The notes below the pieces were generated by a model. The model saw only the letters and a list, made by a program, of their open reading frames with translations. It did no database searches and was not told the DNA's origin. Of a stretch of 64,000 nucleotides of DNA, positions 1-64,000 are shown in pieces. Position numbers and translations under genes: made by a program. Source of the stretch: Halodesulfurarchaeum formicicum. Its GTDB lineage: Archaea; Halobacteriota; Halobacteria; Halobacteriales; Halobacteriaceae. The stretch's first letter is position 1. Every line of letters begins with the position of its first letter. The stretch is from positions 1,240,001 through 1,304,000 of the forward strand of contig NZ_CP016804.1 of NCBI RefSeq assembly GCF_001886955.1, in the 5' to 3' direction.

Positions 1-2
1 CC

Positions 3-497
3 AGCACCGGGCTGAAGTACAAGGGCTTCAAGGTCGCCCACGAGCTGATGTTCGAGCCTGACGGCCCGCTGTTCGGCCCGATGCGCTGGTTCTCGAAGAA
101 AGTCGACGATTCGGCCCTCGAAGAGCCCTTTACGACCTTCGAGCGGGTCACCAAGACCATCTCGAATGACTGCCAGGAGTGTGGCAACTGTGCGCTCTTC
201 GATATGGCCTATCTCTGCCCGATGTCCCAGTGTCCGAAAAACGAACGCAACGGCCCCTGTGGCGGAAGCTACGACGGCTGGTGTGAGGTCTATCCCGGCG
301 AGCAGGAGTGTATCTACGTCCGGGCCTATCGGAAGCTCAAGGCCGACGGCGGCCTCGAGAAAGCGCGTGAAAAACTTCGGGACACCTACATCCCGCCGCC
401 CGACTACGACCTGGAAGGGACCTCTTCCTGGCTCAACTACTACCTGGGCCGGGATTACGCCGGCAAGCGGGTCGGAAACGAAGTAGCGGACGACTGA
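3..497 (+). CDS. Methylenetetrahydrofolate reductase C-terminal (MTHFR_C) domain protein, 5' partial
   Basis: The reading frame is open from the left edge, so the gene starts outside the window; only about 164 C-terminal residues are seen. They carry a cysteine-rich module (CQECGNCALF, CPMSQCPKN, NGPCGGSYDGWCEV) characteristic of the MTHFR C-terminal family (PF12225-type), which is fused to or partnered with MetF-like reductases in C1 metabolism of mostly anaerobic microbes. The cysteines probably bind metal or an Fe-S cluster. The catalytic FAD barrel, if fused, would lie upstream. The family call is fairly secure; the exact reaction is not. Confidence 0.75.
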   Translation, partial: STGLKYKGFKVAHELMFEPDGPLFGPMRWFSKKVDDSALEEPFTTFERVTKTISNDCQECGNCALFDMAYLCPMSQCPKNERNGPCGGSYDGWCEVYPGEQECIYVRAYRKLKADGGLEKAREKLRDTYIPPPDYDLEGTSSWLNYYLGRDYAGKRVGNEVADD

Positions 498-567
498 ACA
501 GGCCTGTTCTCAAAGGGGCCTTTGAGGCTCCGAAACGGTGACGCTGCTGGGCCCCCTCGAGGCCACT

Positions 568-1158
568 ATGGAGTACACACGCCGGTCCACGCTTGGGGCC
601 CTCGGTAGCGGGGTCGCCCTCTCACTTGCCGGGTGCCTCTCGGCACCTGGATCTGGCTCGGGAATTACGGAGACGGAGACAGTCCCGCTAGCGGTGCGAG
701 GCACCCGCCCAGCCTGGCACGACGAGGGGGTCGTCGGACACGCCGTTCTCGTCGCAAGCGACGAGGATCAGGCAGCAGCCCTCGAAGCGTTCGATCTCCC
801 GGGCGAACGGGTGGCTGCTATCGAATCGTCACTCGAGGGCCCCGACTACCAGACCGAACGGGTGTTACTCGTCGAGTCAGTCGGCCCGTCGGCCTGTTAC
901 CGGACGGTAGAATTCGAGAACGTTCAGCTGATCGACGGCACGCTCCAGGCCACCGCCCGGGTCGTCGAGTCAGGTGACGAAGACGCCTGTGCGACGGTCA
1001 TCACTTATCCTTCGGCACTGTTGCGAGTGACCGTCGATGGAACGCCACCGGAAAACGCCGAAATCACGGTTCGTAATGGGTGGGGCGACCAGGAGACTGA
1101 CTCGGTTAGCGCGGGGGACGGGATCGACGGACTGGTCCCCGAATCGAATCAAGACTGA
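568..1158 (+). CDS. Tat-exported lipoprotein, unknown function
   Basis: A 196-residue protein begins MEYTRRSTLGALGSG, a twin-arginine signal, followed by a hydrophobic stretch and the lipobox LAGC, so it is predicted to be exported folded and lipid-anchored outside the cell. An in-frame GTG 30 bases earlier would put ten extra residues before the signal, so the ATG is preferred. The mature part has no family I recognise. Its 3' end overlaps the convergent UspA gene by 10 bases. Confidence 0.75.
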   Translation: MEYTRRSTLGALGSGVALSLAGCLSAPGSGSGITETETVPLAVRGTRPAWHDEGVVGHAVLVASDEDQAAALEAFDLPGERVAAIESSLEGPDYQTERVLLVESVGPSACYRTVEFENVQLIDGTLQATARVVESGDEDACATVITYPSALLRVTVDGTPPENAEITVRNGWGDQETDSVSAGDGIDGLVPESNQD

Positions 1159-2042
1159 GAGCGCGGGACCACGAGTGTCGGCACGTCGATCGAGCGCAAC
1201 ACCGTACTCGTGACACTTCCCAGCAGTTGACGGCGGACGTTCGAACGACCGTGTGATCCCATCACGACTAGATCGACGTTCTCGGCCGCGGCGGTCTCAC
1301 AGATCGCCCCGGAGACACCTTCGAAGTCCTTCGACCGGCGGACCATCGACTCTACTGACAGGTTCGGCTCCGTCGCCTGAACCGTCTCCGCTGCCGCCTC
1401 GGTCGCCGTCTCGGCCCGACTCTCGAGGGCCTCGATAAACTCCCCGTCGAGGCCACCAGCGTTGAACACGCCACCTGCTCGCTGGAGGTCGACCACGGAG
1501 AGAACGGTGACCGACGCGTCGAACTGGCTCGCCAGCGCAGCAACGTGTGGGAGTGCGATGTCGGCGTTTTCGCTCCCGTCCGTCGGAACGAGAATCCGCG
1601 ACGGGTCGAAATCGGACTCGTCTTCCCCTGGCCCTGGATCCACCAGTACCGGTATGTCCCCACGTTCGAGGACCCCTTCAGTGACACCGCCGAGAAGCCG
1701 GCGAGACACGGACGACCGACCTTGCCGACCGAGAACGACCAACGGGTTCGTCCCGCTGTCGAGTGCGAACTCGACGATTCGATCGGCAGGCCGTCCCTCG
1801 AGCAGGGTACTCGAAATCCGGACGTCCTCGGCTTGGGTCTCGATATCGGCGAGTAACTGCTCGCGGTCCGAACGGAGTCGATCACGACCGGCCCCGGATC
1901 GCAACGCGTCGAGAATCGAGGCTTCCAACACGGTCACTACGTCGATCGGGACCGAGAGGGCCTGGGCAAGCACAAAGCCCGTCCGCGCGGCGTGGGCCGC
2001 CTCCGCACTCGAATCGACGGCGACGACGATCCGGTCGTACAT
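1149..2042 (-). CDS. Universal stress protein, two tandem UspA domains
   Basis: The 297-residue protein has two UspA domains: residues about 1-140 start MYDRIVVAVDSSAEA and residues about 150-295 start ILVPTDGSENADIALP. The second ends with the nucleotide-binding signature GSHGRSNVRRQLLGSVT; the first has the looser GRQGRSSVSRRLLGGVT. Both suggest ATP binding. The start is placed at the ATG of MYDRI, directly at the first beta strand, rather than 13 codons upstream. Cytoplasmic; probably stress-related, specific role unknown. Confidence 0.88.
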   Translation of the reverse strand: MYDRIVVAVDSSAEAAHAARTGFVLAQALSVPIDVVTVLEASILDALRSGAGRDRLRSDREQLLADIETQAEDVRISSTLLEGRPADRIVEFALDSGTNPLVVLGRQGRSSVSRRLLGGVTEGVLERGDIPVLVDPGPGEDESDFDPSRILVPTDGSENADIALPHVAALASQFDASVTVLSVVDLQRAGGVFNAGGLDGEFIEALESRAETATEAAAETVQATEPNLSVESMVRRSKDFEGVSGAICETAAAENVDLVVMGSHGRSNVRRQLLGSVTSTVLRSIDVPTLVVPRSQS

Positions 2043-2126
2043 ATCAACGGAGTGGCGTGGAACCCTCTTCATGCTTTCCACGGGTCAGCACCTGGATTCA
2101 AGATACTGCTCTCCCAAGGTGTACGT

Positions 2127-2285
2127 ATGAGTTTTGGCGACAACCGACACGCCGTCGACTGCATGAACACGAGCTGCAAGTACAACAGTTCCCGAACCTG
2201 TGGGTACTCCGGCCGACTGGTGATCGACGCGGACGGCAACTGCGAGATGGAACAGGACAGTTACCACCGCGATCAGTTCCCGTGA
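2127..2285 (+). CDS. Small Cys-rich protein, DUF1540-like
   Basis: This 52-residue ORF begins MSFGDNRHAVDCMNTSCKYN and has four cysteines spaced C-x4-C-x7-C-x12-C, ending DSYHRDQFP. Length and cysteine pattern resemble DUF1540-type small metal-binding proteins common in haloarchaea. The same frame is open upstream, but the internal ATG gives a compact domain and follows a short intergenic gap after the divergent UspA gene. Function unknown; zinc binding is inferred from the cysteines. Confidence 0.6.
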   Translation: MSFGDNRHAVDCMNTSCKYNSSRTCGYSGRLVIDADGNCEMEQDSYHRDQFP

Positions 2286-2341
2286 CCGCTACCCGGGTAG
2301 TTGGGCACAAATTTTTCTATCGGGCCGACAAACCTGTTAGT

Positions 2342-2623
2342 ATGAAAATGAAACTCCTGACGGTCCTGCTCGGCGTCGTCGGATCGGTCTTTCCCAGGCG
2401 CGTGATCGAAGTGTCGAAAACCATGGCACTCGGACCGAGCTATCGAAATACCGAGGATCTGGAGCCCCGGCAGTGGTTCGTCACAGCGGTCCGAATCCAG
2501 TCGCTTTTGGTCCTGCTCGCCGGCGTCTACGCGCTCCGCCGATCCGATGGGGCCGAGTTCGAAGTGCCGTCGAAACCGACGCTGACACCGATGGAATCTG
2601 ACACTGAATCCGAAGAAGAATAA
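2342..2623 (+). CDS. Small membrane protein, unknown function
   Basis: A 93-residue protein with a weak N-terminal hydrophobic segment (LLTVLLGVVGSVF), a clearer second one (IQSLLVLLAGVYAL) and an acidic tail. The ATG follows an AT-rich stretch (acaaatttttctat) that can serve as a promoter. No family recognised. The frame is open far upstream over the UspA gene, but that part is an antisense shadow. Confidence 0.55.
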   Translation: MKMKLLTVLLGVVGSVFPRRVIEVSKTMALGPSYRNTEDLEPRQWFVTAVRIQSLLVLLAGVYALRRSDGAEFEVPSKPTLTPMESDTESEEE

Positions 2624-2726
2624 CCCGAATCAACCGATTAGATACCATCGGAACGAAGAACAGTTATGTTTTAGTTCTGAGTACGCCCAACCAAGAGCAC
2701 TCGACCGATCCGAAACCCCTCCCCCC

Positions 2727-4193
2727 ATGGACAACACCCAATCAGGCACCGATGAACTGTTCGAACGGACGACACAGGGGGATGTCTATCGAGAACTGTT
2801 CGAGGCGCTGCCTGATCCCGTCCTCGTGTTCGACCCGGAAACAGGCCGGGTCGTCGAGTGCAACGCGCAGGCGACAACGCTTTTCGGTTATTCACGAGCC
2901 GAGCTCCGGGGCACCTCGATTGCCACGCTGAGTTCAGACCTGGGAGCACACTCCCGGGACCGGGCCACCGACGTGTTCAAGAGGGCCACAGATGGCCAGC
3001 CGATAACGCTGCGCCGGCAGGCGACTGCTGGGGACGGGAGTGTCTTCTGGGCTGCGATCACGCTCCAAGCAACTGATATCGGCGGTGAAGAATACGTGCT
3101 TGGGACGGTCCGGGACACCGGCGAAACGGTCAAAGAGGAAGCCGACATCCGAGCCTTCAAGACGGCCGTCGAGAACGCCGGCCATTCGATCTACTGGACC
3201 GACACCGACGGCACGATTCAGTATGCCAACCCAGCTTTCGAGGAGATCACTGGGTACGACCGGACCGAGGCTGTCGGTCGAAACCCACGCATGCTACAGT
3301 CCGGGGAGATGAGCGACTCCTACTACGAAGAACTCTGGGAGACGATCCTCGCCGGGGAGACCTTCCAGCGAGAGGTCGTCAACGAATCGGCCGAGGGCGA
3401 ACGATTCGTCGTCTCTCAGACCATCGCTCCGATCGAAGGTCCCGCGGGGGACATCGAACGGTTCGTCGCCGTGAACAGCGACATCACGGAACGAAAGCGC
3501 CACGAAGAGAAACTCGAGGCCGAGAAGGAACACGTCGAACAACTCCACCAGCGCCTCTCGGTTATGAACCGAATTCTCCGTCACGACATTCGGTCCTCGG
3601 TCAACATCATCAAGGGGAACGCGGAACTCGCCCGCTCCTCCACCCAGAAGCTTGAATCCGCCCTCGAGACGGTCATCGACGAGTCCGATCGCCTCCGTCG
3701 AATCGCCGAGAGCGTCCGTCACATCGAGAGTGCAATCGACGACCACGGGTCCGAGAAAAACGTCATCGACGTGGCGACCCGGGTGAAGACGAAGGTCATG
3801 GGCTTCAAAAACGAATATCCCGACACGACGATTTCGGTATCGGTCCCCGATTCGGTGACTGCAAGTGCCCGGGAACGGTTCGATCTCGCCCTCGATCACG
3901 TGCTCTCGAACGCCGTCAAACACAACGATCGAGACTCCCCCACTGTCGAAGTGACCGTGACCGACCCGCCGGAGTCCGAGACGGTGGAGATCACGGTGGC
4001 CGACGACGGCCCTGGGATTCCAGACGCCGAGATCGACCCGCTGGAGGCCGGACGTGAAACGCCCCTCGCTCACTCCAGTGGGCTCGGGCTCTGGCTCACC
4101 CAGTGGATTGTCACGGTCTCCGATGGAACGATCTCGTTTGAAGAAAACGATCCGCGGGGGACGATCGTTCGGATCGAACTCCCCAGTGCGTGA
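2727..4193 (+). CDS. PAS-PAS sensor histidine kinase
   Basis: The 488-residue protein has two PAS domains (about 20-135 and 140-262; the second ends with the PAC-like SDITERKR), a coiled-coil linker, an H-box with the phospho-acceptor histidine in NRILRHDIRSS near residue 288, and an HATPase_c domain with N-box NAVKHN, G1 DDGPGIP and G2 GLGLWL. No transmembrane segment is seen, so it is a cytoplasmic sensor of the haloarchaeal PAS-kinase type. No response regulator lies next to it; the convergent neighbour is a lone PAS protein. Confidence 0.92.
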   Translation: MDNTQSGTDELFERTTQGDVYRELFEALPDPVLVFDPETGRVVECNAQATTLFGYSRAELRGTSIATLSSDLGAHSRDRATDVFKRATDGQPITLRRQATAGDGSVFWAAITLQATDIGGEEYVLGTVRDTGETVKEEADIRAFKTAVENAGHSIYWTDTDGTIQYANPAFEEITGYDRTEAVGRNPRMLQSGEMSDSYYEELWETILAGETFQREVVNESAEGERFVVSQTIAPIEGPAGDIERFVAVNSDITERKRHEEKLEAEKEHVEQLHQRLSVMNRILRHDIRSSVNIIKGNAELARSSTQKLESALETVIDESDRLRRIAESVRHIESAIDDHGSEKNVIDVATRVKTKVMGFKNEYPDTTISVSVPDSVTASARERFDLALDHVLSNAVKHNDRDSPTVEVTVTDPPESETVEITVADDGPGIPDAEIDPLEAGRETPLAHSSGLGLWLTQWIVTVSDGTISFEENDPRGTIVRIELPSA

Positions 4194-4214
4194 TAACGGC
4201 TCGGAACCGACCGA

Positions 4215-4643
4215 TCAGGTGTCTTCAGGCTCGGGGATCCGACGGGTCGTGCCCACGATCCGCTCGGGCGTTCCATCATCGTTCAGGACGACCTCTCCCT
4301 GTCCTTCGAGCCAGATTTCTTCGTCGTCCAGGGTCAGGGGATACCGCACGTGGTACGAGGAACCCTCATCGATGGCTCTCTCGAAGGCCTCGACGACATC
4401 CTCGCGGTAGGCGGTGTGGACCCGCTCGATGAAGTTCTCGAAGATCGGTTCCAACTCGGTCGCGTCCACCCCGAAGAGCGTCTCGAACGCGGGATGGCGA
4501 TCGACGGTGTCCGACTCGATGTCCCACTCCCAGGCATAGGTCTCGGTGGCCTCCAGGGCTTCCAGTAGCGTATCCCGCAACGCTTCGAGGGATTCGACGC
4601 GGTCTTCGAGCTCACGGATTCGTCTGGTGCTATCCGATGGCAT
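4215..4643 (-). CDS. Single PAS-domain protein
   Basis: 142 residues: an N-terminal coiled coil (about 5-35, RIRELEDRVESLEALR) followed by one PAS_3-type domain (about 36-135) with the motif YAWEWDIESDTVDRHPAF. There is no output domain, so it may modulate the convergent histidine kinase or act as a stand-alone sensor or scaffold. It converges with that kinase with a 21-base gap. Confidence 0.75.
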   Translation of the reverse strand: MPSDSTRRIRELEDRVESLEALRDTLLEALEATETYAWEWDIESDTVDRHPAFETLFGVDATELEPIFENFIERVHTAYREDVVEAFERAIDEGSSYHVRYPLTLDDEEIWLEGQGEVVLNDDGTPERIVGTTRRIPEPEDT

Positions 4644-4698
4644 ATGTGAGTACTATGTGTGCCAGTACCAAGGAACTATCGGCCGTTTCGAACTGAGC

Positions 4699-6243
4699 CT
4701 ACTCCATGTATCCCAGTTGTTGGAGGCGCTTTTCGACCGTCGTACTGTCTTCGTTGCCCGCTCGCTCGTCGAATGCCAGCGGTTCCCGGTGGTCCCAATC
4801 TGACTCGCCCGCGAGTATCGGGAGCACAGACCCGTTCATGTCGGTCGGCACGTCAGTCCCCTGGGCGGCCAACACAGTCGGAGCGATGTCGAGAATGCTG
4901 ATACGATCAAGTTCGCCGTGGGGTTCGAAGGACGGACCGTTCGCGACGAAGATCCCGAAGGGGGTGTTCTCCGCCGCCCAGCGATCCGGACCGGACATGA
5001 TGGTGCCTCCCCCGATTCCATCATTGACGTGGACGCCGGGGCGCTGGTCGACGACGATTTCCGGCGCGCTATCAAGGAACGGACCGCTGTACACCTCCTC
5101 GCCGGGATGAACGGCCGTAAAAATGGGGCCATGTTCGTCCTCGACCTCGCGAAGGTCGGCCATGAGCTGTTCCCGAACCGAATCGACGTCGAAGGCAGGG
5201 TTGAGGTAGACCGGCCCCTGACCGCTGGCGACCGCCTGTGTCTGCTCCAGGTCGATCGCTTCGAGCTTTCGCTGTCGTTTGAGCCCGTCAGCTTGTGGGA
5301 CGAGTTGCTGGAGGCGTTCGGGAACGATCGCCGCGAGGGTGTCGACCAGGCCGAACCGTTTTGCGATCCCAAGGACGGTCTCCCGGTCCAGTCCCAGTTG
5401 TTGCAACGTGTCGTCGACGGTCCGATTGTGGGTCTGATAGCCGTTCTCGGCGAGCCACTCGTTGATGTAGAACTCAGTCGTCGTGGGAGCGCTCCCGTGA
5501 TCGGACATGAGCACGACGTTCGTGTCCTCCAACTCCCCAATCCGGCCGAGCCACTCGTCGACGAGGGTCCAGGCCCGCCTGGTCGGCTCCTCGTCCCAGA
5601 AGAAGTGGTGGAGCACGTTCAGATAGAACAACGTCAGGTGCACGAAATCCAGATCCCGCTCCTCGAAGAGGGAAAGCGCGGCCTCGAAGTGCGTATCGAG
5701 CAGCTCCAGGATGGCCTCGACCTCCGCACCCCGTTCGTCGTTGCCCGAGAGCAGCGGATCGGGATGAACCCGATAGTCGAAGCGATCCTCTAGCTCAGCA
5801 GCTAGCTCCGGCGGCGAGGTGTAGCCGGAGTCGATGGCCCGGTACTCCCCCTCGGCGGCGTCGGGCCCGCCACAGACGATCGGCCCGTCGATCTCCCGGG
5901 GCGGATACATCGTCGGCATGTTCACCACGCCAGTCGACTGGCCCGCGTCGTTCAGGTAATCCCAGAGTTCGACCGTCTGGAAATCACTCCCGTCGGCCAC
6001 GTCGATGGTTCCAGCCGCCAGATCGACGTGCTCGAACCAGTAAACCCCGAAGCCGCCCGGGTTCTTCCCGGATGAATAACATTTCCAGTTGGGGAACGTC
6101 ACCGGTGGCAGTTCACTGCGCGTGCCGGCCCAGGTTCCCGTTTCCCTGAGCCGTTCCAGATTCGGCAGTTCACCGGCCTCGATCCAGGGTTCGAGCAAGC
6201 GCCAGCTCGCCCCATCCAGGCCGACGACGAACGTTCTCGTCAT
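4699..6243 (-). CDS. Type I phosphodiesterase / alkaline-phosphatase-superfamily hydrolase
   Basis: 514 residues of the alkaline phosphatase superfamily. The metal and nucleophile region is near the N-terminus (VVGLDGASW, then VTFPNWKCYSSG with a candidate threonine nucleophile); a second metal site is SDHGSAPTT near residue 255, followed by HVNDGIGGG. It resembles nucleotide pyrophosphatase/phosphodiesterase-like enzymes found in archaeal glycan loci. The start is the ATG before TRTFVVGLDG; 23 extra upstream codons are possible but would eat into the shared promoter with the divergent glycosyltransferase. Substrate unknown. Confidence 0.85.
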   Translation of the reverse strand: MTRTFVVGLDGASWRLLEPWIEAGELPNLERLRETGTWAGTRSELPPVTFPNWKCYSSGKNPGGFGVYWFEHVDLAAGTIDVADGSDFQTVELWDYLNDAGQSTGVVNMPTMYPPREIDGPIVCGGPDAAEGEYRAIDSGYTSPPELAAELEDRFDYRVHPDPLLSGNDERGAEVEAILELLDTHFEAALSLFEERDLDFVHLTLFYLNVLHHFFWDEEPTRRAWTLVDEWLGRIGELEDTNVVLMSDHGSAPTTTEFYINEWLAENGYQTHNRTVDDTLQQLGLDRETVLGIAKRFGLVDTLAAIVPERLQQLVPQADGLKRQRKLEAIDLEQTQAVASGQGPVYLNPAFDVDSVREQLMADLREVEDEHGPIFTAVHPGEEVYSGPFLDSAPEIVVDQRPGVHVNDGIGGGTIMSGPDRWAAENTPFGIFVANGPSFEPHGELDRISILDIAPTVLAAQGTDVPTDMNGSVLPILAGESDWDHREPLAFDERAGNEDSTTVEKRLQQLGYME

Positions 6244-6338
6244 TGCTGGCACCTGGGGACGAAGCCTCAATTTTGTTTCGTCACGCGTGGACTGATCGAA
6301 CGGTACATTCAAGGGCTCGGCCAGCCGTCACCCAATTA

Positions 6339-7013
6339 GTGCGAACCGTCGCCGTCGTTCCTGCGTACAACGAGGCAGACACGGTTGGGTCCGTTATCGA
6401 CGGGACCCGGGAGTACGTCGATGAAGTGGTCGTCGTCGACGACGGCTCGACGGACGAGACCAAGCAAGTCGCGCGGGAACACGGCGCACGGGTGCTCGAA
6501 CACACGTTCAACACCGGTGTTGGCGGCGCGGTTCGAACCGGCTATCGCTACGCCATCGAGGCGGCGTACGACTTCGTCGTGCAGGTAGACGCCGACGGCC
6601 AACACGACCCGAGCCAGATTCCCAGGTTGCTCTCGGCCGCGACAGAGGCCGACATGGTGATCGGGAGCCGATACCTGAACGAGAGCCACGAGGAGTACTC
6701 CCTGGTTCGGACCCTCGGCATCCAGTTTTTCACGGGGCTGGTCAATACGCTGGGCGGCATCGAGATCACCGACGTCACGAGCGGGTTCCGGGTCTATCGC
6801 GTCTCGATGCTGGCCGAGATTCTTCATCACTCCGACAAGCACTGGGCGGTCGAACAGACCCTGGAGGCGGCAAAGCGGGGCTTTACCATCACGGAGGTCT
6901 CGACCGAGATCCCGACCCGCGAGACGGGCAACTCGCAGTTCACCCTGGACACCTTTGTCCTCTACCCGCTGCGAATGACCGATGTCGCCCTTCGTGTCCT
7001 TCTCTTCAGATAA
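6339..7013 (+). CDS. Family 2 glycosyltransferase (dolichyl-phosphate-sugar synthase-like)
   Basis: GT-A fold starting RTVAVVPAYNEADTVG with the nucleotide-binding DDGSTDET and the DxD-like VDADGQHD, then GSRYLN. 224 residues from a GTG start chosen because it begins exactly at the first strand; a longer form from an ATG at 6243 would overlap the divergent gene. Likely transfers a sugar from a nucleotide donor to a lipid phosphate. It is followed two bases later by a DUF2304 gene, a pairing typical of GT2 enzymes in polyisoprenyl-sugar pathways. Confidence 0.88.
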   Translation: MRTVAVVPAYNEADTVGSVIDGTREYVDEVVVVDDGSTDETKQVAREHGARVLEHTFNTGVGGAVRTGYRYAIEAAYDFVVQVDADGQHDPSQIPRLLSAATEADMVIGSRYLNESHEEYSLVRTLGIQFFTGLVNTLGGIEITDVTSGFRVYRVSMLAEILHHSDKHWAVEQTLEAAKRGFTITEVSTEIPTRETGNSQFTLDTFVLYPLRMTDVALRVLLFR

Positions 7014-7014
7014 C

Positions 7015-7371
7015 ATGGCCGAGTTCACCGTCGTCAATGCCATCGCCCTCGCGGTCGGCGTGATTTTTCTGGCCAACGGCTATCACATGGTCCGGCGGGG
7101 ACGGGAGGACATGGTCCTTTTCGCCACGTCGGTGCTCGTGGGTGCGGGCCTGATCTTCGTCGCGCTCTTCCCGGACGCCTTCCAGTTCGTCGCGACGGTT
7201 CTGGGACTCGAACTCAAGGCTCGGGCCATTCTCGTGATGGCGAATCTGACGCTTTTCGTCCTGGTGACCTATCTGCTGAACCGGATCGGCAGCCTCTACG
7301 AGAAGGTCTCGCGGCTCAACGAGGAAGTGAGCCTGCTGCGAGCCGAACTCGAGGACCACCGGGATGAGTGA
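7015..7371 (+). CDS. DUF2304 family membrane protein
   Basis: 118 residues with three predicted transmembrane helices (about 5-22, 32-52, 63-86) and a C-terminal coiled coil (EKVSRLNEEVSLLRAELE). This architecture and the position right after a GT2 gene match DUF2304 proteins, presumed membrane partners of glycosyltransferases. The ATG after the GT2 stop is chosen; an ATG 33 bases earlier would overlap it. The 3' end overlaps the deacetylase gene by 8 bases, so the genes are probably co-transcribed. Confidence 0.8.
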   Translation: MAEFTVVNAIALAVGVIFLANGYHMVRRGREDMVLFATSVLVGAGLIFVALFPDAFQFVATVLGLELKARAILVMANLTLFVLVTYLLNRIGSLYEKVSRLNEEVSLLRAELEDHRDE

Positions 7372-8236
7372 GACACCACAGGCAGTGCTCTCAGTCGACT
7401 TCGAGTTGTTCAGACACACGCCTGCCTACCGGACGGCGTCGGGGACAATGGCCGATGAGACCGTGGGCCTCGACGGTGTGGATTTCCTTCAGTCCGCCTT
7501 CGAAACCCACGACGTGTCCACGACCTGGTTCACCGTCTCGGAGCTAGCCGAAACCAACCCGACCGCAGTCGAATCGATCGCCAAGGGAGGTCACGAGATC
7601 GGTTCCCACACCAGGACCCACCGACTGTTGAGCGAACTCGACTCGGAAACGCGTCGCGAGGAGCTGCGCACTTCCCGGGAGACCCTCGAAGCCGTTAGTG
7701 ACGCTCCAGTCACGGGCTTCCGGGCCCCCGCCTTCGACATCGCCCCCGGTCACTTCCAGGACCTGGCAGCGGCAGGCTACGAGTACGATTCGAGTGTCGT
7801 CGCGAGTCGATCGATCCCCGGCTGGTACGGCGGCGAGTTCGAACTGGTAGAGCCGGGCCCCGCGATTGCAGTCTGGGACTCAGCGCCGCCGGAGATCGCC
7901 GAGTTGCCAACGAGTGTCATGCCTGGACTCAGGCTCCCACTAACCGGGACCTGGCTCCGGTTTTTCGGCCCGCGGTACACGATTCTGGGCATGCGACTGC
8001 TCGCGCGACGCGGGGTTGTCCCCGTGCTCTATGTCCACCCGTGGGAGTTCGTCGACCTGCCATCGATCGAGGGTGTCCCGAAGCGAGTGTACTGGCACAC
8101 CGGTGCGTGGATGCGCCGGGCGATCGAGCGGATCCTCGCGACCGATTTCGAGTTCGTGACGGCCCGTAAAGTGCTCCGCCAGACCGATCTCGATACAGCA
8201 GACCCCGACCAGGGGGCCAGCGAGGCGACGAAATGA
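7364..8236 (+). CDS. Polysaccharide deacetylase (NodB domain, DUF3473-like tail)
   Basis: 290 residues. Metal and catalytic motifs of carbohydrate esterase family 4 are visible: SVDFELF near residue 11, HEIGSHTRTHRLL near residue 80 with the HxxxH pair, and RAPAFDI near residue 120. The C-terminal part, with LYVHPWEFVDLP, resembles the DUF3473 extension of exopolysaccharide deacetylases. Predicted to remove N-acetyl groups from an envelope glycan or lipid-linked sugar. No signal peptide. Overlaps the next gene by 4 bases. Confidence 0.88.
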   Translation: MSETPQAVLSVDFELFRHTPAYRTASGTMADETVGLDGVDFLQSAFETHDVSTTWFTVSELAETNPTAVESIAKGGHEIGSHTRTHRLLSELDSETRREELRTSRETLEAVSDAPVTGFRAPAFDIAPGHFQDLAAAGYEYDSSVVASRSIPGWYGGEFELVEPGPAIAVWDSAPPEIAELPTSVMPGLRLPLTGTWLRFFGPRYTILGMRLLARRGVVPVLYVHPWEFVDLPSIEGVPKRVYWHTGAWMRRAIERILATDFEFVTARKVLRQTDLDTADPDQGASEATK

Positions 8237-9267
8237 GCCGTCGGAGCCCCCGCGAACTCGCGGTCACGGTGCTCCAGTACGGGATCGCCCTGCTGGCAGT
8301 CGGCTGGCTCCTCACCCAGATCGAAGTCGGCACGGTGATCGATCGGCTGGCCAGCCTGGACAAAAGGACGATAGCCATCCTGCTTCTGGTGAGCCTGGTC
8401 GGAGCCCTCGCCCAGTTCGAGACCTGGCGCGCAGTCCTCGGGGCGGTCACCCCGACGACCCGCAGGGCCGCTGCGAGCACGTCTCTGGTGGTCAACTTCG
8501 TCAATCAGCTTCTCCCGTCCCGGCTCTCGGGGCGGCTGGCCGCCCCATTCGTCGTGCGGAGCTACACGGGACTCAGCTACGCCGACGCAGCCGCAGTGAC
8601 GGGAGTTCACACGGGAATCTACGCCGTGCTTTACGGCACGATTTCGGTCCTGGGCCTGGTGGCGATCGCGACGCTCGAATCGGTCTCCATCGGGCTCCTG
8701 GGACTGCTCGCCGCCTCGACCGGGTTGTACCTCTTCGCGGGGACGACGGTCCTACTCGCCGGGACGAACCTCCGATATCTGGACCCGATCGTGCGGGGAC
8801 TGGCCAGCGTGGCGTCCCTGCTCCCGGCTATCGGCGACAGACTCGCGGCCCGGATCGATGGACTCACCGACATGACCGAGGCGTCGACGGCGGCGTTCCG
8901 AACCCTCGCGACCGATCGCGGCGTTTGGCTGCAGTATGGCCTGAGCTGGGCGATCGTGCTCGTCGTGGCCCCGGCAATCAGAGTCGGGGTGTTGCTGGCC
9001 GCCTTCGGCGTGCCTTTCGAGCCGCTCATTTTGCTTCCCTTCTATCTCGTCACGGCCTACAGCGTGACCCTGCTACCACTCACGCCGGGCGGCGTCGGGG
9101 TCACGGAAGCCACGGCGACGGCAGTCTTTGTCTCCCTGGGCGTTCCTGGGAGTGCCATCGTCCCCATCGTGTTCATCGACCGGGTCTTCGGGATCTATTT
9201 GCCAGCGGTGCTGGGCTGGATTCCGGCGGCGCGCCTGGATCTCGCCACGCTTTCGGTCGAGGACTAG
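8233..9267 (+). CDS. Flippase-like UPF0104 / LPG-synthase-TM family membrane protein
   Basis: 344 residues with about eight transmembrane helices and the family signatures NQLLPSRLSGRLAAPF and LTPGGVGVTEA. In Halobacteria this family includes the membrane half of the glycosylation protein AglD and is often annotated as a flippase-like domain. Located last in the GT2-DUF2304-deacetylase operon, joined by an ATGA overlap, so it probably handles a lipid-linked glycan at the membrane. Its stop overlaps the convergent GT39 stop within CTAG. Confidence 0.82.
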   Translation: MSRRSPRELAVTVLQYGIALLAVGWLLTQIEVGTVIDRLASLDKRTIAILLLVSLVGALAQFETWRAVLGAVTPTTRRAAASTSLVVNFVNQLLPSRLSGRLAAPFVVRSYTGLSYADAAAVTGVHTGIYAVLYGTISVLGLVAIATLESVSIGLLGLLAASTGLYLFAGTTVLLAGTNLRYLDPIVRGLASVASLLPAIGDRLAARIDGLTDMTEASTAAFRTLATDRGVWLQYGLSWAIVLVVAPAIRVGVLLAAFGVPFEPLILLPFYLVTAYSVTLLPLTPGGVGVTEATATAVFVSLGVPGSAIVPIVFIDRVFGIYLPAVLGWIPAARLDLATLSVED

Positions 9268-11048
9268 AATGGCTGCTCCCGTGACTCGTCACACTCACCA
9301 GTCTGCTCAAGGATGAGGGTGTACTGGTTCGGTCGAAGCTCCTGTTCGTCCGCGTACTGATCGGTCTGCGGGATGACTCCCAGTCGAAGGAGTTCGTGAT
9401 AGGCCCCCGGAGTCGGCCGATCGGGGACGAAGTTCGGTGGGCGCGGGCCGAACTCGGCGACGATCTCGTAGCCGTACTCCTCGGAGACCAGCGAGCGGAC
9501 GTATGACGCCCTGACGATTCCGTTCCGGTAGTAGGTGTCCTCGGCCAGATAGAGCAGATCACGATACCCGAGTTGGATATACGTGGGGCAGGGATCGAGT
9601 GTGTCACCCGAATCGCTCGCGCCGTAGGCGTGCTGCACAGTCATCGAGTGAGGGACCGCGGTGTCCTGGAGGTGACGTCGGTAGACCTCCAGCACAGCGT
9701 CCTCGTCAGCTTCCGTTTCGAGCCACGACACCGCGTTGTCCCGGGGCACGTCGGCGTAACCAGCCACGCCGACCCCCGCATAGAGGCCAGACGTGATCAG
9801 CAGGACCGCGAGGAGGGGGCCCGCGAGGGAGGGCCGACGATCCCAGAAGCGGGTCACCGTCCAGCCGAGCAAAATCGCGGCGAGGGGAATGGTCGGGAGC
9901 AAATGGTGGACCCGGAAATCGTGCCACCCCGAGAAGAGCAGCAGATAGCCAAATAGCGCGGTGAACACGAGTACTGCGGCCGGAGCGGACGCGGGTTTGT
10001 CTCGGAGATGCCAGAGGCTTGCCGCGACGCCGGTCACCGAGCCGACGAAAAGCGGGAGCCCCAGCGCGCTGAGGTACCCTCGCAGGAACCACCAGAGGAT
10101 GGGGGCATCCGGTCCAGTCGGGTGACTGGCCCGCGAGAGTGAGCCACCGACGATCCGTTCGACGACCAGGTCCAGTCTCCCCACGACCGCCGTGGGGAAG
10201 CTGACGAGAATGAAGAGCAGTCCCAGGAGCGCCCCGGCCAGAACCAGTCGGGGCTGAAGTCTCGCCACTCCCGATCGTCCGCTCCGGTGGACTCGGAGCA
10301 AGTGGGCCACCGCAATCACGACGATCACGGGCGCAGCCGTGAGTTTGAAGCCAATCGCCAGTCCACCCGTCACACTCGCGGCGAGGAACTGCTGGGTGTC
10401 ACCCTGGCGAACGTAGCGCCCAAGAAGCAGGATCGAGAGCAGCACCAGAAAGGTCGCGGGCATGTCCTCGCCGCCCTCGTGAGCGATGGTGAGAAAGCCA
10501 AAGGAAAGAGTCAGAAACAGGCTGGCGAGTCGCCCGGCCGGACGGGCGGCGAGTTCGACGCCGATCCGATAGGTGAGATAGACGCTGCCCACCGCGAAGA
10601 CGACGTTCGCGAGCCGCACGAGTGCAATTGACAGGGTCCAGATCCACTTGGGCGTGGTGTGCCAGGCCTCGTAGAAGCCAAAGTCCCAGGCCGGAGAGGC
10701 GAGGGCGGCAATAGCATCACCCTGGCCGGCGAACAGCGCGATCACGACGACCGGTAGCAGGAGGAATCCGTAGAGGAACGTCGTCGCCCCGAATGGGGTC
10801 CGCCCCCAGACTACGCCCGATCGGAGCGACTCCCAGCTCGGGTCCTCGATGACCGAACCGTAGGGGACCAGCGCGTCGAGAATGCGGCTGAACTCATCGC
10901 GGGTCGCGAAGTTCGGAATGCGATGCCAGAAGAAAAATCCGGTCAAAACGACTGCGAGCAGCAGAATGTAGCGGAGGAAGCGGTCAGTCCGGAGGTCGGC
11001 CACGAACTGTGACCAGCCGGCCCGAAGCAGAGCCCGAAGTGTCGCCAT
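9264..11048 (-). CDS. GT39/ArnT-type membrane glycosyltransferase-like protein
   Basis: 594 residues with about ten or eleven hydrophobic helices, an early extracytoplasmic loop with ATRDEFSRIL (the acidic pair expected in GT-C enzymes) and a soluble C-terminal portion with YIQLGYRDLLYLAED. Matches GT-C (PMT/ArnT-like) glycosyltransferases that use lipid-phosphate sugars. The start is the ATG before ATLRALLRAG; nine upstream codons are an alternative. Convergent with the glycan operon, so probably part of the same surface glycosylation locus. Acceptor unknown. Confidence 0.75.
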   Translation of the reverse strand: MATLRALLRAGWSQFVADLRTDRFLRYILLLAVVLTGFFFWHRIPNFATRDEFSRILDALVPYGSVIEDPSWESLRSGVVWGRTPFGATTFLYGFLLLPVVVIALFAGQGDAIAALASPAWDFGFYEAWHTTPKWIWTLSIALVRLANVVFAVGSVYLTYRIGVELAARPAGRLASLFLTLSFGFLTIAHEGGEDMPATFLVLLSILLLGRYVRQGDTQQFLAASVTGGLAIGFKLTAAPVIVVIAVAHLLRVHRSGRSGVARLQPRLVLAGALLGLLFILVSFPTAVVGRLDLVVERIVGGSLSRASHPTGPDAPILWWFLRGYLSALGLPLFVGSVTGVAASLWHLRDKPASAPAAVLVFTALFGYLLLFSGWHDFRVHHLLPTIPLAAILLGWTVTRFWDRRPSLAGPLLAVLLITSGLYAGVGVAGYADVPRDNAVSWLETEADEDAVLEVYRRHLQDTAVPHSMTVQHAYGASDSGDTLDPCPTYIQLGYRDLLYLAEDTYYRNGIVRASYVRSLVSEEYGYEIVAEFGPRPPNFVPDRPTPGAYHELLRLGVIPQTDQYADEQELRPNQYTLILEQTGECDESREQPF

Positions 11049-11073
11049 TGTGCGTTTTGAGAACGGTGGAATC

Positions 11074-11096
11074 AAAAGGATGACTATCAGTCATCC
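11074..11096 (-). terminator. Terminator-like hairpin plus T run after the MATE gene
   Basis: On the minus strand an 8-base perfect stem (GGATGACT / AGTCATCC, loop GAT) covers the last codons and stop of the MATE gene and is followed directly by TTTT. It lies between two minus-strand genes. Seen in sequence; termination is inferred. Confidence 0.45.
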
Positions 11097-12544
11097 AGGG
11101 GCTCGGGAGTCGGTTCGGACTCGACCACGTTCTCGGTCCAGGTCCCACGCAGGAAGTAAAGGGAGGCTGCGACCATCGAGAGCACGTTCGAGAGCGCGAT
11201 GGCATACCAGACCCCAGTCGCGCCCATGCCGGCCCAGACGAGCAGGGCGTAGGCCGGCGGAAGGCGGAACACCCACAAGGAGAGGATGGCAAAGAGCATC
11301 GCCAGCCGGGTAGAACCACTCCCTCGGAAGGCCCCCTGAACGACCTGGAAGACCCCGATGAACAGGAAAGTCGGCCCGATAATCCGGAGATAGTCCGCCC
11401 CGATAGCGATGACGTCCGGTTCGCCAGGGATGAATGCGGCAGTGATCGGTTCCGCAAAAACGTACGCGAGGACACTCAAGAGGGCCAGCACCCCGACGAC
11501 GATCCCGCTACTGTACCCGACGGCTTGCTTCGCCCGGTCGACCTGTTCGTTGCCGAGGTTCTGTCCGACCACAGTCTCGGTCCCGCGAGCCAGCCCGAGG
11601 GCCGGCAGGAAGACAAGGGAGTTCAGTCGGTTGCCGATACCGAGGGCAGCCACGGCGTCGTCGCCCGCGAGGGCCACAAGCGCGGTCAAAACGGTGACCC
11701 CGAGAGCCCGGGTGGACTGTTCGACACTCGAGGGGGCGCCCAGCCGGATGATTCGGCGAACCATCTCACGTTCCAGTATTAGATCAGAAAGCGAGAGGTG
11801 GATGCCAACCCGCCCGGAGAACAACCAGGCCATGCCGAAAATGGCCCCGACACCCCGAGAGAAGACCGTGGCGATGGCTGCTCCTTGCACGCCGAATCCG
11901 GTGAACCCAGTCACGCCGTACAGCCACGCCTGCAGACCCTCAAGGCCGAGCCAGGCCAGGAGAACGTTCTCCTCGAATCCCAGGATCAGGAACGGGTCCA
12001 GCAAGACGTTCAGGGCGACACCGAAGGCCATCAAGTAGAGAGGCGTACGGGTGTCCCCCCAGCCACGGAGCAGCGCCTGGAAGATGAAGAAGCCGAACAT
12101 GAAGACCACGCCAAGGAAGATCGTCCGCGTGTACTCGACGGCGAGTAGATACTCGGTCGATCCCGGCCTCGCCCCCACCAGATCCACGAGCCACGGCGTG
12201 AGGGCAAACCCCACGATGGAGAAGAACGCGGCAACCACGACCACGAAGGCGATCGTCTGCCCGGCCGCGTAATCCACCAGTTCGGACTTGCCAGCGCCCT
12301 TGTACTGGGCAACGAGCACCGTGCCAGCTACCGTGAATCCCCCGGCAACGGAGATCATCAGAAAGACCAGCGGCCAGGAGTACGAGAGCGCCGAGACGGC
12401 TTCCTGTCCGACCCGGCCCACCCAGAAGGTATCGGCCAGGTTGTAGCCGACCTGGAGCATCTGGGAGAGCACGATCGGGAGCGAGAGGACGACCAGGGGC
12501 TTCAGCAAAGCCCCGTCGGTGACGTTGACCTCGCGGTTGCTCAC
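11087..12544 (-). CDS. MATE family multidrug/Na+ efflux transporter
   Basis: About 485 residues with twelve predicted helices in two repeats (each beginning LPIVLSQMLQVGYNLADTFW-like or RLGAPSSVEQSTRAL). The motif NLADTFWVGRVG is typical of the DinF/NorM-like MATE group. The GTG start before SNREVNVTDG is preferred because the upstream in-frame residues are not family-like, but it is uncertain. A second MATE of the same type lies at 46814-48250. Confidence 0.88.
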   Translation of the reverse strand: MSNREVNVTDGALLKPLVVLSLPIVLSQMLQVGYNLADTFWVGRVGQEAVSALSYSWPLVFLMISVAGGFTVAGTVLVAQYKGAGKSELVDYAAGQTIAFVVVVAAFFSIVGFALTPWLVDLVGARPGSTEYLLAVEYTRTIFLGVVFMFGFFIFQALLRGWGDTRTPLYLMAFGVALNVLLDPFLILGFEENVLLAWLGLEGLQAWLYGVTGFTGFGVQGAAIATVFSRGVGAIFGMAWLFSGRVGIHLSLSDLILEREMVRRIIRLGAPSSVEQSTRALGVTVLTALVALAGDDAVAALGIGNRLNSLVFLPALGLARGTETVVGQNLGNEQVDRAKQAVGYSSGIVVGVLALLSVLAYVFAEPITAAFIPGEPDVIAIGADYLRIIGPTFLFIGVFQVVQGAFRGSGSTRLAMLFAILSLWVFRLPPAYALLVWAGMGATGVWYAIALSNVLSMVAASLYFLRGTWTENVVESEPTPEPLDD

Positions 12545-12711
12545 GATCCTCGCCCCGTATCCATCACACCGGGTTCTCCGCACCGATTCGACCACACGAT
12601 GGCACCAAAAGCAGCAAATGAGGAGGAGTCGAGAAGCGGTCCGGACACCGTCTGCATCGTGGTATTGAATGACCGTTCAGTCTCTATAAGGGCTTCGTCC
12701 CGCGCCCGCGA

Positions 12712-13575
12712 TCACTCGCCACTAACGGTGATGACCGGCACTGGAGCCGTGCGAACGGTCCGCTCGGCCACGCTCCCCAGTAGAATCCGATCGGTGCCAC
12801 GCCGGCCAGTCGTCCCCATAACCACGGCGTGGATCCCGAGTTCGTCGATCGTCTCCCGAATGGCCTCGACTGGATCCCCACGCTCGATGTGGGTCGCTGG
12901 TTCCGCGACGCCCATGGATTCAGCGACGTCGAGGACGGTTTCGACGGCTTCGGAAGCGGCCTCCTCGCCCACCACTTCGTCCGCAAGGAGACTCCGTTCG
13001 GGCCCATCCTCCGGTGTGACGGCGAGTACGTGAACGTCGGCGTCGATTAACCCCGCCAGAGACAGTCCATGTCGGGCCGCCCGACGGGCAGGCTCGCTCC
13101 CGTCCGTTGGCAGTAGAATCCGTTCGTACGGGAATGTCAGCGTCTCCTCGTCGGGTCGCATCCGGGCGGTGAGCACTGGTACCGAAGCGAGTCTGAGGAC
13201 CTTCTCCGAGACACTCCCGAGCATGTATCGCGACAGGCCAGTCCGTCCGTGGGTGGGCTGAACGATCAGATCGTAGCCGTACTCCTCTGCGTACGCCGCG
13301 ATCGTCGGAGCCGGATTGCCCTGCACCACGTCGGTCTCGTAAGGCGTGGCGAGCGTGTCGAGCACCTGTGCCGCCTCCTCGACGACCTCCCTGCCTTTCC
13401 CCACGAGTGTATCGACAGTTTGGTTGCCAACACGGGTGATGCTGTAGCGAGTCGTATCCGCAACGTAGAGCACCCGAATCGTGGCGTCGAACCGGTGGGC
13501 AATCTCACTCGCGTGGTGAAGAATCGCGGCTGCCCCGTCGCTACCGTCGAAGGGCAAGAGGATGTCGTCGTACAT
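12712..13575 (-). CDS. Universal stress protein, two tandem UspA domains
   Basis: 287 residues. Domain 1 starts MYDDILLPFDGSDGAA and has THGRTGLSRYMLGSVSEKV; domain 2 starts RILLPTDGSEPARRAA and ends GTTGRRGTDRILLGSVAERT. Both keep the G-x2-G-x9-G(S/T) nucleotide-binding pattern. Soluble and cytoplasmic. Compared with the UspA at 1149-2042 it is a separate paralogue with different signature loops. Confidence 0.9.
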   Translation of the reverse strand: MYDDILLPFDGSDGAAAILHHASEIAHRFDATIRVLYVADTTRYSITRVGNQTVDTLVGKGREVVEEAAQVLDTLATPYETDVVQGNPAPTIAAYAEEYGYDLIVQPTHGRTGLSRYMLGSVSEKVLRLASVPVLTARMRPDEETLTFPYERILLPTDGSEPARRAARHGLSLAGLIDADVHVLAVTPEDGPERSLLADEVVGEEAASEAVETVLDVAESMGVAEPATHIERGDPVEAIRETIDELGIHAVVMGTTGRRGTDRILLGSVAERTVRTAPVPVITVSGE

Positions 13576-13716
13576 GCGTGGGCTAATCAGACGGCAGGTT
13601 TCCCCAAATAGGTTGTTGCCGGGAAAATACCGGAATCGAACCCACCGCAGGCCTGGTTTTCACCGGCTGGGAACGGTCATGCGAGTATTTGTTGGACCGC
13701 TATCAAATACATACTG

Positions 13717-14142
13717 ATGCAGTTCGACGAATTCACCGGAACGGTCCAGCACCGCCTGTCCTTTCCAGGCACCGGCGAGACGCTTCGGGCCATCAGAGCG
13801 ACACTCATGACCCTCGGGGAACGGATTCCCGAGGGCAATGCAGCGGACCTGGCCGCCTCGCTCCCGATGGAGATCAAGTGGTACATGACTGGCGCAGTTA
13901 CCGAGCATGGGCAGCGATTCGACTGGCCGGAGTTTCTCACCCGTGTTAGCGAAATCGAGAACGCGGACCGGGCGGACGCTGCCTACCACGCCCGCGTCAT
14001 CATCGATCTGGTGCACGAGGAGGTTCCGGCCTCGGATTTCCGGCAACTCCGGGATGCGCTGCCCGAAAGCGAGTCCGACGAGGGGTGGGGGTCGCTCTTC
14101 GAGATCGTCGACAGTGGTGGGTACAGTGGCGGCGAGGAGTAA
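13717..14142 (+). CDS. DUF2267 family protein
   Basis: 141 residues starting MQFDEFTGTVQHRLSFPGTG, with ALRAIRATLMTLGERIPEG-like and LAASLPMEIKWYMTG motifs matching DUF2267, an all-helical family of unknown function. Upstream sequence (atcaaatacatactg) is AT-rich and could hold the promoter. The DASS transporter gene follows after 30 bases in the same direction, so the two may share a transcript. Confidence 0.8.
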   Translation: MQFDEFTGTVQHRLSFPGTGETLRAIRATLMTLGERIPEGNAADLAASLPMEIKWYMTGAVTEHGQRFDWPEFLTRVSEIENADRADAAYHARVIIDLVHEEVPASDFRQLRDALPESESDEGWGSLFEIVDSGGYSGGEE

Positions 14143-14172
14143 GCCAACTCCTGATCCACGTCCTCTGGCCCG

Positions 14173-15672
14173 ATGAGCGAAACCACCTCGTACAACCGCC
14201 GGCAGCAGATCGGCCTGGGACTTGGCCCGGTCCTGTTCGTCCTGACCTCCCTTTTTGTCACCCCGGCTGGCCTCCAGCCCGCAGCAAACGCGGTCCTGGC
14301 GAGCACACTCTGGATCGCAACGTGGTGGGTGACGGAGGCGGCCCCCATTCCGGTCACCAGCCTGCTTCCCATCGTCCTCTTTCCGGTTCTTGGCGTCACA
14401 AGCGTCGAGGGGGCAACGGCTCCGTACGCCAACCCAATCGTGTTTCTCTTTCTGGGCGGGTTTCTGGTCGCGCTCGCGATCGAACGTTGGGGACTCCATC
14501 GCCGAATCGCCCTGGGATTGCTCGTCCGTTTTGGGACCGACTCCCGACGGCTGATTCTGGGATTCATGCTCATCACCGCCTTCCTCTCGATGTGGCTTTC
14601 GAACACCGCCACCGCAATGATGATGGTCCCCATCGGGATGGGCGTGGTGGCCCAGCGACAGGCCCTTCGAGAGCCAACACAAGCAAACCCGTTAGCGGGT
14701 CGGACGGCTGACGTTCTGGATGCCGGCTCGGTCGAGCAGTCGAACTTCGGGACGGCCCTGTTGCTCGGGATCGCCTATGCGGCCTCGATCGGCGGGGTCG
14801 CGACCCTCATCGGTACCCCGCCCAATGCCATTCTAGCTGGTGTCGCCCGCGCGCAACTCGGAATCCAGATCGGGTTCGTCGAGTGGATGCAGTTCGGACT
14901 CCCGCTGGCGGTTGGTGTTCTGCTCGTCACCTGGGTCCTGCTCCTTCGCCTGGTCCCACCCGAAGAGACGGTTCTCCCGACGGGGCACGAGCAGATCCGA
15001 TCCGAACTAAAAGCCCTTGGCCCGATGGGCACCGGCGAACGGCGAGTCGTGGCAGTCTTCCTGTTTCTCGTCCTCGGATGGTTGCTCCGACCGTTCGTCC
15101 TTGAGCCACTCATCCCAGGGCTCACCGACACGGTAATCGCCGTGGTCGCCGGCATACTGGTCTTTTTGGTCCCGGTCGATCTCCGTCGCGGCGAGTTTCT
15201 CCTTCGGTGGCAGGACACGACGCGAGTTCCCTGGGGCGTGTTGGTCCTTTTCGGAGCCGGGTTCTCGATCGCGAACGCGTTCCAGGTGAGTGGGCTCTCA
15301 GCCTGGATCGCCGGCCACTTCGTCGGCCTCCGGGGCGTGGAGTTCATCTGGGTCCTCCTCGCGATTGCCACGCTCGTCGTCTTCCTCTCGGAAATCGCGT
15401 CGAACAGCGCCATTGCCTCGCTTTTCATCCCGATCATGGCCGGTCTCGGTGCTGCACTGCTGGTCTCCCCGCTCGCACTCATGGCAACAGTGGCCGTGGC
15501 CGCCTCCTTCGCGTTCATGCTCCCAGTAGCGACCCCACCGAACGCCATCGTCTTCGGAAGTGGCTATCTCACGATTCCGGACATGGCCCGGGTCGGCTTC
15601 TGGCTCAACCTCGTCGGGATCGCCTTTCTCACGGTCGCAAGTTCACTCTGGCTCCCAGTCGTGTGGGGCTGA
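14173..15672 (+). CDS. DASS/SLC13 family anion (dicarboxylate/sulfate-type) transporter
   Basis: 499 residues with about eleven to twelve membrane segments. Family motifs: LSNTATAMMMVPIG near residue 140, SIGGVATLIGTPPNAI near 210, EIASNSAIASLFIPIM near 408 and LPVATPPNAI near 455, the inverted-repeat substrate and sodium sites of DASS proteins. Predicted sodium-coupled uptake of a dicarboxylate or other divalent anion; which one cannot be told from sequence. Confidence 0.88.
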   Translation: MSETTSYNRRQQIGLGLGPVLFVLTSLFVTPAGLQPAANAVLASTLWIATWWVTEAAPIPVTSLLPIVLFPVLGVTSVEGATAPYANPIVFLFLGGFLVALAIERWGLHRRIALGLLVRFGTDSRRLILGFMLITAFLSMWLSNTATAMMMVPIGMGVVAQRQALREPTQANPLAGRTADVLDAGSVEQSNFGTALLLGIAYAASIGGVATLIGTPPNAILAGVARAQLGIQIGFVEWMQFGLPLAVGVLLVTWVLLLRLVPPEETVLPTGHEQIRSELKALGPMGTGERRVVAVFLFLVLGWLLRPFVLEPLIPGLTDTVIAVVAGILVFLVPVDLRRGEFLLRWQDTTRVPWGVLVLFGAGFSIANAFQVSGLSAWIAGHFVGLRGVEFIWVLLAIATLVVFLSEIASNSAIASLFIPIMAGLGAALLVSPLALMATVAVAASFAFMLPVATPPNAIVFGSGYLTIPDMARVGFWLNLVGIAFLTVASSLWLPVVWG

Positions 15673-15716
15673 ACCTCCTCGAAACCTATTCCTGCACCGA
15701 GCAATCCTCCACAGAC

Positions 15717-16184
15717 ATGGACGAACCCACTGCACGATTCCGTCGGCGCGCCCGCGAAACGCTGGGAACGACCCCTGAAGTGCGCGATCTACCGGCCGGC
15801 ACGCACAGTGCCGCCGACGCTGCAGCGGCACTCGACTGCTCGACCGAGGCCATCGTCAAGAGCATCGTCTTTCTCGCGGACGACGAGCCGGTTCTCGTCT
15901 ACACCGCCGGCCATCACGAGGTTGCGGAATCCGCCCTGGCCGCGGAACTCGATGCCGAAGGGGTCGAGCTGGCCGACCCAGAGACGGTAGAAGAAGTTAG
16001 TGGCTGGCCGATTGGTGGCGTCCCACCAGTGGGCCACGAGGTCGATCGCACGCTCATCGACCCTGCGCTCCAGCAGTTCGAGACGATCTGGGGCGGGGCT
16101 GGGACCCCGGAAACGGTCGCTGCCGTGGATCCTGCTGACCTGGTGACCGTCATCGGGGCTGACCCCGCCGACATCTTCGAGTGA
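15717..16184 (+). CDS. YbaK/EbsC-type aminoacyl-tRNA deacylase, free-standing
   Basis: 155 residues: a short helical N-terminus then a YbaK/ProX domain with CSTEAIVKSIVFLADDE (carrying the family lysine), GGVPPVGH and FETIWGGAG. Such domains hydrolyse mischarged tRNAs in trans, or occur as the INS editing domain inside bacterial prolyl-tRNA synthetases. This is notable because the ProRS in this window (50562-51779) is bacterial-type and lacks INS. The frame is open upstream within the transporter gene; the ATG 45 bases after the transporter stop is the natural start. Confidence 0.82.
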   Translation: MDEPTARFRRRARETLGTTPEVRDLPAGTHSAADAAAALDCSTEAIVKSIVFLADDEPVLVYTAGHHEVAESALAAELDAEGVELADPETVEEVSGWPIGGVPPVGHEVDRTLIDPALQQFETIWGGAGTPETVAAVDPADLVTVIGADPADIFE

Positions 16185-16195
16185 ATCGAGATGGG

Positions 16196-16570
16196 CTACC
16201 GGGTAGACCCTGTCCGGAGCAAAATAGCCGTTAGCAACACCCCGAATACCCCACCACCCACGGCTCCAGCTCCACCGGCAATTGCCATCGACGAGTCAAG
16301 CATCCATCCCGTGAGCACGCCGAGAACGCTGCCGACGAGGAAACTGAGCGCCAGGGTGAACGCGACGACGGCATGCCGCCAGTTCGCCCGATTCATAACC
16401 CCTGTCGCATAGCGTCCAGCCATCGCGCCGACCAGGAGCCCACCGGCCGCCCCGAAGCCTGCGACGAGTGCGAACGCCTCCTGGCCGGAAAGTGTCGCGA
16501 CGGTCCCACCGACGCCGGCTCCGATTACCAACCCCCCGCCGGCGGCAGACTGTTCGAGTGTTTCGACCAT
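16196..16570 (-). CDS. Small glycine-rich integral membrane protein
   Basis: 124 residues with about four hydrophobic glycine/alanine-rich helices (LVIGAGVGGTVATLSG, AFALVAGFGAAGGLLVGAMAG, VVAFTLALSFLVGSVLGVL, GAGAVGGGVFGVLLTAILL). No family recognised. The frame stays open upstream through antisense of the SRAP gene, but the ATG of MVETLEQS before the first helix is the plausible start. It would share a 108-base promoter region with the divergent SRAP gene. Confidence 0.6.
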   Translation of the reverse strand: MVETLEQSAAGGGLVIGAGVGGTVATLSGQEAFALVAGFGAAGGLLVGAMAGRYATGVMNRANWRHAVVAFTLALSFLVGSVLGVLTGWMLDSSMAIAGGAGAVGGGVFGVLLTAILLRTGSTR

Positions 16571-16678
16571 GCAGATTGTTGGTGCTCCAACATTATTAGC
16601 TTGGTACCCGTTCGAGCGGGCCTCACAGTACTGGAACCTGACGAAACGCCTACCCGCATTGCCGCCGAAGGCGAGACC

Positions 16679-17368
16679 ATGTGCGGGCGCACCTCGCTTT
16701 TCGCGGCCCAATCCACGATCGAGCGACGGTTCGACGCCGAGTTCGCGGCCCCGTACGAGGAGCGGTACAACATCTCTCCGGAGCAGGACCTCCACGTGAT
16801 CCACGACGCGACGCCGGCAACGATCACCAGCGACGAATGGGGATTCGTCCCGACCTGGGCCGAGTCTCCAGAAACGGGACCACGGCCGATCAACGCTCGC
16901 GCCGAGACAGTGTCGGAAAACCGGCTCTTTCGGGATGCCTTCGAAAGTCGGCGAGCACTCGTCATTGCCGATGGCTACTACGAGTGGGCCGGCGATCGAG
17001 GGGGCAAGCAGCCGTATCGAATCACCCGCCCCGAGGACGAACTCTTCGCGATGGCCGGACTCTGGAGCCGATGGGAGGGGAACGACCAGCCGCTCTCGAC
17101 GGTCACGATCCTCACGACCGAGGCGACGGCCCACCTGGAATCGATTCACGACCGAATGCCGGTCGTCCTGGATCGGTCGGCTGAGCGGCCCTGGCTCGAT
17201 GGCGATCTCGAAACGGCCCAGGGCCTGCTCGAAACGGCGGAGCCGACGTTACAAGCCCAGGAAATCTCGACGCTCGTGAACGACCCGTCGAACGATTCGC
17301 CTGCCGTCGTCGAACCAGTCGGGGGCGAGACGGGACAGACCGACCTCGGGAACTACGGCGCGGACTGA
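16679..17368 (+). CDS. SRAP domain protein (HMCES/YedK family) DNA abasic-site protector
   Basis: 229 residues starting MCGRTSLF, where Cys2 after Met removal is the catalytic nucleophile that forms a covalent bond with abasic sites in single-stranded DNA. Other active-site elements are present: PINARAETV (Asn), DGYYEWAG (Glu) and ESIHDRMPVVL (His). Length is normal for the family. The ATG is fixed by the requirement for Cys at position 2, although the frame is open upstream. Confidence 0.92.
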   Translation: MCGRTSLFAAQSTIERRFDAEFAAPYEERYNISPEQDLHVIHDATPATITSDEWGFVPTWAESPETGPRPINARAETVSENRLFRDAFESRRALVIADGYYEWAGDRGGKQPYRITRPEDELFAMAGLWSRWEGNDQPLSTVTILTTEATAHLESIHDRMPVVLDRSAERPWLDGDLETAQGLLETAEPTLQAQEISTLVNDPSNDSPAVVEPVGGETGQTDLGNYGAD

Positions 17369-17436
17369 CTGACGAGTGAAACGCTGTGGCCCCTCGTTCG
17401 TAAGCGGTAAACGCGCCCTCGACCAATCGATGTCCA

Positions 17437-19314
17437 ATGAGTGAATCGTCATCCCAGTCGGATGGCACCCCCATCGTCTATGACCTCGATCCGGAGTGTA
17501 CGCGCTCGGATCTCGAAGCAGGACAGTACTACCGCGGAACCGTCAACGGCGTGGTCGAGTACGGCGTCTTCGTCGACGTCTCCGAGTCCGTCTCCGGGTT
17601 GATCCACGAGTCGAGTCTCGAGACGGAGTATGCCGTCGGGGACGACGTGATCGTGCAACTCGCCGAGATCAAGGCCGACGGTGACGTCTCCTTCGAGCCG
17701 GCGGCCCTCGATAGCTACGACCTGGTGGAGAAACGCCCGTCCTACGATCGAAGTGTCGTCTCGACGCTTGCAGATTCGAACGGCGACACCGTCCATCTAG
17801 AAGGGGCCGTGGTCCAGATCAAACAGACCCGGGGCCCCACGGTCTTCCAGGTCAGAGACGAGACCGGAATCGTCCCGTGCACGGCCTACGAGGGGGCCGG
17901 TGTCAGGTCCCACCCCGAAGTCGAAGTGGGTGACCTCGTGCACGTCGCCGGGACGGTCGGTTCCCGAAACGGTGGCGTGCAGGTCGAAGTGGATCGACTC
18001 GACGTACTCGATGGCGACCAAGAGCAGTCGGTCGGCGCGCGACTGGAGGCCGCGAGTGCGAGCCAGTCCGATCCCATCGAGGTCGAGCCCACGATCGACT
18101 GGCCGGCCCTGGACGAGATGCGGTCCGACCTCGCAGACATCGCCAGACAGCTCCGGCGGGCGGTCCTCGAAGGCCGGCCGATTCGGATTCGCCATCACGC
18201 CGACGGCGACGGCATGTGTGCGGCCGCGCCGGTCGAGATCGCACTCGAACGGCTGATCGAAGACGTCCACGAGGACACCGAGGCCCCACGCCATCTCCTC
18301 AAGCGCCTGCCCTCGAAAGCGCCGTACTACGAGATGGAAGACGCTACGCGGGACCTCAACTACTCGCTTGGCGACCGGGCACGCCACGGTCAGAAACTCC
18401 CCGTCCTCCTGATGATCGACAACGGGAGCACCGCGGAGGATACCCCGGCCTACCGCACGCTCGACTCCTATGACATCCCGGTCATCGTCATCGACCACCA
18501 CCATCCCGATCCGGAGGCGGTCGATCCCTACGTCGACACACACGTGAACCCGTACCTCTACGGCGAGGATTACCGGATCACCTCGGGCATGCTCAGCGTC
18601 GAACTCGCCCGCATGCTCCATCCCTCGCTCGGCGACGAACTCGATCACGTCCCCGCAATTGCGGGGCTCGCGGACCGCTCGAAGGCCGACGCCATGTCGG
18701 ACTATCTGGAACTGGCCGCCGAGGCGGGCTACGACGAGTCCCACCTGGACGACATCGTCGCGGCCCTGGATTATGCGGCCTACGTGCTCCGGTACGACGC
18801 CGGTCGCGGATTCGTGACCGACCTCCTGGGAATCGACGACGAACAGCGCCACCGGGAGTTGATCGACCTGCTCGCGGACCGAGCCCGGCAGGACACTGAT
18901 CGGCAACTCGAGGCGAACACCGACCACGTCGAACACGAGCGACTCGCCAACGGGGCACACCTCTATCGACTCGACCTCGATGAGTTCGCCCACCGGTTCA
19001 CGTATCCCCCGCCGGGAAAGACGACTGGCGAGCTCCACGATCGCAAGGTCGAGGCCACCGGCGAACCCGTGATCACAGTGGGCTACGGGCCCGACTTCGC
19101 GGTGCTCCGAAGCGACGGGGTGCGACTCGACATCCCGGAGATGGTGACGGATCTCAACGACGAACTGCCTGGGGCGGGTGTCAGTGGTGGCGGCCACCTC
19201 GTCGTCGGGAGCATCCGATTCGTCCCGGGGATGCGCGAGGCCGTCATCGACTCCCTGATCGAGAAGATGGCCGACGCGGAACTGGACGAGGCGCTCAGTA
19301 GCTCCTCGACCTAA
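17437..19314 (+). CDS. S1/OB-fold plus DHH-family single-strand nuclease (archaeal RecJ-like)
   Basis: 625 residues: an S1 RNA-binding-like domain (about 25-90, YRGTVNGVVEYGVFVDVSES), an OB nucleic-acid-binding domain (about 105-190), then a DHH phosphoesterase core with motif I RHHADGDGM near 250, motif II MIDNGSTAED near 325, the signature VIDHHHPDPEAVD near 350 and motif IV DRSKAD near 410, and a DHHA1-like C-terminus with GGGHLVVGSI. All metal ligands look intact, so an active 5'-3' exonuclease or phosphoesterase is predicted. Contrast the degenerate relative at 24109-25212. Confidence 0.88.
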   Translation: MSESSSQSDGTPIVYDLDPECTRSDLEAGQYYRGTVNGVVEYGVFVDVSESVSGLIHESSLETEYAVGDDVIVQLAEIKADGDVSFEPAALDSYDLVEKRPSYDRSVVSTLADSNGDTVHLEGAVVQIKQTRGPTVFQVRDETGIVPCTAYEGAGVRSHPEVEVGDLVHVAGTVGSRNGGVQVEVDRLDVLDGDQEQSVGARLEAASASQSDPIEVEPTIDWPALDEMRSDLADIARQLRRAVLEGRPIRIRHHADGDGMCAAAPVEIALERLIEDVHEDTEAPRHLLKRLPSKAPYYEMEDATRDLNYSLGDRARHGQKLPVLLMIDNGSTAEDTPAYRTLDSYDIPVIVIDHHHPDPEAVDPYVDTHVNPYLYGEDYRITSGMLSVELARMLHPSLGDELDHVPAIAGLADRSKADAMSDYLELAAEAGYDESHLDDIVAALDYAAYVLRYDAGRGFVTDLLGIDDEQRHRELIDLLADRARQDTDRQLEANTDHVEHERLANGAHLYRLDLDEFAHRFTYPPPGKTTGELHDRKVEATGEPVITVGYGPDFAVLRSDGVRLDIPEMVTDLNDELPGAGVSGGGHLVVGSIRFVPGMREAVIDSLIEKMADAELDEALSSSST

Positions 19315-20852
19315 TTCTCGAAGTCGGCGAACGACCTGGCCGCGGCCACTCCAAGGAGCAGGATGACACTGGCCCCGAGCAGTACACCCCAGGGCAGCCG
19401 CCAGGCTGCACCTCGCCAGTCCGCTCGAAACACGCGCTCGAAGTAGGTGCCAGCCTTCGAGTCGTCGATTCGGACCGCGACTTCCCGATTCTCCCGGAGC
19501 GCGTTGGGGTTCCAGTTCAGACTGCCAAGCAGCACCGACTCACCGTCGACGATCACGCTTTTGGCGTGGACGTGTTCGTAGCGGCTCCGGGGTTCTGCCA
19601 GCCGGACCGTCAGTGGGAGGTCCTCCCGTTCGGCGCGATCCCGCAGTGACCGCGCCAGCGCCCGATTCTCCGACTCGGCGTACCAGGCCCCGGAGAGTAG
19701 AATGTGGACGGTCACGCCACGCCGCGCCGCAGCGACGGACTCGTTCAGAAGCGGGGTCGACGGGTCGATCGACACCTGCTGAATCCGAATCGATTCGGTC
19801 GCATTGGCAAGCATTCCACGGACGGCTCCCGCCGCGTTGTCCGGCGCCGTGAGAACGGTCACTTGTTCGGCCTGGCTCGACTGCGCGGGAAAACGGGTCG
19901 GGTACCTTGTCGTGTCCATCCCACCCTCGACCGGCTCCGACGGTCGACTCGCCGTCCAGGAGCGCGTGTCGATGAAGTCCGTGTCGGCTCGAAAGATGCG
20001 AGCCAGATCGGCAGCGACCTTCGGATCGTGCATGACGGCTGCCCACCCTCTGGAGCCGTTGCCGCCGGTTCCGCCCGGCTTCCAGTTCTCCGAAGTCACG
20101 ACCGCCCGGTCGTCGACGACGGCGTATTTCGCGTGATGAAATCGATAGCGCGCCCGGTCGGTGCCCATTACGGCAATCGGAACACCAGCAGCACGCAGGC
20201 GATCGAGCTGGGTCACCTGGGGTCGAGGTATGCCACCGACCGGGCCGCCCTCGATGAGCACCCTGACGGTCACGTTCCGCTGGTGAGCGTTAATTAAGGC
20301 ATCCGTGACCGACGGATCCGTGAACGTGTAGCCGGCAAGGAGGATTCGGTCATCTGCAGACTCGATTGCCCGAGTCAGTGGCGTCGGATCGTCCGGCAGG
20401 ACCGTCGTTTTAATCGAGACGTTCCGGGTCGTCATCGGCCGGAAATTCGAACGGGCGATCGGTTCGAACCGGCCGTTCCGGTAGAGTTCCCCCTCGGGAG
20501 CGCGGGGATAGGAGAGATTGCTCGCCGAAGTGCCATCCCGAAGCGCAACCCACTCGCCGCCGTTCGAGAGCGAGAGAAAGGATTTGGTCTCGTGGATCGG
20601 CAAGTCGGTCAGGTTCGACGCCGGGCCTGGATCGGCGGTCACGACGACCCGCCCGCTCGCCTCGATTCCCGAGAGGTCGATTGTGTCCTCGCCATCGGTC
20701 AGTTCCAGCCCCTGAGGGGAGGTGTTCTCCGGAACCGAGAGGATCACGAACTCACCACGATCGCCGTCGGTCGTCGGGTTCGGGTACACCCCATCGATCG
20801 TGACGGGGCCAGCCGTCGCCAGTAACGTGATCACGAGTAGTTCCTCCAGCAC
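19311..20852 (-). CDS. Membrane-anchored phospholipase D/nuclease with N-terminal lamin-tail domain
   Basis: 513 residues. An N-terminal hydrophobic segment looks like a signal; residues about 16-115 resemble a lamin-tail domain (IDGVYPNPTTDGDRGEFVIL). Two PLD domains follow, each with an HKD motif: HHAKYAVVDDRAVVTSEN near 240 and HVHAKSVIVDGESVLLGSLN near 430. A C-terminal helix (LLGASVILLLGVAAA) anchors it. Predicted to act outside the cell on nucleic acid or phospholipid. Its stop overlaps the convergent DHH nuclease stop by 4 bases. Confidence 0.87.
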   Translation of the reverse strand: MLEELLVITLLATAGPVTIDGVYPNPTTDGDRGEFVILSVPENTSPQGLELTDGEDTIDLSGIEASGRVVVTADPGPASNLTDLPIHETKSFLSLSNGGEWVALRDGTSASNLSYPRAPEGELYRNGRFEPIARSNFRPMTTRNVSIKTTVLPDDPTPLTRAIESADDRILLAGYTFTDPSVTDALINAHQRNVTVRVLIEGGPVGGIPRPQVTQLDRLRAAGVPIAVMGTDRARYRFHHAKYAVVDDRAVVTSENWKPGGTGGNGSRGWAAVMHDPKVAADLARIFRADTDFIDTRSWTASRPSEPVEGGMDTTRYPTRFPAQSSQAEQVTVLTAPDNAAGAVRGMLANATESIRIQQVSIDPSTPLLNESVAAARRGVTVHILLSGAWYAESENRALARSLRDRAEREDLPLTVRLAEPRSRYEHVHAKSVIVDGESVLLGSLNWNPNALRENREVAVRIDDSKAGTYFERVFRADWRGAAWRLPWGVLLGASVILLLGVAAARSFADFEN

Positions 20853-20925
20853 GCGACCGATTGGTTCGACTCTCGGGGAAAAACGTTCGGATGGCTTTAT
20901 CTGGATGGGGCGGCCCCGCTACGGT

Positions 20926-21165
20926 ATGACCATTGCCACACAGCTTTACCTCGCGGGGTCGGCCCTCGGGGTCGTCGGAGCCATGTTGCTGTTCGTGGAG
21001 TTCTTCCAGCTACCCAGTTACGTTCGGTTCGACCGGGACTTCGAGAGCTACAGCGTCGAGATCTCGCCGAACGACGCGGACGAGTACACTTTCTTCGGTC
21101 GGGCCGGCGCCATCCTTATCGCGATCGCGTTCGCGCTTCAGCTAACGGGTACCTTCCTGGCCTAG
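20926..21165 (+). CDS. Small two-helix membrane protein
   Basis: 79 residues with a helix at about 8-27 (LAGSALGVVGAMLLFVEFF), a polar acidic middle and a second helix at the C-terminus (AILIAIAFALQLTGTFL). No family recognised. The ATG is preferred over upstream in-frame codons, which are antisense of the PLD gene. A TATA-like stretch (gctttatctg) lies about 25-30 bases upstream. Its TAG overlaps the stop of the convergent HEAT gene within CTAG. Confidence 0.6.
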   Translation: MTIATQLYLAGSALGVVGAMLLFVEFFQLPSYVRFDRDFESYSVEISPNDADEYTFFGRAGAILIAIAFALQLTGTFLA

Positions 21166-22511
21166 GCCGCAGCCTCGTCCGAGTCCTCCTCGGCTGCTGC
21201 CTGTTCGGCGTCGTCGGGATCCTCCGAATCGTCCTCGTCCTCTAGACCGAGTGCATCGGCCGCTTTGGCTGCCTCTGCCTCGATTAGGTACGAACTGGCG
21301 TCGGCGTACTCAGCAGCAGCCGAGAGCGCATCTTCGGTCCCGATCTGGCAGAGTGCCCAGGCGGCACTCGCACGGACCGAGTTCTCCTCGTCCACATCCC
21401 CGAGCACGTCCGCGAGCGGGTCGATGGCCCGGGTGTCTCCGATCATGCCCAGCGCGCGGGTCGCCGCGGTCCGCACGCGCTCGCTGTCCGCGACCAGCTG
21501 GTCGGCGACGGTTCCCGTCGTGGACTCGTCCCCGATGGCACCGAGGGCCGTGATCGCTCGGGCCTGCAACTCCGGTGTCCGGCCGGATTCGGCGTGGCCC
21601 TCCACGGCACTCACGCCGGACTCGGCCCCGATCTTGCCGATGGCGTCGATCGCGTTGAGGTTCCGGCGGTTCGCCAGGTCAGTGAGTGCGTCCACACCCG
21701 CCTCATCGCCCATGTACTCCAGGGCTTCGATGCAGTGACGGGTGATGTAGTCCGTATCGCCCATCAGATCGAGCAGGAGCACGACCATCTCGACGTTGCC
21801 ACGCTGCTGCCAGGTTTTGAGTGCCGACCACTCCGGCGGGAAGTCCTTGTGCTTGGCCCCTTCCAGCGGCTCGTAGAAGCCCTCACGGTCCAGGCGCTCC
21901 CGAATCTCCAGATCCGTCCACGCCGTCGCCGAATCGACGGCCGAGGCCAGGGTATCGGTGGCATCGAGCAGCGAGGCGATCGTCTCGGCGTCCTCGTCGG
22001 CGTCGTACTCGGCCTCTGCAACCGCATCCGCGACCGTTCCGAGCGTCACCGACAACTCTTCCGGGTCCGGAACGGCCTTGCCGAAGTCCGCATCGAGGAT
22101 CTCCGCGGTGGTATCCAAAAAGTCCTGGACGCCCGGGACGAGTTCGTTCTCGCCCTCCTCGGCCCATCGGGTGTCCGTGATGGTACTCTGAACATCCTCG
22201 ATGGCCTCAATGACGTCCTCGCCGTACGGACCGCGTTTGTCCGCGACGGCGTCTTCCAGGTCCGAGAGCTCGTCTTCGAGTTCCTCGGTCGGATCGGTTG
22301 GCTCCTCGTCCTCGTCTTCGGGTTCGGGAACCGGGATGTCCGCGTCCTCCAGGTCCGCCCCGATCGCTTCGAGGGTCGCTTCGACCTCGTCCAGGTCGGC
22401 CTCCGTCTCGGCCGCCTCGACGGCCTGTGATGCCGACTCGAGTCGTTCTTCGAACTCCGTTACGATGGAATCGGCCTCCGTCTCCGCTGGCTCTTCGTCC
22501 CCGTCACTCAT
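21162..22511 (-). CDS. HEAT-repeat protein with acidic helical N-terminus
   Basis: 449 residues. The first 200 are very acidic and predicted coiled or helical; residues about 225-415 contain HEAT/PBS-lyase-like repeats (ITALGAIGDESTTGTVADQL, ALGMIGDTRAIDPLADVLGD, AAWALCQIGTEDALSAAAEY). The tail is again acidic. HEAT repeats usually form protein-binding scaffolds; phycobilin-lyase activity is not implied. Last gene of the ribosomal protein/Pcc1/phosphatidyltransferase run, 23 bases after its neighbour. Confidence 0.85.
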   Translation of the reverse strand: MSDGDEEPAETEADSIVTEFEERLESASQAVEAAETEADLDEVEATLEAIGADLEDADIPVPEPEDEDEEPTDPTEELEDELSDLEDAVADKRGPYGEDVIEAIEDVQSTITDTRWAEEGENELVPGVQDFLDTTAEILDADFGKAVPDPEELSVTLGTVADAVAEAEYDADEDAETIASLLDATDTLASAVDSATAWTDLEIRERLDREGFYEPLEGAKHKDFPPEWSALKTWQQRGNVEMVVLLLDLMGDTDYITRHCIEALEYMGDEAGVDALTDLANRRNLNAIDAIGKIGAESGVSAVEGHAESGRTPELQARAITALGAIGDESTTGTVADQLVADSERVRTAATRALGMIGDTRAIDPLADVLGDVDEENSVRASAAWALCQIGTEDALSAAAEYADASSYLIEAEAAKAADALGLEDEDDSEDPDDAEQAAAEEDSDEAAA

Positions 22512-22534
22512 ATTCCCGACTTCCGGGAGAATTC

Positions 22535-23203
22535 CTATGAGCGTTTCCCTTCCGCTCCGTCATAGAACCATGGGCCGAGCAACAGATAGGCCAGCGCCCA
22601 GGCGAGCAGGCCGCGCGGGAAAATCGAATGAAGGGTCATCGGGGCGAGAATCGCCGCCGTCTGGATCCCGCCCATCACGACGGCGTCGCGAACCCGCAGA
22701 TCGGGGTAGGTCATCTCGCCGAGCATCAACAGGGCGAACACGAAAAGCCCCGACAGCAATCCGACAGTAGGCACCCCAGAGAGGAGGCCCGCCGCCAGGA
22801 TGGTCGCCGCGAGAGTCGTCTGCACCCCGTGTGTGTAGGCCTGGTTGGTGTCGTAGGCGGTGTACAGAGCGAGCCGAAGCACGGCCGCCCCGACGAAAAT
22901 CGCCCCGAATGCGATCCCAACGCCGACCTGCTGTGCGCCACCGAGCGTGGCGATCACCATCGCTGCGGGGGCGACACCGAACGAGGCCACGTCCGCGAGC
23001 GAATCGAGAAACTCCCCGACTTCGGAGCCGCCCCACCGCCTGGCCACGATCCCATCGAGTGCGTCGGCGATGCCGGCGAGGAGGATCAACCGAGCAGCGA
23101 TGGCCGGGTCAACGGGAGCCAGGGCAACGGCCACGAAACCGATCGCCGCGTTCGCGGCGGTAATGAGGTCTGCCGGGCCGAGTGCACGCAGGGCTCGCCG
23201 CAT
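22535..23203 (-). CDS. pssA: CDP-alcohol phosphatidyltransferase, archaetidylserine synthase-like
   Basis: 222 residues with six or seven helices and the CDP-OH motif D-G-x2-A-R-x8-G-x3-D-x3-D seen as DALDGIVARRWGGSEVGEFL then DSLAD near residue 50. It resembles haloarchaeal PssA-type archaetidylserine synthases, one of which is linked to archaeosortase-dependent anchoring. Predicted to make archaetidylserine from CDP-archaeol and serine at the membrane. Lies 40 bases after the eS1 gene in the same direction. The symbol is by resemblance. Confidence 0.82.
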   Translation of the reverse strand: MRRALRALGPADLITAANAAIGFVAVALAPVDPAIAARLILLAGIADALDGIVARRWGGSEVGEFLDSLADVASFGVAPAAMVIATLGGAQQVGVGIAFGAIFVGAAVLRLALYTAYDTNQAYTHGVQTTLAATILAAGLLSGVPTVGLLSGLFVFALLMLGEMTYPDLRVRDAVVMGGIQTAAILAPMTLHSIFPRGLLAWALAYLLLGPWFYDGAEGKRS

Positions 23204-23243
23204 CTATGCGTTCTCGGGAGAGAAGGGACTTACCGATTTCGAC

Positions 23244-23858
23244 CTACTCGTCGACGGCCGCGGTCTCCTCTTCGGCCTCGACTTCCGCGGGCTTGGCATC
23301 TAGGACGGCCTTCTCGACCTCGACCCGGCGGAGCGGGTAGATGGTCTTGGCCTCGTTGTAGATGGCACTGGAGAGATGGCCCTGGATGATGCTGTCGAGG
23401 AACTCCTCGAAGGTCCGCTCCTTGGCTGCCTCGGTGACCAGTTCGGTCATCTTCGCCCGAATGGCCTCCTTCTGGCTGCGGTCGGCGACCTTCGTGGTGA
23501 AGGCGACCGGCTGGACGGAGATCCGGTGGTCGTCCGCGGTCCGGAGGGTCAAGACGGCCTTGACCTTCGAGGACCCGCGACGCACCAGACTCCGTTTGTA
23601 GTCCCGGGTGAGTTCGTACCGGGAGAATTCGGTGTACGCCGAATCACTGCCGACGTCGTTCACCTGGAAGGTGAGTTTGACGTTGTTCTCACCGCCCTCG
23701 ACCACGTCGCCGAGTGTGGTCTGGATCGTACGGTCGATAACCTGTTCCGGTTCGATTGCGGGGGTCGTGCCGAGTTCGGCCCGGTCGAACTGCTCGGGCG
23801 CGAGCACGGTGTACCACCGCTTTTCCTGACTCCGTTTGGATACTGATCGTTCGCTCAT
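23244..23858 (-). CDS. rps3ae: 30S ribosomal protein eS1 (S3Ae)
   Basis: 204 residues matching archaeal S3Ae: the N-terminal KRWYTVLAPEQFDRAELG, then GENNVKLTFQVNDV, and a C-terminal acidic tail (EAEEETAAVDE) typical of haloarchaea. A structural protein of the small ribosomal subunit. Its ATG overlaps the Pcc1 stop by 4 bases, so translation is probably coupled. Confidence 0.95.
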   Translation of the reverse strand: MSERSVSKRSQEKRWYTVLAPEQFDRAELGTTPAIEPEQVIDRTIQTTLGDVVEGGENNVKLTFQVNDVGSDSAYTEFSRYELTRDYKRSLVRRGSSKVKAVLTLRTADDHRISVQPVAFTTKVADRSQKEAIRAKMTELVTEAAKERTFEEFLDSIIQGHLSSAIYNEAKTIYPLRRVEVEKAVLDAKPAEVEAEEETAAVDE

Positions 23859-24112
23859 GTGTTGGTAGGGTCTGATCGCTCGTTCGTGTCGTGTCTGTTC
23901 GCCGTCGCTGCAACCTCGATCGCCACCGAGAGGTTCATCGCGTAATCGTCAGCCGTCGATCGGAGTCCGGCCGTGGTCTCCCGTTCGATCGTGGTCTGTA
24001 CCTCGTTTTCGTCCACTGCGGTCTCGATCTGGTCGGTGTTGTCCGGGGCGATCGCTTCGGCGATCGTCTCCGGGTCGGGGACCGTGGATCGGATGGTGGC
24101 GTGTCGAGTCAT
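23855..24112 (-). CDS. pcc1: KEOPS complex subunit Pcc1
   Basis: 85 residues with the Pcc1 pattern: RHATIRSTVPDPETIAEAIAPDN near the start and TTAGLRSTADDYAMNLSVAIEVA near the end. Pcc1 dimerises and bridges Kae1 units of KEOPS, which makes t6A37 in ANN-decoding tRNAs. Embedded between a RecJ/Cdc45-like gene and eS1 with 4-base ATGA overlaps on both sides. The short acidic tail after ATANRHDTNER is not part of the fold. Confidence 0.85.
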   Translation of the reverse strand: MTRHATIRSTVPDPETIAEAIAPDNTDQIETAVDENEVQTTIERETTAGLRSTADDYAMNLSVAIEVAATANRHDTNERSDPTNT

Positions 24113-25212
24113 CGGTCCGGTTCGACCTCCGTGAGGACCGTCTCCAGGTCAGTTTCAGTTCGGACCGTTGCGAGTCGATCCGTGCCGGTAATCGCCGCCT
24201 CCGGGAACTCGATCTCCAGCCGTTCGCGTGCGTCGACCTCGCTGCTCGCGAGCGTGATCGCACCCGGCCCAGCGACATAGAGGCGATCGGCGTCCACCTG
24301 GAAGTCTCGACCCAGTCGGGCGACATCCCGTGGCGGGATCGCCTCGACAGTGCCCATCGCGACGGGGCCCTCGGCCGGGGCGAGGTCGTCGACAGCGCGG
24401 TGAAGGGCCGTCCCGTACTGCTCCCACAACGTTCGAAGGGTCGGCAGCTCCGGCGTCCCGAGGAGCGCCGCGAGTGCCCGACCAGGGGCCATCGCTGCGC
24501 TCGCGTTGAGCACGTCGCCGTAGCCTTCGACCGTCTCGAGGTCCGTCGGTGAGCTCCGAGGTGCGATCGCGGCTTCGATCGCTCGCGTTGCCCGATCGGG
24601 TCGGGCCGTGTCCGTGGCCGCAAGTGCCACCGCCGACGCCAGTCGTTCGTTGGCATCGGGGTCGAGTTCCGCTGGGAGATCGAGCGGTGCGAGAAAGTCT
24701 CGTGCCGCCTCGACGCTCCCGGAGAAGTCCGCGTGAACGAGCCCCGTGTGAGCCAGTCCGACTGCCGGATCGGTCGTCGGAATCGCCAGCCCGGGCCGGT
24801 TGGTAAGGCCTCGTTCGCGGGCCGCATCGAGTGCGGGACCCTGAGGTTCAGTGCCAGCCGCGACGGCCCCGGCGATCGCCAGGCCGGGATCGGGGTCGGT
24901 CCCGAGTTCGCGGGCGACTTCGTAAGCGCAGAGCGACGCGGCGTCCGCGTCGCAGACGTGTTCCCCGACCGGGAATCCCAGCGTGACTGCCGTGCTGGAT
25001 TCGGAGAGGCGGGTGGTGGCGTCAGCGGCGGTCGGGGACAGTGAGAGATGGCGAGGGATGTTCCTCGCGGCCAGCGCCCGGCCGAGGATGGCGGCCGCTG
25101 CGAGGCCGTCGCCGTCGGCGCGGCTCACCACCCGTGCGAGGGAAACCTCGCGCAGGTGGCCGGCCAGGCCGTCAGGCGTCCAGTTCTCGTCTGCTGTCCC
25201 CGTCGTCGCCAT
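24109..25212 (-). CDS. Degenerate DHH/RecJ-like protein (Cdc45-like candidate)
   Basis: 367 residues with a recognisable DHH-superfamily start, VVSRADGDGLAAAAILGRAL near residue 30, and a DHHA1-like end, but the metal-binding signature is missing: where a DHH triad is expected the protein reads TLGFPVGEHVCDADA. It is thus probably nuclease-dead. Archaeal genomes often have an inactive RecJ/Cdc45 homologue that binds GINS in the replicative helicase; placement next to rpsO is a known haloarchaeal arrangement in which the gene is usually labelled recJ. The Cdc45-like role is inference. Confidence 0.7.
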   Translation of the reverse strand: MATTGTADENWTPDGLAGHLREVSLARVVSRADGDGLAAAAILGRALAARNIPRHLSLSPTAADATTRLSESSTAVTLGFPVGEHVCDADAASLCAYEVARELGTDPDPGLAIAGAVAAGTEPQGPALDAARERGLTNRPGLAIPTTDPAVGLAHTGLVHADFSGSVEAARDFLAPLDLPAELDPDANERLASAVALAATDTARPDRATRAIEAAIAPRSSPTDLETVEGYGDVLNASAAMAPGRALAALLGTPELPTLRTLWEQYGTALHRAVDDLAPAEGPVAMGTVEAIPPRDVARLGRDFQVDADRLYVAGPGAITLASSEVDARERLEIEFPEAAITGTDRLATVRTETDLETVLTEVEPDR

Positions 25213-25677
25213 CTATTCGAGGAGGTCCTTGGCGTTCTCGTAGGTGTACTTGAAGTCCGCTGGGAGCTGGTCGCCCCGGTAGTAGTTCGCCAGACGGCGA
25301 ATCTTGGACTCCAGGTTCTGCAGGGCGTGTTTGTTGTGGTGGTCCTGGCCGTTCTCCTCGACGTGTTCGTAGAGGTTAACAGCCTTTTCGAGCAGGTTCC
25401 GGAAGTCCTCGGGGATCTCCGGGTCCGCGTCGTTTTCCTCGAGGATCGTGGTCACCTTCTTGCCGGTCGCGGCTTTCACGTCCGGGATGGGCGTGCCCTG
25501 GACGCCCTCGTCCCTGAGCGCGATGCCGATCTGGGAGGGGTCTTTCCCCTGTGCGGCCAGCTCGAGCACTCGCTCTTCGATGGTATCTGCATCGACGTCA
25601 CTCCACTCCGGTGGTTCGTCTGTCGCCGGTTTGTCCGATCCGGACTGTCCCCGGCGACGGGTGTGCATTCGTGCCAT
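25213..25677 (-). CDS. rps15: 30S ribosomal protein uS15
   Basis: 154 residues: the N-terminal MARMHTRRRGQSGSDKP, the archaeal helical extension with EERVLELAAQGKDPSQIGIALRD, and the S15 core with HNKHALQNLESKIRRLANYYR. First gene of the minus-strand cluster; the next gene starts immediately after its stop. Length is normal for archaeal S15. Confidence 0.95.
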   Translation of the reverse strand: MARMHTRRRGQSGSDKPATDEPPEWSDVDADTIEERVLELAAQGKDPSQIGIALRDEGVQGTPIPDVKAATGKKVTTILEENDADPEIPEDFRNLLEKAVNLYEHVEENGQDHHNKHALQNLESKIRRLANYYRGDQLPADFKYTYENAKDLLE

Positions 25678-25886
25678 ATGTCTGATTGGAACGACACGAG
25701 CCGCAGGATGAGTTCTCGACAGTCGCTGTCGAGCACTACCGCAATCCCAAGCCGATATTCGGCGAGTCAGACTTGCGGTCGTGCGTTCCCTACAGGGAAC
25801 GGGGTGGCCGGCCCCATAAAGGGTTTCGGTGTGGCTTCGCTCCGATCCGGAGGGCTTAACTGTGAACCTGGAATACAGGTGGATGC

Positions 25887-25958
25887 GGGCTCGTAGATCA
25901 GTGGTAGATCACTCCCTTGGCATGGGAGAGGCCCCGGGTTCAAATCCCGGCGAGTCCA
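25887..25958 (+). tRNA. tRNA-Ala (GGC anticodon)
   Basis: A 72-nt cloverleaf. Acceptor GGGCTCG pairs with CGAGTCC (one G-U), the anticodon stem CTCCC/GGGAG encloses TTGGCAT with GGC at 25919-25921, and the T arm is CCGGG-TTCAAAT-CCCGG. Discriminator A is at 25958 and CCA is not encoded. No intron. Its 3' end is repeated downstream (see repeats), marking it as an integration target. Confidence 0.95.
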
Positions 25959-25962
25959 CTTC
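25936..25962 (+). repeat. tRNA 3'-end direct repeat, copy 1 (attachment-like)
   Basis: 27 bases from the T arm to just past the tRNA end (from GGGTTCAAATCCC to CCACTTC) recur exactly at 26086-26112. Copy 1 is inside the functional tRNA gene, as expected for the attachment site left by a tRNA-targeting integrase. Confidence 0.8.
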
Positions 25963-26085
25963 TGCTCGGTACCCAACCCGCGAGCGACGCTCGTGTCGCT
26001 CGCGGTTGGGAGCGAGGTGTTCAGCGGCGACGACGGGATTTGAAGCCCTATCAGACGCGCAGCGGTAGCGAGCACGTCTGATTCT

Positions 26086-26112
26086 GGGTTCAAATCCCGG
26101 CGAGTCCACTTC
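26086..26112 (+). repeat. tRNA 3'-end direct repeat, copy 2 (attachment-like)
   Basis: Exact 27-base copy of 25936-25962, 150 bases downstream, with no 5' half of a tRNA before it. A related inverted fragment (cgggatttgaagccc, 26034-26048) lies between the copies. Likely the distal attachment site of an excised or decayed element. Confidence 0.75.
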
Positions 26113-26192
26113 CTTCCTTCACTCACTGCGTTCGTTCAGTCAGTCGTTCCCTCGCCGACGTCCCACTCACTCGCTTCGCTCGTTCGCGGGAC

Positions 26193-26206
26193 TCCCGGCG
26201 AGTCCA
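26193..26206 (+). repeat. Third, shorter copy of the tRNA-Ala 3' end
   Basis: TCCCGGCGAGTCCA repeats the last 14 bases of the tRNA, 94 bases beyond the matching part of copy 2. A third partial copy suggests more than one integration event at this tRNA. Confidence 0.55.
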
Positions 26207-26577
26207 TGCACCTTTTTCGTCGTCGGGTGCGCCTTCGGCGCACCACTCTCCACTCACGGCGGCGAAGCCGCCGTTCGTGCGGTCCGAGGGATCCTTGATC
26301 CCTCGCGACTCGAAAAATCTGTCGCGCAGGAGCAGCTCCTGCTGGATCCCACCGAGCTTCGCTCGGTGAGGACACCAAAACGAGCCGGGCGCTCCCTGCG
26401 GTCGCGCCCGGAGAAACCACGACTCGTTTCACTCGTCGTGGTATGCAAATGGAGGAGGGGACGATAACAATCGACTGCTCGCTCAGGAGTCAAATTAGTC
26501 AGTAACGCCCGCGTCTCAATCGAGGGGCGGTGTCAACTGAAATCATATTGGCTTTCTATACTGTTCAGCACAAGTAC

Positions 26578-26583
26578 ATTTAT
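26578..26583 (+). promoter_or_regulatory. TATA box of the mechanosensitive-channel-like gene
   Basis: ATTTAT ends 24 bases before the ATG at 26608, the spacing of a haloarchaeal leaderless promoter. Confidence 0.55.
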
Positions 26584-26607
26584 GTCTTAGCGAGCCAACA
26601 TTAAAAC

Positions 26608-27591
26608 ATGGCATTGCCATTCAGTCCGTTACAAGTATCGGTGATGGAACCGATCAATCAGGCGATCGGGAGCGTAATCTCCTTTCTCCCCACGCTGATC
26701 GGCGCAATACTAATTCTGATTGTCGGGTATATCATCGGCAAAATTGTCGGTGGCATCGTCACCCGAGTCCTCCGACGGATCGGTATCGATCGATATGCAG
26801 AGGGAACTGCCGTCGAAGAGGTTGACACCAGTCGCCGACTCGCTCGAACCCTCGGACTGATCGTTTCCTACTACATTTACTTCGTGGCTCTAATCGCAGC
26901 CGCAAACGTCCTGGATATCCCACAGCTGACCGGGTTGCTGGCCGATCTTGGCGCATACCTGCCAGTCGTTCTCGGAGCACTGGCAGTGTTGGTCATCGGT
27001 TTCGTCGCGGGTCGGATCATTGGCGATTTCGTCGCCCGAATCGTCGGGGACTTTGGAATCGGTCACTACCTCCGTGAGACGCCGTTTGCGCGGTTCGGTG
27101 GAGAGGGCGGCTTCGGTCGACTGGTCGGGAAGATCGTCGCCTACTACATCTACCTGTTGACCCTGTTGGCAGTCGTCGATATACTCGCCATCGATGCGCT
27201 CTCGACGCTCTTGAACGATTTCGCCGGCTATCTGCCGGCACTGGCTGGCGGGCTACTCGTGCTCGTAGTCGGGATCTGGCTCGCCGAACGGGTCGCCGAA
27301 GTGGTGGCCGAAAGCGGAGACGGACGGACATTCTCCGTGGGCAGCTTGGGCGTCAAGGTCCTGATTTACTACATCACGATTACCCTTGCACTGGCCACGG
27401 TTGGGATCAACATCGAGGTGCTGACCAGCCTCTTCACAGCCTTCGTGGTGGCCTTCCTCGGGGCCCTGGCACTGGCGCTCGCCATTGGCATCGGGCTCGC
27501 TGTCGGTCTAGGTGGACAGGACTACGTTGCTGAGAATATCGATAGCTGGGTTTCGGCGGCCAAAAACTCGATCCGGGAGGACGAGGAGTAA
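26608..27591 (+). CDS. Mechanosensitive-channel-like membrane protein (CmpX/TM-helix repeat type)
   Basis: 327 residues. Three related segments each begin with a long glycine-rich helix: LIGAILILIVGYIIGKIVGG near 30, LPVVLGALAVLVIGFVAGRI near 118, LPALAGGLLVLVVGIWLAER near 210. Between them are pairs of helices containing YYIYFV, YYIYLL and YYITIT. This repeat of the MscS-associated conserved TM helix matches CmpX-like proteins. There is no MscS beta domain, so pore gating in osmotic stress is only inferred. Confidence 0.8.
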   Translation: MALPFSPLQVSVMEPINQAIGSVISFLPTLIGAILILIVGYIIGKIVGGIVTRVLRRIGIDRYAEGTAVEEVDTSRRLARTLGLIVSYYIYFVALIAAANVLDIPQLTGLLADLGAYLPVVLGALAVLVIGFVAGRIIGDFVARIVGDFGIGHYLRETPFARFGGEGGFGRLVGKIVAYYIYLLTLLAVVDILAIDALSTLLNDFAGYLPALAGGLLVLVVGIWLAERVAEVVAESGDGRTFSVGSLGVKVLIYYITITLALATVGINIEVLTSLFTAFVVAFLGALALALAIGIGLAVGLGGQDYVAENIDSWVSAAKNSIREDEE

Positions 27592-27657
27592 CACCGACCC
27601 AGCCGGTCAGCCCACTGTAATCGCTCCCGGCCGCTTTCGATTTGCTTACACCCGGCT

Positions 27658-28554
27658 TTAGGCCTCGTCCAAATACTCCAACACACCTCGCACGTTCATC
27701 GCGGTTTCCGCCCGTGCCTTGACCGGGCCCCAGGCCTCGACGGTGTCCGTTCGCGAGACGAAGTACTCAACGACCGCATCATCGGCACCCAACTCCGCCC
27801 GCTTGTCCGCAACTGACTCGACCCAGGATTCGAGCACTGTGGCGTACTCATCGAGCAAGTCCGCTGGCTCGGCCGGGCCGAAATGGGCGTAGTAGAGGGC
27901 CGTCGGATCGAGTTCCTGGATCATCTCGACGTCCGCCAGACAGCCCGCCAGATCGAACCCGGGTGGCGGACTGGTCGGTCGGACACCGTCAACACCAGGC
28001 GTGTGAATGCCGGCCGCATCGGCGGTGAACACCCCGCCAGTGGACTGGTCCTGGAACACCGCCTGGTGGAATGCGTGCCCTGGCGCGTGGTGAACCGAAA
28101 GCTCTCGGTCGCCCAGGTCGATTCTGTCCCCATCACCGAGTTCGACGATCCGTGCTTCCGGGACCGGTTTCGGTTCGATGTAGTACTGGATCTGCTCGCC
28201 CACGGCAGCCCTCGTCCCCGCCCAGAGCCGGGCCGGATCGACGAGGTGGGACGCTCCCGCCTCGTGAACGTACACCGTGGCCTCGGGACACGCCTCGGCG
28301 AGGTAACCAGCCCCGCCCGCGTGGTCCAGGTGGACGTGGGTCGGAACGATGGCCAGGTCCGCACAGTCAATACCCAACGTCTCCAGAGCGTCTAGAATCG
28401 TCTGGTAATTCGTCCCCAGCCCGGTGTCGATCACCGCCGGTCGCGGGGTGTCATAAAGATACACCGAACAGTAGGTCGCCGGCCCGAACGCCCCCGGATC
28501 GAGATAGTAGAGGGCCGATCCGGGCGAGACCCGTGTAACGGTTCCCGGTTCCAT
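27658..28554 (-). CDS. MBL-fold metallo-hydrolase
   Basis: 298 residues with the metallo-beta-lactamase motif THVHLDHAGG near residue 90, further metal ligands in HHAPGHAFH near 175 and FTADAAG near 195, and a C-terminal helical region. Resembles glyoxalase-II-like or lactonase-type haloarchaeal MBL proteins. The start is the ATG of MEPGTVTRV; an upstream ATG in frame would overlap the P-type ATPase end by 17 bases. Substrate unknown. Confidence 0.87.
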   Translation of the reverse strand: MEPGTVTRVSPGSALYYLDPGAFGPATYCSVYLYDTPRPAVIDTGLGTNYQTILDALETLGIDCADLAIVPTHVHLDHAGGAGYLAEACPEATVYVHEAGASHLVDPARLWAGTRAAVGEQIQYYIEPKPVPEARIVELGDGDRIDLGDRELSVHHAPGHAFHQAVFQDQSTGGVFTADAAGIHTPGVDGVRPTSPPPGFDLAGCLADVEMIQELDPTALYYAHFGPAEPADLLDEYATVLESWVESVADKRAELGADDAVVEYFVSRTDTVEAWGPVKARAETAMNVRGVLEYLDEA

Positions 28555-28594
28555 GAACGGAGGGTAGCGGGCAGTCCCAAAGACACTTTCCCGG

Positions 28595-31318
28595 TTACGA
28601 ACGGTTGCCACTGTCGGGTTCGGGCGAGTTCAGGCGACCTCTGAGCAGTAACACCACCTGGCCCACCAGGAGTGGCACCAGGCTCATCCCGAGAACCACC
28701 AGCCATCCCTCGGCCTGAATCGGTGCGGTCCCGAGCGCCAGCGAGACGCCGGGCAGGTAGACCGTCCCCACCACAAGCAGCGATGAGAGCGCGAGTGCGC
28801 CCCACACGTACCCGTTCTCGGTCACCTCGTTTCGCACCACTCCCGAAGCGGGATCGCGCATGTTGAACACGTGCCAGAGCTGAGCGAAGGCCAGGGTCAG
28901 AAACGAGATGGTCACGACTTCCGGGTGGCCCATCCCGCCGTAGAGCTGCCCGCCGAGGGCAAACGCCCCCACGGTCGCGACCGCGATCAAGGCCCCATAG
29001 AGACCCAGCTCCGTCCAGTGAGTGCGGGTCAGAATTGGCTCGTCCTGGTCCCGTGGCGGCCGACACATGATCTCCGAATCACCGGCACAGCCACCCAGCG
29101 CAAAGGCCGGAAAGATGTCGGTCACGACGTTGAGAAAGAGGATCTGCAACGGCAACAGTGGGAGCGGAAAGCCAACGATCGAGGCCAGCAGGATCGCGAG
29201 CAACTCACTCAGGTTACAGGACATGAGATACACGACGAACTTCCGGATGTTTCGAAAGATGACCCGCCCCTCGCGGATCGCATGATAGATGCTCTCGAAG
29301 TTGTCGTCCCGGAGGACCATGTCAGAAGCTTCCCGGGCGACCTGTGTCCCTCGCTGCCCCATCGCGACTCCGATGTCGGCGTTTTTCAGGGCCGGCGCGT
29401 CGTTCACCCCGTCGCCAGTCATGGCGACGACCGACCCGGCCGTCTGATGGAGTTCGATGAGATCGAGCTTGTTCTCGGGACTCACCCGGGCGAAAATCGA
29501 GGCGTCAAGCAAGCGCTCGCGTTCCGCTTCTGCGAGGGACTCGGGATCGTCGAGGGCCGACCCAAGCACCGGCTCTGTGTTCTCGGCCGTTCCCAGTCCG
29601 ACGCTCCGACCGACGTTTCTGGCCGTCCCGGCGTGATCGCCCGTCGCCATAACGACCCTGACTCCCGCCTCCTGACAGCGCTGGATCGTCTCCGCAACCT
29701 CCGTTCGGGGCGGGTCGATCATCGCTACCAGACCGATCAGTGAGAGCCCCTCGTAGGGTGGTGCCTCGGAGTCGCCGACCGTCTTCGTCGCGAGCGCGAG
29801 CACCCGAAGGCCGTCCTCGGCCATGCGCTCGCTCTCCGCGAGCCACGCCTCCCGGTCGGCCTTCGAGAGCGAATCCGTCCCATCTTCCCCAAGCACCCTG
29901 TCCGCGGCTTCCACCACTGCCTCCGGCGCGCCCTTCACCGCGACCCGGTAGTCCCCATCCGTCTCGTGGTAGGTCGCCATCATCTTTCGCGCCGGATCGA
30001 AGGACACCTCCCGAGCCTCCGGGACGGTTTCGAGCAGTTCCGATCGGTCGATACCGGCTTTCAGCCCGGCCACCAGGAGCGCAACCTCTGTCGGGTCACC
30101 TGTTGCCGCCAGGTCACCCTCGGATCCAGGTTCCACCGAGGCATTGTTACAAAGAACACCCACTTCCAGCGCTTCCAGGAGCGGCCCCGATGGCGTCTCG
30201 ATCGAATCACCCGCTTGCTCGAAGACCCCGGTCGAATCGATCCCGGTCCCCGTCACCGAGACGGACCCGCTGGGAAGGAGGTACTCGGTGACAGTCATCT
30301 CGTTTTCCGTCAGCGTGCCGGTCTTGTCCGTGCAGATGACGTTCGTCGAGCCCAGCGTCTCGACAGATGCCAGATTACTCACGAGGGCATCCCGGTCGGC
30401 CATCCGCCACATCCCCCTCGCGAGCAACAGCGTTGCCACGACCGGCAACCCTTCCGGGACAGTGGCGATAGCCAGCGCGATCGCCGTCTCGACCATCAAG
30501 AAGAGATCCTGCCCCCGGAGCCAGCCAGAAACGAGAACGATCACGGCGACGACGAGCAGAAACGGGACCAGGGTGTGTCCGAGTTCGTCGAGGTCGGCCT
30601 GTAGCGGAGTCTTTTCTCGCGCGGTCTTCGCGAGCGAGGCCGAGATCGCGCCGAGTTCGGTGTCCATCCCCGTCGCAACCACGACCGCCTCCGCCGTGCC
30701 GCGGGTGACGTGAGTCCCCTTGTAGAGCATGTTCTCCCGCTCGGCGAGGGGTGTGTCGCCATCGACGGGCGCACTGGATTTCCCGACCGGGACGGATTCA
30801 CCTGTCAGCGCGGACTCATCAGCCTGTAACTTCGAGGCCTCCAGCACCCGCAGGTCGGCCGGCACGACCGCCCCCGCGTTCAGGATCACGATGTCCCCGG
30901 GCACCAGTTCGGCAGCCGAGATCGTCACGACCTCGCCGTCGCGTCGAACACGGGCGTCGATCTCCGAGAGCTCCTGTAAGCTCTCGACCGAGGCGATCGC
31001 TCGCCGTTCGGTGACGAACCCGATGGCGCCGTTGATCACCAGAACGACGAAGATCGAGACCCCCTCGACGAACTTTCCCAGCAGGAACGCGGCCACCCCG
31101 GCAGCAGCCAACAGCAGGACGATCGCACTCCGGAACTGGTCGAAAAGGGTTTGCCAGGCCGAGCGCTGCTCTTGCTCCCGGAGCGTGTTCGGGCCGAACT
31201 GGTCCGTCCGGGCGGCGACCGTACTATCGGAGAGCCCAGTCTCAGGGTCCACCTCGTAGTGCTCTGTGACCGCCGAGGTGTCCGTTGCCCACGGCGTTTC
31301 GATCGGTTGTGCTTTCAT
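28595..31318 (-). CDS. P-type (P2A-like) cation-transporting ATPase
   Basis: 907 residues: N-terminal cation-ATPase domain (TPWATDTSAVTEHYEVD), LTGESVPVGKS actuator motif, PEGLP in helix 4 (typical of Ca2+/Mn2+ pumps of the SERCA/PMR1 group), phosphorylation site CTDKTGTLTENEM, KGAPEAVVEA nucleotide domain, MTGDGVNDAPALK hinge, and a four-helix C-terminal domain. No heavy-metal CPC motif is present. Predicted Ca2+ or Mn2+ export at the cell membrane; the ion is not certain. Confidence 0.92.
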   Translation of the reverse strand: MKAQPIETPWATDTSAVTEHYEVDPETGLSDSTVAARTDQFGPNTLREQEQRSAWQTLFDQFRSAIVLLLAAAGVAAFLLGKFVEGVSIFVVLVINGAIGFVTERRAIASVESLQELSEIDARVRRDGEVVTISAAELVPGDIVILNAGAVVPADLRVLEASKLQADESALTGESVPVGKSSAPVDGDTPLAERENMLYKGTHVTRGTAEAVVVATGMDTELGAISASLAKTAREKTPLQADLDELGHTLVPFLLVVAVIVLVSGWLRGQDLFLMVETAIALAIATVPEGLPVVATLLLARGMWRMADRDALVSNLASVETLGSTNVICTDKTGTLTENEMTVTEYLLPSGSVSVTGTGIDSTGVFEQAGDSIETPSGPLLEALEVGVLCNNASVEPGSEGDLAATGDPTEVALLVAGLKAGIDRSELLETVPEAREVSFDPARKMMATYHETDGDYRVAVKGAPEAVVEAADRVLGEDGTDSLSKADREAWLAESERMAEDGLRVLALATKTVGDSEAPPYEGLSLIGLVAMIDPPRTEVAETIQRCQEAGVRVVMATGDHAGTARNVGRSVGLGTAENTEPVLGSALDDPESLAEAERERLLDASIFARVSPENKLDLIELHQTAGSVVAMTGDGVNDAPALKNADIGVAMGQRGTQVAREASDMVLRDDNFESIYHAIREGRVIFRNIRKFVVYLMSCNLSELLAILLASIVGFPLPLLPLQILFLNVVTDIFPAFALGGCAGDSEIMCRPPRDQDEPILTRTHWTELGLYGALIAVATVGAFALGGQLYGGMGHPEVVTISFLTLAFAQLWHVFNMRDPASGVVRNEVTENGYVWGALALSSLLVVGTVYLPGVSLALGTAPIQAEGWLVVLGMSLVPLLVGQVVLLLRGRLNSPEPDSGNRS

Positions 31319-31516
31319 TCCGGTTCCGTAGTGTCTGTATCAGTTCTCACGTCACCGAGTTAACTCTTGTAGCCCCGAACACGGAAACCCAGCCAATTCC
31401 GGTCGGCTACCGCCCTTCGTTGCCGCTAACACCCTCATGTTTTCTGACCTGTTTTCTCGTGTATCGAGGCCATTCATGTAGCAGGGGCGTCATATCTGCG
31501 GGTTTCATAATACTAA

Positions 31517-31522
31517 TTTATC
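31517..31522 (+). promoter_or_regulatory. TATA box of the 7TM/ATP-grasp operon
   Basis: ATTTAT ends 23 bases before the ATG at 31546, in an AT-rich patch unlike the surrounding DNA; predicts a leaderless transcript. Confidence 0.55.
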
Positions 31523-31545
31523 TTATGTGAACGCGTACTGACCTT

Positions 31546-33213
31546 ATGGATAGCCAACAATCACGCCGGCTGACGTTCGCGGGAATCCTGCTCGTATTCC
31601 TGGTCTTCGCGTTGGTCCTGAGCTGGCAGTTCGAGCGGTTGGCTCCGACCGTCATAGAGAACTACGTCTTCTTGCAACTCGCGGTTGCCGCCACGATCAT
31701 CGCCCTGTTTCGCTCGGAGGTCGGGTTCTCGACGTTCGGGGTCTTCGGGCCGACGATCATCGCGTTTGCCTGGATTCAGGTCGGGCCCTACTGGGGGCTG
31801 ATCTTGATCACGTATCTCTTCGTGATCGCGATCGCGATCCGTGATCTCATCGAACCGCTGAACCTCACGACACCCCATCGGGTGGCGACGGTGCTCCTGG
31901 TAGTCGTCTTCGGACTCCTCGTCCTCGGCGGCGTGAGCCACACCCAGCCGACGCTCCCGCAGTTTGGCTACTCGCTTTTCTTCCCGGCCATCCTGACGGC
32001 CTGGTACGGCGACCGCTTCGTCAACGAACTCCACGACGCCGGCTGGGTGCCCGTCCTCGAACGGCTGCTCCTGACCGTCGTCGTGATCTCGCTGGCCTTT
32101 ACCGTCGTCACGTACGAGCCGTTCATGAACTGGTTCGCTCGGACCCCCACAGCCTGGATCCTGCTGGTCGGGATCAATCTCTACCTGGGATCGGTCACAA
32201 CAGTCCGACTTAGTGAACGGCTTCGCTTTCGCAACCTGCTCCAAAAATTCGAGCCGAACGGGAATGGCTGGCTGGCAGTGCTGACCCTCTCCGTGCGCAA
32301 CCGGGACTTCGTCGAGCGCTACAACCCAGCCCAGCTACTGGCGCGGCTGGACAAAGTAGTCGTGAAACAGCTCCTGCACGGCCTGGAGATCCCGACACCG
32401 GCCACCTACGCCCATCTCCGGTCCGCCGACGACCTCGACGCGGTCGATTCGCTCCTGGAGGATCACGCGGAGTTCGTCGTCAAGCCGGCCACCAGTCTCG
32501 GCGGCGAGGGGATCCTCGTGGTCACCGGGCGACGCGAGGACGGCCGGTTCGAAACCTCAGACGGGCCACTGGAGGGAGCGGAGATTCGCGCCCACGCGAG
32601 GGACATTCTCGAAGGCCGCTACGAGGTCGCCTACGAATCGACCGGCGAAGCCTATCTCGAGGCGCTCGTCCACCCGGCGGGTATCCTCAGTGAGACGGCC
32701 GGAACAGGAGTCCCGGACGTCCGGGTCATTCTTCTCAAAGGAGTCCCGATCATGGCAATGGCCCGACTGCCCACTCGGGAGTCACGCGGGCGAGCAAACC
32801 TCCACGGCGGCGCCCTCGCGGTCGGACTCGATCTGGAGACGGGGCACGCGACAGGGGCCTTCCAGCAGACACGCCGTCGCTGGTTGGCCACGCACCCCGA
32901 TACGGGCCGCCCCATCGACGCCATCGAGATTCCAGATTGGGAGCAGGTGCTCACACTCGCCTCCCGAGCCGCACTCACCACCCATCTCGGCTACGCCGGC
33001 GTCGACGTCGTCTTCGATCGGGAGGGGCCACTCGTCCTCGAAGTGAATCGGCGACCCGGCCTTGGCATCCAGAACGCCACGATGGATGGGCTCCTACGCC
33101 GGCTTCGGTACGCCGAAGCACACCTCGAACCACTCGCAAACGAACCCGCAGCGAGCCGCGTGCGAGCGGGACTCGAGTTTGCACGGGCGGACTGGGGAGG
33201 TGTGCCACAATGA
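31546..33213 (+). CDS. 7TM domain fused to RimK-like ATP-grasp ligase
   Basis: 555 residues. Residues about 1-225 hold seven helices; the stretch FFPAILTAWYGDRFVNELHD resembles the 7TM domain (PF14402-like) usually attached to an inactive transglutaminase. Residues about 245-545 are an ATP-grasp domain of the alpha-L-glutamate-ligase-related type: VVKPATSLGGEGI, DVRVILLKGVPIMAMARLP, and the metal-binding end VLEVNRRPGLGIQNA. In proteobacteria I know these as separate neighbouring genes with an aspartyl-type protease; here two are fused and no protease is near. A membrane-bound amide- or peptide-bond-forming ligase is inferred. Confidence 0.8.
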   Translation: MDSQQSRRLTFAGILLVFLVFALVLSWQFERLAPTVIENYVFLQLAVAATIIALFRSEVGFSTFGVFGPTIIAFAWIQVGPYWGLILITYLFVIAIAIRDLIEPLNLTTPHRVATVLLVVVFGLLVLGGVSHTQPTLPQFGYSLFFPAILTAWYGDRFVNELHDAGWVPVLERLLLTVVVISLAFTVVTYEPFMNWFARTPTAWILLVGINLYLGSVTTVRLSERLRFRNLLQKFEPNGNGWLAVLTLSVRNRDFVERYNPAQLLARLDKVVVKQLLHGLEIPTPATYAHLRSADDLDAVDSLLEDHAEFVVKPATSLGGEGILVVTGRREDGRFETSDGPLEGAEIRAHARDILEGRYEVAYESTGEAYLEALVHPAGILSETAGTGVPDVRVILLKGVPIMAMARLPTRESRGRANLHGGALAVGLDLETGHATGAFQQTRRRWLATHPDTGRPIDAIEIPDWEQVLTLASRAALTTHLGYAGVDVVFDREGPLVLEVNRRPGLGIQNATMDGLLRRLRYAEAHLEPLANEPAASRVRAGLEFARADWGGVPQ

Positions 33214-33464
33214 AGGGTGGTTTCGTGTCCCGGCTGGTCGCTCTAGCCGTGTTGCTCTGGGTCCCGTCGATACTCGTCGTCTACCCACCCCAGCCAGTCG
33301 GCGGTTATTTCGGGCTCTCCCGGTCGATCGCTATCGAGGCGTTCTTCGTCGGCGTCCTGGTGACGTTTTTCTCCTATCTCCTCTTCCAGGTCTATCGCTA
33401 CTACCTGCTGGGCGAACCGACGGACCTGGATCACTTCGAGTCGACGGGGGATCGCGCCCCCTGA
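33210..33464 (+). CDS. Small two-helix membrane protein, partner of the ATP-grasp fusion
   Basis: 84 residues, two hydrophobic segments (VALAVLLWVPSILVVY and FFVGVLVTFFSYLLFQVYRY) and a short acidic tail. No family recognised. The start overlaps the stop of the ATP-grasp gene (ATGA), implying coupled translation and a shared role at the membrane. Its stop abuts the convergent MgtC stop exactly (TGATCA). Confidence 0.65.
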   Translation: MKGGFVSRLVALAVLLWVPSILVVYPPQPVGGYFGLSRSIAIEAFFVGVLVTFFSYLLFQVYRYYLLGEPTDLDHFESTGDRAP

Positions 33465-34706
33465 TCAGAGCAGAAGGACGATCACCACGCCCACAATCGC
33501 CACCGTTCCCAGAATCGCCGTCACCAGGCGCCCCAGGGCGCGGGTCCCCAGCACCCAGGTGAGCCCCGCTTTGACCAGCGTATTCGCGATGGCGGCGATC
33601 ACGATCCCCGTCGTCGCGACCGTATCCGAGATCTCGCCGTCCGCCGAGAGGGTACTCAGCGTGAGGGTGATCGCGTCCACGTCCGCCAGCCCGGAAACGA
33701 AGGCAGTCCCGTAGATCCCCGAGACCCCGAACCAGGCGTTGGCGTACTCCGAGACCAGCAGGACGACGGCGAACACCGCCCCGAAGACGAGGGCCGGTCT
33801 GAGGTGAAACGGGTTCTGGATCTGGGCCTCGATTTGCTGGTGAGCGGTCGACCGCCAGTAGACGACGGCCGCGATCGCCGCCCCGGCGACGGTCATGCCC
33901 CCGAGCGGGACGAGCACGAGCGGGAACAATGCCGGATTGACAACTGCGACCTCCACGAGCGCCCGGGGAAACATCACGATCGACGCGATGACAGCCGAGA
34001 ACGCCGTGATGTGGTACAGCGAGGGGGCCTCCCGGGTCCGTTCGGCCATCGACATCGCCGTCGCGGTCGAGGAGACAAAGCCGCCGAGCACTCCGGTCGC
34101 GACGATCCCTCGCTTGGCCCCGATCGTCTCTCCCAGGAGGTACGCGGCGAAACTCAACCCCGAGACGAAAACGACCATCAACCAGACGTACCGCGGATTG
34201 AGCCCCAACAGCACGTCCAGATTCCGATCGGGCAACAGGGGCAGCACCACGAGCACGACCACGATGAACTTCACGCTCGCGCGGCGCTCGGCCTCACCGA
34301 TGTTGTCGGCGACTCCGTGAATCCACCCCTTCGAGGAGAGCAGCACGACGACGATCCCTGCGGTCACGATGGCTGCGATCATCGCCCGGTCGGAGTGGGT
34401 GGTCATCGCTCCCAGAACCACCGTGACCAGTCCCGCGACCAGCGTCGTGAGGCCCATGTCCCCCTCGATGTGTATCTTCGCCGCGTAGGCAACGGTCAGC
34501 GGCAGCGCAATTGTGAACAGGGCGAGTGGAACCCCGGCCGGAAAGAACGCGGAGACGAGGGCCCCGTACAGTGCAAACAGCGGAAACGTGCGACTCCCGG
34601 CGTAGGTCCCTCCCGATTCGCTTTGCTCACGCTCCATGCCGATGATCGCGCCGATCCCGAAGGCCACGGCCACGGAGAGTCCGAGCGAGAGGGAGGGTTC
34701 GGGCAT
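33465..34706 (-). CDS. MgtC/DUF4010 family membrane protein
   Basis: 413 residues. The N-terminal third is MgtC/SapB-like (GIGAIIGMEREQSESGGTYAGSR), followed by a DUF4010 region with many helices (GVLGGFVSSTATAMSMAERT, VSGLADVDAITLTL). About eleven to twelve membrane segments. The MgtC family is tied to Mg2+ limitation; the function of the long DUF4010 form is unknown. The ATG at PEPSLSLGLS is chosen because it directly precedes the first helix. Confidence 0.83.
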   Translation of the reverse strand: MPEPSLSLGLSVAVAFGIGAIIGMEREQSESGGTYAGSRTFPLFALYGALVSAFFPAGVPLALFTIALPLTVAYAAKIHIEGDMGLTTLVAGLVTVVLGAMTTHSDRAMIAAIVTAGIVVVLLSSKGWIHGVADNIGEAERRASVKFIVVVLVVLPLLPDRNLDVLLGLNPRYVWLMVVFVSGLSFAAYLLGETIGAKRGIVATGVLGGFVSSTATAMSMAERTREAPSLYHITAFSAVIASIVMFPRALVEVAVVNPALFPLVLVPLGGMTVAGAAIAAVVYWRSTAHQQIEAQIQNPFHLRPALVFGAVFAVVLLVSEYANAWFGVSGIYGTAFVSGLADVDAITLTLSTLSADGEISDTVATTGIVIAAIANTLVKAGLTWVLGTRALGRLVTAILGTVAIVGVVIVLLL

Positions 34707-34763
34707 GGCCCTCCCTTCGACGCCCGAGTACAAAATCGATGGGGCATCGTGAACCAAAACGTA

Positions 34764-36122
34764 ATGGCGCGGCCAACTGAACTGCCGACTATGGAATCAG
34801 GCGGTAACAAACACCACGCCGAACGGGCAGCCCCCGGAAGCGAACGCCTTCACGAGTCTGCGACCGAAGTGTTTCCGGGCGGCGTTTCACACAACATCAG
34901 ATACCACGAGCCACACCCGCTCTACGTCGAGTCAGCGAGCGGCGCGACGATCCGGGACGTCGACGGCAACGAGTACGTCGATTACTGGATGAACCACCAG
35001 ACGAGCGTCCTGGGACATGCCTACCCGACGGTCGTCGAAGCGGTACAGGAGCAGGCGGCCGACGGCCTCCACTATGGGACCCCCAACGAAACGGGGCTGG
35101 CATTCGCGCGGAAGATCCTGGAGGCCTTTCCAGCCGCCGAACGCCTGCGATTCACGTCCTCCGGGACCGAGGCGACGATGTACGCGGTCCGACTCGCCAG
35201 GGCCACGACTGGCAAGGATCACATCCTCAAAGCCGAGGGTGGCTGGCACGGTGGCAGTTCGGACCTGTCGAGCGCCGTTCACAGCCCCTTCGACCGACGG
35301 ACGACGGCCGGACTCCCGCCGGGAGTCGAGGAACACGTTCACGCCTTTCCGATCAACGACGAAGCGGCCGTCGAGGACCTGTTCGAGCAGTACGACGTGG
35401 GCGGTGTCATCGTCGAGCCCATGTTACTCGCCGGCGGCGGGGTCGAGTGCGAGGCTGATTTCCTGACCTTCCTCCGGGAGGAGACCCGACGCCGTGACGC
35501 CCAGTTGATCTTCGACGAGGTCGTGACCGGGTTCCGGGTCTCGCCCGGAAGCTATCAGGCGCGAGTCGGCATCGAGCCCGATTTGACGACCTTCGGCAAG
35601 GTCGCCGGCGGGGGCCTCCCCATTGGCGGGCTTGCCGGTCGTGCGGACCTCTTCGAACGGGCGAAACCGAACGCAAACGTGCCCCCGGAGCAGGCGATCC
35701 TGGCGGGCGGCGGAACGTTCACGATGAACCCGATGACCGCGACGGCGGGCCTGGCCACTCTGGAGGTACTCGAATCCGAACCGGTCTACGAGCACACCGA
35801 ATCCTGGGGCGAGAGGGTTCGCTCACGGCTCGCTGAAATCTTCGAGGAACGGGGCGTGGACGCCAGGGTACTTGGAACGAGTTCGTTGTTCTGTCCGCAT
35901 TTCGAGCCCGAGGCACCCCTAACCGACGTCAAGGCAGTCGAGACGGCGACGAATCGATCCGCCCTCGTGGAATTCCACGACCGGCTGATCGACCGGGGAC
36001 ACTACCACCTCCCGGGACACATGGGGAGTGTCTCCTACCAGACGACGGAGGCACAACTCGAAGACCTACTCGAATCGAGCGAGGAAGTGATACAGGAACT
36101 ACAAGCGGAGGGAGTTCTATGA
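34764..36122 (+). CDS. Class III PLP aminotransferase, glutamate-1-semialdehyde aminomutase-like
   Basis: 452 residues with GSA-aminomutase-like motifs: FPGGVSHNIRY, the cofactor loop SSGTEATMYAVRLARA, IFDEVVTGFR near 255, and the PLP lysine in TTFGKVAGGGLPIGG near 285. Unlike canonical HemL it overlaps (ATGA) with a diaminopentanoate-dehydrogenase-like gene, so it probably acts in amino-acid breakdown or modification rather than heme synthesis. A second in-frame ATG at 34791 is an alternative start. The frame is open far upstream as antisense of MgtC. Confidence 0.85.
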   Translation: MARPTELPTMESGGNKHHAERAAPGSERLHESATEVFPGGVSHNIRYHEPHPLYVESASGATIRDVDGNEYVDYWMNHQTSVLGHAYPTVVEAVQEQAADGLHYGTPNETGLAFARKILEAFPAAERLRFTSSGTEATMYAVRLARATTGKDHILKAEGGWHGGSSDLSSAVHSPFDRRTTAGLPPGVEEHVHAFPINDEAAVEDLFEQYDVGGVIVEPMLLAGGGVECEADFLTFLREETRRRDAQLIFDEVVTGFRVSPGSYQARVGIEPDLTTFGKVAGGGLPIGGLAGRADLFERAKPNANVPPEQAILAGGGTFTMNPMTATAGLATLEVLESEPVYEHTESWGERVRSRLAEIFEERGVDARVLGTSSLFCPHFEPEAPLTDVKAVETATNRSALVEFHDRLIDRGHYHLPGHMGSVSYQTTEAQLEDLLESSEEVIQELQAEGVL

Positions 36123-37111
36123 CAACGACAGCAGTTCAATACGGGATCGGTCCGATCGGCAGGCGAATCGTCCAGGTGGCAACCGCACGCGGCATCGACT
36201 TCGTCGGCGCCATCGACATCGACCCGGAGAAGGTGGGGCAGGACCTCGCTGCAGTCGCAAACCTCGATACCGAGACGGGGGTCACGGTAACCGACGATCC
36301 CGACACGGCACTCGCCGAGGAGCCCGACGTCGTCTTTCACTCCACGCTCTCGGACGTCACCGCCATCACCTCACAGATCGAGGCCGCGGTCGCTGCCGGC
36401 GCGGACGTGATCTCGACGACCGAGGAGCTCTCCTACCCCTGGTATCACCAGCCGGATGCCGCCGCGGAACTCGACGAGATCGCCCGGGAGAACGGCCAGA
36501 CGGTACTGGGGACCGGGATTAACCCTGGCTTCGCGATGGACACGCTGCCGGCGGTCCTCACTACGCCCTGTCAGGACGTCGAGTCAGTCCAGATCTCTCG
36601 GGTTCAGAACGCCAGCCAGCGCCGCAAGCCACTCCAGGAGAAGGTCGGTGCCGGCCTCACGGAAGCGGTCTGGGAGGAGGAAATCGCGCCCGAGGCGGGT
36701 CACGTTGGTCTCCCCGAGTCCATCGCCATGCTCGCAGCCGCGCTTGACTGGGATCTTGAGTCGATCGAGGAGACGATCGAGCCAGTCGTCGTCGAGACCC
36801 GGACCGAGAGTGAGTATTTCACCGCCGAACCGGGTGATGTCGCTGGCATCCACCAGATCGGAACGGGCTATGTCGATGGCGAGCCGGCGATCGAACTGGA
36901 TCTCAGCATGTTCCTGGGGGCCGAAAACCCGCGGGACGAGATCGAGATCTCCGGGACTCCGGACCTGCACGTGACCGTCGACGGCGGATTCCATGGAGAC
37001 GTGACAACGCCGGCGGTCGTGGTCAACGCCGCCCCGCGCGTGCAAAGTGGCCGACCGGGCCTGGCGACGATGATCGACCTGGCGACTCCGCGATTTGCTG
37101 AGCGGCCCTGA
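36119..37111 (+). CDS. NAD(P)-dependent dehydrogenase, DapB/2,4-diaminopentanoate-dehydrogenase-like
   Basis: 330 residues: an N-terminal Rossmann fold (AVQYGIGPIGRRIVQVA), a DapB-like core with HSTLSDV and STTEELSYPWYH, then GTGINPGFAMDTLP. This closely resembles the Ord-type 2,4-diaminopentanoate dehydrogenase of ornithine fermentation, which oxidatively deaminates a beta/gamma-amino group. Translationally coupled to the upstream PLP enzyme. No other ornithine-fermentation gene is in the window, so the real substrate is open. Confidence 0.78.
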   Translation: MTTTAVQYGIGPIGRRIVQVATARGIDFVGAIDIDPEKVGQDLAAVANLDTETGVTVTDDPDTALAEEPDVVFHSTLSDVTAITSQIEAAVAAGADVISTTEELSYPWYHQPDAAAELDEIARENGQTVLGTGINPGFAMDTLPAVLTTPCQDVESVQISRVQNASQRRKPLQEKVGAGLTEAVWEEEIAPEAGHVGLPESIAMLAAALDWDLESIEETIEPVVVETRTESEYFTAEPGDVAGIHQIGTGYVDGEPAIELDLSMFLGAENPRDEIEISGTPDLHVTVDGGFHGDVTTPAVVVNAAPRVQSGRPGLATMIDLATPRFAERP

Positions 37112-37531
37112 TCAGATCCGTCGCCGTTCGGCCGCGTGAGCGGCCTTGATCAGTGACTCGTAGGCGGCGAGGACATCCTTCTGTGAAATGATCCCGACGA
37201 CGTCGAACTCCGTCACGATCGCGAGCTGTTCCACGTCCGCTTCGTTCATCTGGCGGACGGCACTTCGGACAGGGCGATCCGACTCGATCGTCAGGAGCGG
37301 CCGGGACATATACTCCTCGGCGGGGATGTCGGTGAGTGGCCGGTCGGCCTCCGCGATCGCCCTGAGGAGATCCTGTGGTGTGAGAATACCGATCGGAACC
37401 CCCTTCCCGGATCGGGCGATCACGCTGCCGACACCGGCCTCGTACAGCTTCGTCCCGACGTCCGCCAGGCTCTTTCCGGCGTCGGTCGAGACGACATCGG
37501 TCTCCATGAGGTCGGCCACCAGTGGACTCAT
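37112..37531 (-). CDS. Two-CBS-domain protein
   Basis: 139 residues consisting of two CBS motifs: SPLVADLMETDVVSTDAGKS at the N-terminus and EEYMSRPLLTIESDRPVRSA near residue 70, each with the GVPIGILTPQDLLRA or DVVGIISQKDVLAA strand-helix end. CBS pairs sense adenine nucleotides. No effector domain is attached. Its TGA abuts the convergent dehydrogenase TGA (TGATCA). Confidence 0.9.
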   Translation of the reverse strand: MSPLVADLMETDVVSTDAGKSLADVGTKLYEAGVGSVIARSGKGVPIGILTPQDLLRAIAEADRPLTDIPAEEYMSRPLLTIESDRPVRSAVRQMNEADVEQLAIVTEFDVVGIISQKDVLAAYESLIKAAHAAERRRI

Positions 37532-37616
37532 GCCTGTCGCTCACCGGCCGGTCAAAAATACCTGTGGAAAGTTGTAAGCCCGACAACTATATTCCGGACC
37601 GAACCAAAGCGATTTC

Positions 37617-37934
37617 ATGACCGTTTTCGCACTGCTCTCGGTCGCACCAGTTCGGGAAGGCGATATGGCCGCAGATGTGGCCGCAGCCATCGAGGCACTG
37701 GACGACTACGATGTCGCCTACGAGACGAACCCGATGGCGACCACCATCGAGGCCCCGGACATCGACACGCTGCTTGCAGCCGTCGGAGCCGCCCACAAAG
37801 CCGTCGAGGCCGACCGCGTGAGTACGGTTCTGAAGATCGACGACAAGCGAACGGCTGATCACGACGCCAGTGCGAAAGTCGAGTCCGTCGAAGCCGAACT
37901 GGGACGACCGGCCAGGTCGACCCGGATCGAGTGA
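37617..37934 (+). CDS. MTH1187-family thiamine-binding protein
   Basis: 105 residues, start MTVFALLSVAPVREGDMA, with YETNPMATTIEAPDIDTLLAAV and the C-terminal VLKIDDKRT, the ferredoxin-like fold of the MTH1187/YkoF-type family (UPF0045). Members bind thiamine or related ligands in the cytoplasm. The ATG follows a weak TATA-like run (aactatattcc). Confidence 0.85.
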   Translation: MTVFALLSVAPVREGDMAADVAAAIEALDDYDVAYETNPMATTIEAPDIDTLLAAVGAAHKAVEADRVSTVLKIDDKRTADHDASAKVESVEAELGRPARSTRIE

Positions 37935-38609
37935 CTACTGGTCGTTTGGCAGCCGCGGCGCGATCGAGGAGACGAAGGCGTCTAGATCGCGGGTCTGGTA
38001 CCAGGCGGTTCCAGGGCCAGTAAATTCGAATACCAGGCCTTCACCGCCCAACAGCGTCGATTTCAGGCCACCGACCGTCCGGGTCGAGAACTCAATTTCG
38101 CTGTCCCAGGCGATCAAGTGCTCGTTGTCCAGGACGTAGGACTCGCCCGGTTCGAGGTCGATCCGCTCGAGTCCGCCGTAGGCATCGATGAACACCGACC
38201 CGGTTCCCTTGAGCGCGAGCGGTGTCAACCCGGCCTCGCCAAGGACGGACTTCAGCCCGCCGAGTTCGGAGTCGATGTCGATTTCTGGCGTGGCCGCCAG
38301 AAAGGCCCCGTCGGCGGCATAGAGCGTTTCACCGGTGAGTTCGTGTTCCATGACGTCTCCCGGTGTCCCGGGCGCGAAGGTCACACGACCAGGGCCGTCC
38401 TCCGCGACGAACTCGTTTGCGAACATCGACTCCCCGCCCAGCATGGACTTCGCGGAACTGAGCAACCCGCCACGGCTGGTCGTCGTCTCGACGCGAATCG
38501 TCTCGGAATGGCCGACCAGTGCCCCGGGCTCGGCACGAATCGACTCGCCGGCGTCGAGATCGACGATCAGATGGGTGAAGGACGGGCTGTGGGTGAGTTC
38601 GGTTTGCAT
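37935..38609 (-). CDS. AIM24/TIGR00266 family protein
   Basis: 224 residues of beta-rich repeats typical of the family: GESIRAEPGALVGHSETI, GLLSSAKSMLGGESMFANEF, GDVMEHELTGETLYAADGAFLA, GLTPLALKGTGSVFIDAYG. Function is unknown in prokaryotes. Complete length for the family. Stop codons abut those of the thiamine-binding gene. Confidence 0.88.
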   Translation of the reverse strand: MQTELTHSPSFTHLIVDLDAGESIRAEPGALVGHSETIRVETTTSRGGLLSSAKSMLGGESMFANEFVAEDGPGRVTFAPGTPGDVMEHELTGETLYAADGAFLAATPEIDIDSELGGLKSVLGEAGLTPLALKGTGSVFIDAYGGLERIDLEPGESYVLDNEHLIAWDSEIEFSTRTVGGLKSTLLGGEGLVFEFTGPGTAWYQTRDLDAFVSSIAPRLPNDQ

Positions 38610-38669
38610 CTATACCGGACTGTGCTGGCCGACCGGAAGAAGGTTCGCCTCGATCAAATTCCGGATTGA

Positions 38670-39038
38670 TCAGACCCCGGGCACACCGAACGCCCCGATA
38701 CCGAGCGAGAACAGTCCATTGAGAACCCAGAGGACGACTGCCGTGGCGAGCCACGCGAGCAGGCCGATCACGGCAGCGTCGACCCAGCCGCCAGGATATC
38801 GCCAGTTGATTACCCCGATCCAGACCACGAGTGCGATCAGGCCACCGACCAGTGGGATCCAGCTCACCAGCCCCCAGGCGATCGCGCCGATGAGCGCGGT
38901 AATCACCGCGTGCTTGTAATCCTCTACGTCCGTGACGAAGGCGGCCCCGAGATAGATCCCGAGACCCCCGATGAGAAGGGCGACGACGAACGAAACGATT
39001 GCACCAACTACCATACGTCCCGTTTGTTGCCCAGCCAT
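38670..39038 (-). CDS. Four-helix membrane protein, unknown function
   Basis: 122 residues with four helices (VGAIVSFVVALLIGGLGIYL, AVITALIGAIAWGLVSWI, VGGLIALVVWIGVINWRY, AAVIGLLAWLATAVVLWVL). Two adjacent ATGs are possible (39041 and 39038); the second is taken. No family recognised with confidence. 60 bases upstream of the AIM24 gene start, same direction, possibly co-transcribed. Confidence 0.65.
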   Translation of the reverse strand: MAGQQTGRMVVGAIVSFVVALLIGGLGIYLGAAFVTDVEDYKHAVITALIGAIAWGLVSWIPLVGGLIALVVWIGVINWRYPGGWVDAAVIGLLAWLATAVVLWVLNGLFSLGIGAFGVPGV

Positions 39039-39114
39039 CATGAACGCTCGGGTTCCTCCAGGCTGCAACCGATCCGGGGCGGAGCTTTTCAGGCTCGGCC
39101 CCGGAAAACACTCG

Positions 39115-40038
39115 ATGCCCGAACGCGCTGGGTCCGGCCCCGTTGCCGACCGGCTGACGGAGCTTGTGGGGGAAACTCCACTGTTGCAACTCGGGGAGTT
39201 CGCCCCGAACCTCTACGGGAAAGTCGAATCGTTCAACCCGCTTTCCTCCGTGAAAGACCGGGTCGCCGTCAACATGCTGGAGACGGCCGCAGCGAACGGT
39301 GAACTCGACACGGAAACGACGGTTGTGGAGGCGACGAGTGGCAACACGGGAATCGGACTGGCATTCGCCGGCGCGGCGATGGGCTATGAGGTGTGTCTCG
39401 TGATGCCCGAATCGATGAGCGAGGAGCGCCGACAGATCCTCCAGGGCCTGGGAGCGGCCCTCGAACTCACCCCCGCCGAGGAAGGCATCCCTGGCGCGAT
39501 CGAACGGGCGAACGCCATCGCCGCCACGGGGAACACGTACCGGCCGAGGCAGTTCGAGAATCCGGCCAACCCCGCCGCTCACCGGACGGGGACTGGGCCA
39601 GAGATCGAGGCTGCACTGGACGAGGTGGACACACTCGTCGCGAGTGTCGGAACGGGCGGGACGATCACGGGGATCGCCCAGTACTTCAAGCGAGACCTGG
39701 GCCGGGCGGACTTCGAGGTCATCGCCATCGAACCGGCGGATTCGCGGGTTCTCGAAGGCGGGGAGCCGGGAGACGAGAACATCCCTGGGATTGGGGCCGG
39801 ATTCGTTCCGGACGTCCTCGAACTGGAGTTGATCGACACCGTCGAGCGTACGACCTCGGAGGCGGCCCGGGAGACTGCCCGGGAACTCGCCAGGGAAACT
39901 GGCCTGCTGGCTGGCGTCTCCTCTGGCGCGGCCGTGAACGTCGCCGCCAGCGTTGCAAAATCCGACGAGTCACGGACCGTCGTCACGATCCTTCCCGACA
40001 CCGGCGAGCGATACCTTCTAGAGGGAGTGTTCGAGTGA
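39115..40038 (+). CDS. Cysteine synthase-type PLP enzyme (O-acetylserine sulfhydrylase family)
   Basis: 307 residues with the fold-type II PLP motifs: the Schiff-base lysine in NPLSSVKDRVAVNML, the substrate loop EATSGNTGIGLAF, the phosphate-binding SVGTGGTITGIA, and SSGAAVNVAAS near the end. Compatible with CysK/CysM acting on O-acetylserine or O-phosphoserine. The in-frame ORF extends upstream, but the ATG at PERAGSGP gives the normal family length. Paralogues such as cystathionine beta-synthase cannot be ruled out. Confidence 0.88.
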   Translation: MPERAGSGPVADRLTELVGETPLLQLGEFAPNLYGKVESFNPLSSVKDRVAVNMLETAAANGELDTETTVVEATSGNTGIGLAFAGAAMGYEVCLVMPESMSEERRQILQGLGAALELTPAEEGIPGAIERANAIAATGNTYRPRQFENPANPAAHRTGTGPEIEAALDEVDTLVASVGTGGTITGIAQYFKRDLGRADFEVIAIEPADSRVLEGGEPGDENIPGIGAGFVPDVLELELIDTVERTTSEAARETARELARETGLLAGVSSGAAVNVAASVAKSDESRTVVTILPDTGERYLLEGVFE

Positions 40039-40593
40039 TTAGCTCGCCGCGTGTGTCGTGCAGTTCCAGACGCCACGGGTTGCCGCCTGGGCGTCCTGTT
40101 CGGCCGCGTAGAACTCCCCGCGCATCGTGAACTCGGAATCGTAAACGCGGGCGTGGCCCGTCTCGACCAGTTGGTAGTTCAGGTTCGTCTCGTTCTGGTA
40201 GACGTAGGCGAGGAGTCGATCGTAGCCCCCACGACGATCAGACAGGGGGTCGAATTCGAGCCGAACCGTCGAGTCGGCCACCCGACTCTCGACGAACGTC
40301 GTGGCGTTCTCCCCAGCGGCACGGAGACAGCGCTCCCCGGCGGCGGTATCAGGAACGCCCTCGAATTCGGCCGGATCGTTCTCGACGTGGACTTCGGGGG
40401 TGTCGACCCCGAGGAGCCGAACCCGGTCGGTTCGACCGTCGGCGAAGCGCACATCGATGGTGTCACCGTCGACGACCTCGGTGACGGTGACGTTCACCGG
40501 CTGGCTGGCGGTTCCAGTCCCAGGGTCCATCGGCAGTCCAGCACAGCCGGCCAGAACAACCAGGAGCAAGACACCGCCAATGTGCCGTCGCAT
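40039..40593 (-). CDS. Thermonuclease (SNase)-family lipoprotein
   Basis: 184 residues: short signal with lipobox VLAGCAG, then a staphylococcal-nuclease fold with VVDGDTIDVRF (calcium Asp), VRLLGVDTPEV (Arg/Glu) and RRGGYDRLLAYVYQN (second Arg). All catalytic elements appear present. Predicted extracellular, lipid-anchored DNA/RNA nuclease using Ca2+. Stops abut those of the cysteine synthase gene. Confidence 0.87.
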   Translation of the reverse strand: MRRHIGGVLLLVVLAGCAGLPMDPGTGTASQPVNVTVTEVVDGDTIDVRFADGRTDRVRLLGVDTPEVHVENDPAEFEGVPDTAAGERCLRAAGENATTFVESRVADSTVRLEFDPLSDRRGGYDRLLAYVYQNETNLNYQLVETGHARVYDSEFTMRGEFYAAEQDAQAATRGVWNCTTHAAS

Positions 40594-40727
40594 AGCCCGA
40601 CGGAGCCCCAGGACCGGCCTAACTTTTGTGGTCCGGAATGCAGACCGGATCGGACACGAGTTCGTGACTCAAATCTTCGTCTTTCCCTGAACTTCATAGG
40701 GCCCCCCGCCCGTAGTGCCGGCAACGC

Positions 40728-43424
40728 ATGGACCTTCACAACCGGAGCGTCCGACAGGACGTCCGCGAACTCGGGGCGCTCCTCGGAGATGTCGTATCCG
40801 ACCACAGCCCACCGGAGAGTTTCGAACTCGTGGAGTCGGCACGTAACGAAGCGATTGCCTACCGGCGTGGCCGAACCGACGACCGCGAACCACTGACTTC
40901 CGTCGTTGGCTCCAATTCCGAGGCCGTAAACGCCGTTCTCGCGCGCTCTTTCACGATTTACTTCCAGTTGATCAACCTCGCGGAGGAACGGGAGCGCGTC
41001 CGCGCGCTGCGCACCTTCCGTCAGCAGGGAACGATCTCCCACTCGATCACGGAGGCGATGGAGAACCTCGCTGAGGCAGGGGCGGACGCCGAAACGGTCG
41101 GCCAGGTCCTCTCGGACGTTCACGTGGTCCCGACCTTCACCGCCCACCCGACGGAGGCCCGACGGAAGACCGTCAAGGGCATCCTCCAGCGGGTGGGGCG
41201 GATTCTCGAGGATCTCGACGAGCGCCGGTTGACCAACGAAGAGGAGACCGCGCTCACCGCGCGCCTGAACGCGGTCGTCGAGAGTCTCTACACCACGAAA
41301 CACATTCGCGACCGGCGGCCGGAGCCATTCGACGAGGCCCGGAACGTCCAGTGGTACCTCGACAACGTGATCTTCGACGTGATTCCGGAGATCTACGCCG
41401 AACTGGAAGCGGCCCTGGAGGAGAACTTCGAGGACCCTCCCGATCCGGCCCACGTCCTTGAATTCCGGTCCTGGGCTGGCAGCGACGCCGACGGAAATCC
41501 CAATGTCACCCCCGAGGTCACCGACAAGACCCTCCACCGTCAGCGCTCGCTCGCACTCGCCCGCTACCGGGAGGCTCTGGAGGACCTGCTCGGTGTGCTG
41601 AGCCAGGACGGGACCCGGGTGGACGTCGAGACGTACCTCGATACGATCATGACCGGGGAGTCGACGACCGAATCCATCGCCGAGACGGCCGCCGAACGCT
41701 ACCCCCGAGAGCCGTTCCGGCAGGCGACGACGGTCATCCTGGAGCGTGTCGACCGCGTCGAGAGTGTCCGTCCTGGCGGGTACGAGGACGGCGAGGCACT
41801 CCTCGAGGACCTCTCCGCGCTTGCCGAGGCTCTGTCGGCCGAGGGGCTGGACTCGATCGTTTCGGAGTTCGTCACGCCGCTGAAACGCCAGGTCCAGACG
41901 TTTGGCTTCCACCTCGCCTCGCTTGACTTGCGCGATCACCGCCAACAGCACACCCAGGCACTTTCGGAAGCACTGGGAGCCGAAGACATCGATTACGCCG
42001 GGATGGACGAATCCGAGCGCCAGGAGTTCCTGACCGAGGCGATTACGCGGTCGGCCCCCGTCCTCGACCTGGAAGACCGGACCGAGTTCACGGACGAAAC
42101 GGCAGTGGTCCTCGAACGGTTCGACCGCCTGGCCGACTGGCACGAGGAGTTCGGCCCCGACAGTATCGACGCGTACTGCATCAGCATGACCGAGGAGCCC
42201 AGCCACGTTCTGGAGGTGCTCTTCCTGGCTGATCAGGCCGGTGTCGTCGATTATCCCGATTATTCGGGTCTGGATGTCGTCCCGCTTCTGGAGACCGAAT
42301 CGGCGCTCTCGAACGCCCGGGACATCATCGGCACGCTGTTCGAGAACGAAGCCTACGGCGCGGCGATGCGGGCCAGAGACGAGACTCAGGAGATCATGCT
42401 GGGGTACTCCGACTCGAACAAGGAAAACGGGTACCTGGCCGCCAACTGGCAACTCGACCGGGCCCAGCGTCGGCTGGCCGAGATCACCGACGACTACGGC
42501 GTCGAGTTGCGCCTCTTCCACGGCCGTGGCGGCACCATCTCCCGTGGCGGGGGCCCGATGAACGACGCGCTGTTGGCCCTGCCCAAGCAGACGGTCACGG
42601 GCGAAGTGAAGTTCACACAACAGGGCGAGGCCATCTCGGAGAAGTACGGCAACGCGCGGATCGCCCGTCGGGAGATGGGCCAGATGCTCAACGCCCAGAT
42701 CCGCGCCCGCCATGCCAACATGAGCGAGCCGGACCCGACGCTTCCCGAGCCCTGGGTCGAGGCGATGGACGAGATGGCCGACACGGCACGTGAGACCTAC
42801 CGCTCGCTCCTGGAGACCGAGGGCTTTGTCAGTTACTTCGAGCAGACGACCCCGATCAAGACGATCGAAGGACTCAACCTGGGTTCCCGGCCCGCCTCAC
42901 GCAGCGACGAGCGGAACGTCGAGGACCTCCGGGCCATCCCATGGGTGTTCGCCTGGACCCAGTCCAGGGCCATCATCCCGGGCTGGTTCGGAATCGGCTC
43001 GGGGATCGACGCCTACCTGGCAGAGACCGACGACGGCCTCGAACGGCTCAAGGCGATGTACGAGTCCTGGCCGTTCTTCCAGACGATGCTCGACAATGCG
43101 GCCCTCTCGCTGGCCCGCACGGAAATGGAAATCGCAAGCGAGTACGCCACCCTCGCGGACGACGATCTCCAGGCCCGGATCTTCCCGGCCATCGAGAACG
43201 AGTACGAGCGATCCAAAGAGCGAGTGCTTGACATCATTCCCCGCGAGGATTTGGTCGACCGAAGCTGGCTCCGCGAGAGTCTGGATCGACGGAACCCCTA
43301 CGTGGATCCGCTGAACTTCCTCCAGATCCAGTTGCTCTCCCGGTCACATCGCACGCCCCAGGAGGAGCGAACCCTGCGGCTGACGGTGAAAGGGATCGCG
43401 GCCGGCATGAAAAACACCGGATAA
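40728..43424 (+). CDS. ppc: Phosphoenolpyruvate carboxylase
   Basis: 898 residues, full-length bacterial-type PEPC: catalytic histidine in TAHPTEARRKT near 138, GYSDSNKENGYLAANW near 562, the glycine loop HGRGGTISRGGGP near 598, FAWTQSRAIIPGWFGIG near 745, and the C-terminal GIAAGMKNTG. Carboxylates PEP to oxaloacetate to refill the TCA cycle. Codon use is like its neighbours, so any transfer is old. A long antisense ORF here is a shadow. Confidence 0.96.
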   Translation: MDLHNRSVRQDVRELGALLGDVVSDHSPPESFELVESARNEAIAYRRGRTDDREPLTSVVGSNSEAVNAVLARSFTIYFQLINLAEERERVRALRTFRQQGTISHSITEAMENLAEAGADAETVGQVLSDVHVVPTFTAHPTEARRKTVKGILQRVGRILEDLDERRLTNEEETALTARLNAVVESLYTTKHIRDRRPEPFDEARNVQWYLDNVIFDVIPEIYAELEAALEENFEDPPDPAHVLEFRSWAGSDADGNPNVTPEVTDKTLHRQRSLALARYREALEDLLGVLSQDGTRVDVETYLDTIMTGESTTESIAETAAERYPREPFRQATTVILERVDRVESVRPGGYEDGEALLEDLSALAEALSAEGLDSIVSEFVTPLKRQVQTFGFHLASLDLRDHRQQHTQALSEALGAEDIDYAGMDESERQEFLTEAITRSAPVLDLEDRTEFTDETAVVLERFDRLADWHEEFGPDSIDAYCISMTEEPSHVLEVLFLADQAGVVDYPDYSGLDVVPLLETESALSNARDIIGTLFENEAYGAAMRARDETQEIMLGYSDSNKENGYLAANWQLDRAQRRLAEITDDYGVELRLFHGRGGTISRGGGPMNDALLALPKQTVTGEVKFTQQGEAISEKYGNARIARREMGQMLNAQIRARHANMSEPDPTLPEPWVEAMDEMADTARETYRSLLETEGFVSYFEQTTPIKTIEGLNLGSRPASRSDERNVEDLRAIPWVFAWTQSRAIIPGWFGIGSGIDAYLAETDDGLERLKAMYESWPFFQTMLDNAALSLARTEMEIASEYATLADDDLQARIFPAIENEYERSKERVLDIIPREDLVDRSWLRESLDRRNPYVDPLNFLQIQLLSRSHRTPQEERTLRLTVKGIAAGMKNTG

Positions 43425-43838
43425 CTACTCGGACAGGTCGAACACGTCGAGGCCGGTTCGCTCGTCGAGTTCGTGTTCGAGTGTCGTGCCACTCGGGACA
43501 AGCAGAATTTCGAACGTTCCCGAAACCCGGGCCCCGGAACAGTGCCCGCCGATGGTCGAGAAATCCCGTTTTGCGAGCTGGATGTGTGCGTGAATCTTGT
43601 CCGGCCCGACATTGCCGCTGAAGGCGGTCACTTCGAACTGCCCCTCGAAGGTCTCTTCGGTGTACTCCTCGGTGTCGGTATCGTAGTGGCCCAGTGTTGC
43701 CCGGTCGACCGCCCCAATGCCTGTGAAAAAGCCACCAGTCACGTCGGCCGCGTCGCGGACGGTGGCCAGGGATTCGAGGACTTCGTCTCCCGGTTCCAGC
43801 AGGACGACCATACCCTGTTCGGTAGTGGTAAACTCCAT
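43425..43838 (-). CDS. PPC/DUF296 domain protein
   Basis: 137 residues, the single DUF296 domain: VVLLEPGDEVLESLATV, GGFFTGIGAVDRATLGHYD, and the histidine-rich metal-binding IHAHIQLAKRDFSTIGGHC. This domain can bind DNA-like ligands or metals and is found in AT-hook proteins of plants and alone in prokaryotes. Divergent from the DtxR regulator, whose operator lies 76 bases away. Confidence 0.85.
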   Translation of the reverse strand: MEFTTTEQGMVVLLEPGDEVLESLATVRDAADVTGGFFTGIGAVDRATLGHYDTDTEEYTEETFEGQFEVTAFSGNVGPDKIHAHIQLAKRDFSTIGGHCSGARVSGTFEILLVPSGTTLEHELDERTGLDVFDLSE

Positions 43839-43904
43839 GTGAAGGGGTCATCCGCCATCGATTTGAACGTTGCTGACTCGGTCCTGCACCCGTTTGAATC
43901 GACG

Positions 43905-43911
43905 TATTTAT
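43905..43911 (+). promoter_or_regulatory. TATA box of the DtxR-regulator operon
   Basis: TATTTAT ends 29 bases before the ATG at 43941; the palindromic operator begins 3 bases downstream of it. Confidence 0.6.
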
Positions 43912-43914
43912 CGG

Positions 43915-43928
43915 TTAGATGCATCTAA
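43915..43928. promoter_or_regulatory. Palindromic operator TTAGATGCATCTAA in the DtxR-regulator promoter
   Basis: A perfect 14-base palindrome of form TTAG-N6-CTAA between the TATA box and the predicted transcription start, well placed to block initiation. The TTAG/CTAA halves match those of the known DtxR-family consensus. The same form occurs before feoA and feoB. Autoregulation by the encoded DtxR-type protein is inferred. Confidence 0.75.
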
Positions 43929-43940
43929 TCCAGGTATCGA

Positions 43941-44636
43941 ATGTTGAGCGACGTCATGGAGGACTATCTCAAGGCGATCTTTACCCTCCAGGAGAGCGAG
44001 GAGCCGCCGATCCCACCCTCCAAAATTGCAGCGCGACTCGACGTGACGGCCCCGACGGTGACGAGTATGATGGAGTCCCTCGAAGAGCGAGGCCTCGTCG
44101 AGCGGGAGAAGTACGCCGGCGTCAGGCTCACACCGGAGGGCGAGACGGTTGCCCTCGAAATACTGCGCCACCACCGGTTGCTCGAAGCCTACCTGGCCGA
44201 ACACCTCGATTACGAGTGGTCGGAAGTCCACGACGAGGCCGAGGTGCTCGAACACCACATCAGCGAGGAGTTCGAGCAACGGGTCGCCGAGGCCCTTGAC
44301 CACCCACGAACCGACCCACACGGAGACCCGATTCCAGGGACGGATCTGACCGTGACCGAGGACGACACCAGCCCGCTCACGACCTTCGAACCCGGTGACA
44401 GAGTGCTCGTCTGTCGGGTCCGGGACGAGGACCCGGCGATTCTCACGCACCTCGGCGAGGTCGGAATCGAACCCGGAACGGAACTTCACTTCCAGGAGGT
44501 GACCCCACTCGGAGTCTATCAGGTCACCGTGGAGGGAACCACACAACACCTCCCCGAATCGACCGCGGAGGTGCTGTGGGTGCGGGCAGTCGATCGTGAC
44601 GAACAGGGAGATTCGCGGCCGGGCCAGGAAGCATGA
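43941..44636 (+). CDS. DtxR/MntR-family metal-dependent transcriptional regulator
   Basis: 231 residues with all three DtxR domains: winged helix (about 1-62, IPPSKIAARLDVTAPTVTSM), dimerisation/metal domain (about 63-140, EILRHHRLLEAYLAEHL and EVHDEAEVLEHHISEEF with the His/Glu ligands), and a C-terminal FeoA/SH3-like domain (about 150-222, FEPGDRVLVCRV). Whether it senses Mn2+ or Fe2+ is unclear. Overlaps the GDT1-type transporter gene (ATGA) and has a palindromic operator in its own promoter. Confidence 0.92.
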   Translation: MLSDVMEDYLKAIFTLQESEEPPIPPSKIAARLDVTAPTVTSMMESLEERGLVEREKYAGVRLTPEGETVALEILRHHRLLEAYLAEHLDYEWSEVHDEAEVLEHHISEEFEQRVAEALDHPRTDPHGDPIPGTDLTVTEDDTSPLTTFEPGDRVLVCRVRDEDPAILTHLGEVGIEPGTELHFQEVTPLGVYQVTVEGTTQHLPESTAEVLWVRAVDRDEQGDSRPGQEA

Positions 44637-45313
44637 CCTGGGTCGAGATCTTCGTGATCGCGATGACGGCTCAGCTCGCGGTGCTCCCCGGGGAGAAAGT
44701 ACAGTTCATCATCGCCGGCCTCTCGACCCGTTTCAACCCCTGGATCGTCGTGGCCGCCGCGGGGAGTGCCTTTGCAGGCTGGACCGCCATCGAACTCGTC
44801 GTCGGGAACGCGTTGATGAACATGTTGCCGGGCATATACCTGGAGTTGTTCACGGCGGGCCTGTTCCTCCTGTTTGCGGTCCTGCTCTGGCGGTCACGCC
44901 CAGCGGATAGGACGCCCTCGGACGCAGAACTGGACGCCGTGGAACTCGACGTGTCGATCCTCGGGTACGAGATCCCCCCGTATCTCGGCGGGTTTCTCCC
45001 GATCTTCGCGATGATGGCCGCCGGCGAGTTCGGCGACAAGACCCAGCTAGTGACGATCGGGCTCGCCGCCCAGTACGGGGCTCATCCGGCAATCTGGTTC
45101 GGGGAGATGGCCGCAATCATCCCCGTGAGCATGGTTAATGCCTTTTTCTTCCATCGGTTCTCCCAGTACTTCGATCTACACGTGGCTCACTACGTGGGTG
45201 CCACGCTCTTTGCGTTCTTCGGCGTCGACACCCTGCTTGCGGTGTTCTACAATGTCTCGGTCTGGGAGACGGTCACCGACGCGATAGCACAGGTCGTCCT
45301 CTCTGCGATCTGA
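44633..45313 (+). CDS. GDT1/TMEM165 (UPF0016) family cation transporter
   Basis: 226 residues, six helices in two repeats. Repeat 2 carries the intact family signature GEFGDKTQL near residue 135; repeat 1 is altered, reading LAVLPGEKVQF where E-x-G-D-[KR]-T is expected. Family members export Mn2+ or Ca2+. Coupled to the DtxR regulator by a 4-base overlap, which argues for manganese (or iron) homeostasis. Archaeal forms with one divergent repeat may use the other as the main metal site. Confidence 0.85.
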   Translation: MTWVEIFVIAMTAQLAVLPGEKVQFIIAGLSTRFNPWIVVAAAGSAFAGWTAIELVVGNALMNMLPGIYLELFTAGLFLLFAVLLWRSRPADRTPSDAELDAVELDVSILGYEIPPYLGGFLPIFAMMAAGEFGDKTQLVTIGLAAQYGAHPAIWFGEMAAIIPVSMVNAFFFHRFSQYFDLHVAHYVGATLFAFFGVDTLLAVFYNVSVWETVTDAIAQVVLSAI

Positions 45314-45370
45314 TTCGACGCGTCGATCCAGGCCGGCACTTTCATTCCCACGGGCGGTGTGGGTTGGACT

Positions 45371-46813
45371 ATGGACCGGACCCGGGGGCAAAGCGAGACG
45401 ATCGGGTTCGCCCTGATCCTCGGGTTCACGCTGATCAGCGTCGGCGCGATAGCGGCCTACGGCGGGGCGACCCTGGACACGACCCAGGCCCAAATCGGGG
45501 CGCAAAACGCCGAACACGCGATGAGTCAGTTCGACTCGCGAGCCTCCATGGTCGCCCTTGGCCGAAGCGATATCCAGACGGTCAATTTCGGGGCCGGCCA
45601 GCAGGGAACCTACACCGTCGATCCGGATGCCGGCTCAATCCGGGTGACACACGAGGACCAGGAGACCAACGATACGACGGTGTTCTACGACGAACCGCTG
45701 GGGACCGTCCGCTACACCGATGACGACACCGAAATCGGCTATCAGGGCGGGGGCGTGTGGCGCATGGACGAGGGTAGTGTCATGCTCTCGCCACCGGAGT
45801 TCCACTATCGCAAGTCGACGCTGACGTTGCCAATCATCCGGATCAGTGGCCAGGGAAGCGTCGCCGGGAACCCACGGGGTGTGGTCCGACAGCCCGTGCC
45901 GAGCACGGTGATCTTCCCCAACGAGTCGGCGACGCTGAAAAACAGCAGCGAGAAGTGGGTCAATCCGGTCGGTGGCGGCATCGTGACGGTGACCGTCGAG
46001 AGCACGTACTACCGGGCCTGGGGCGAGTACTTCCGGACTCGAACGTCTGGGGAGGTGAGCATCGACGGCGAAAACGAAACGGCCGCCGTTGAGTTGGTCG
46101 CCCCCGGGACGATGGGGGGCTTTGATATGCCACTGGATGGGAACAGCCTCACGCTCCAGGGGACCAGGGGTCACCAGGTGGAGAACTTCACGCTAACGCT
46201 GTTTCACGATCAGGATGACAGCGCCAAATTCAACAACCTCGACTGGTCGATGTGCAGCCAGTCCGGCAGTCAGGAGTTCGAGATTCGAGTCAGCAAAGAC
46301 ACGGGAACCGGGGACGGCGACCCGGCGGAGACGATCATCTACTACTCCCCTGACGGTTCCCGCTATCAGACCTGGAAAACGGAGGACTTCACGTTTGAAA
46401 CGGAAGCTGCCGCGGATGCTGACTGGAACGGCGACGGCGACCAGCAGGACAAACGGCTGGTCCTGGATTTCACGGGAACCGCAACGGCGGAGTACTTCGA
46501 GGAAAACAACGTGAACTCGATATCGAACTGCGATTTCGATGCCTCAACCTTCGAGAGCAGCGTGACCTTCGACGAACATCCGGCGGACGAGAATACGACC
46601 TACACGACGGGGAGTACAGCGAACGTTTCACACGTCACCAATCACTATCTGGCGCTCATGGGGCCGAGTACTGAACTCGAGGTGGCCGACTCCTCACAGA
46701 ATACCGTCGAAGAGGAGATCTCGACGGGCTATGTCTCACTCAATACGACAGAGGGGTACTACCTGACCTACATGCACGTCACCGAGAACCCCATCAACGT
46801 CACCGTCGAGTGA
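45371..46813 (+). CDS. Exported haloarchaeal protein with pilin-like N-terminus (DUF7289-like)
   Basis: 480 residues. The N-terminus RTRGQSETIGFALILGFTLI is a prepilin-type hydrophobic helix preceded by charged residues, and the long remainder is acidic, beta-rich and threonine-rich with candidate N-glycosylation sites (NDT, NST-like). Two cysteines (SMCSQ, SNCDF) could form a disulfide. Such proteins are membrane- or pilus-associated in Halobacteria. The ATG of MDRTRGQ is preferred over one four codons upstream. Function unknown. Confidence 0.7.
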   Translation: MDRTRGQSETIGFALILGFTLISVGAIAAYGGATLDTTQAQIGAQNAEHAMSQFDSRASMVALGRSDIQTVNFGAGQQGTYTVDPDAGSIRVTHEDQETNDTTVFYDEPLGTVRYTDDDTEIGYQGGGVWRMDEGSVMLSPPEFHYRKSTLTLPIIRISGQGSVAGNPRGVVRQPVPSTVIFPNESATLKNSSEKWVNPVGGGIVTVTVESTYYRAWGEYFRTRTSGEVSIDGENETAAVELVAPGTMGGFDMPLDGNSLTLQGTRGHQVENFTLTLFHDQDDSAKFNNLDWSMCSQSGSQEFEIRVSKDTGTGDGDPAETIIYYSPDGSRYQTWKTEDFTFETEAAADADWNGDGDQQDKRLVLDFTGTATAEYFEENNVNSISNCDFDASTFESSVTFDEHPADENTTYTTGSTANVSHVTNHYLALMGPSTELEVADSSQNTVEEEISTGYVSLNTTEGYYLTYMHVTENPINVTVE

Positions 46814-48250
46814 TCAGGTCAGTCGTTTCTCCCGCCAGGTGCCCCGCTGATACCACGCGTAGGCCACGACAGCGCCGGCGACGTTCGAGACGACATACGA
46901 GAGCCAGATGCCCGACTCCCCGATCCGCTCGGCGAGGACCCAGGCGACCGGGAACCGGACCACTGCGAGCATCACGATCGCGATCGCGGCGACAGTCAAA
47001 GTCTTCCCGGCCCCGCGGAGACTCCCGGAGTAGGCCCGCATGACCCCGATGAATCCAAACGAGGGAGCCACGTACCGGAGAAACTGCGTCGCGGCAGCGA
47101 CGACGGCTGGATCGTCGGTGAAGAGTCCCGCAATCGGGCTCGCCAGGAGGTAGGTCACGGCCCCCAGAAGTGAGAGCACGATAAACAGCGTGATCGCAGC
47201 GATGCGAGCTGCCGCAGCCGCCCGGTCGGGCTTCTCGGCACCGATGTTCTGTCCGGTCATCGTCTCCACGCTCCGATCGACGGCGACCCCGGGCAGGAAT
47301 ACCATGGAGAAAATCCGGGTGCCGATACCGTATGCCGCCACGATCGGAGTCGCGAACCACCCGACGACGAGCATCAGCAAATTGACCGAGATGGCACGCG
47401 AAACACCCTCCACCGACGCTGGGGCGCCGATTCGGAGGATCTTGAGCAGGTAGCCAGCCCGGGGACGGAGATCCGACCAGTGGATCGTGATTCCCCAGCG
47501 GTCGCCGAACATGATGGCGAGGCCGACGACCAGACCGACGGCCCGCGAGAAGATCGTCGCGTAGGCCGCCCCACGGATGCCGAGTTCGGGGAACGCCACC
47601 CCATCCAGAACTGGCCAGTGGGCCGGCAGTCCCCAGCCGAAGATGAGGAACGGGTCGAGGACGATGTTGAGAAGCACCGTGCCGAACATTACCACCATCG
47701 GGGTGAGCGTGTCTCCGTACCCACGCATGAGGGCGTTAAACACCATGTAAACCATCATGAAGACAAACCCAAGCGAGATGATCTCCAGATACCCGGCCGC
47801 GAGGCCGACGACTTCGGGGGAGGCCCCGAGAAACGCCACGAACGGCCTGGCGACGAAGTAGGCGATGGTTCCAAAGAGGAGTGCCACAACAGTGGTGTCG
47901 GTGATCGTCTGTGCCGCCGCCAACTCCGCCTCTCGGTGTTCCTCCGCGCCCGTATTCTGTGCGACGAGGACGCTTCCCGCGACCGAGATTCCCATCCCGA
48001 GCATCATCAACAGAAAGACCGGGGGCCAGGCGAAACTGATCGCTGCGAGAGCCTCGGTGCTGTACTGCCCCAGCCAGAAGGTGTCCGCCAGGTTGTACGC
48101 CGTCTGAAAGAGGTTTGTCAGCACGACCGGGAGGGAGAGAAAGAAAAGGGGCTTGCCGATCGACCCGGAGCGTAGTTCGATCTCCTCGCGGCTCCGAAAC
48201 AGTGACCCGACGGCTTCTGCAAGTCGTTCGAGCGAGGCTTTCGGATTCAT
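46814..48250 (-). CDS. MATE family efflux transporter
   Basis: 478 residues with twelve helices; motifs LPVVLTNLFQTAYNLADTFW, QNTGAEEHREAELAAAQT and QNIGAEKPDRAAAAA place it with DinF-like MATE proteins. It resembles the MATE at 11087-12544 in outline but diverges in loops. The start is the ATG of NPKASLERLAEA; longer forms reach into the promoter shared with feoA. Stops abut those of the pilin-like gene as TGATCA. Confidence 0.9.
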   Translation of the reverse strand: MNPKASLERLAEAVGSLFRSREEIELRSGSIGKPLFFLSLPVVLTNLFQTAYNLADTFWLGQYSTEALAAISFAWPPVFLLMMLGMGISVAGSVLVAQNTGAEEHREAELAAAQTITDTTVVALLFGTIAYFVARPFVAFLGASPEVVGLAAGYLEIISLGFVFMMVYMVFNALMRGYGDTLTPMVVMFGTVLLNIVLDPFLIFGWGLPAHWPVLDGVAFPELGIRGAAYATIFSRAVGLVVGLAIMFGDRWGITIHWSDLRPRAGYLLKILRIGAPASVEGVSRAISVNLLMLVVGWFATPIVAAYGIGTRIFSMVFLPGVAVDRSVETMTGQNIGAEKPDRAAAAARIAAITLFIVLSLLGAVTYLLASPIAGLFTDDPAVVAAATQFLRYVAPSFGFIGVMRAYSGSLRGAGKTLTVAAIAIVMLAVVRFPVAWVLAERIGESGIWLSYVVSNVAGAVVAYAWYQRGTWREKRLT

Positions 48251-48438
48251 CGATAGTATCGGGTACCAGTGGACAGCGAGGGCCAAAACGCCCGACGACC
48301 GCCACGTGCCCCTCAGCAGACCCACTATTGGCCCCAACGGGAGCGATCAAATACCTTTTGAACGAACGATCAATCGATCACCCGCCCGTTCCAGCGTTCG
48401 GCGAACCTTCGCTAGGTTTATGGCCCCCGAGTTCTCAG

Positions 48439-48459
48439 TTAGTAATGCCTAAATTAGGC
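48439..48459. promoter_or_regulatory. feoA operator: overlapping TTAG-N6-CTAA and GCCTAA-A-TTAGGC
   Basis: TTAG-TAATGC-CTAA (48439-48452) overlaps a second inverted repeat GCCTAA-A-TTAGGC (48447-48459), so three TTAG/CTAA-type half-sites lie in 21 bases. They cover the expected transcription start about 25 bases after the TATA-like GTTTATG (48416-48422). Iron-dependent repression by a DtxR-family protein is inferred. Confidence 0.72.
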
Positions 48460-48469
48460 GGGCCAAATC

Positions 48470-48760
48470 ATGGGTGTCACCTCCAAACCAAGTCTGACAG
48501 GGTCGCAGGGCTCCGATATGAACAGTTCCGAGGAATCTGGAACGGTCGTCGCGGAGATGGAGGCCGGCCAGACCGGCCGGATCGAACGGGTCGGTGCCGA
48601 AATCCGAAAGCAGGTAACCTCCATGGGCGTCCGCCCGGGACAGGAACTCGAATTTCACACGAAACAGCCCTTCAACGGCCCCGTCGTCGTCTCGGTCGGT
48701 CACTCGATGACTTCACTCAGTCGCGAATACGCCCGCCAGATTATCGTTTCGCTCGAGTAG
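48470..48760 (+). CDS. feoA: FeoA-domain protein
   Basis: 96 residues from the first ATG, or 80 from the ATG at 48518; the SH3-like FeoA fold begins around GTVVAEMEAGQTGRIERVG and includes MGVRPGQELEFH and PVVVSVGHSMTSLSREYA. FeoA assists the ferrous-iron permease FeoB on the cytoplasmic side. Followed after 15 bases by a FeoC-like gene, but feoB itself is 5.5 kb away in the opposite orientation, with an insertion element, proS and other genes between. Confidence 0.85.
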   Translation: MGVTSKPSLTGSQGSDMNSSEESGTVVAEMEAGQTGRIERVGAEIRKQVTSMGVRPGQELEFHTKQPFNGPVVVSVGHSMTSLSREYARQIIVSLE

Positions 48761-48775
48761 TGCCCGGTTTTTGAT

Positions 48776-49054
48776 ATGAGCACCTATCGAACCGTCCTCG
48801 AACGGATACACCGTGGCCACTCACTGGAGACAGTGGGCTCCGACCTCGACATTCGTCCCGACGCGCTCCGTGGAATGGTCGAATCGATGCTCCGAGAGGG
48901 GCATCTCCGGGAACTCGGCTGTGTCGATGACTCCTGTGACGTGTGTCCGATGTCCAGTTCCTGCCCGATGGGCGACATCCAGGGACCGGCCAGTTACATG
49001 GTCACCGAGCAGGGAACGGCCTACCTGCAGGCGGGACAGAGCGCGAGTGACTGA
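48776..49054 (+). CDS. FeoC-like winged-helix protein with cysteine cluster
   Basis: 92 residues: an N-terminal helix-turn-helix (about 5-45, HRGHSLETVGSDLDIRPDALR), then a cysteine group C-x4-C-x2-C-x5-C (GCVDDSCDVCPMSSSCPMG), and a short tail. Layout matches FeoC, a small winged-helix protein that in some bacteria binds an Fe-S cluster and tunes FeoB. Same transcript as feoA. Fe-S binding is inferred from the cysteines. Confidence 0.7.
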   Translation: MSTYRTVLERIHRGHSLETVGSDLDIRPDALRGMVESMLREGHLRELGCVDDSCDVCPMSSSCPMGDIQGPASYMVTEQGTAYLQAGQSASD

Positions 49055-49111
49055 GTCGGGTCGTTTCGAAGAAAGCGAGTCCTCGGATTACAGCAGTAGC
49101 AAGGCGAAAGC

Positions 49112-49131
49112 CCACCACTTTAGTGGTGGGA
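49112..49131 (+). repeat. Left-end hairpin of the tnpB element
   Basis: CCCACCACT-TT-AGTGGTGGG, a perfect 9-base stem; mirrors the right end in architecture. Confidence 0.75.
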
Positions 49132-49207
49132 TGAAGCCGACAACTGAGAACCAAACCACGGCCCTACACTAAATTGGATATTCCACGTTTTCGAAATCCC
49201 AAATAAT

Positions 49208-49215
49208 TATATAAA
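49208..49215 (+). promoter_or_regulatory. TATA box of tnpB
   Basis: TATATAAA ends 20 bases before the GTG start, within an AT-rich island (about 49160-49235) unlike the host DNA. Confidence 0.55.
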
Positions 49216-49235
49216 TTAAACGACTATGCTTACTT

Positions 49236-50495
49236 GTGTCGAATCAGGTCGTCACACGGACGGTGAAAGCCAGCATTCAAAACCAGCCACAGGTCCGTGA
49301 CGACCTCGATTCGCATGCCTACGCCGCTAGTAAACTCTGGAACGTCGGGCGGTGGACGGTTCAACGAGTTTGGGATGCCATTGGCTACATCCCTGAGGCT
49401 ACTGAACTCACGTCGTACCTGAAAGGCCACGCCAGATACGACGACCTGCACAGTCAATCAAGTCAGAAAGTTCTTCAGGAGCTTTCTGACGCCTTTCACT
49501 CCTGGTACGAACAGGACAACCCAGATCACAACCCGCCTGGCTACCGGAAGCGCGGTGACGCTCACCCGCGTTCGACAGTGACCTGGAAAAATAACGGCTT
49601 CAAGCTGGATACGGACAACAACCGAGTCCGCCTCTCGAAAGGGGCGAACATGAAGCCTTCACGGTATGCCGCTGACTACATCCTCTGCGAATACGAGGAG
49701 CAAGCCGACTATTCTCTCGACGATATCGACCGAGTCCAAACCGTTCGAGCGGTCTGGACTGGCGAAAAATGGGAGTTGCATTTCGTCTCCAAACTCCCCA
49801 TGGAAACAGCGGAGAGTGGCGGTGAGAAGACCGCGGGGATCGACCTTGGGATTTCGAACACAGCGGCAGTCTCAGTTGGAGACGAGACGCTATTGTACCC
49901 GGGCAACGCGCTGAAAGAAGACGCCCACTACTTCCGGCAAATCGAGTACGACACAGAAGGTGAAGACGGACCGAGTCAGACGGCTGAGTGGGCGCGACAG
50001 AAAAAGGCCCGACGCCAAGAGCACTTTCTGCACGCTGTCTCGAAAGATATCGTTCAAGAGTGCGATGAACGAAATGTGGGGACGATAGCTGTCGGTCATC
50101 CCAAGAACATCCGCCAGGATGGAGACTGGGGACGACACGGGAACAAACGCCTGCATGACTGGGCGTTTGAAACACTCATCCAGCAGATCGAGTACAAGGC
50201 CGAAGAGCGTGGGATAGAGGCTGAACGTGTTGATGAAGGCAGTCTGAAAACCTCGAAAACGTGTTGTGAGTGTGGGATGGTGTCGGATTCAAACCGTGTT
50301 GAGCGTGGGTTGTACGTCTGTGAGGCCTGTGGATTAGTCGCGAATAGTGATCTGAATGCGGCGGAGAATATGCGAGCGACGGTAACTCCGAATCCCTCAC
50401 AGGATAGGAGTAACGGCTGTTTGGCCCAGCCATCGGTCCGCCTGTTCGACAAACAGACGGGGCAAATTGCCCCACAAGAACAGGTGGTTCCGTGA
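49236..50495 (+). CDS. tnpB: TnpB, RNA-guided nuclease-type protein of IS1341 element
   Basis: 419 residues from a GTG. RuvC-I is GIDLGISNTAAVS near residue 200, the zinc ribbon is CCECG...CEAC near 340-360, and RuvC-III is NSDLNAAENM near 370. At the RuvC-II position the sequence is IAVGHPKNIRQDGDW, with no obvious glutamate where TnpB proteins usually have one, so activity is uncertain or the acidic residue is relocated. Full length for the family, no frameshift. An omega-RNA would overlap the 3' end and right-end hairpins. Confidence 0.9.
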   Translation: MSNQVVTRTVKASIQNQPQVRDDLDSHAYAASKLWNVGRWTVQRVWDAIGYIPEATELTSYLKGHARYDDLHSQSSQKVLQELSDAFHSWYEQDNPDHNPPGYRKRGDAHPRSTVTWKNNGFKLDTDNNRVRLSKGANMKPSRYAADYILCEYEEQADYSLDDIDRVQTVRAVWTGEKWELHFVSKLPMETAESGGEKTAGIDLGISNTAAVSVGDETLLYPGNALKEDAHYFRQIEYDTEGEDGPSQTAEWARQKKARRQEHFLHAVSKDIVQECDERNVGTIAVGHPKNIRQDGDWGRHGNKRLHDWAFETLIQQIEYKAEERGIEAERVDEGSLKTSKTCCECGMVSDSNRVERGLYVCEACGLVANSDLNAAENMRATVTPNPSQDRSNGCLAQPSVRLFDKQTGQIAPQEQVVP

Positions 50496-50525
50496 ACCAC
50501 AATATCCCAATCCAGCGGTGCGGTA

Positions 50526-50555
50526 CCGTGGGAATCCCACGGCTTTAGCCGTGGG
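50526..50555 (+). repeat. Right-end hairpins of the tnpB element, likely omega-RNA 3' region
   Basis: Three complementary segments, CCGTGGG (50526-50532), CCCACGG (50536-50542) and CCGTGGG (50549-50555), can form two competing hairpins: CCGTGGGA-A-TCCCACGG or CCCACGGCT-TT-AGCCGTGGG. In TnpB elements the guide RNA scaffold ends at the right end and the guide lies just beyond. Confidence 0.65.
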
Positions 50556-50561
50556 AGGAGG

Positions 50562-51779
50562 TCAAGCGTAGGTCTCGAAGAAGTCCGCCGGTTCGTAGTA
50601 CTCGCGGCCGCCGTCGCGGAACTCCACTTCGAGTTCACCATCTTCGAGGAACGTATTCCCCAGAATCACTTTCGCCGGGACCCCGATCAAATCTGATTCG
50701 GCGAACTTCTCGCCGATCGCGGTGTCGCCATCGAAGAGCAGGACCTCCTCGGAGCCGACCCGATCGTGGATTTCTTCGGCCATCTCGATGATCTCGGGAT
50801 CCTCGTTGAGCGGAACCACACTCAAGGAGAACGGCGCGACCGATTCAGGCCAAATGATACCGTTCTCGTCGTTTCGCTGTTCGATGAGGGCCGGAATCAG
50901 TCGACTGACCCCAATCCCATACGAGCCCATGATGACCTCTTCCTGACCGGACTCGGTGTCGTAGGTCAGATCCATGGGATCGCTGTACCGGGTGCCGAGT
51001 TTGAAGATATGACCCAGTTCGATCGAGTTGGTCTCGACGAGGTCGGTTCCACACTCGGGGCACACATCGACGTCGAAATCCAGGGTCCCGAAGTGACAGT
51101 CATCGCCCGGACAGTAGGCCATCTCGTCGGAGCCGACTTCGGCGGGGGCCTGGAACTCCTCGGAGGCGGTGCCGCCCATCGAACTCGGGTCGGCGTCCAC
51201 GATGGCGTACTCCACACCGAGTTCGTCGAAAATCTCGATATAGGCCGCTCGCATCTCCTGGTAAATCTCGTCCAGGGCCGCCTCGTCCGTGGTGAAGGAG
51301 TAGGCGTCTTTCATGGTGAACTGCTTGGCCCGGAGCAGCCCGTTTCGGGGGTGGTCGTCCCGGTACTTCTCCCCGATCTGGTAGAGGACCAGCGGCATGT
51401 TCTTCGGGGATCGGACCCGTTCGCGGACGAGACCGGCCATGGGTTCCTCGTGGGTCGTCGCCAGGCACATGTCCTTGCCCTCCCGGTTCTGGAAGGTGAA
51501 CATCTCGCCCTCGAACTCCTCCCAGCGGCCGCTCTTCCGCCAGATATCGGCGTACTGGAGCCCGGGCAGTGAGACCTCCTGGGCCCCGATATCGTTCATC
51601 TTCTCCCGGATGATATCGGAGATGTTCTTGCGCACTCGCTCGCCGGTCGGGGAGTAACTGAAGATGCCCGCACCGGGGTGGTCGACGAGGCCGCTCCGGA
51701 GCGCGAGTTCGGCGCTCCGGACCTGGGCGCTCGATTCGGCCTCCTTCGAGGTTGGAACGAAGAGATCTGTTCGTCGCAT
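50562..51779 (-). CDS. proS: Bacterial-type prolyl-tRNA synthetase lacking the INS editing domain
   Basis: 405 residues. Class II motifs: motif 1 GIFSYSPTGERVRKNISDI, motif 2 region MCLATTHEEP with KYRDDHPRNGLLRAKQFTMK, motif 3 VIMGSYGIGVSRLI. The sequence is bacterial-type (TxTHEE loop), not the archaeal/eukaryal-type ProRS. Where bacterial enzymes carry a YbaK-like INS domain, this one has about 75 residues with two cysteine pairs (CPGDDC, CPECG), perhaps a zinc ribbon. The ATG before RRTDLFVPTS is used. Its TGA lies inside the conserved-looking right end of the neighbouring insertion element. Confidence 0.88.
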   Translation of the reverse strand: MRRTDLFVPTSKEAESSAQVRSAELALRSGLVDHPGAGIFSYSPTGERVRKNISDIIREKMNDIGAQEVSLPGLQYADIWRKSGRWEEFEGEMFTFQNREGKDMCLATTHEEPMAGLVRERVRSPKNMPLVLYQIGEKYRDDHPRNGLLRAKQFTMKDAYSFTTDEAALDEIYQEMRAAYIEIFDELGVEYAIVDADPSSMGGTASEEFQAPAEVGSDEMAYCPGDDCHFGTLDFDVDVCPECGTDLVETNSIELGHIFKLGTRYSDPMDLTYDTESGQEEVIMGSYGIGVSRLIPALIEQRNDENGIIWPESVAPFSLSVVPLNEDPEIIEMAEEIHDRVGSEEVLLFDGDTAIGEKFAESDLIGVPAKVILGNTFLEDGELEVEFRDGGREYYEPADFFETYA

Positions 51780-51906
51780 ATCCCCGATGAATTTGTGCAG
51801 TCTCTTAGGGCTTGCCAAAGCCTGCGTGCAGCGGTCCCTGGGGCCGACAGATGGAGTCCCGAGAATTGACGGGATCTTAATGTGTTTGGAAACCGAAGGC
51901 CTACGT

Positions 51907-52539
51907 ATGCGAACACTTACGAAGGCCGCGGCGATCGGTGGCGGCCTCCTCGCAGGCTGGATCGCGTGGGGCCTGTACGCCGGCCGATCGGCCGAGACCG
52001 TCCCCTACGAGGTACGAGAGACCTTCGAAGACGTTGAGATTCGCCAGTATCCCCGAACCGTCGTCGCCGAGACGACCGCTCGAAACGAGATGACTGCCTT
52101 CCGGCGGCTCTTCGATTACATCACGGGTTCGAACGAGGGTCGGGAGTCGGTCTCGATGACCGCGCCCGTCAAGACGGTGACCGGGCAGTCCATCTCGATG
52201 ACCGCACCGGTTCGGTCCGAATCGACTGGCGAGGGCGAGCTCACCCGAATGGCCTTCTACCTCCCGGCGGAGTACGACATCGAGTCCGCGCCCGAGCCAA
52301 CTGACGCGGACGTAGAGCTCCGCGAGGAGCCAGCCCGAACCCTGGCCGTCATCGAGTTTTCGTGGTACGCGCCGGACTGGCGAGTCCGGGCCTACTGTGA
52401 TCGGCTGCGGTCCGTCCTCGATTCGGAAGGGATCGAAATGGTCGGGGAGCCGTTCCTGCTGCGATACGATGATCCCGGAACGCCGCCCTTCATGCGCCGC
52501 AACGAGGTCGGCATCGAAGTCGAACCGCCGGAGGCGTAG
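51907..52539 (+). CDS. SOUL heme-binding family protein, membrane-anchored
   Basis: 210 residues: an N-terminal hydrophobic helix (AAAIGGGLLAGWIAWGLY) then a SOUL domain with YEVRETFEDVEIRQYPRTVVAE, AFRRLFDYITGSNEG, the two-fold repeat SMTAPVKTV and SMTAPVRSE, and a C-terminal WRVRAYCDRL...PPFMRRNEV. SOUL proteins bind heme or related molecules; the helix would anchor it at the membrane. Divergent from proS across 127 bases. Confidence 0.88.
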   Translation: MRTLTKAAAIGGGLLAGWIAWGLYAGRSAETVPYEVRETFEDVEIRQYPRTVVAETTARNEMTAFRRLFDYITGSNEGRESVSMTAPVKTVTGQSISMTAPVRSESTGEGELTRMAFYLPAEYDIESAPEPTDADVELREEPARTLAVIEFSWYAPDWRVRAYCDRLRSVLDSEGIEMVGEPFLLRYDDPGTPPFMRRNEVGIEVEPPEA

Positions 52540-53478
52540 TTACTCGATTTCGAAGTCGATCCCCGTCAGGCCCTCCGAAACGTCCCAGAGCCGCTTTGCG
52601 AGAGTCTCGTCGGAGGACCGATCACTCGACGACTGGACGCCCGGTGGCCCACGCATGTTGAACAGTCCTGTCGGCCCGACGTACTCCCCACCAGTGAGTT
52701 CCTCGGCCGTCGCGGCGTACAACATCGGCCAGGCACCCTTTCGAGGTGACTGGGCGAAGAGGGCGTTGGCGGCTTTCATGAGCCAGAGCCGGAGTTGGGA
52801 GCCGGCCTGCTCGGGGCCGCGACGCTGGAGGTTCGTGTCCGCGTAGCCGGGGTGGGTGGCGACACTCGTGAGCCCCTCGATTCCGGCTCGGTCGACCCGC
52901 CGGTCGAGTTCGTAGGCAAAGAGGACGTTCGCCAGTTTGCTCTGGGCGTAGGCGTCCCACTTGTCGTAGGACGCCTCACTCTGGAGATCGTCGAAGTCGA
53001 TTCGCCCGCGCTGGTGGAACCCACTCGACTGAGTCAGCACGCGACTCTCGCCGGGGGTCTCACGAAGCCGCTCGAAGAGCAGGCCAGTCAGCGCGAAGTG
53101 CCCCAGGTGATTGACGCCGAACTGTGTCTCGAAGCCGTCTGCAGTCTCGCTGCGGGGGATCGCCATCACGCCAGCGTTGTTGAACAACACGTCGAGGCGC
53201 TCGAAGTCCCGGATGAAATCGGACGTGAACGCACGGACCGAATCGAGGTCCGCCAGGTCACACCGCCGAACGGAAAGTTCACCCTCAAGCTCACCTCGCA
53301 GGTCTCTGGCGGCCGCCTGGCCGCGTTTGACACTCCTCGTGGCCATGACCACGTGTGCGCCTGCCTCGGCAAGCATCCGGGTCAACTCGTAGCCGATTCC
53401 GCTGTTGGCCCCTGTCACGATCGCCGTTCGACCCGAGAGGTCCGGGAGGTCGGCGTCAGTCCAGCCGTTAGCGCTCAT
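52540..53478 (-). CDS. Short-chain dehydrogenase/reductase (retinol-dehydrogenase-like)
   Basis: 312 residues with the SDR motifs TGANSGIGYELTRML, CDLADLDS, NNAGVMAIP and the catalytic YAQSKLANVLF (Tyr-x3-Lys) preceded by the serine in TQSSGFH. The arginine after the glycine loop (MATRSVKRGQ) suggests NADP(H). Substrate unknown. Stop abuts that of the SOUL gene. Confidence 0.9.
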   Translation of the reverse strand: MSANGWTDADLPDLSGRTAIVTGANSGIGYELTRMLAEAGAHVVMATRSVKRGQAAARDLRGELEGELSVRRCDLADLDSVRAFTSDFIRDFERLDVLFNNAGVMAIPRSETADGFETQFGVNHLGHFALTGLLFERLRETPGESRVLTQSSGFHQRGRIDFDDLQSEASYDKWDAYAQSKLANVLFAYELDRRVDRAGIEGLTSVATHPGYADTNLQRRGPEQAGSQLRLWLMKAANALFAQSPRKGAWPMLYAATAEELTGGEYVGPTGLFNMRGPPGVQSSSDRSSDETLAKRLWDVSEGLTGIDFEIE

Positions 53479-53539
53479 AGGGACCCCTACGACACCAGGC
53501 CACTAGAAGGGTCCCCTCCCAGCAAGTCCGGGATCGGTT

Positions 53540-53914
53540 CTAGAAGATCGATCGGATGACCGAGCCATCCCCCCTGTCGACGACGGCGACGAGCCCGTCC
53601 CCCTCCGTCCCGAAGAAGTGCAGCACGAAAACGTCCTCGTGGACGGTGACGTTGGCTTCCAGGTCACCGTACACAGCCTGTGTATCCTCGGTCGGCATCG
53701 TCTCGATGATCTTGGCCCGGCTGTGTAGCTCGTCGACTCGCGGGACCATGTCCTCGCTCAAAAAGTCCTCTCGGAGGAAGGCGATGTCGACCGATTCGGA
53801 ATCGTACTGAAAGACGAGCCGCAGGTCGTCCGCGGTGGCCTCCAGCAGTCGCTGCATCAACTCCGCGTATGGGCCATCCGGGTCGACCATCTGCATGTCA
53901 CCGACCGAGACCAT
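53540..53914 (-). CDS. Haloarchaeal conserved hypothetical protein
   Basis: 124 residues starting MVSVGDMQMVDPDGPYAEL, alpha/beta, ending FFGTEGDGLVAVVDRGDGSV. Nothing catalytic recognised. The start is supported by a TATA box (TTTATA on the minus strand, 53939-53944) 25 bases away, which predicts a leaderless mRNA; the longer in-frame form would cross that box. Confidence 0.65.
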   Translation of the reverse strand: MVSVGDMQMVDPDGPYAELMQRLLEATADDLRLVFQYDSESVDIAFLREDFLSEDMVPRVDELHSRAKIIETMPTEDTQAVYGDLEANVTVHEDVFVLHFFGTEGDGLVAVVDRGDGSVIRSIF

Positions 53915-53938
53915 GCCATATCTACTGTCGGTATTCAG

Positions 53939-53944
53939 TATAAA
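53939..53944 (-). promoter_or_regulatory. TATA box of the hypothetical gene at 53540-53914
   Basis: TTTATA on the minus strand, 25-30 bases before the ATG. Confidence 0.55.
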
Positions 53945-54092
53945 TGTTTCCCCGGAATATCGGTATTTGATAGCTGGAGCGGCGGAAATACGTTCGACTG
54001 GACCAGGGACAAATGACAAACCTCTAACTCCTCAAAACCCCGCCAAAGGATGGCAAACCCAGTCAGAAAAGTAAGAAATCGATAGGTACGGG

Positions 54093-54554
54093 CTACTCGC
54101 CAGTAAACAATCGTGAAAGCAGTGTCGTAACGTTCTCCTCGGCATATCGAAACGCCGGAAGCGAGAGCGGAATCGCAAGCACCGATGGCGAATAGGGCGG
54201 AGCGATTGCAGCCAAGAACTCGGTGGGGCTGGCGATCCACACCTCCGGGCCACCGGGAATCGCGCCCAGCAGGATCGAAAGCACTTCCATGCCGCCCACG
54301 ATCCAGATCATCAGACTTCCCATGAAGACGAGGGCTTCGTCCTCGCGGTCCGTAATCCGGCCGGTAACAGCCGTGAGGTAGAACGCACCAGCGGCGAGAA
54401 CGACGGCGCCTCGCCAGATAGAGAAGGGGCCTGCAATCACGAGCGGCCAGTATTCGAGGCTCCCGCCGGTCAGTCCCAGGAGGACCGAAACCGCCCCGGC
54501 AGCCACCAGCAGGACGCCGACGAGTCCGAAGTATGGCGTCTCGAGACGTCCCAT
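54093..54554 (-). CDS. Membrane protein directly downstream of feoB
   Basis: 153 residues with four helices (LVGVLLVAAGAVSVLLGL, IWRGAVVLAAGAFYLTAV, ALVFMGSLMIWIVGGMEVLSI and a weaker C-terminal one). No family recognised. Its ATG is the codon directly after the feoB stop, so the two are an operon and it may act with FeoB; that role is inferred only from position. Confidence 0.65.
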   Translation of the reverse strand: MGRLETPYFGLVGVLLVAAGAVSVLLGLTGGSLEYWPLVIAGPFSIWRGAVVLAAGAFYLTAVTGRITDREDEALVFMGSLMIWIVGGMEVLSILLGAIPGGPEVWIASPTEFLAAIAPPYSPSVLAIPLSLPAFRYAEENVTTLLSRLFTGE

Positions 54555-56321
54555 TCAGGCCACCCCCGTGAGGATGCCACCCAGGTGGAAAAGCCCACCC
54601 CAGAGGAAGAGCGCGGCGACCAGCGTCAACAGTGCGCCACCCAGCATTTTGACAACGCCACCACTCTTCGAACCTTCCTTGATGAGCATCGCGAAGGTCG
54701 CGAGGCAGGGGAAGTAGATACTGACCATGATCACTGACATGACTGTCTGGAACGGCGTCATCGAGATCGCACTCAACTGTGCCACAGCGAGGTCCTTGCG
54801 GAGGAACCCGGCGATCAGCGCGGGAATAGTATCAGTCGGAACGCCGAACCACCCGGTGAGAACCGGTTCCAGCGCCCCGGCGAGCCATTCGATCGCCCCA
54901 CCCAGGTAGAGGACGTTGATGATCCCCACCCCCAGCAGGACGAACGGAACGGCTGATTTGAGGAATTCGCGGGTCCGTAGCGTGAGTTTGGTCGCGATGT
55001 TACCGATTCGGGGTTCCCGCAGTGGCGGGACGTCGACGATGAGTTCGGGGGAGGATCCGGGAACGAGTTTGTCCAGGATCGCGCCGAACACGAAGAAACC
55101 GGCGAGGAGGTAGAGGACGATAAATCCGGTATACTGCGGAATCAGCGAGAGCATCACCGCGAGTTGGGCGCCACAGGGGATGAAAACCGAGAGCAGCGTC
55201 ATCATCACGAAGCGCTGTTTCTCCGTCTCGAAGGACCGTGTGGCGGCGACCCCCGGAACGTTGCACCCAAAGGAGAGCACCATTGGCACGATCGCGAAAC
55301 CGTGGAGGCCGATCTTGTGAAAGATCGTGTCCAGGAGCACCGCTAACCGGGCCATGTACCCGGAGTCCTCAAGCACCGCGAGGACGAGATACAGCGCGAA
55401 GACCGCGGGGAGGACGACCCCGATCGCCACGAACAGTCCACTCGTGAGCATACCAAACGCCTCGAACGAGTTCGTCGCCGCTGGATCGCCAACCAGGATG
55501 AAGTAAAGCCAGGTCCCCTCGAAGGGGAACGTCTCCTGGAGCCACGGCAACCAGTGAGCGTCAAAGAGCGGCACGAAATACCCGTCGGTGAAAAAGCCCG
55601 CAACCGCGCTGAAGAAGGCCCACATCCCGTAGAGTGCGGCGAGCGCGAATGGCAACCCGGTCCAGGGCTTGACCGTCAGGGTTCCGATCAACTCCGGCAG
55701 TGTGGGTTCGGTCTCGCCGTACTCCACGGTCGCATCGACGATCGCGTCGACCAGATCCCAGCGGGTCGCGGAATCGAGGGCCTCCGCCCTCGTGAACCCA
55801 ACCGCGTCGAGCACCGACCCGATAGGCGTCGGACTCGCCTCGGGAAGCCGGTCGATGAGGGTCTTGATACCGGTTCCCTCCGTGGCGACGGTTGGAACCA
55901 CTGGCACGTCGAGGACCGAGGACAGTTCGTCGACGTCGATGTCGATGTTCCCCGAGGCGGCCTCGTCCCACATGTTGAGCGCGACGATAAGATCATAGCC
56001 CCGTTCGAGGATCTCGACAGCGAGATTGAGTCCCCGTTCGATCCGGGTGGCGTCGAGGACACACACCACGGTCGCGTCCGGGTTCTTGTCCAACAGATCG
56101 ACGGCGACCGATTCAGCGCTGTCCTTCGGATCGAGCGAGAAGGTCCCCGGGACGTCGATAATCCGGCGGGTCGTGCCCTCGACAGCCAGATCGCTCTCCG
56201 TGTAATCGACTGTCGTTCCCGGGTAGTTCGACTCGGTGATGTCCGCCCCCGCCAGACGGTTGAACATCGCGCTTTTCCCCACGTTGGGGTGTCCCATCAG
56301 GAGAATGGGTGGCTCGCTCAT
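54555..56321 (-). CDS. feoB: Ferrous iron transport protein B
   Basis: 588 residues: an N-terminal G domain (G1 GHPNVGKSAMFNRL, G2-like NYPGTTVDY, G3 DVPGTFSL, G4 NMWD) then an eight-helix permease with GFGCNVPG-like LSFGCNVPGVAATR and a second Gate region. Shorter than the E. coli protein (773) but typical for archaea. Drives Fe2+ uptake. feoA and a FeoC-like gene are 5.5 kb away on the other strand. A TTAG-N6-CTAA palindrome lies 188 bases upstream. Confidence 0.94.
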   Translation of the reverse strand: MSEPPILLMGHPNVGKSAMFNRLAGADITESNYPGTTVDYTESDLAVEGTTRRIIDVPGTFSLDPKDSAESVAVDLLDKNPDATVVCVLDATRIERGLNLAVEILERGYDLIVALNMWDEAASGNIDIDVDELSSVLDVPVVPTVATEGTGIKTLIDRLPEASPTPIGSVLDAVGFTRAEALDSATRWDLVDAIVDATVEYGETEPTLPELIGTLTVKPWTGLPFALAALYGMWAFFSAVAGFFTDGYFVPLFDAHWLPWLQETFPFEGTWLYFILVGDPAATNSFEAFGMLTSGLFVAIGVVLPAVFALYLVLAVLEDSGYMARLAVLLDTIFHKIGLHGFAIVPMVLSFGCNVPGVAATRSFETEKQRFVMMTLLSVFIPCGAQLAVMLSLIPQYTGFIVLYLLAGFFVFGAILDKLVPGSSPELIVDVPPLREPRIGNIATKLTLRTREFLKSAVPFVLLGVGIINVLYLGGAIEWLAGALEPVLTGWFGVPTDTIPALIAGFLRKDLAVAQLSAISMTPFQTVMSVIMVSIYFPCLATFAMLIKEGSKSGGVVKMLGGALLTLVAALFLWGGLFHLGGILTGVA

Positions 56322-56460
56322 CGGTCAGGGTGCGGGTAGACGCGACGAGCAGTTGCTGTCCTGGAGCGCCAACCGAGAACCGGGCCCGCGTTTGGCCCTC
56401 TCGACTGACAGAATGGACTGACGATTCGACCCGACAGACCGATAATCGACGACTGAGAGG

Positions 56461-56482
56461 GGACCGATCGCCCGATCGGTCC
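56461..56482. repeat. Perfect inverted repeat GGACCGATCG-CC-CGATCGGTCC
   Basis: 10-base stem with a 2-base loop in the feoB upstream region. It could be a leader hairpin or a second operator; it does not follow any gene end, so it is not an obvious terminator. Confidence 0.6.
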
Positions 56483-56509
56483 GCCTCGCTCGATAGTTGC
56501 TATCCACAA

Positions 56510-56523
56510 TTAGGCACCCCTAA
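56510..56523. promoter_or_regulatory. feoB-upstream operator TTAGGCACCCCTAA
   Basis: TTAGG-CACC-CCTAA, a 14-base interrupted palindrome that fits TTAG-N6-CTAA and extends the match to TTAGG/CCTAA, the half-site of the DtxR consensus. It is 188 bases from the feoB ATG. Regulation of feoB by the DtxR-type protein is inferred. Confidence 0.65.
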
Positions 56524-56831
56524 GACTGACGACTGAAAGTTTCGACAGGGCAGGGGTAAAGATTGTGATTCGGGCACGAGCCGGACTGTGCGAGCGGTTC
56601 TCGTGGGTTCAAGTGCCAAAGGTCTGGGGCCGGTCGCTGGTGCAATAATTGTAATTGCCACCATCGGTTTACATGATGCCAATATACAGGCAACCTGGCC
56701 ACTGGAACGGACCCACCCACATCCGATCCATCTGGCCGACGCAGCCACCACCCGCCGGACGACTGCCATTCCATCCCGACCGCGTTTTTCTGCCTCGAAA
56801 CTCAGTTGAGTGTCCCCGACCAAACGGGCCC

Positions 56832-57260
56832 ATGGACGAGCCCCAGATCGACCGACCGGCGACTCGAGACCTCGGCCGGGCGATCGCCGCCAAGTCACAC
56901 GACGACCTCGCCGAAGACACGGTCGACGCCGTGCTCACACTGACAGACGGCGTCAAGAAGGCCCTCGAATCGGGAGCCCCGCCGACGGCGGCCGACGGGT
57001 TGCTCGCGTTCTGGGCCGGACACGTTGGCGCCAAACTCGGTATCGAGGAGGCGGAGCTCGACGAGACACCGACCGCTGAACACTTCGATCGAGCGTTCCA
57101 GGCCGACGCACTCGGCGTCGATCTGTACCAGGCGCTCTCGAAGGTCGCGGCTGCACGTACCGAGGACGCCGATTTCGATCTCGAGGGCTGGACCCAACGG
57201 CTTCTGGAGTTGACGAATCGACACGTTGCACATCTCGAAAGCCACCAGGAAAGCGGGTAA
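56832..57260 (+). CDS. Haloarchaeal conserved helical protein, unknown function
   Basis: 142 residues, predicted all-helical and acidic: DLGRAIAAKSHDDLAEDTVD, GAPPTAADGLLAFWAGHVG, ALGVDLYQALSKVAAA, LLELTNRHVAHLESHQ. No catalytic motif or family recognised. The ATG after catggac is used; the frame is open upstream but that part is not protein-like. Confidence 0.6.
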   Translation: MDEPQIDRPATRDLGRAIAAKSHDDLAEDTVDAVLTLTDGVKKALESGAPPTAADGLLAFWAGHVGAKLGIEEAELDETPTAEHFDRAFQADALGVDLYQALSKVAAARTEDADFDLEGWTQRLLELTNRHVAHLESHQESG

Positions 57261-57390
57261 ATTCCGCTTTCCGGTGAGGGGAGAGGGTGACTAGCCAGAC
57301 GAGGGGGATTCACCTGGCCGCCGGTCGACGACCGGCAATTTAGATTTGCGAAACGGGTACCAAAAGTGTTGGGCCAAAACAGTTTGGTAT

Positions 57391-58464
57391 TCAATCAGCC
57401 GGGAGATCCCAGTACTCCCCGTGGACCTCTTTCACCTGCTGGATGACCCCTGAAACGTCAGGATTCTCGGTCGGGGGTTCGTAAATCGCCGGTTCCCGGA
57501 TGTAGGCCGTCTCGTAGCCCAGGAGCGTAGCGATCACGGCGAGGTTCGTGTACGGAAGCCCGCCTTCGATACCGTAGCCGCCTGCGAGCGAGGCGACTAT
57601 ATCGCCGTCTGCCAGGGTATCGGCGGCGTCCACCGCCGCGTCCATGAGCGCGGCGTACCCCTGGGCGGTCACACCGAGGTCCGTGATCGGGTCGGTGAAG
57701 TGATTGTCCTGGCCGGCCTCGACGAACACCAGGTCGGGGTCGTACTGCTCGGCGATGGGTCGAAAGATCTCTTCGACGACCTGCAGGTAGGCCTCGTCGG
57801 TCGTTTTCGGGGGCAGGGGAACGTTGACGTTGTACCCCTCTCCCTCCCCCTCGCCGACGTCCGTGACATCGCCCGTGCCGGGGAACAGTGTCCGGCCGTC
57901 CTGATGGGTCGACATGACCAGGACCGACGGGTCCTCGTAGAAGATCGATTCGGTCCCGTCCCCGTGATGGGCGTCCCAGTCCCAGATCAGCACCCGGTCC
58001 ACGTCCGTCGTGGCCTGCAAGTGGCGGATGCCCACGGCCGTGTTGTTGAGATAGCAGAAGCCGTGCCCGTCATTCGCAAAGGCATGATGCCCACCGGGAC
58101 GGGCCATGACGAACGCGGAGGCTACCTCGCCGGACTCGACGGCTTCGAGCCCCCGGAGCACGCCACCGGCAGAGAGTTTGGCCGTTTCCCAGGTGTGCTC
58201 CGAAACGTGGGTGTCGGCACTGAGTCGGCCGGTCCCGGTCGCGGACATGGACCGCAATCGGTCGACGTATCGCTGGGTGTGAACCCGGGCGATCTGCTCG
58301 TCGGTGACTTCGACGGGGTCCAGCTGCCACACGGCCTCGTCATCGAGGACTCCCTCCTCCCGGAGCTGATCCATCGTGTACTGGAGCCGTTCCCGTCGCT
58401 CGGGATGGGTAGGGGTGTGTTCGTGTTTGAGATACGCGTCGTGATAGATCAGTCCCATCGTCAT
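57391..58464 (-). CDS. Histone deacetylase-family (acetylpolyamine/AcuC-like) amidohydrolase
   Basis: 357 residues with the zinc-site layout of arginase-fold deacetylases: RPGGHHAFANDGHGFCYLNN (His pair), WDWDAHHGDGTE (Asp, His zinc ligands), EAGQDNHFTDP (Asp ligand) and SLAGGYGIEG. The usual active-site tyrosine appears as GGYG. Could deacetylate proteins, acetylpolyamines or acetyl-CoA-related substrates. It overlaps the HyuA-like gene by 4 bases, an unusual partner. Confidence 0.9.
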   Translation of the reverse strand: MTMGLIYHDAYLKHEHTPTHPERRERLQYTMDQLREEGVLDDEAVWQLDPVEVTDEQIARVHTQRYVDRLRSMSATGTGRLSADTHVSEHTWETAKLSAGGVLRGLEAVESGEVASAFVMARPGGHHAFANDGHGFCYLNNTAVGIRHLQATTDVDRVLIWDWDAHHGDGTESIFYEDPSVLVMSTHQDGRTLFPGTGDVTDVGEGEGEGYNVNVPLPPKTTDEAYLQVVEEIFRPIAEQYDPDLVFVEAGQDNHFTDPITDLGVTAQGYAALMDAAVDAADTLADGDIVASLAGGYGIEGGLPYTNLAVIATLLGYETAYIREPAIYEPPTENPDVSGVIQQVKEVHGEYWDLPAD

Positions 58465-60041
58465 GGTTGCTCACCTACGAACCAGCGCTCGATACCTGGG
58501 GCCACCCGCGCCCGCGCGTTGATGATTTGGCCCACGACGGTTCCGCGTTCGACCACGCTGAAGCCGTCCGTGGCCTGGATCTCGACCGGCTTGTTTGGCT
58601 CCCCGCCCGCAGCCAGCGCGGCCTCCTGGGCCGCCGTCGCCACGAGTTCCCGGACCTCCTGGTCGGAGAACTGCCGGCCGGTCTCGACCGAGTCGACCCG
58701 TTCGGAGCCGACCGCCGTGATCGTCTTGATGCCCCGGTGGCTGTCGATGTGAAGGGCGGTGTCGACACTCACCCGGGCGACGCCACAGCCGACGGCCCCG
58801 GCCACGTCGGCATACCCAGGGACCTCGGCCGCCTGGACCGTCTCCAGGGACTCGCTCAGCCGCGGGCCGAGAATCGGCGCGAGGGTTCCGCCGACCGCGA
58901 TTCGGGTCGGCTCGTCCGTCCGAAGTTCCTCGATGGCCTCGCCGACCCGGGTTTCGAACTCCCCGAGCACCGTCTCGGCGATCGCTTCCGGGTCCGGGCC
59001 GAGGGCAGCCAGGGCCGCGCGCGCAGCCCCGACGTCGCCGACCTCGAAGATCCCCAGGACGTGAAGGGCATCAGTGAGGGTGGGCTGGCTCCCGCCGAGT
59101 GCCACCGCGTCCCCGATCCGTTCGTCGGCGAGTTCGAATCCGTCTGTCGTGGACTGGACCAGCGTATCGCCCCCGATCGGAAGACTGGTCGCGGTGATTC
59201 CCGCGTACGCGGTCTCCAGATCGCCCTCGGCGATGTCTGGTTCGGTGTCGGGAAACCCCTCCAAGATCCGACTCACGTCGGTCGTCGTCCCGCCGATGTC
59301 GACAGCAATTCCGGCGTCCATCCCGGTGAGCGCGACGAGTCCGAGCGCACTCGCGGCCGACCCGCTCCGGATCGTATGGGCCGGGGTCGTCACCATCGCG
59401 TCGCTACCGAGCATCGCGCCGTCGCCCTTGAGATAGTAGACCGGCGCGTCGATCCCGGCCGCCGCGATCGCCTGCTCGACGGCACGTTCGTACGCGGAAA
59501 AGACGGGCTTGGCCCTGGCATTTGCAACCGTCGTCGCCGCCCGTTCCGGGAAGGTCAGTCCCGCCCCCGATTCGTTCCCGAGCGCCACCGCCTCCAGGTC
59601 CTCGGGGAAATCCGCCACGAGTTCATGTTCGAGTTCGGGGTTTCGGTCGGAGAACTTCGCCGTCACCGCACGGACGTCGTGGGACGGCTCGCGGTCGTAG
59701 TCGAGCGGTTCGGTTACCCGTCCGCGGTGGTCGATGGCTCCCTCGGCCACGTGGTTTTCCGCCCCGAAAAAGCTCCGATCGGGGGCCAGACCCGGGCCAG
59801 GTATCAGAACACTCGTACAGGCCGGCAGTCGGTCCTGGACGGCCGCATTGACCACGAGGGTCGTCGCGACGACCACACGGCTGATCTCGAAGCGGTCACA
59901 GGACTCCCGGAGGGCCTCGATGACCGCCTCGATGCTCGCCCTGGTTTCGGTATTCGGGACCTTCGCGGTGCCACACACCCCGTCCTCGTCGAGGACGACA
60001 CCGTCGACGTTGGTCCCACCAGTATCGATGCCGATTATCAC
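58461..60041 (-). CDS. Hydantoinase/oxoprolinase (HyuA)-family ATPase-fold protein
   Basis: 526 residues. N-terminal phosphate loop GIDTGGTNVDGVVLDEDG, hydantoinase_A motifs GNESGAGLTFPERAATT, YYLKGDGAMLGSDAM, and AVDIGGTTTDVSRILEG. Shorter than HyuA proteins (about 650-700), lacking much of the C-terminal part. Family members hydrolyse hydantoins or 5-oxoproline with ATP. No HyuB is nearby. Upstream of and overlapping the deacetylase gene. Confidence 0.85.
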   Translation of the reverse strand: MIIGIDTGGTNVDGVVLDEDGVCGTAKVPNTETRASIEAVIEALRESCDRFEISRVVVATTLVVNAAVQDRLPACTSVLIPGPGLAPDRSFFGAENHVAEGAIDHRGRVTEPLDYDREPSHDVRAVTAKFSDRNPELEHELVADFPEDLEAVALGNESGAGLTFPERAATTVANARAKPVFSAYERAVEQAIAAAGIDAPVYYLKGDGAMLGSDAMVTTPAHTIRSGSAASALGLVALTGMDAGIAVDIGGTTTDVSRILEGFPDTEPDIAEGDLETAYAGITATSLPIGGDTLVQSTTDGFELADERIGDAVALGGSQPTLTDALHVLGIFEVGDVGAARAALAALGPDPEAIAETVLGEFETRVGEAIEELRTDEPTRIAVGGTLAPILGPRLSESLETVQAAEVPGYADVAGAVGCGVARVSVDTALHIDSHRGIKTITAVGSERVDSVETGRQFSDQEVRELVATAAQEAALAAGGEPNKPVEIQATDGFSVVERGTVVGQIINARARVAPGIERWFVGEQP

Positions 60042-60136
60042 ACGTGACCCCGAAGGGGGAGGCCAACCTTAGGACTTCCGTCAGCGACAGCTTTCGGTCC
60101 CACCCTTTATGCCCGAAGCCCGGACCATGCCGGCCT

Positions 60137-61375
60137 ATGGAGGTGCTGGGGATCCGGGTGGTCTCGAACCCGACTGGAGCCATCCTTGCGCTGGGGTTTA
60201 TCGCCGGTGGGGTGGGACTCGGCACAGCCAGCGGGCTAGTTCCCGGGCTCCATGTCAACACGCTGGCGATCTTGCTCGCCGCGCTCGCCCCACAGATCCC
60301 GGCCGCGCCCCATCTGGTCGGGGCCGCACTGCTGGCAGCGGGAGTGGTTCACTCCTTTCTCGACATCGTCCCGACACTCGCGATCGGCGTCCCGGACGCC
60401 GCGATGGCCGTCTCGGCGCTCCCGGGCCACCGCCTCGTCCTCGGTGGCCGGGGGCGAGAAGCGCTCCGGCTCTCGGCCCTGGGTAGCGGCGGCGCTATCC
60501 TGACTGCGGTCGTCCTCGGGTTTCCGGTGACCTGGCTCATGAGCCGGGTCGCACCGCTTTTGATCGAGCATCTCCGGATCGTCCTCCTTGCGGTCGCGAC
60601 CCTGATGGTGCTCACCGAACGGTCGAAACAGGCCCAACTGGGCGGCGTACTCGCGATCCTGGCCAGCGGGGGCCTGGGATTGCTCACACTCGATCTGAAC
60701 CCCGAGAGTCTGCTCCCGGGTGGCGATATGCTGCTGCCCCTGCTCGCTGGGCTCTTCGGCATCCCGGTCCTGGTCCTGGCTGCCAAGGGAGGCGGACTCC
60801 CGCCACAGTCAGGGACGACACTCGCGACCGACCGCCATCAACTCGGCCAGTGGAGTCTCGTCGGGGCCGTCTCGGGAGCCGTCGTCGCCTACGTGCCAGG
60901 TGTCTCCGCGGCCGTCGCCGCCGTCCTCGCGTTCATCGGTCTTCCGGGAGAGGCAACCGACCGGGGCTTCATCGTGGCGATCAGCGGCGTGAACACGGCG
61001 AACACGGTGTTCGCACTGTTCGCATTAATCGCACTGGGCGCACCCCGAACGGGCGTGCTCGTGGCGTTCGAGCGGGCCTCACTGCCGCCGAACCTCCCCC
61101 TCCTGCTCGTCGCGATCCTGATTGCCGCGGCTGCAGGGCTGGTACTGGTCCCTGTCCTGGGCGACCGATATCTGGACCTGGTCGGCAACGCCGACAGCAG
61201 ACGGCTCTCGGTAGGCGTCGGCCTGCTCATCGCCGTCCTCACCTGGGTCTTCACCGGCCCGCTCGGCGTGCTCGTCCTCGGGGTGAGCGCCCTGATCGGT
61301 CACCTGCCGATCTACTTCGACAGCCGACGGGTCCACCTGATGGGCGTGCTCTTCGTGCCGCTCGCGGTGGGCTAA
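60137..61375 (+). CDS. TctA/DUF112-family permease
   Basis: 412 residues, about ten or eleven helices, with the family motif GLGTASGLVPGLHVNTLAIL near residue 25 and its repeat AYVPGVSAAVAAVLAFIGLP near 255, the two inverted repeats of TctA. No TctB or TctC is in the window, so it may be a stand-alone carboxylate transporter. The ATG at MEVLGIRVV is used; the upstream in-frame ATG overlaps the promoter shared with HyuA. Confidence 0.85.
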   Translation: MEVLGIRVVSNPTGAILALGFIAGGVGLGTASGLVPGLHVNTLAILLAALAPQIPAAPHLVGAALLAAGVVHSFLDIVPTLAIGVPDAAMAVSALPGHRLVLGGRGREALRLSALGSGGAILTAVVLGFPVTWLMSRVAPLLIEHLRIVLLAVATLMVLTERSKQAQLGGVLAILASGGLGLLTLDLNPESLLPGGDMLLPLLAGLFGIPVLVLAAKGGGLPPQSGTTLATDRHQLGQWSLVGAVSGAVVAYVPGVSAAVAAVLAFIGLPGEATDRGFIVAISGVNTANTVFALFALIALGAPRTGVLVAFERASLPPNLPLLLVAILIAAAAGLVLVPVLGDRYLDLVGNADSRRLSVGVGLLIAVLTWVFTGPLGVLVLGVSALIGHLPIYFDSRRVHLMGVLFVPLAVG

Positions 61376-62853
61376 AGTCGGAACTCCGGTCCCTGGTCGG
61401 TGTCCTGAACCTCGACACCCAGTTCCGAAAGCCGGTCCCGAATCCGGTCGGCAGAGTCGTAGTCCCCCGCCTCGCGTCTGGATTCCCGAACCGAGAGGAG
61501 TTCCTCGATCAGTTCCGCGGCGAGTTCGACCTCGCCATCCCGACTCGTCCCGGCGAAGACGAATCCCAGCACCTCGCCGCCGAGCGTCTCGAAGGCCTCG
61601 ATGGCTTCGTGCAGCCCCTCGTAGTCGTACCGGTCCCGGTCGGTCACGTGTTCGTTCACGGCGCCCACGATTTCGAACAGTGCCGCCAGCGCGCCCCGGG
61701 TGTTGAAGTCGTCGTTCATGGCCTCCCGGAAAGCGGTCTGCTGGTCCGAGACCGTCCCTCTGAGGGTTTCGTCGACTTCAGTCGCGTACGCGTCTGGGGA
61801 GTCCGCGGCGTCGACCGCACGGTCGTAGGCCCGTTCGAGGCGGTCCCAGCGCTCGATGGCCTCCTCGATCGTTCCTTCGGAGTAGGTCTGGGACTGACGG
61901 TACTGGGCGGAGAGAAGGAACATCCGCACGGCGTTGGTCCCGAGCTCGTCCAGCGCGGTCTTCACGGTGAAGAAGTTCTCCAGGCTCGTCGACATCTTCT
62001 CGCCCTCGGTCTCGAGAAGGTTGACGTGGAGCCAGTACTTCGCGAACTGGTGACCCGTGGCCGCCTCGCTCTGGGCGATCTCGTTCTCGTGATGGGGGAA
62101 GACGAGATCCTGGCCGCCGACGTGGATGTCGATCGACTCGTCCAGGTGCGCCATACTCATCGCCGAGCACTCGATGTGCCAGCCCGGTCGGCCCTCGCCC
62201 CAGGGGGCGTCCCAGATCTGGCCCTCGGCCTCGACTGCCGCCGGATCACCGTCGCGGTGCTCGGCGACGGTCTCGGGGTCCACGGGGCCGGCCTTCCAGA
62301 GCGCGAAGTCCTGCGGGGCCTCCTTCTCGGCGCGTTCGGCTTCCGGCCCCTGGGATTCCATCGCTTCGAGGTTCTGGCCGGAGAGCTTGCCGTACTCGGG
62401 GAACGAGGAGACGTCGAAGTACACGGACCCATTCGAGACGTACGCGTGGTCCCGTTCGATGAGTGCCTCGATGAGGTCGATGATCTCCGGAACGTGTTCG
62501 GATACGCGAGGGTACACGGAGGCCCGTTTGAGGTTCAACCCGCGCATGTCCTCGATGACCGAGGAGATGTAGTGCATCGCCACTGACTGCTCGTCCCCAC
62601 CCAACTCCTCACTCCCGACTCGGGCGACGATCTTCTCGTTCACGTCGGTGAAGTTCTCGACGTGTCGAACCGAGTAGCCCAGGTGTTCGAGCCATCGGTG
62701 CATCACGTCGACTTGCACCCAGGAGCGTGCATGGCCCAGGTGGGCGTCGTCCGAGACCGTCAGCCCACAGTAGTAGAGCAGTACGGAGTCGGGGTCCTGC
62801 GGCTCGAACGGTTCGCGCTCGCCGGTGAGCGTGTTCGTCACGGAAAGCGGCAT
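61372..62853 (-). CDS. cysS: Cysteinyl-tRNA synthetase
   Basis: 493 residues. HIGH-type motif SDDAHLGHARSW near residue 35, zinc-site and catalytic segments PGWHIECSAMS and DIHVGGQDLVFPHHENEIAQ, KMSKS variant EKMSTSLENFF near 290, and a DALR-like C-terminus. Charges tRNA-Cys. The KMSTS variant is seen directly. Stop overlaps the TctA-like stop by 4 bases. Confidence 0.94.
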   Translation of the reverse strand: MPLSVTNTLTGEREPFEPQDPDSVLLYYCGLTVSDDAHLGHARSWVQVDVMHRWLEHLGYSVRHVENFTDVNEKIVARVGSEELGGDEQSVAMHYISSVIEDMRGLNLKRASVYPRVSEHVPEIIDLIEALIERDHAYVSNGSVYFDVSSFPEYGKLSGQNLEAMESQGPEAERAEKEAPQDFALWKAGPVDPETVAEHRDGDPAAVEAEGQIWDAPWGEGRPGWHIECSAMSMAHLDESIDIHVGGQDLVFPHHENEIAQSEAATGHQFAKYWLHVNLLETEGEKMSTSLENFFTVKTALDELGTNAVRMFLLSAQYRQSQTYSEGTIEEAIERWDRLERAYDRAVDAADSPDAYATEVDETLRGTVSDQQTAFREAMNDDFNTRGALAALFEIVGAVNEHVTDRDRYDYEGLHEAIEAFETLGGEVLGFVFAGTSRDGEVELAAELIEELLSVRESRREAGDYDSADRIRDRLSELGVEVQDTDQGPEFRL

Positions 62854-62893
62854 TGCGTGTGACTTGCTCGCCCGAACGGTTTATCTCATACGG

Positions 62894-63349
62894 TCAGTCC
62901 CTGTCCAAAACGTCCTCGACCAGCCGAAGCGCCGTCGGCCCGTCGCCCCGTGGAACCAGCACGACCGCGGCCTCGCCGACCGTGCCAGCACCCAGGACGG
63001 GAACGTCCGAGACCGAGAGGGCCCAGATGGCGTTCCCGAACCGCCCGGGATCGATATCACCTCGGAGGCTGATCGCCGTGGGCGACTCGGCCGCGGAGGC
63101 CTGTCCGAGGACGGTCACGCCTTTGTCGGTATTCCGTTCCATCCGGACCGAGACACGCGAGGTGTGGGGCTCCAGGGCCGGGAGTTCGTCTGCGTACCGA
63201 CGGAGCGCCGAGGCGACAGCGTCGGTTTCCCCAGCCACGTCGAGCTCGCGGGCCGCGGCCGTGTAGTTCAGGACCCCCGCTCGCAGGGCCCGCCGAAGGT
63301 ACGGTGTCCGGTCGACGGCACGACGGGTCTCGGCGGCGATCGATCCCAT
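62894..63349 (-). CDS. Haloarchaeal conserved protein with HTH-like N-terminus and ACT-like fold
   Basis: 151 residues: the N-terminal half (ETRRAVDRTPYLRRALRAGVLNYTAAAREL) resembles a DNA-binding helical segment; the C-terminal half looks like an alpha/beta ACT-like domain. A conserved haloarchaeal family, function unknown. The ATG before GSIAAETRR is used because longer in-frame sequence overlaps the neighbour. Confidence 0.65.
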   Translation of the reverse strand: MGSIAAETRRAVDRTPYLRRALRAGVLNYTAAARELDVAGETDAVASALRRYADELPALEPHTSRVSVRMERNTDKGVTVLGQASAAESPTAISLRGDIDPGRFGNAIWALSVSDVPVLGAGTVGEAAVVLVPRGDGPTALRLVEDVLDRD

Positions 63350-63389
63350 ACCAGCCCAGCCGATCGAAGCGGACAAAAACGCGCCGAAA

Positions 63390-63992
63390 TCAGGTTTCGT
63401 CCGACTCGAAGGGGTCCCACTCGGCGAGATAGCCCCCGACACCAACGGCCATGATCGCGGCCGCAACGATCGAGGCGATGGCCGCGAGGGGGTTGACGAC
63501 GGCGAGCAGAATCACGACGAGGAGGAACGCCCCGGCCGCACCCAGCACGATAGGGTTTTCGAGGCGTTCGGTATCGAGTCCGAGCGGGAGCGTGCCGTCG
63601 GGTGACTGCTCGCTGTCGGTCTCGTGGTCGGCCTGGACAGTCGACTCGGAACTCGGTTCGGTCGATTCGGTCGCTTCAGCCGGGACGGCCTCGACGTCGA
63701 TGGTCGTTTTTTCCTGTCCGTAGCCGGCGGTGATTTCGAGTCGGCCGGTCCCCGCGGCGGCCTCCATGAACTGCAACTCGACGCGTCGCCACTCACCTTT
63801 CGGGACGAAGACGTGATGCTCCGTAATGGACCCGAGTGCGGCCAGGTCGTCGTCCGGATGGAAATGGATGTGGGTCGGTTTCCCGTGGTTCTCCAGAAGC
63901 AGCGCCATCGACTGGGAGGCTCGGACCGTCCGCTCGTCGGTCTCGACGGTGTTCAGTCCGTCGCGGTTGAGGTAGACGGTGAGCTCCCGCAC
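63390..63992 (-). CDS. Haloarchaeal membrane protein with beta-rich domain and two C-terminal helices
   Basis: 200 residues from a GTG close to the window edge, so an earlier start outside is possible. N-terminal beta domain (about 1-105), a Ser/Glu/Thr-rich acidic linker (about 110-140) and two helices (PIVLGAAGAFLLVVILLAVV and IASIVAAAIMAVGVGGYLAE). No family recognised with certainty. 40 bases upstream of the next minus-strand gene, likely co-transcribed. Confidence 0.6.
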   Translation of the reverse strand: MRELTVYLNRDGLNTVETDERTVRASQSMALLLENHGKPTHIHFHPDDDLAALGSITEHHVFVPKGEWRRVELQFMEAAAGTGRLEITAGYGQEKTTIDVEAVPAEATESTEPSSESTVQADHETDSEQSPDGTLPLGLDTERLENPIVLGAAGAFLLVVILLAVVNPLAAIASIVAAAIMAVGVGGYLAEWDPFESDET

Positions 63993-64000
63993 GAGTTTAC

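Follow-up and report, generated by a model that had tools for sequence, protein, structure and literature searches.

The window analysed here is a 64,000-nucleotide stretch of the 2.09-Mb complete genome of Halodesulfurarchaeum formicicum, a haloarchaeon of the same family as Halobacterium. On its forward strand, positions 31546..33213 encode a protein of 555 residues that joins a membrane domain to an ATP-grasp ligase. A possible archaeal TATA-like element, TTTATCTT, read directly in the sequence, lies on the same strand at 31517..31524. It is 22-29 nucleotides upstream of the start codon, a spacing that would fit a leaderless transcript. The stop codon of the fusion overlaps the ATG of a second forward-strand gene (33210..33464), which encodes a small membrane protein of 84 residues with two hydrophobic segments by hydropathy. 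The ATGA overlap described in the earlier note is confirmed; the second start codon begins at 33210, inside the stop codon.

The N-terminal membrane domain (residues 1-240, 31546..32265) carries the Pfam domain 7TM_transglut (PF14402), which matches residues 41-231 with an E-value of 4.9e-20 and 72.5 bits, spanning profile positions 58-247 of 248. The ligase domain (residues 251-521, 32296..33108) matches ATPgrasp_ST (PF14397) with an E-value of 4e-57 and 194 bits. Both scores are above the curated cut-offs of 25 and 31.4 bits. The top NCBIfam match is TIGR02291 (rimK_rel_E_lig, RimK-related glutamate ligase); its score of 251.8 bits is below the cut-off of 314.2, which makes the protein a relative placed outside the family by NCBI's rule. 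Neither the inactive transglutaminase domain PF14400 nor PF01841 matches the fusion in Pfam, while the positive control, Aeromonas RloB, is recovered. The RloB model NF052267 reaches 45 bits against a cut-off of 900, through the 7TM part only. Among the four neighbouring genes scanned, three before and one after, there is no protease or transglutaminase. The earlier note had described a 7TM domain of the transglutaminase-associated type and a RimK-related ATP-grasp ligase in one protein, with neither a transglutaminase nor a protease nearby, and these results bear it out. It had named absent domain matches or lost metal- and ATP-binding residues as grounds for giving up the idea; both domains match and the residues are kept. 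The bacterial trio that it linked to the protein, an ATP-grasp protein, an inactive transglutaminase-7TM protein and a pepsin-like protease, corresponds to RloABC, named and given phenotypes in work on the Pseudomonas aeruginosa rloABC operon (PMC12239564).

The ligase and its membrane domain

An alignment compared the ligase with nine relatives, which come from haloarchaea, another archaeon, Gammaproteobacteria, Bacteroidota and Patescibacteria. The active-site positions K313-P314, D391-x-R393, R407, N418-L-H, D487 and E499-x-N501 are kept. Positions equivalent to the residues with which RimK binds ATP and metal do not vary across the alignment, with K313, D487, E499 and N501 forming the ATP/Mg-binding set. 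The D...E-x-N metal site coincides with that of RimK in profile alignments to its crystal structures, as do the D-x-R and N-L-H motifs, and a sequence search against solved structures was led by RimK, cyanophycin synthetase and tubulin polyglutamylases. The structure prediction that the earlier note had proposed gave a usable ligase: an AlphaFold model built on an alignment of four sequences only (from the window and loci L032 and L033) has pLDDT values mostly of 60-92, fair to good, for the core at residues about 270-500. Foldseek returned RimK (5zct, a poly-alpha-glutamate synthetase) as the first solved match to this part, with ArgX and LysX also among the best. The membrane part of the model is unreliable (pLDDT about 40), and a fold search with it is therefore not interpretable. 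Since RimK-type residues are conserved and both fold and sequence matches point to such enzymes, joining an amino acid through an amide bond is well supported as the predicted chemistry, and a membrane-bound system that forms amide bonds, as first suggested for this gene, is the best reading of the fusion.

It is improbable that the acceptor is instead a small molecule or a lipid-linked precursor, such as a dipeptide-like metabolite or an envelope glycolipid, with the 7TM domain serving as carrier or flippase. In favour of this idea, the name of PF14397 refers to ATP-grasp enzymes associated with sugar transfer, and other haloarchaeal proteins of this type, two of them so annotated, make up a separate set with weaker scores. 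Against it, the ligase domain of the fusion lies nearest by sequence to the TIGR02291/RloC branch. By inspection, no glycosyltransferase or lipid genes are seen immediately next to the intact fusions of haloarchaea.

Hydropathy and the low-confidence model indicate about eight hydrophobic segments in the membrane domain, including an extra first helix (residues ~9-27) that precedes the PF14402 region. The topology prediction is N-in/C-in. With the N-terminus placed inside, lysine and arginine account for 50 of 311 residues in the 'in' loops and 9 of 209 in the 'out' loops of five haloarchaeal proteins. By this positive-inside count, the ATP-grasp ligase is predicted to sit in the cytosol. A transglutaminase-like or PKD domain can precede the 7TM domain in bacteria; the haloarchaeal form has a short loop only.

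The two-helix partner and the spread of the fusion

The fusion occurs beyond this genome. Full-length copies were found in five of the 146 genomes of the order (G000, which holds the window, G063, G050, G027 and G105), together with a 190-residue ligase remnant in G052, and a wider search added G435, giving six intact haloarchaeal copies. Expressed by phylum, four of 393 sampled genomes carry the fusion, and two further copies come from the order-level search. The window copy is 42-48% identical to the other haloarchaeal fusions. The ligase-domain tree unites the five distinct sequences from haloarchaea in one clade with 100/100 support, so that a single origin of the fusion in haloarchaea fits this sample. 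A scan of genome contigs gave two relatives only, and viral contigs and phages gave none. A second, separate fusion is present in Bacteroidota, where a protein of 756 residues (L130:3036-5303) combines an N-terminal region, the 7TM domain and the ATP-grasp domain.

The survey of archaeal gene neighbourhoods, another step that the earlier note had asked for, shows that each of these sparse haloarchaeal copies is followed by a small open reading frame. The scan took every frame of at least 150 residues at six haloarchaeal loci and in the window, and looked for an overlapping downstream frame of 55-110 residues that has two membrane segments. It was positive for eight of 282: the six intact fusions, of which two (L040 and L043) are near-identical copies, the decayed fusion at L042, and one further frame, so that among the remaining frames of the same loci only 1 of about 275 has such a neighbour. 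The claim that the small membrane gene is coupled to the fusion thus gains from the comparison. The description of its product as novel stands in one respect, in that no Pfam or NCBIfam model matches the 84-residue protein (best 0.079), and needs correction in another, as counterparts by position and topology lie behind every haloarchaeal fusion examined. Because these copies align weakly, with 20-23% identity to the window copy, their kinship rests on position and topology. We take the small gene to be a constant companion of the fusion, most simply a subunit.

The fusion and small gene of Halobacterium sp. DL1 (G027) are plasmid-borne. A 2,384-bp cassette with only the fusion and the small frame (L040:7534-9917 and L043:7159-9542) is 99.9% identical between this genome and G435, members of different haloarchaeal families. 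The L040 cassette adjoins transposase genes and a 27-nucleotide repeat, and the G027 segment ends near repeats resembling insertion sequences. This near-identity points to a recent transfer in which the two genes moved together. One might ask whether the fusion is a decaying or silent accessory of mobile elements, with no current function. The sparse distribution, the transposase neighbours in one relative and the decayed copy in G052 agree with such a history, but we consider it very unlikely: the window copy is intact, it still has its active-site residues at 42-48% identity to the other haloarchaeal copies, and the small frame is retained in every case.

The membrane domain and ligase as a pair in bacteria

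Outside the haloarchaea, a 7TM gene followed by an RloC-type ligase gene is found in Aeromonas, Legionella, Bacteroidota and an archaeon, and in Patescibacteria. Of the 287 genomes sampled from that phylum, which includes the metagenome-assembled genome behind L033, 86 have PF14402 (about 30%), compared with five of 393 in the phylum of the window and seven of 296 in that of Gilvibacter. These very small genomes extend a family described as 96% proteobacterial (PMC12239564), although that figure refers to RloB orthologues and the Patescibacteria count to the 7TM domain alone. Of 83 Patescibacteria genomes examined for adjacency, three had a contig end after the 7TM gene and were left out. In all of the remaining 80 the ligase gene comes directly after the 7TM gene; two of these exceeded the spacing limit of the script only because stop-to-stop frames overlap, and were counted as adjacent. 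The adjacency in 80 of 80 genomes and the repeated fusions therefore suggest that 7TM domain and ligase share a reaction, and the natural fusion of RloB-RloC type indicates that the two form one working unit.

The surroundings of the pair vary. Among 28 Patescibacteria ligases, 12 carry a C-terminal retropepsin of the RimB/RloA family and nine a MATCAP metallopeptidase. Fewer than 60 residues precede the 7TM domain in 27 of 95 Patescibacteria loci (12 genomes counted twice), so that some, like the window protein, have no large extracytoplasmic domain. These loci differ from the window in that the two genes are separate and, in many, several further RimK-like ATP-grasp genes lie downstream. Across the sequences compared, the 7TM domain and the ligase are the conserved core, and peptidases and extracytoplasmic domains interchangeable additions.

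Several details of these loci are recorded here. The arrangement of 7TM_transglut and RloC-type ligase, often with a fused retropepsin, is seen in L109-L128, L135-L143 and L158-L193. The protein at L110:5455-7797 and eight similar ones fuse the ligase to a MATCAP-type peptidase of family PF08014, that of the eukaryotic tubulin tyrosine carboxypeptidase, and such a chain recalls the tubulin tail cycle. One Patescibacteria genome, G472, contains two 7TM and ATP-grasp pairs (L071 and L072). In three Bacteroidota, a conserved single-helix frame of 61-66 residues lies near the ligase gene and close to a gene for an outer-membrane-like protein (L131:6414-6614, L132:6538-6723 and L133:6488-6685).

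In P. aeruginosa, loss of the three secreted RloA proteases causes sensitivity to hypo-osmotic conditions, and deletion of rloB or rloC removes the defect (PMC12239564). RloA cleaves polyglutamate in vitro; no genome-encoded substrate was found, and the authors allow for either polyglutamylated proteins or free polyglutamate (PMC12239564). Because loss of rloB or rloC rescues the protease mutants and RloA cleaves polyglutamate (PMC12239564), the simplest reading is that an acidic chain, produced by RloB and RloC, arrives in the periplasm. The window protein shares with RloB-RloC the pairing of a 7TM_transglut domain with a TIGR02291-type ligase predicted to be cytosolic. It differs in being a single chain without the periplasmic domain PF14400, in having no secreted retropepsin gene at its locus, and in the extra two-helix protein. 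The sole retropepsin (PF05618) match in the genome is distant from the fusion and is itself a protein of 488 residues with an N-terminal RimK-type ATP-grasp and a C-terminal retropepsin (L157:707-2173; G000:C1:571706-573172). PF05618 proteins of similar size occur in other haloarchaea, with or without the fusion.

The main rival to a polymer-making enzyme is a membrane-tethered modifier that extends membrane or cytosolic proteins at the C-terminus with tails of amino acids, with no export; the 7TM domain and small protein would only position the ligase and recruit the target. RimK, a soluble enzyme that lacks a membrane domain but with which the window protein shares the ATP-grasp fold, the catalytic residues and probably the ligation chemistry, modifies RpsF (ribosomal protein S6) in this manner (PMC12239564). 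The retropepsin or MATCAP domains on the cytosolic Patescibacteria ligases could undo a protein tail, as RimB does, and fit this idea equally well. Against it, 13 positions of the 7TM domain are invariant across haloarchaea and bacteria, which exceeds what a simple anchor would need. In Pseudomonas, moreover, the opposing protease is secreted (PMC12239564). We regard the tethered modifier as a fair possibility, though the less probable of the two.

A proposed role for the fusion

We propose, with a probability of about one half, that the window protein is a minimal single-chain core of the RloB-RloC type: a membrane-held ligase that builds an acidic peptide. In this core the 7TM domain would be the acceptor or conduit, and the small protein a subunit. 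The 7TM domain would hold the ligase at the cytoplasmic face of the membrane, where ATP-driven amide bonds would add residues to a growing peptide, most likely glutamate or similar acidic residues, as in RimK chemistry. The 7TM domain would take the chain and probably pass it to, or keep it at, the outer face, with the 84-residue protein as a stoichiometric subunit. We infer the glutamate building block, chain formation, translocation and the role of the small protein, and the reading as a whole is extended by analogy from the Pseudomonas Rlo pathway. Against export, the window protein has neither of the two features that suggest it in Pseudomonas, an extracytoplasmic domain and a secreted protease encoded nearby, and the peptidases fused to cytosolic ligases in Patescibacteria would place product editing inside the cell there.

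With its 84-residue partner, the single polypeptide provides a compact system for biochemical work. As one chain that has a constant two-helix partner and neither transglutaminase nor protease, the fusion is new as far as the surveyed literature goes, setting aside the survey of Iyer et al. (2009), which is said to describe such amidoligase systems. The domain families and their association were already known; the Pseudomonas work dealt with a secreted protease that cleaves polyglutamate, and the fusion bears on the roles of the other two components, RloB and RloC (PMC12239564).

A more speculative extension, which we think doubtful, is that the 7TM domain is the conduit for the product, so that 7TM and ATP-grasp proteins would make up a second widespread class of poly-amino-acid synthase-exporters, analogous to PgsB-PgsC. 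If true, the class would span Pseudomonadota, Bacteroidota, Patescibacteria and archaea, with the haloarchaeal fusion and its two-helix subunit as the smallest form. The likeness to the poly-gamma-glutamate synthase PgsB-PgsC (CapB-CapC) is one of logic only, an ATP-dependent amide ligase with a small multi-helix membrane protein making an acidic poly-amino acid; PgsB is another, Mur-ligase kind of enzyme. Against a conduit, the 7TM domain has no detectable relation to this known one in the comparison with PgsC/CapC.

That comparison started from a resemblance seen by eye. In hhalign, the 7TM and CapC profiles gave P values of 0.012-0.039 with the motifs in the expected register, and CapC outscored a handful of other membrane-protein clusters; an equal or better score came from two of 40 CapC profiles shuffled in blocks, and the similarity is not significant. 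PF14102 (PgsC/CapC) has no Pfam match in the 7TM domain, there is no CapC in the genome of the window, and neither the 7TM domain nor CapC has a solved structure. We treat the kinship as an unproven lead. The haloarchaeal CapC proteins seen in this comparison (L046, L047, L050 and similar loci) are tandem duplications, with two units in about 390 residues, whereas the bacterial form has a single unit.
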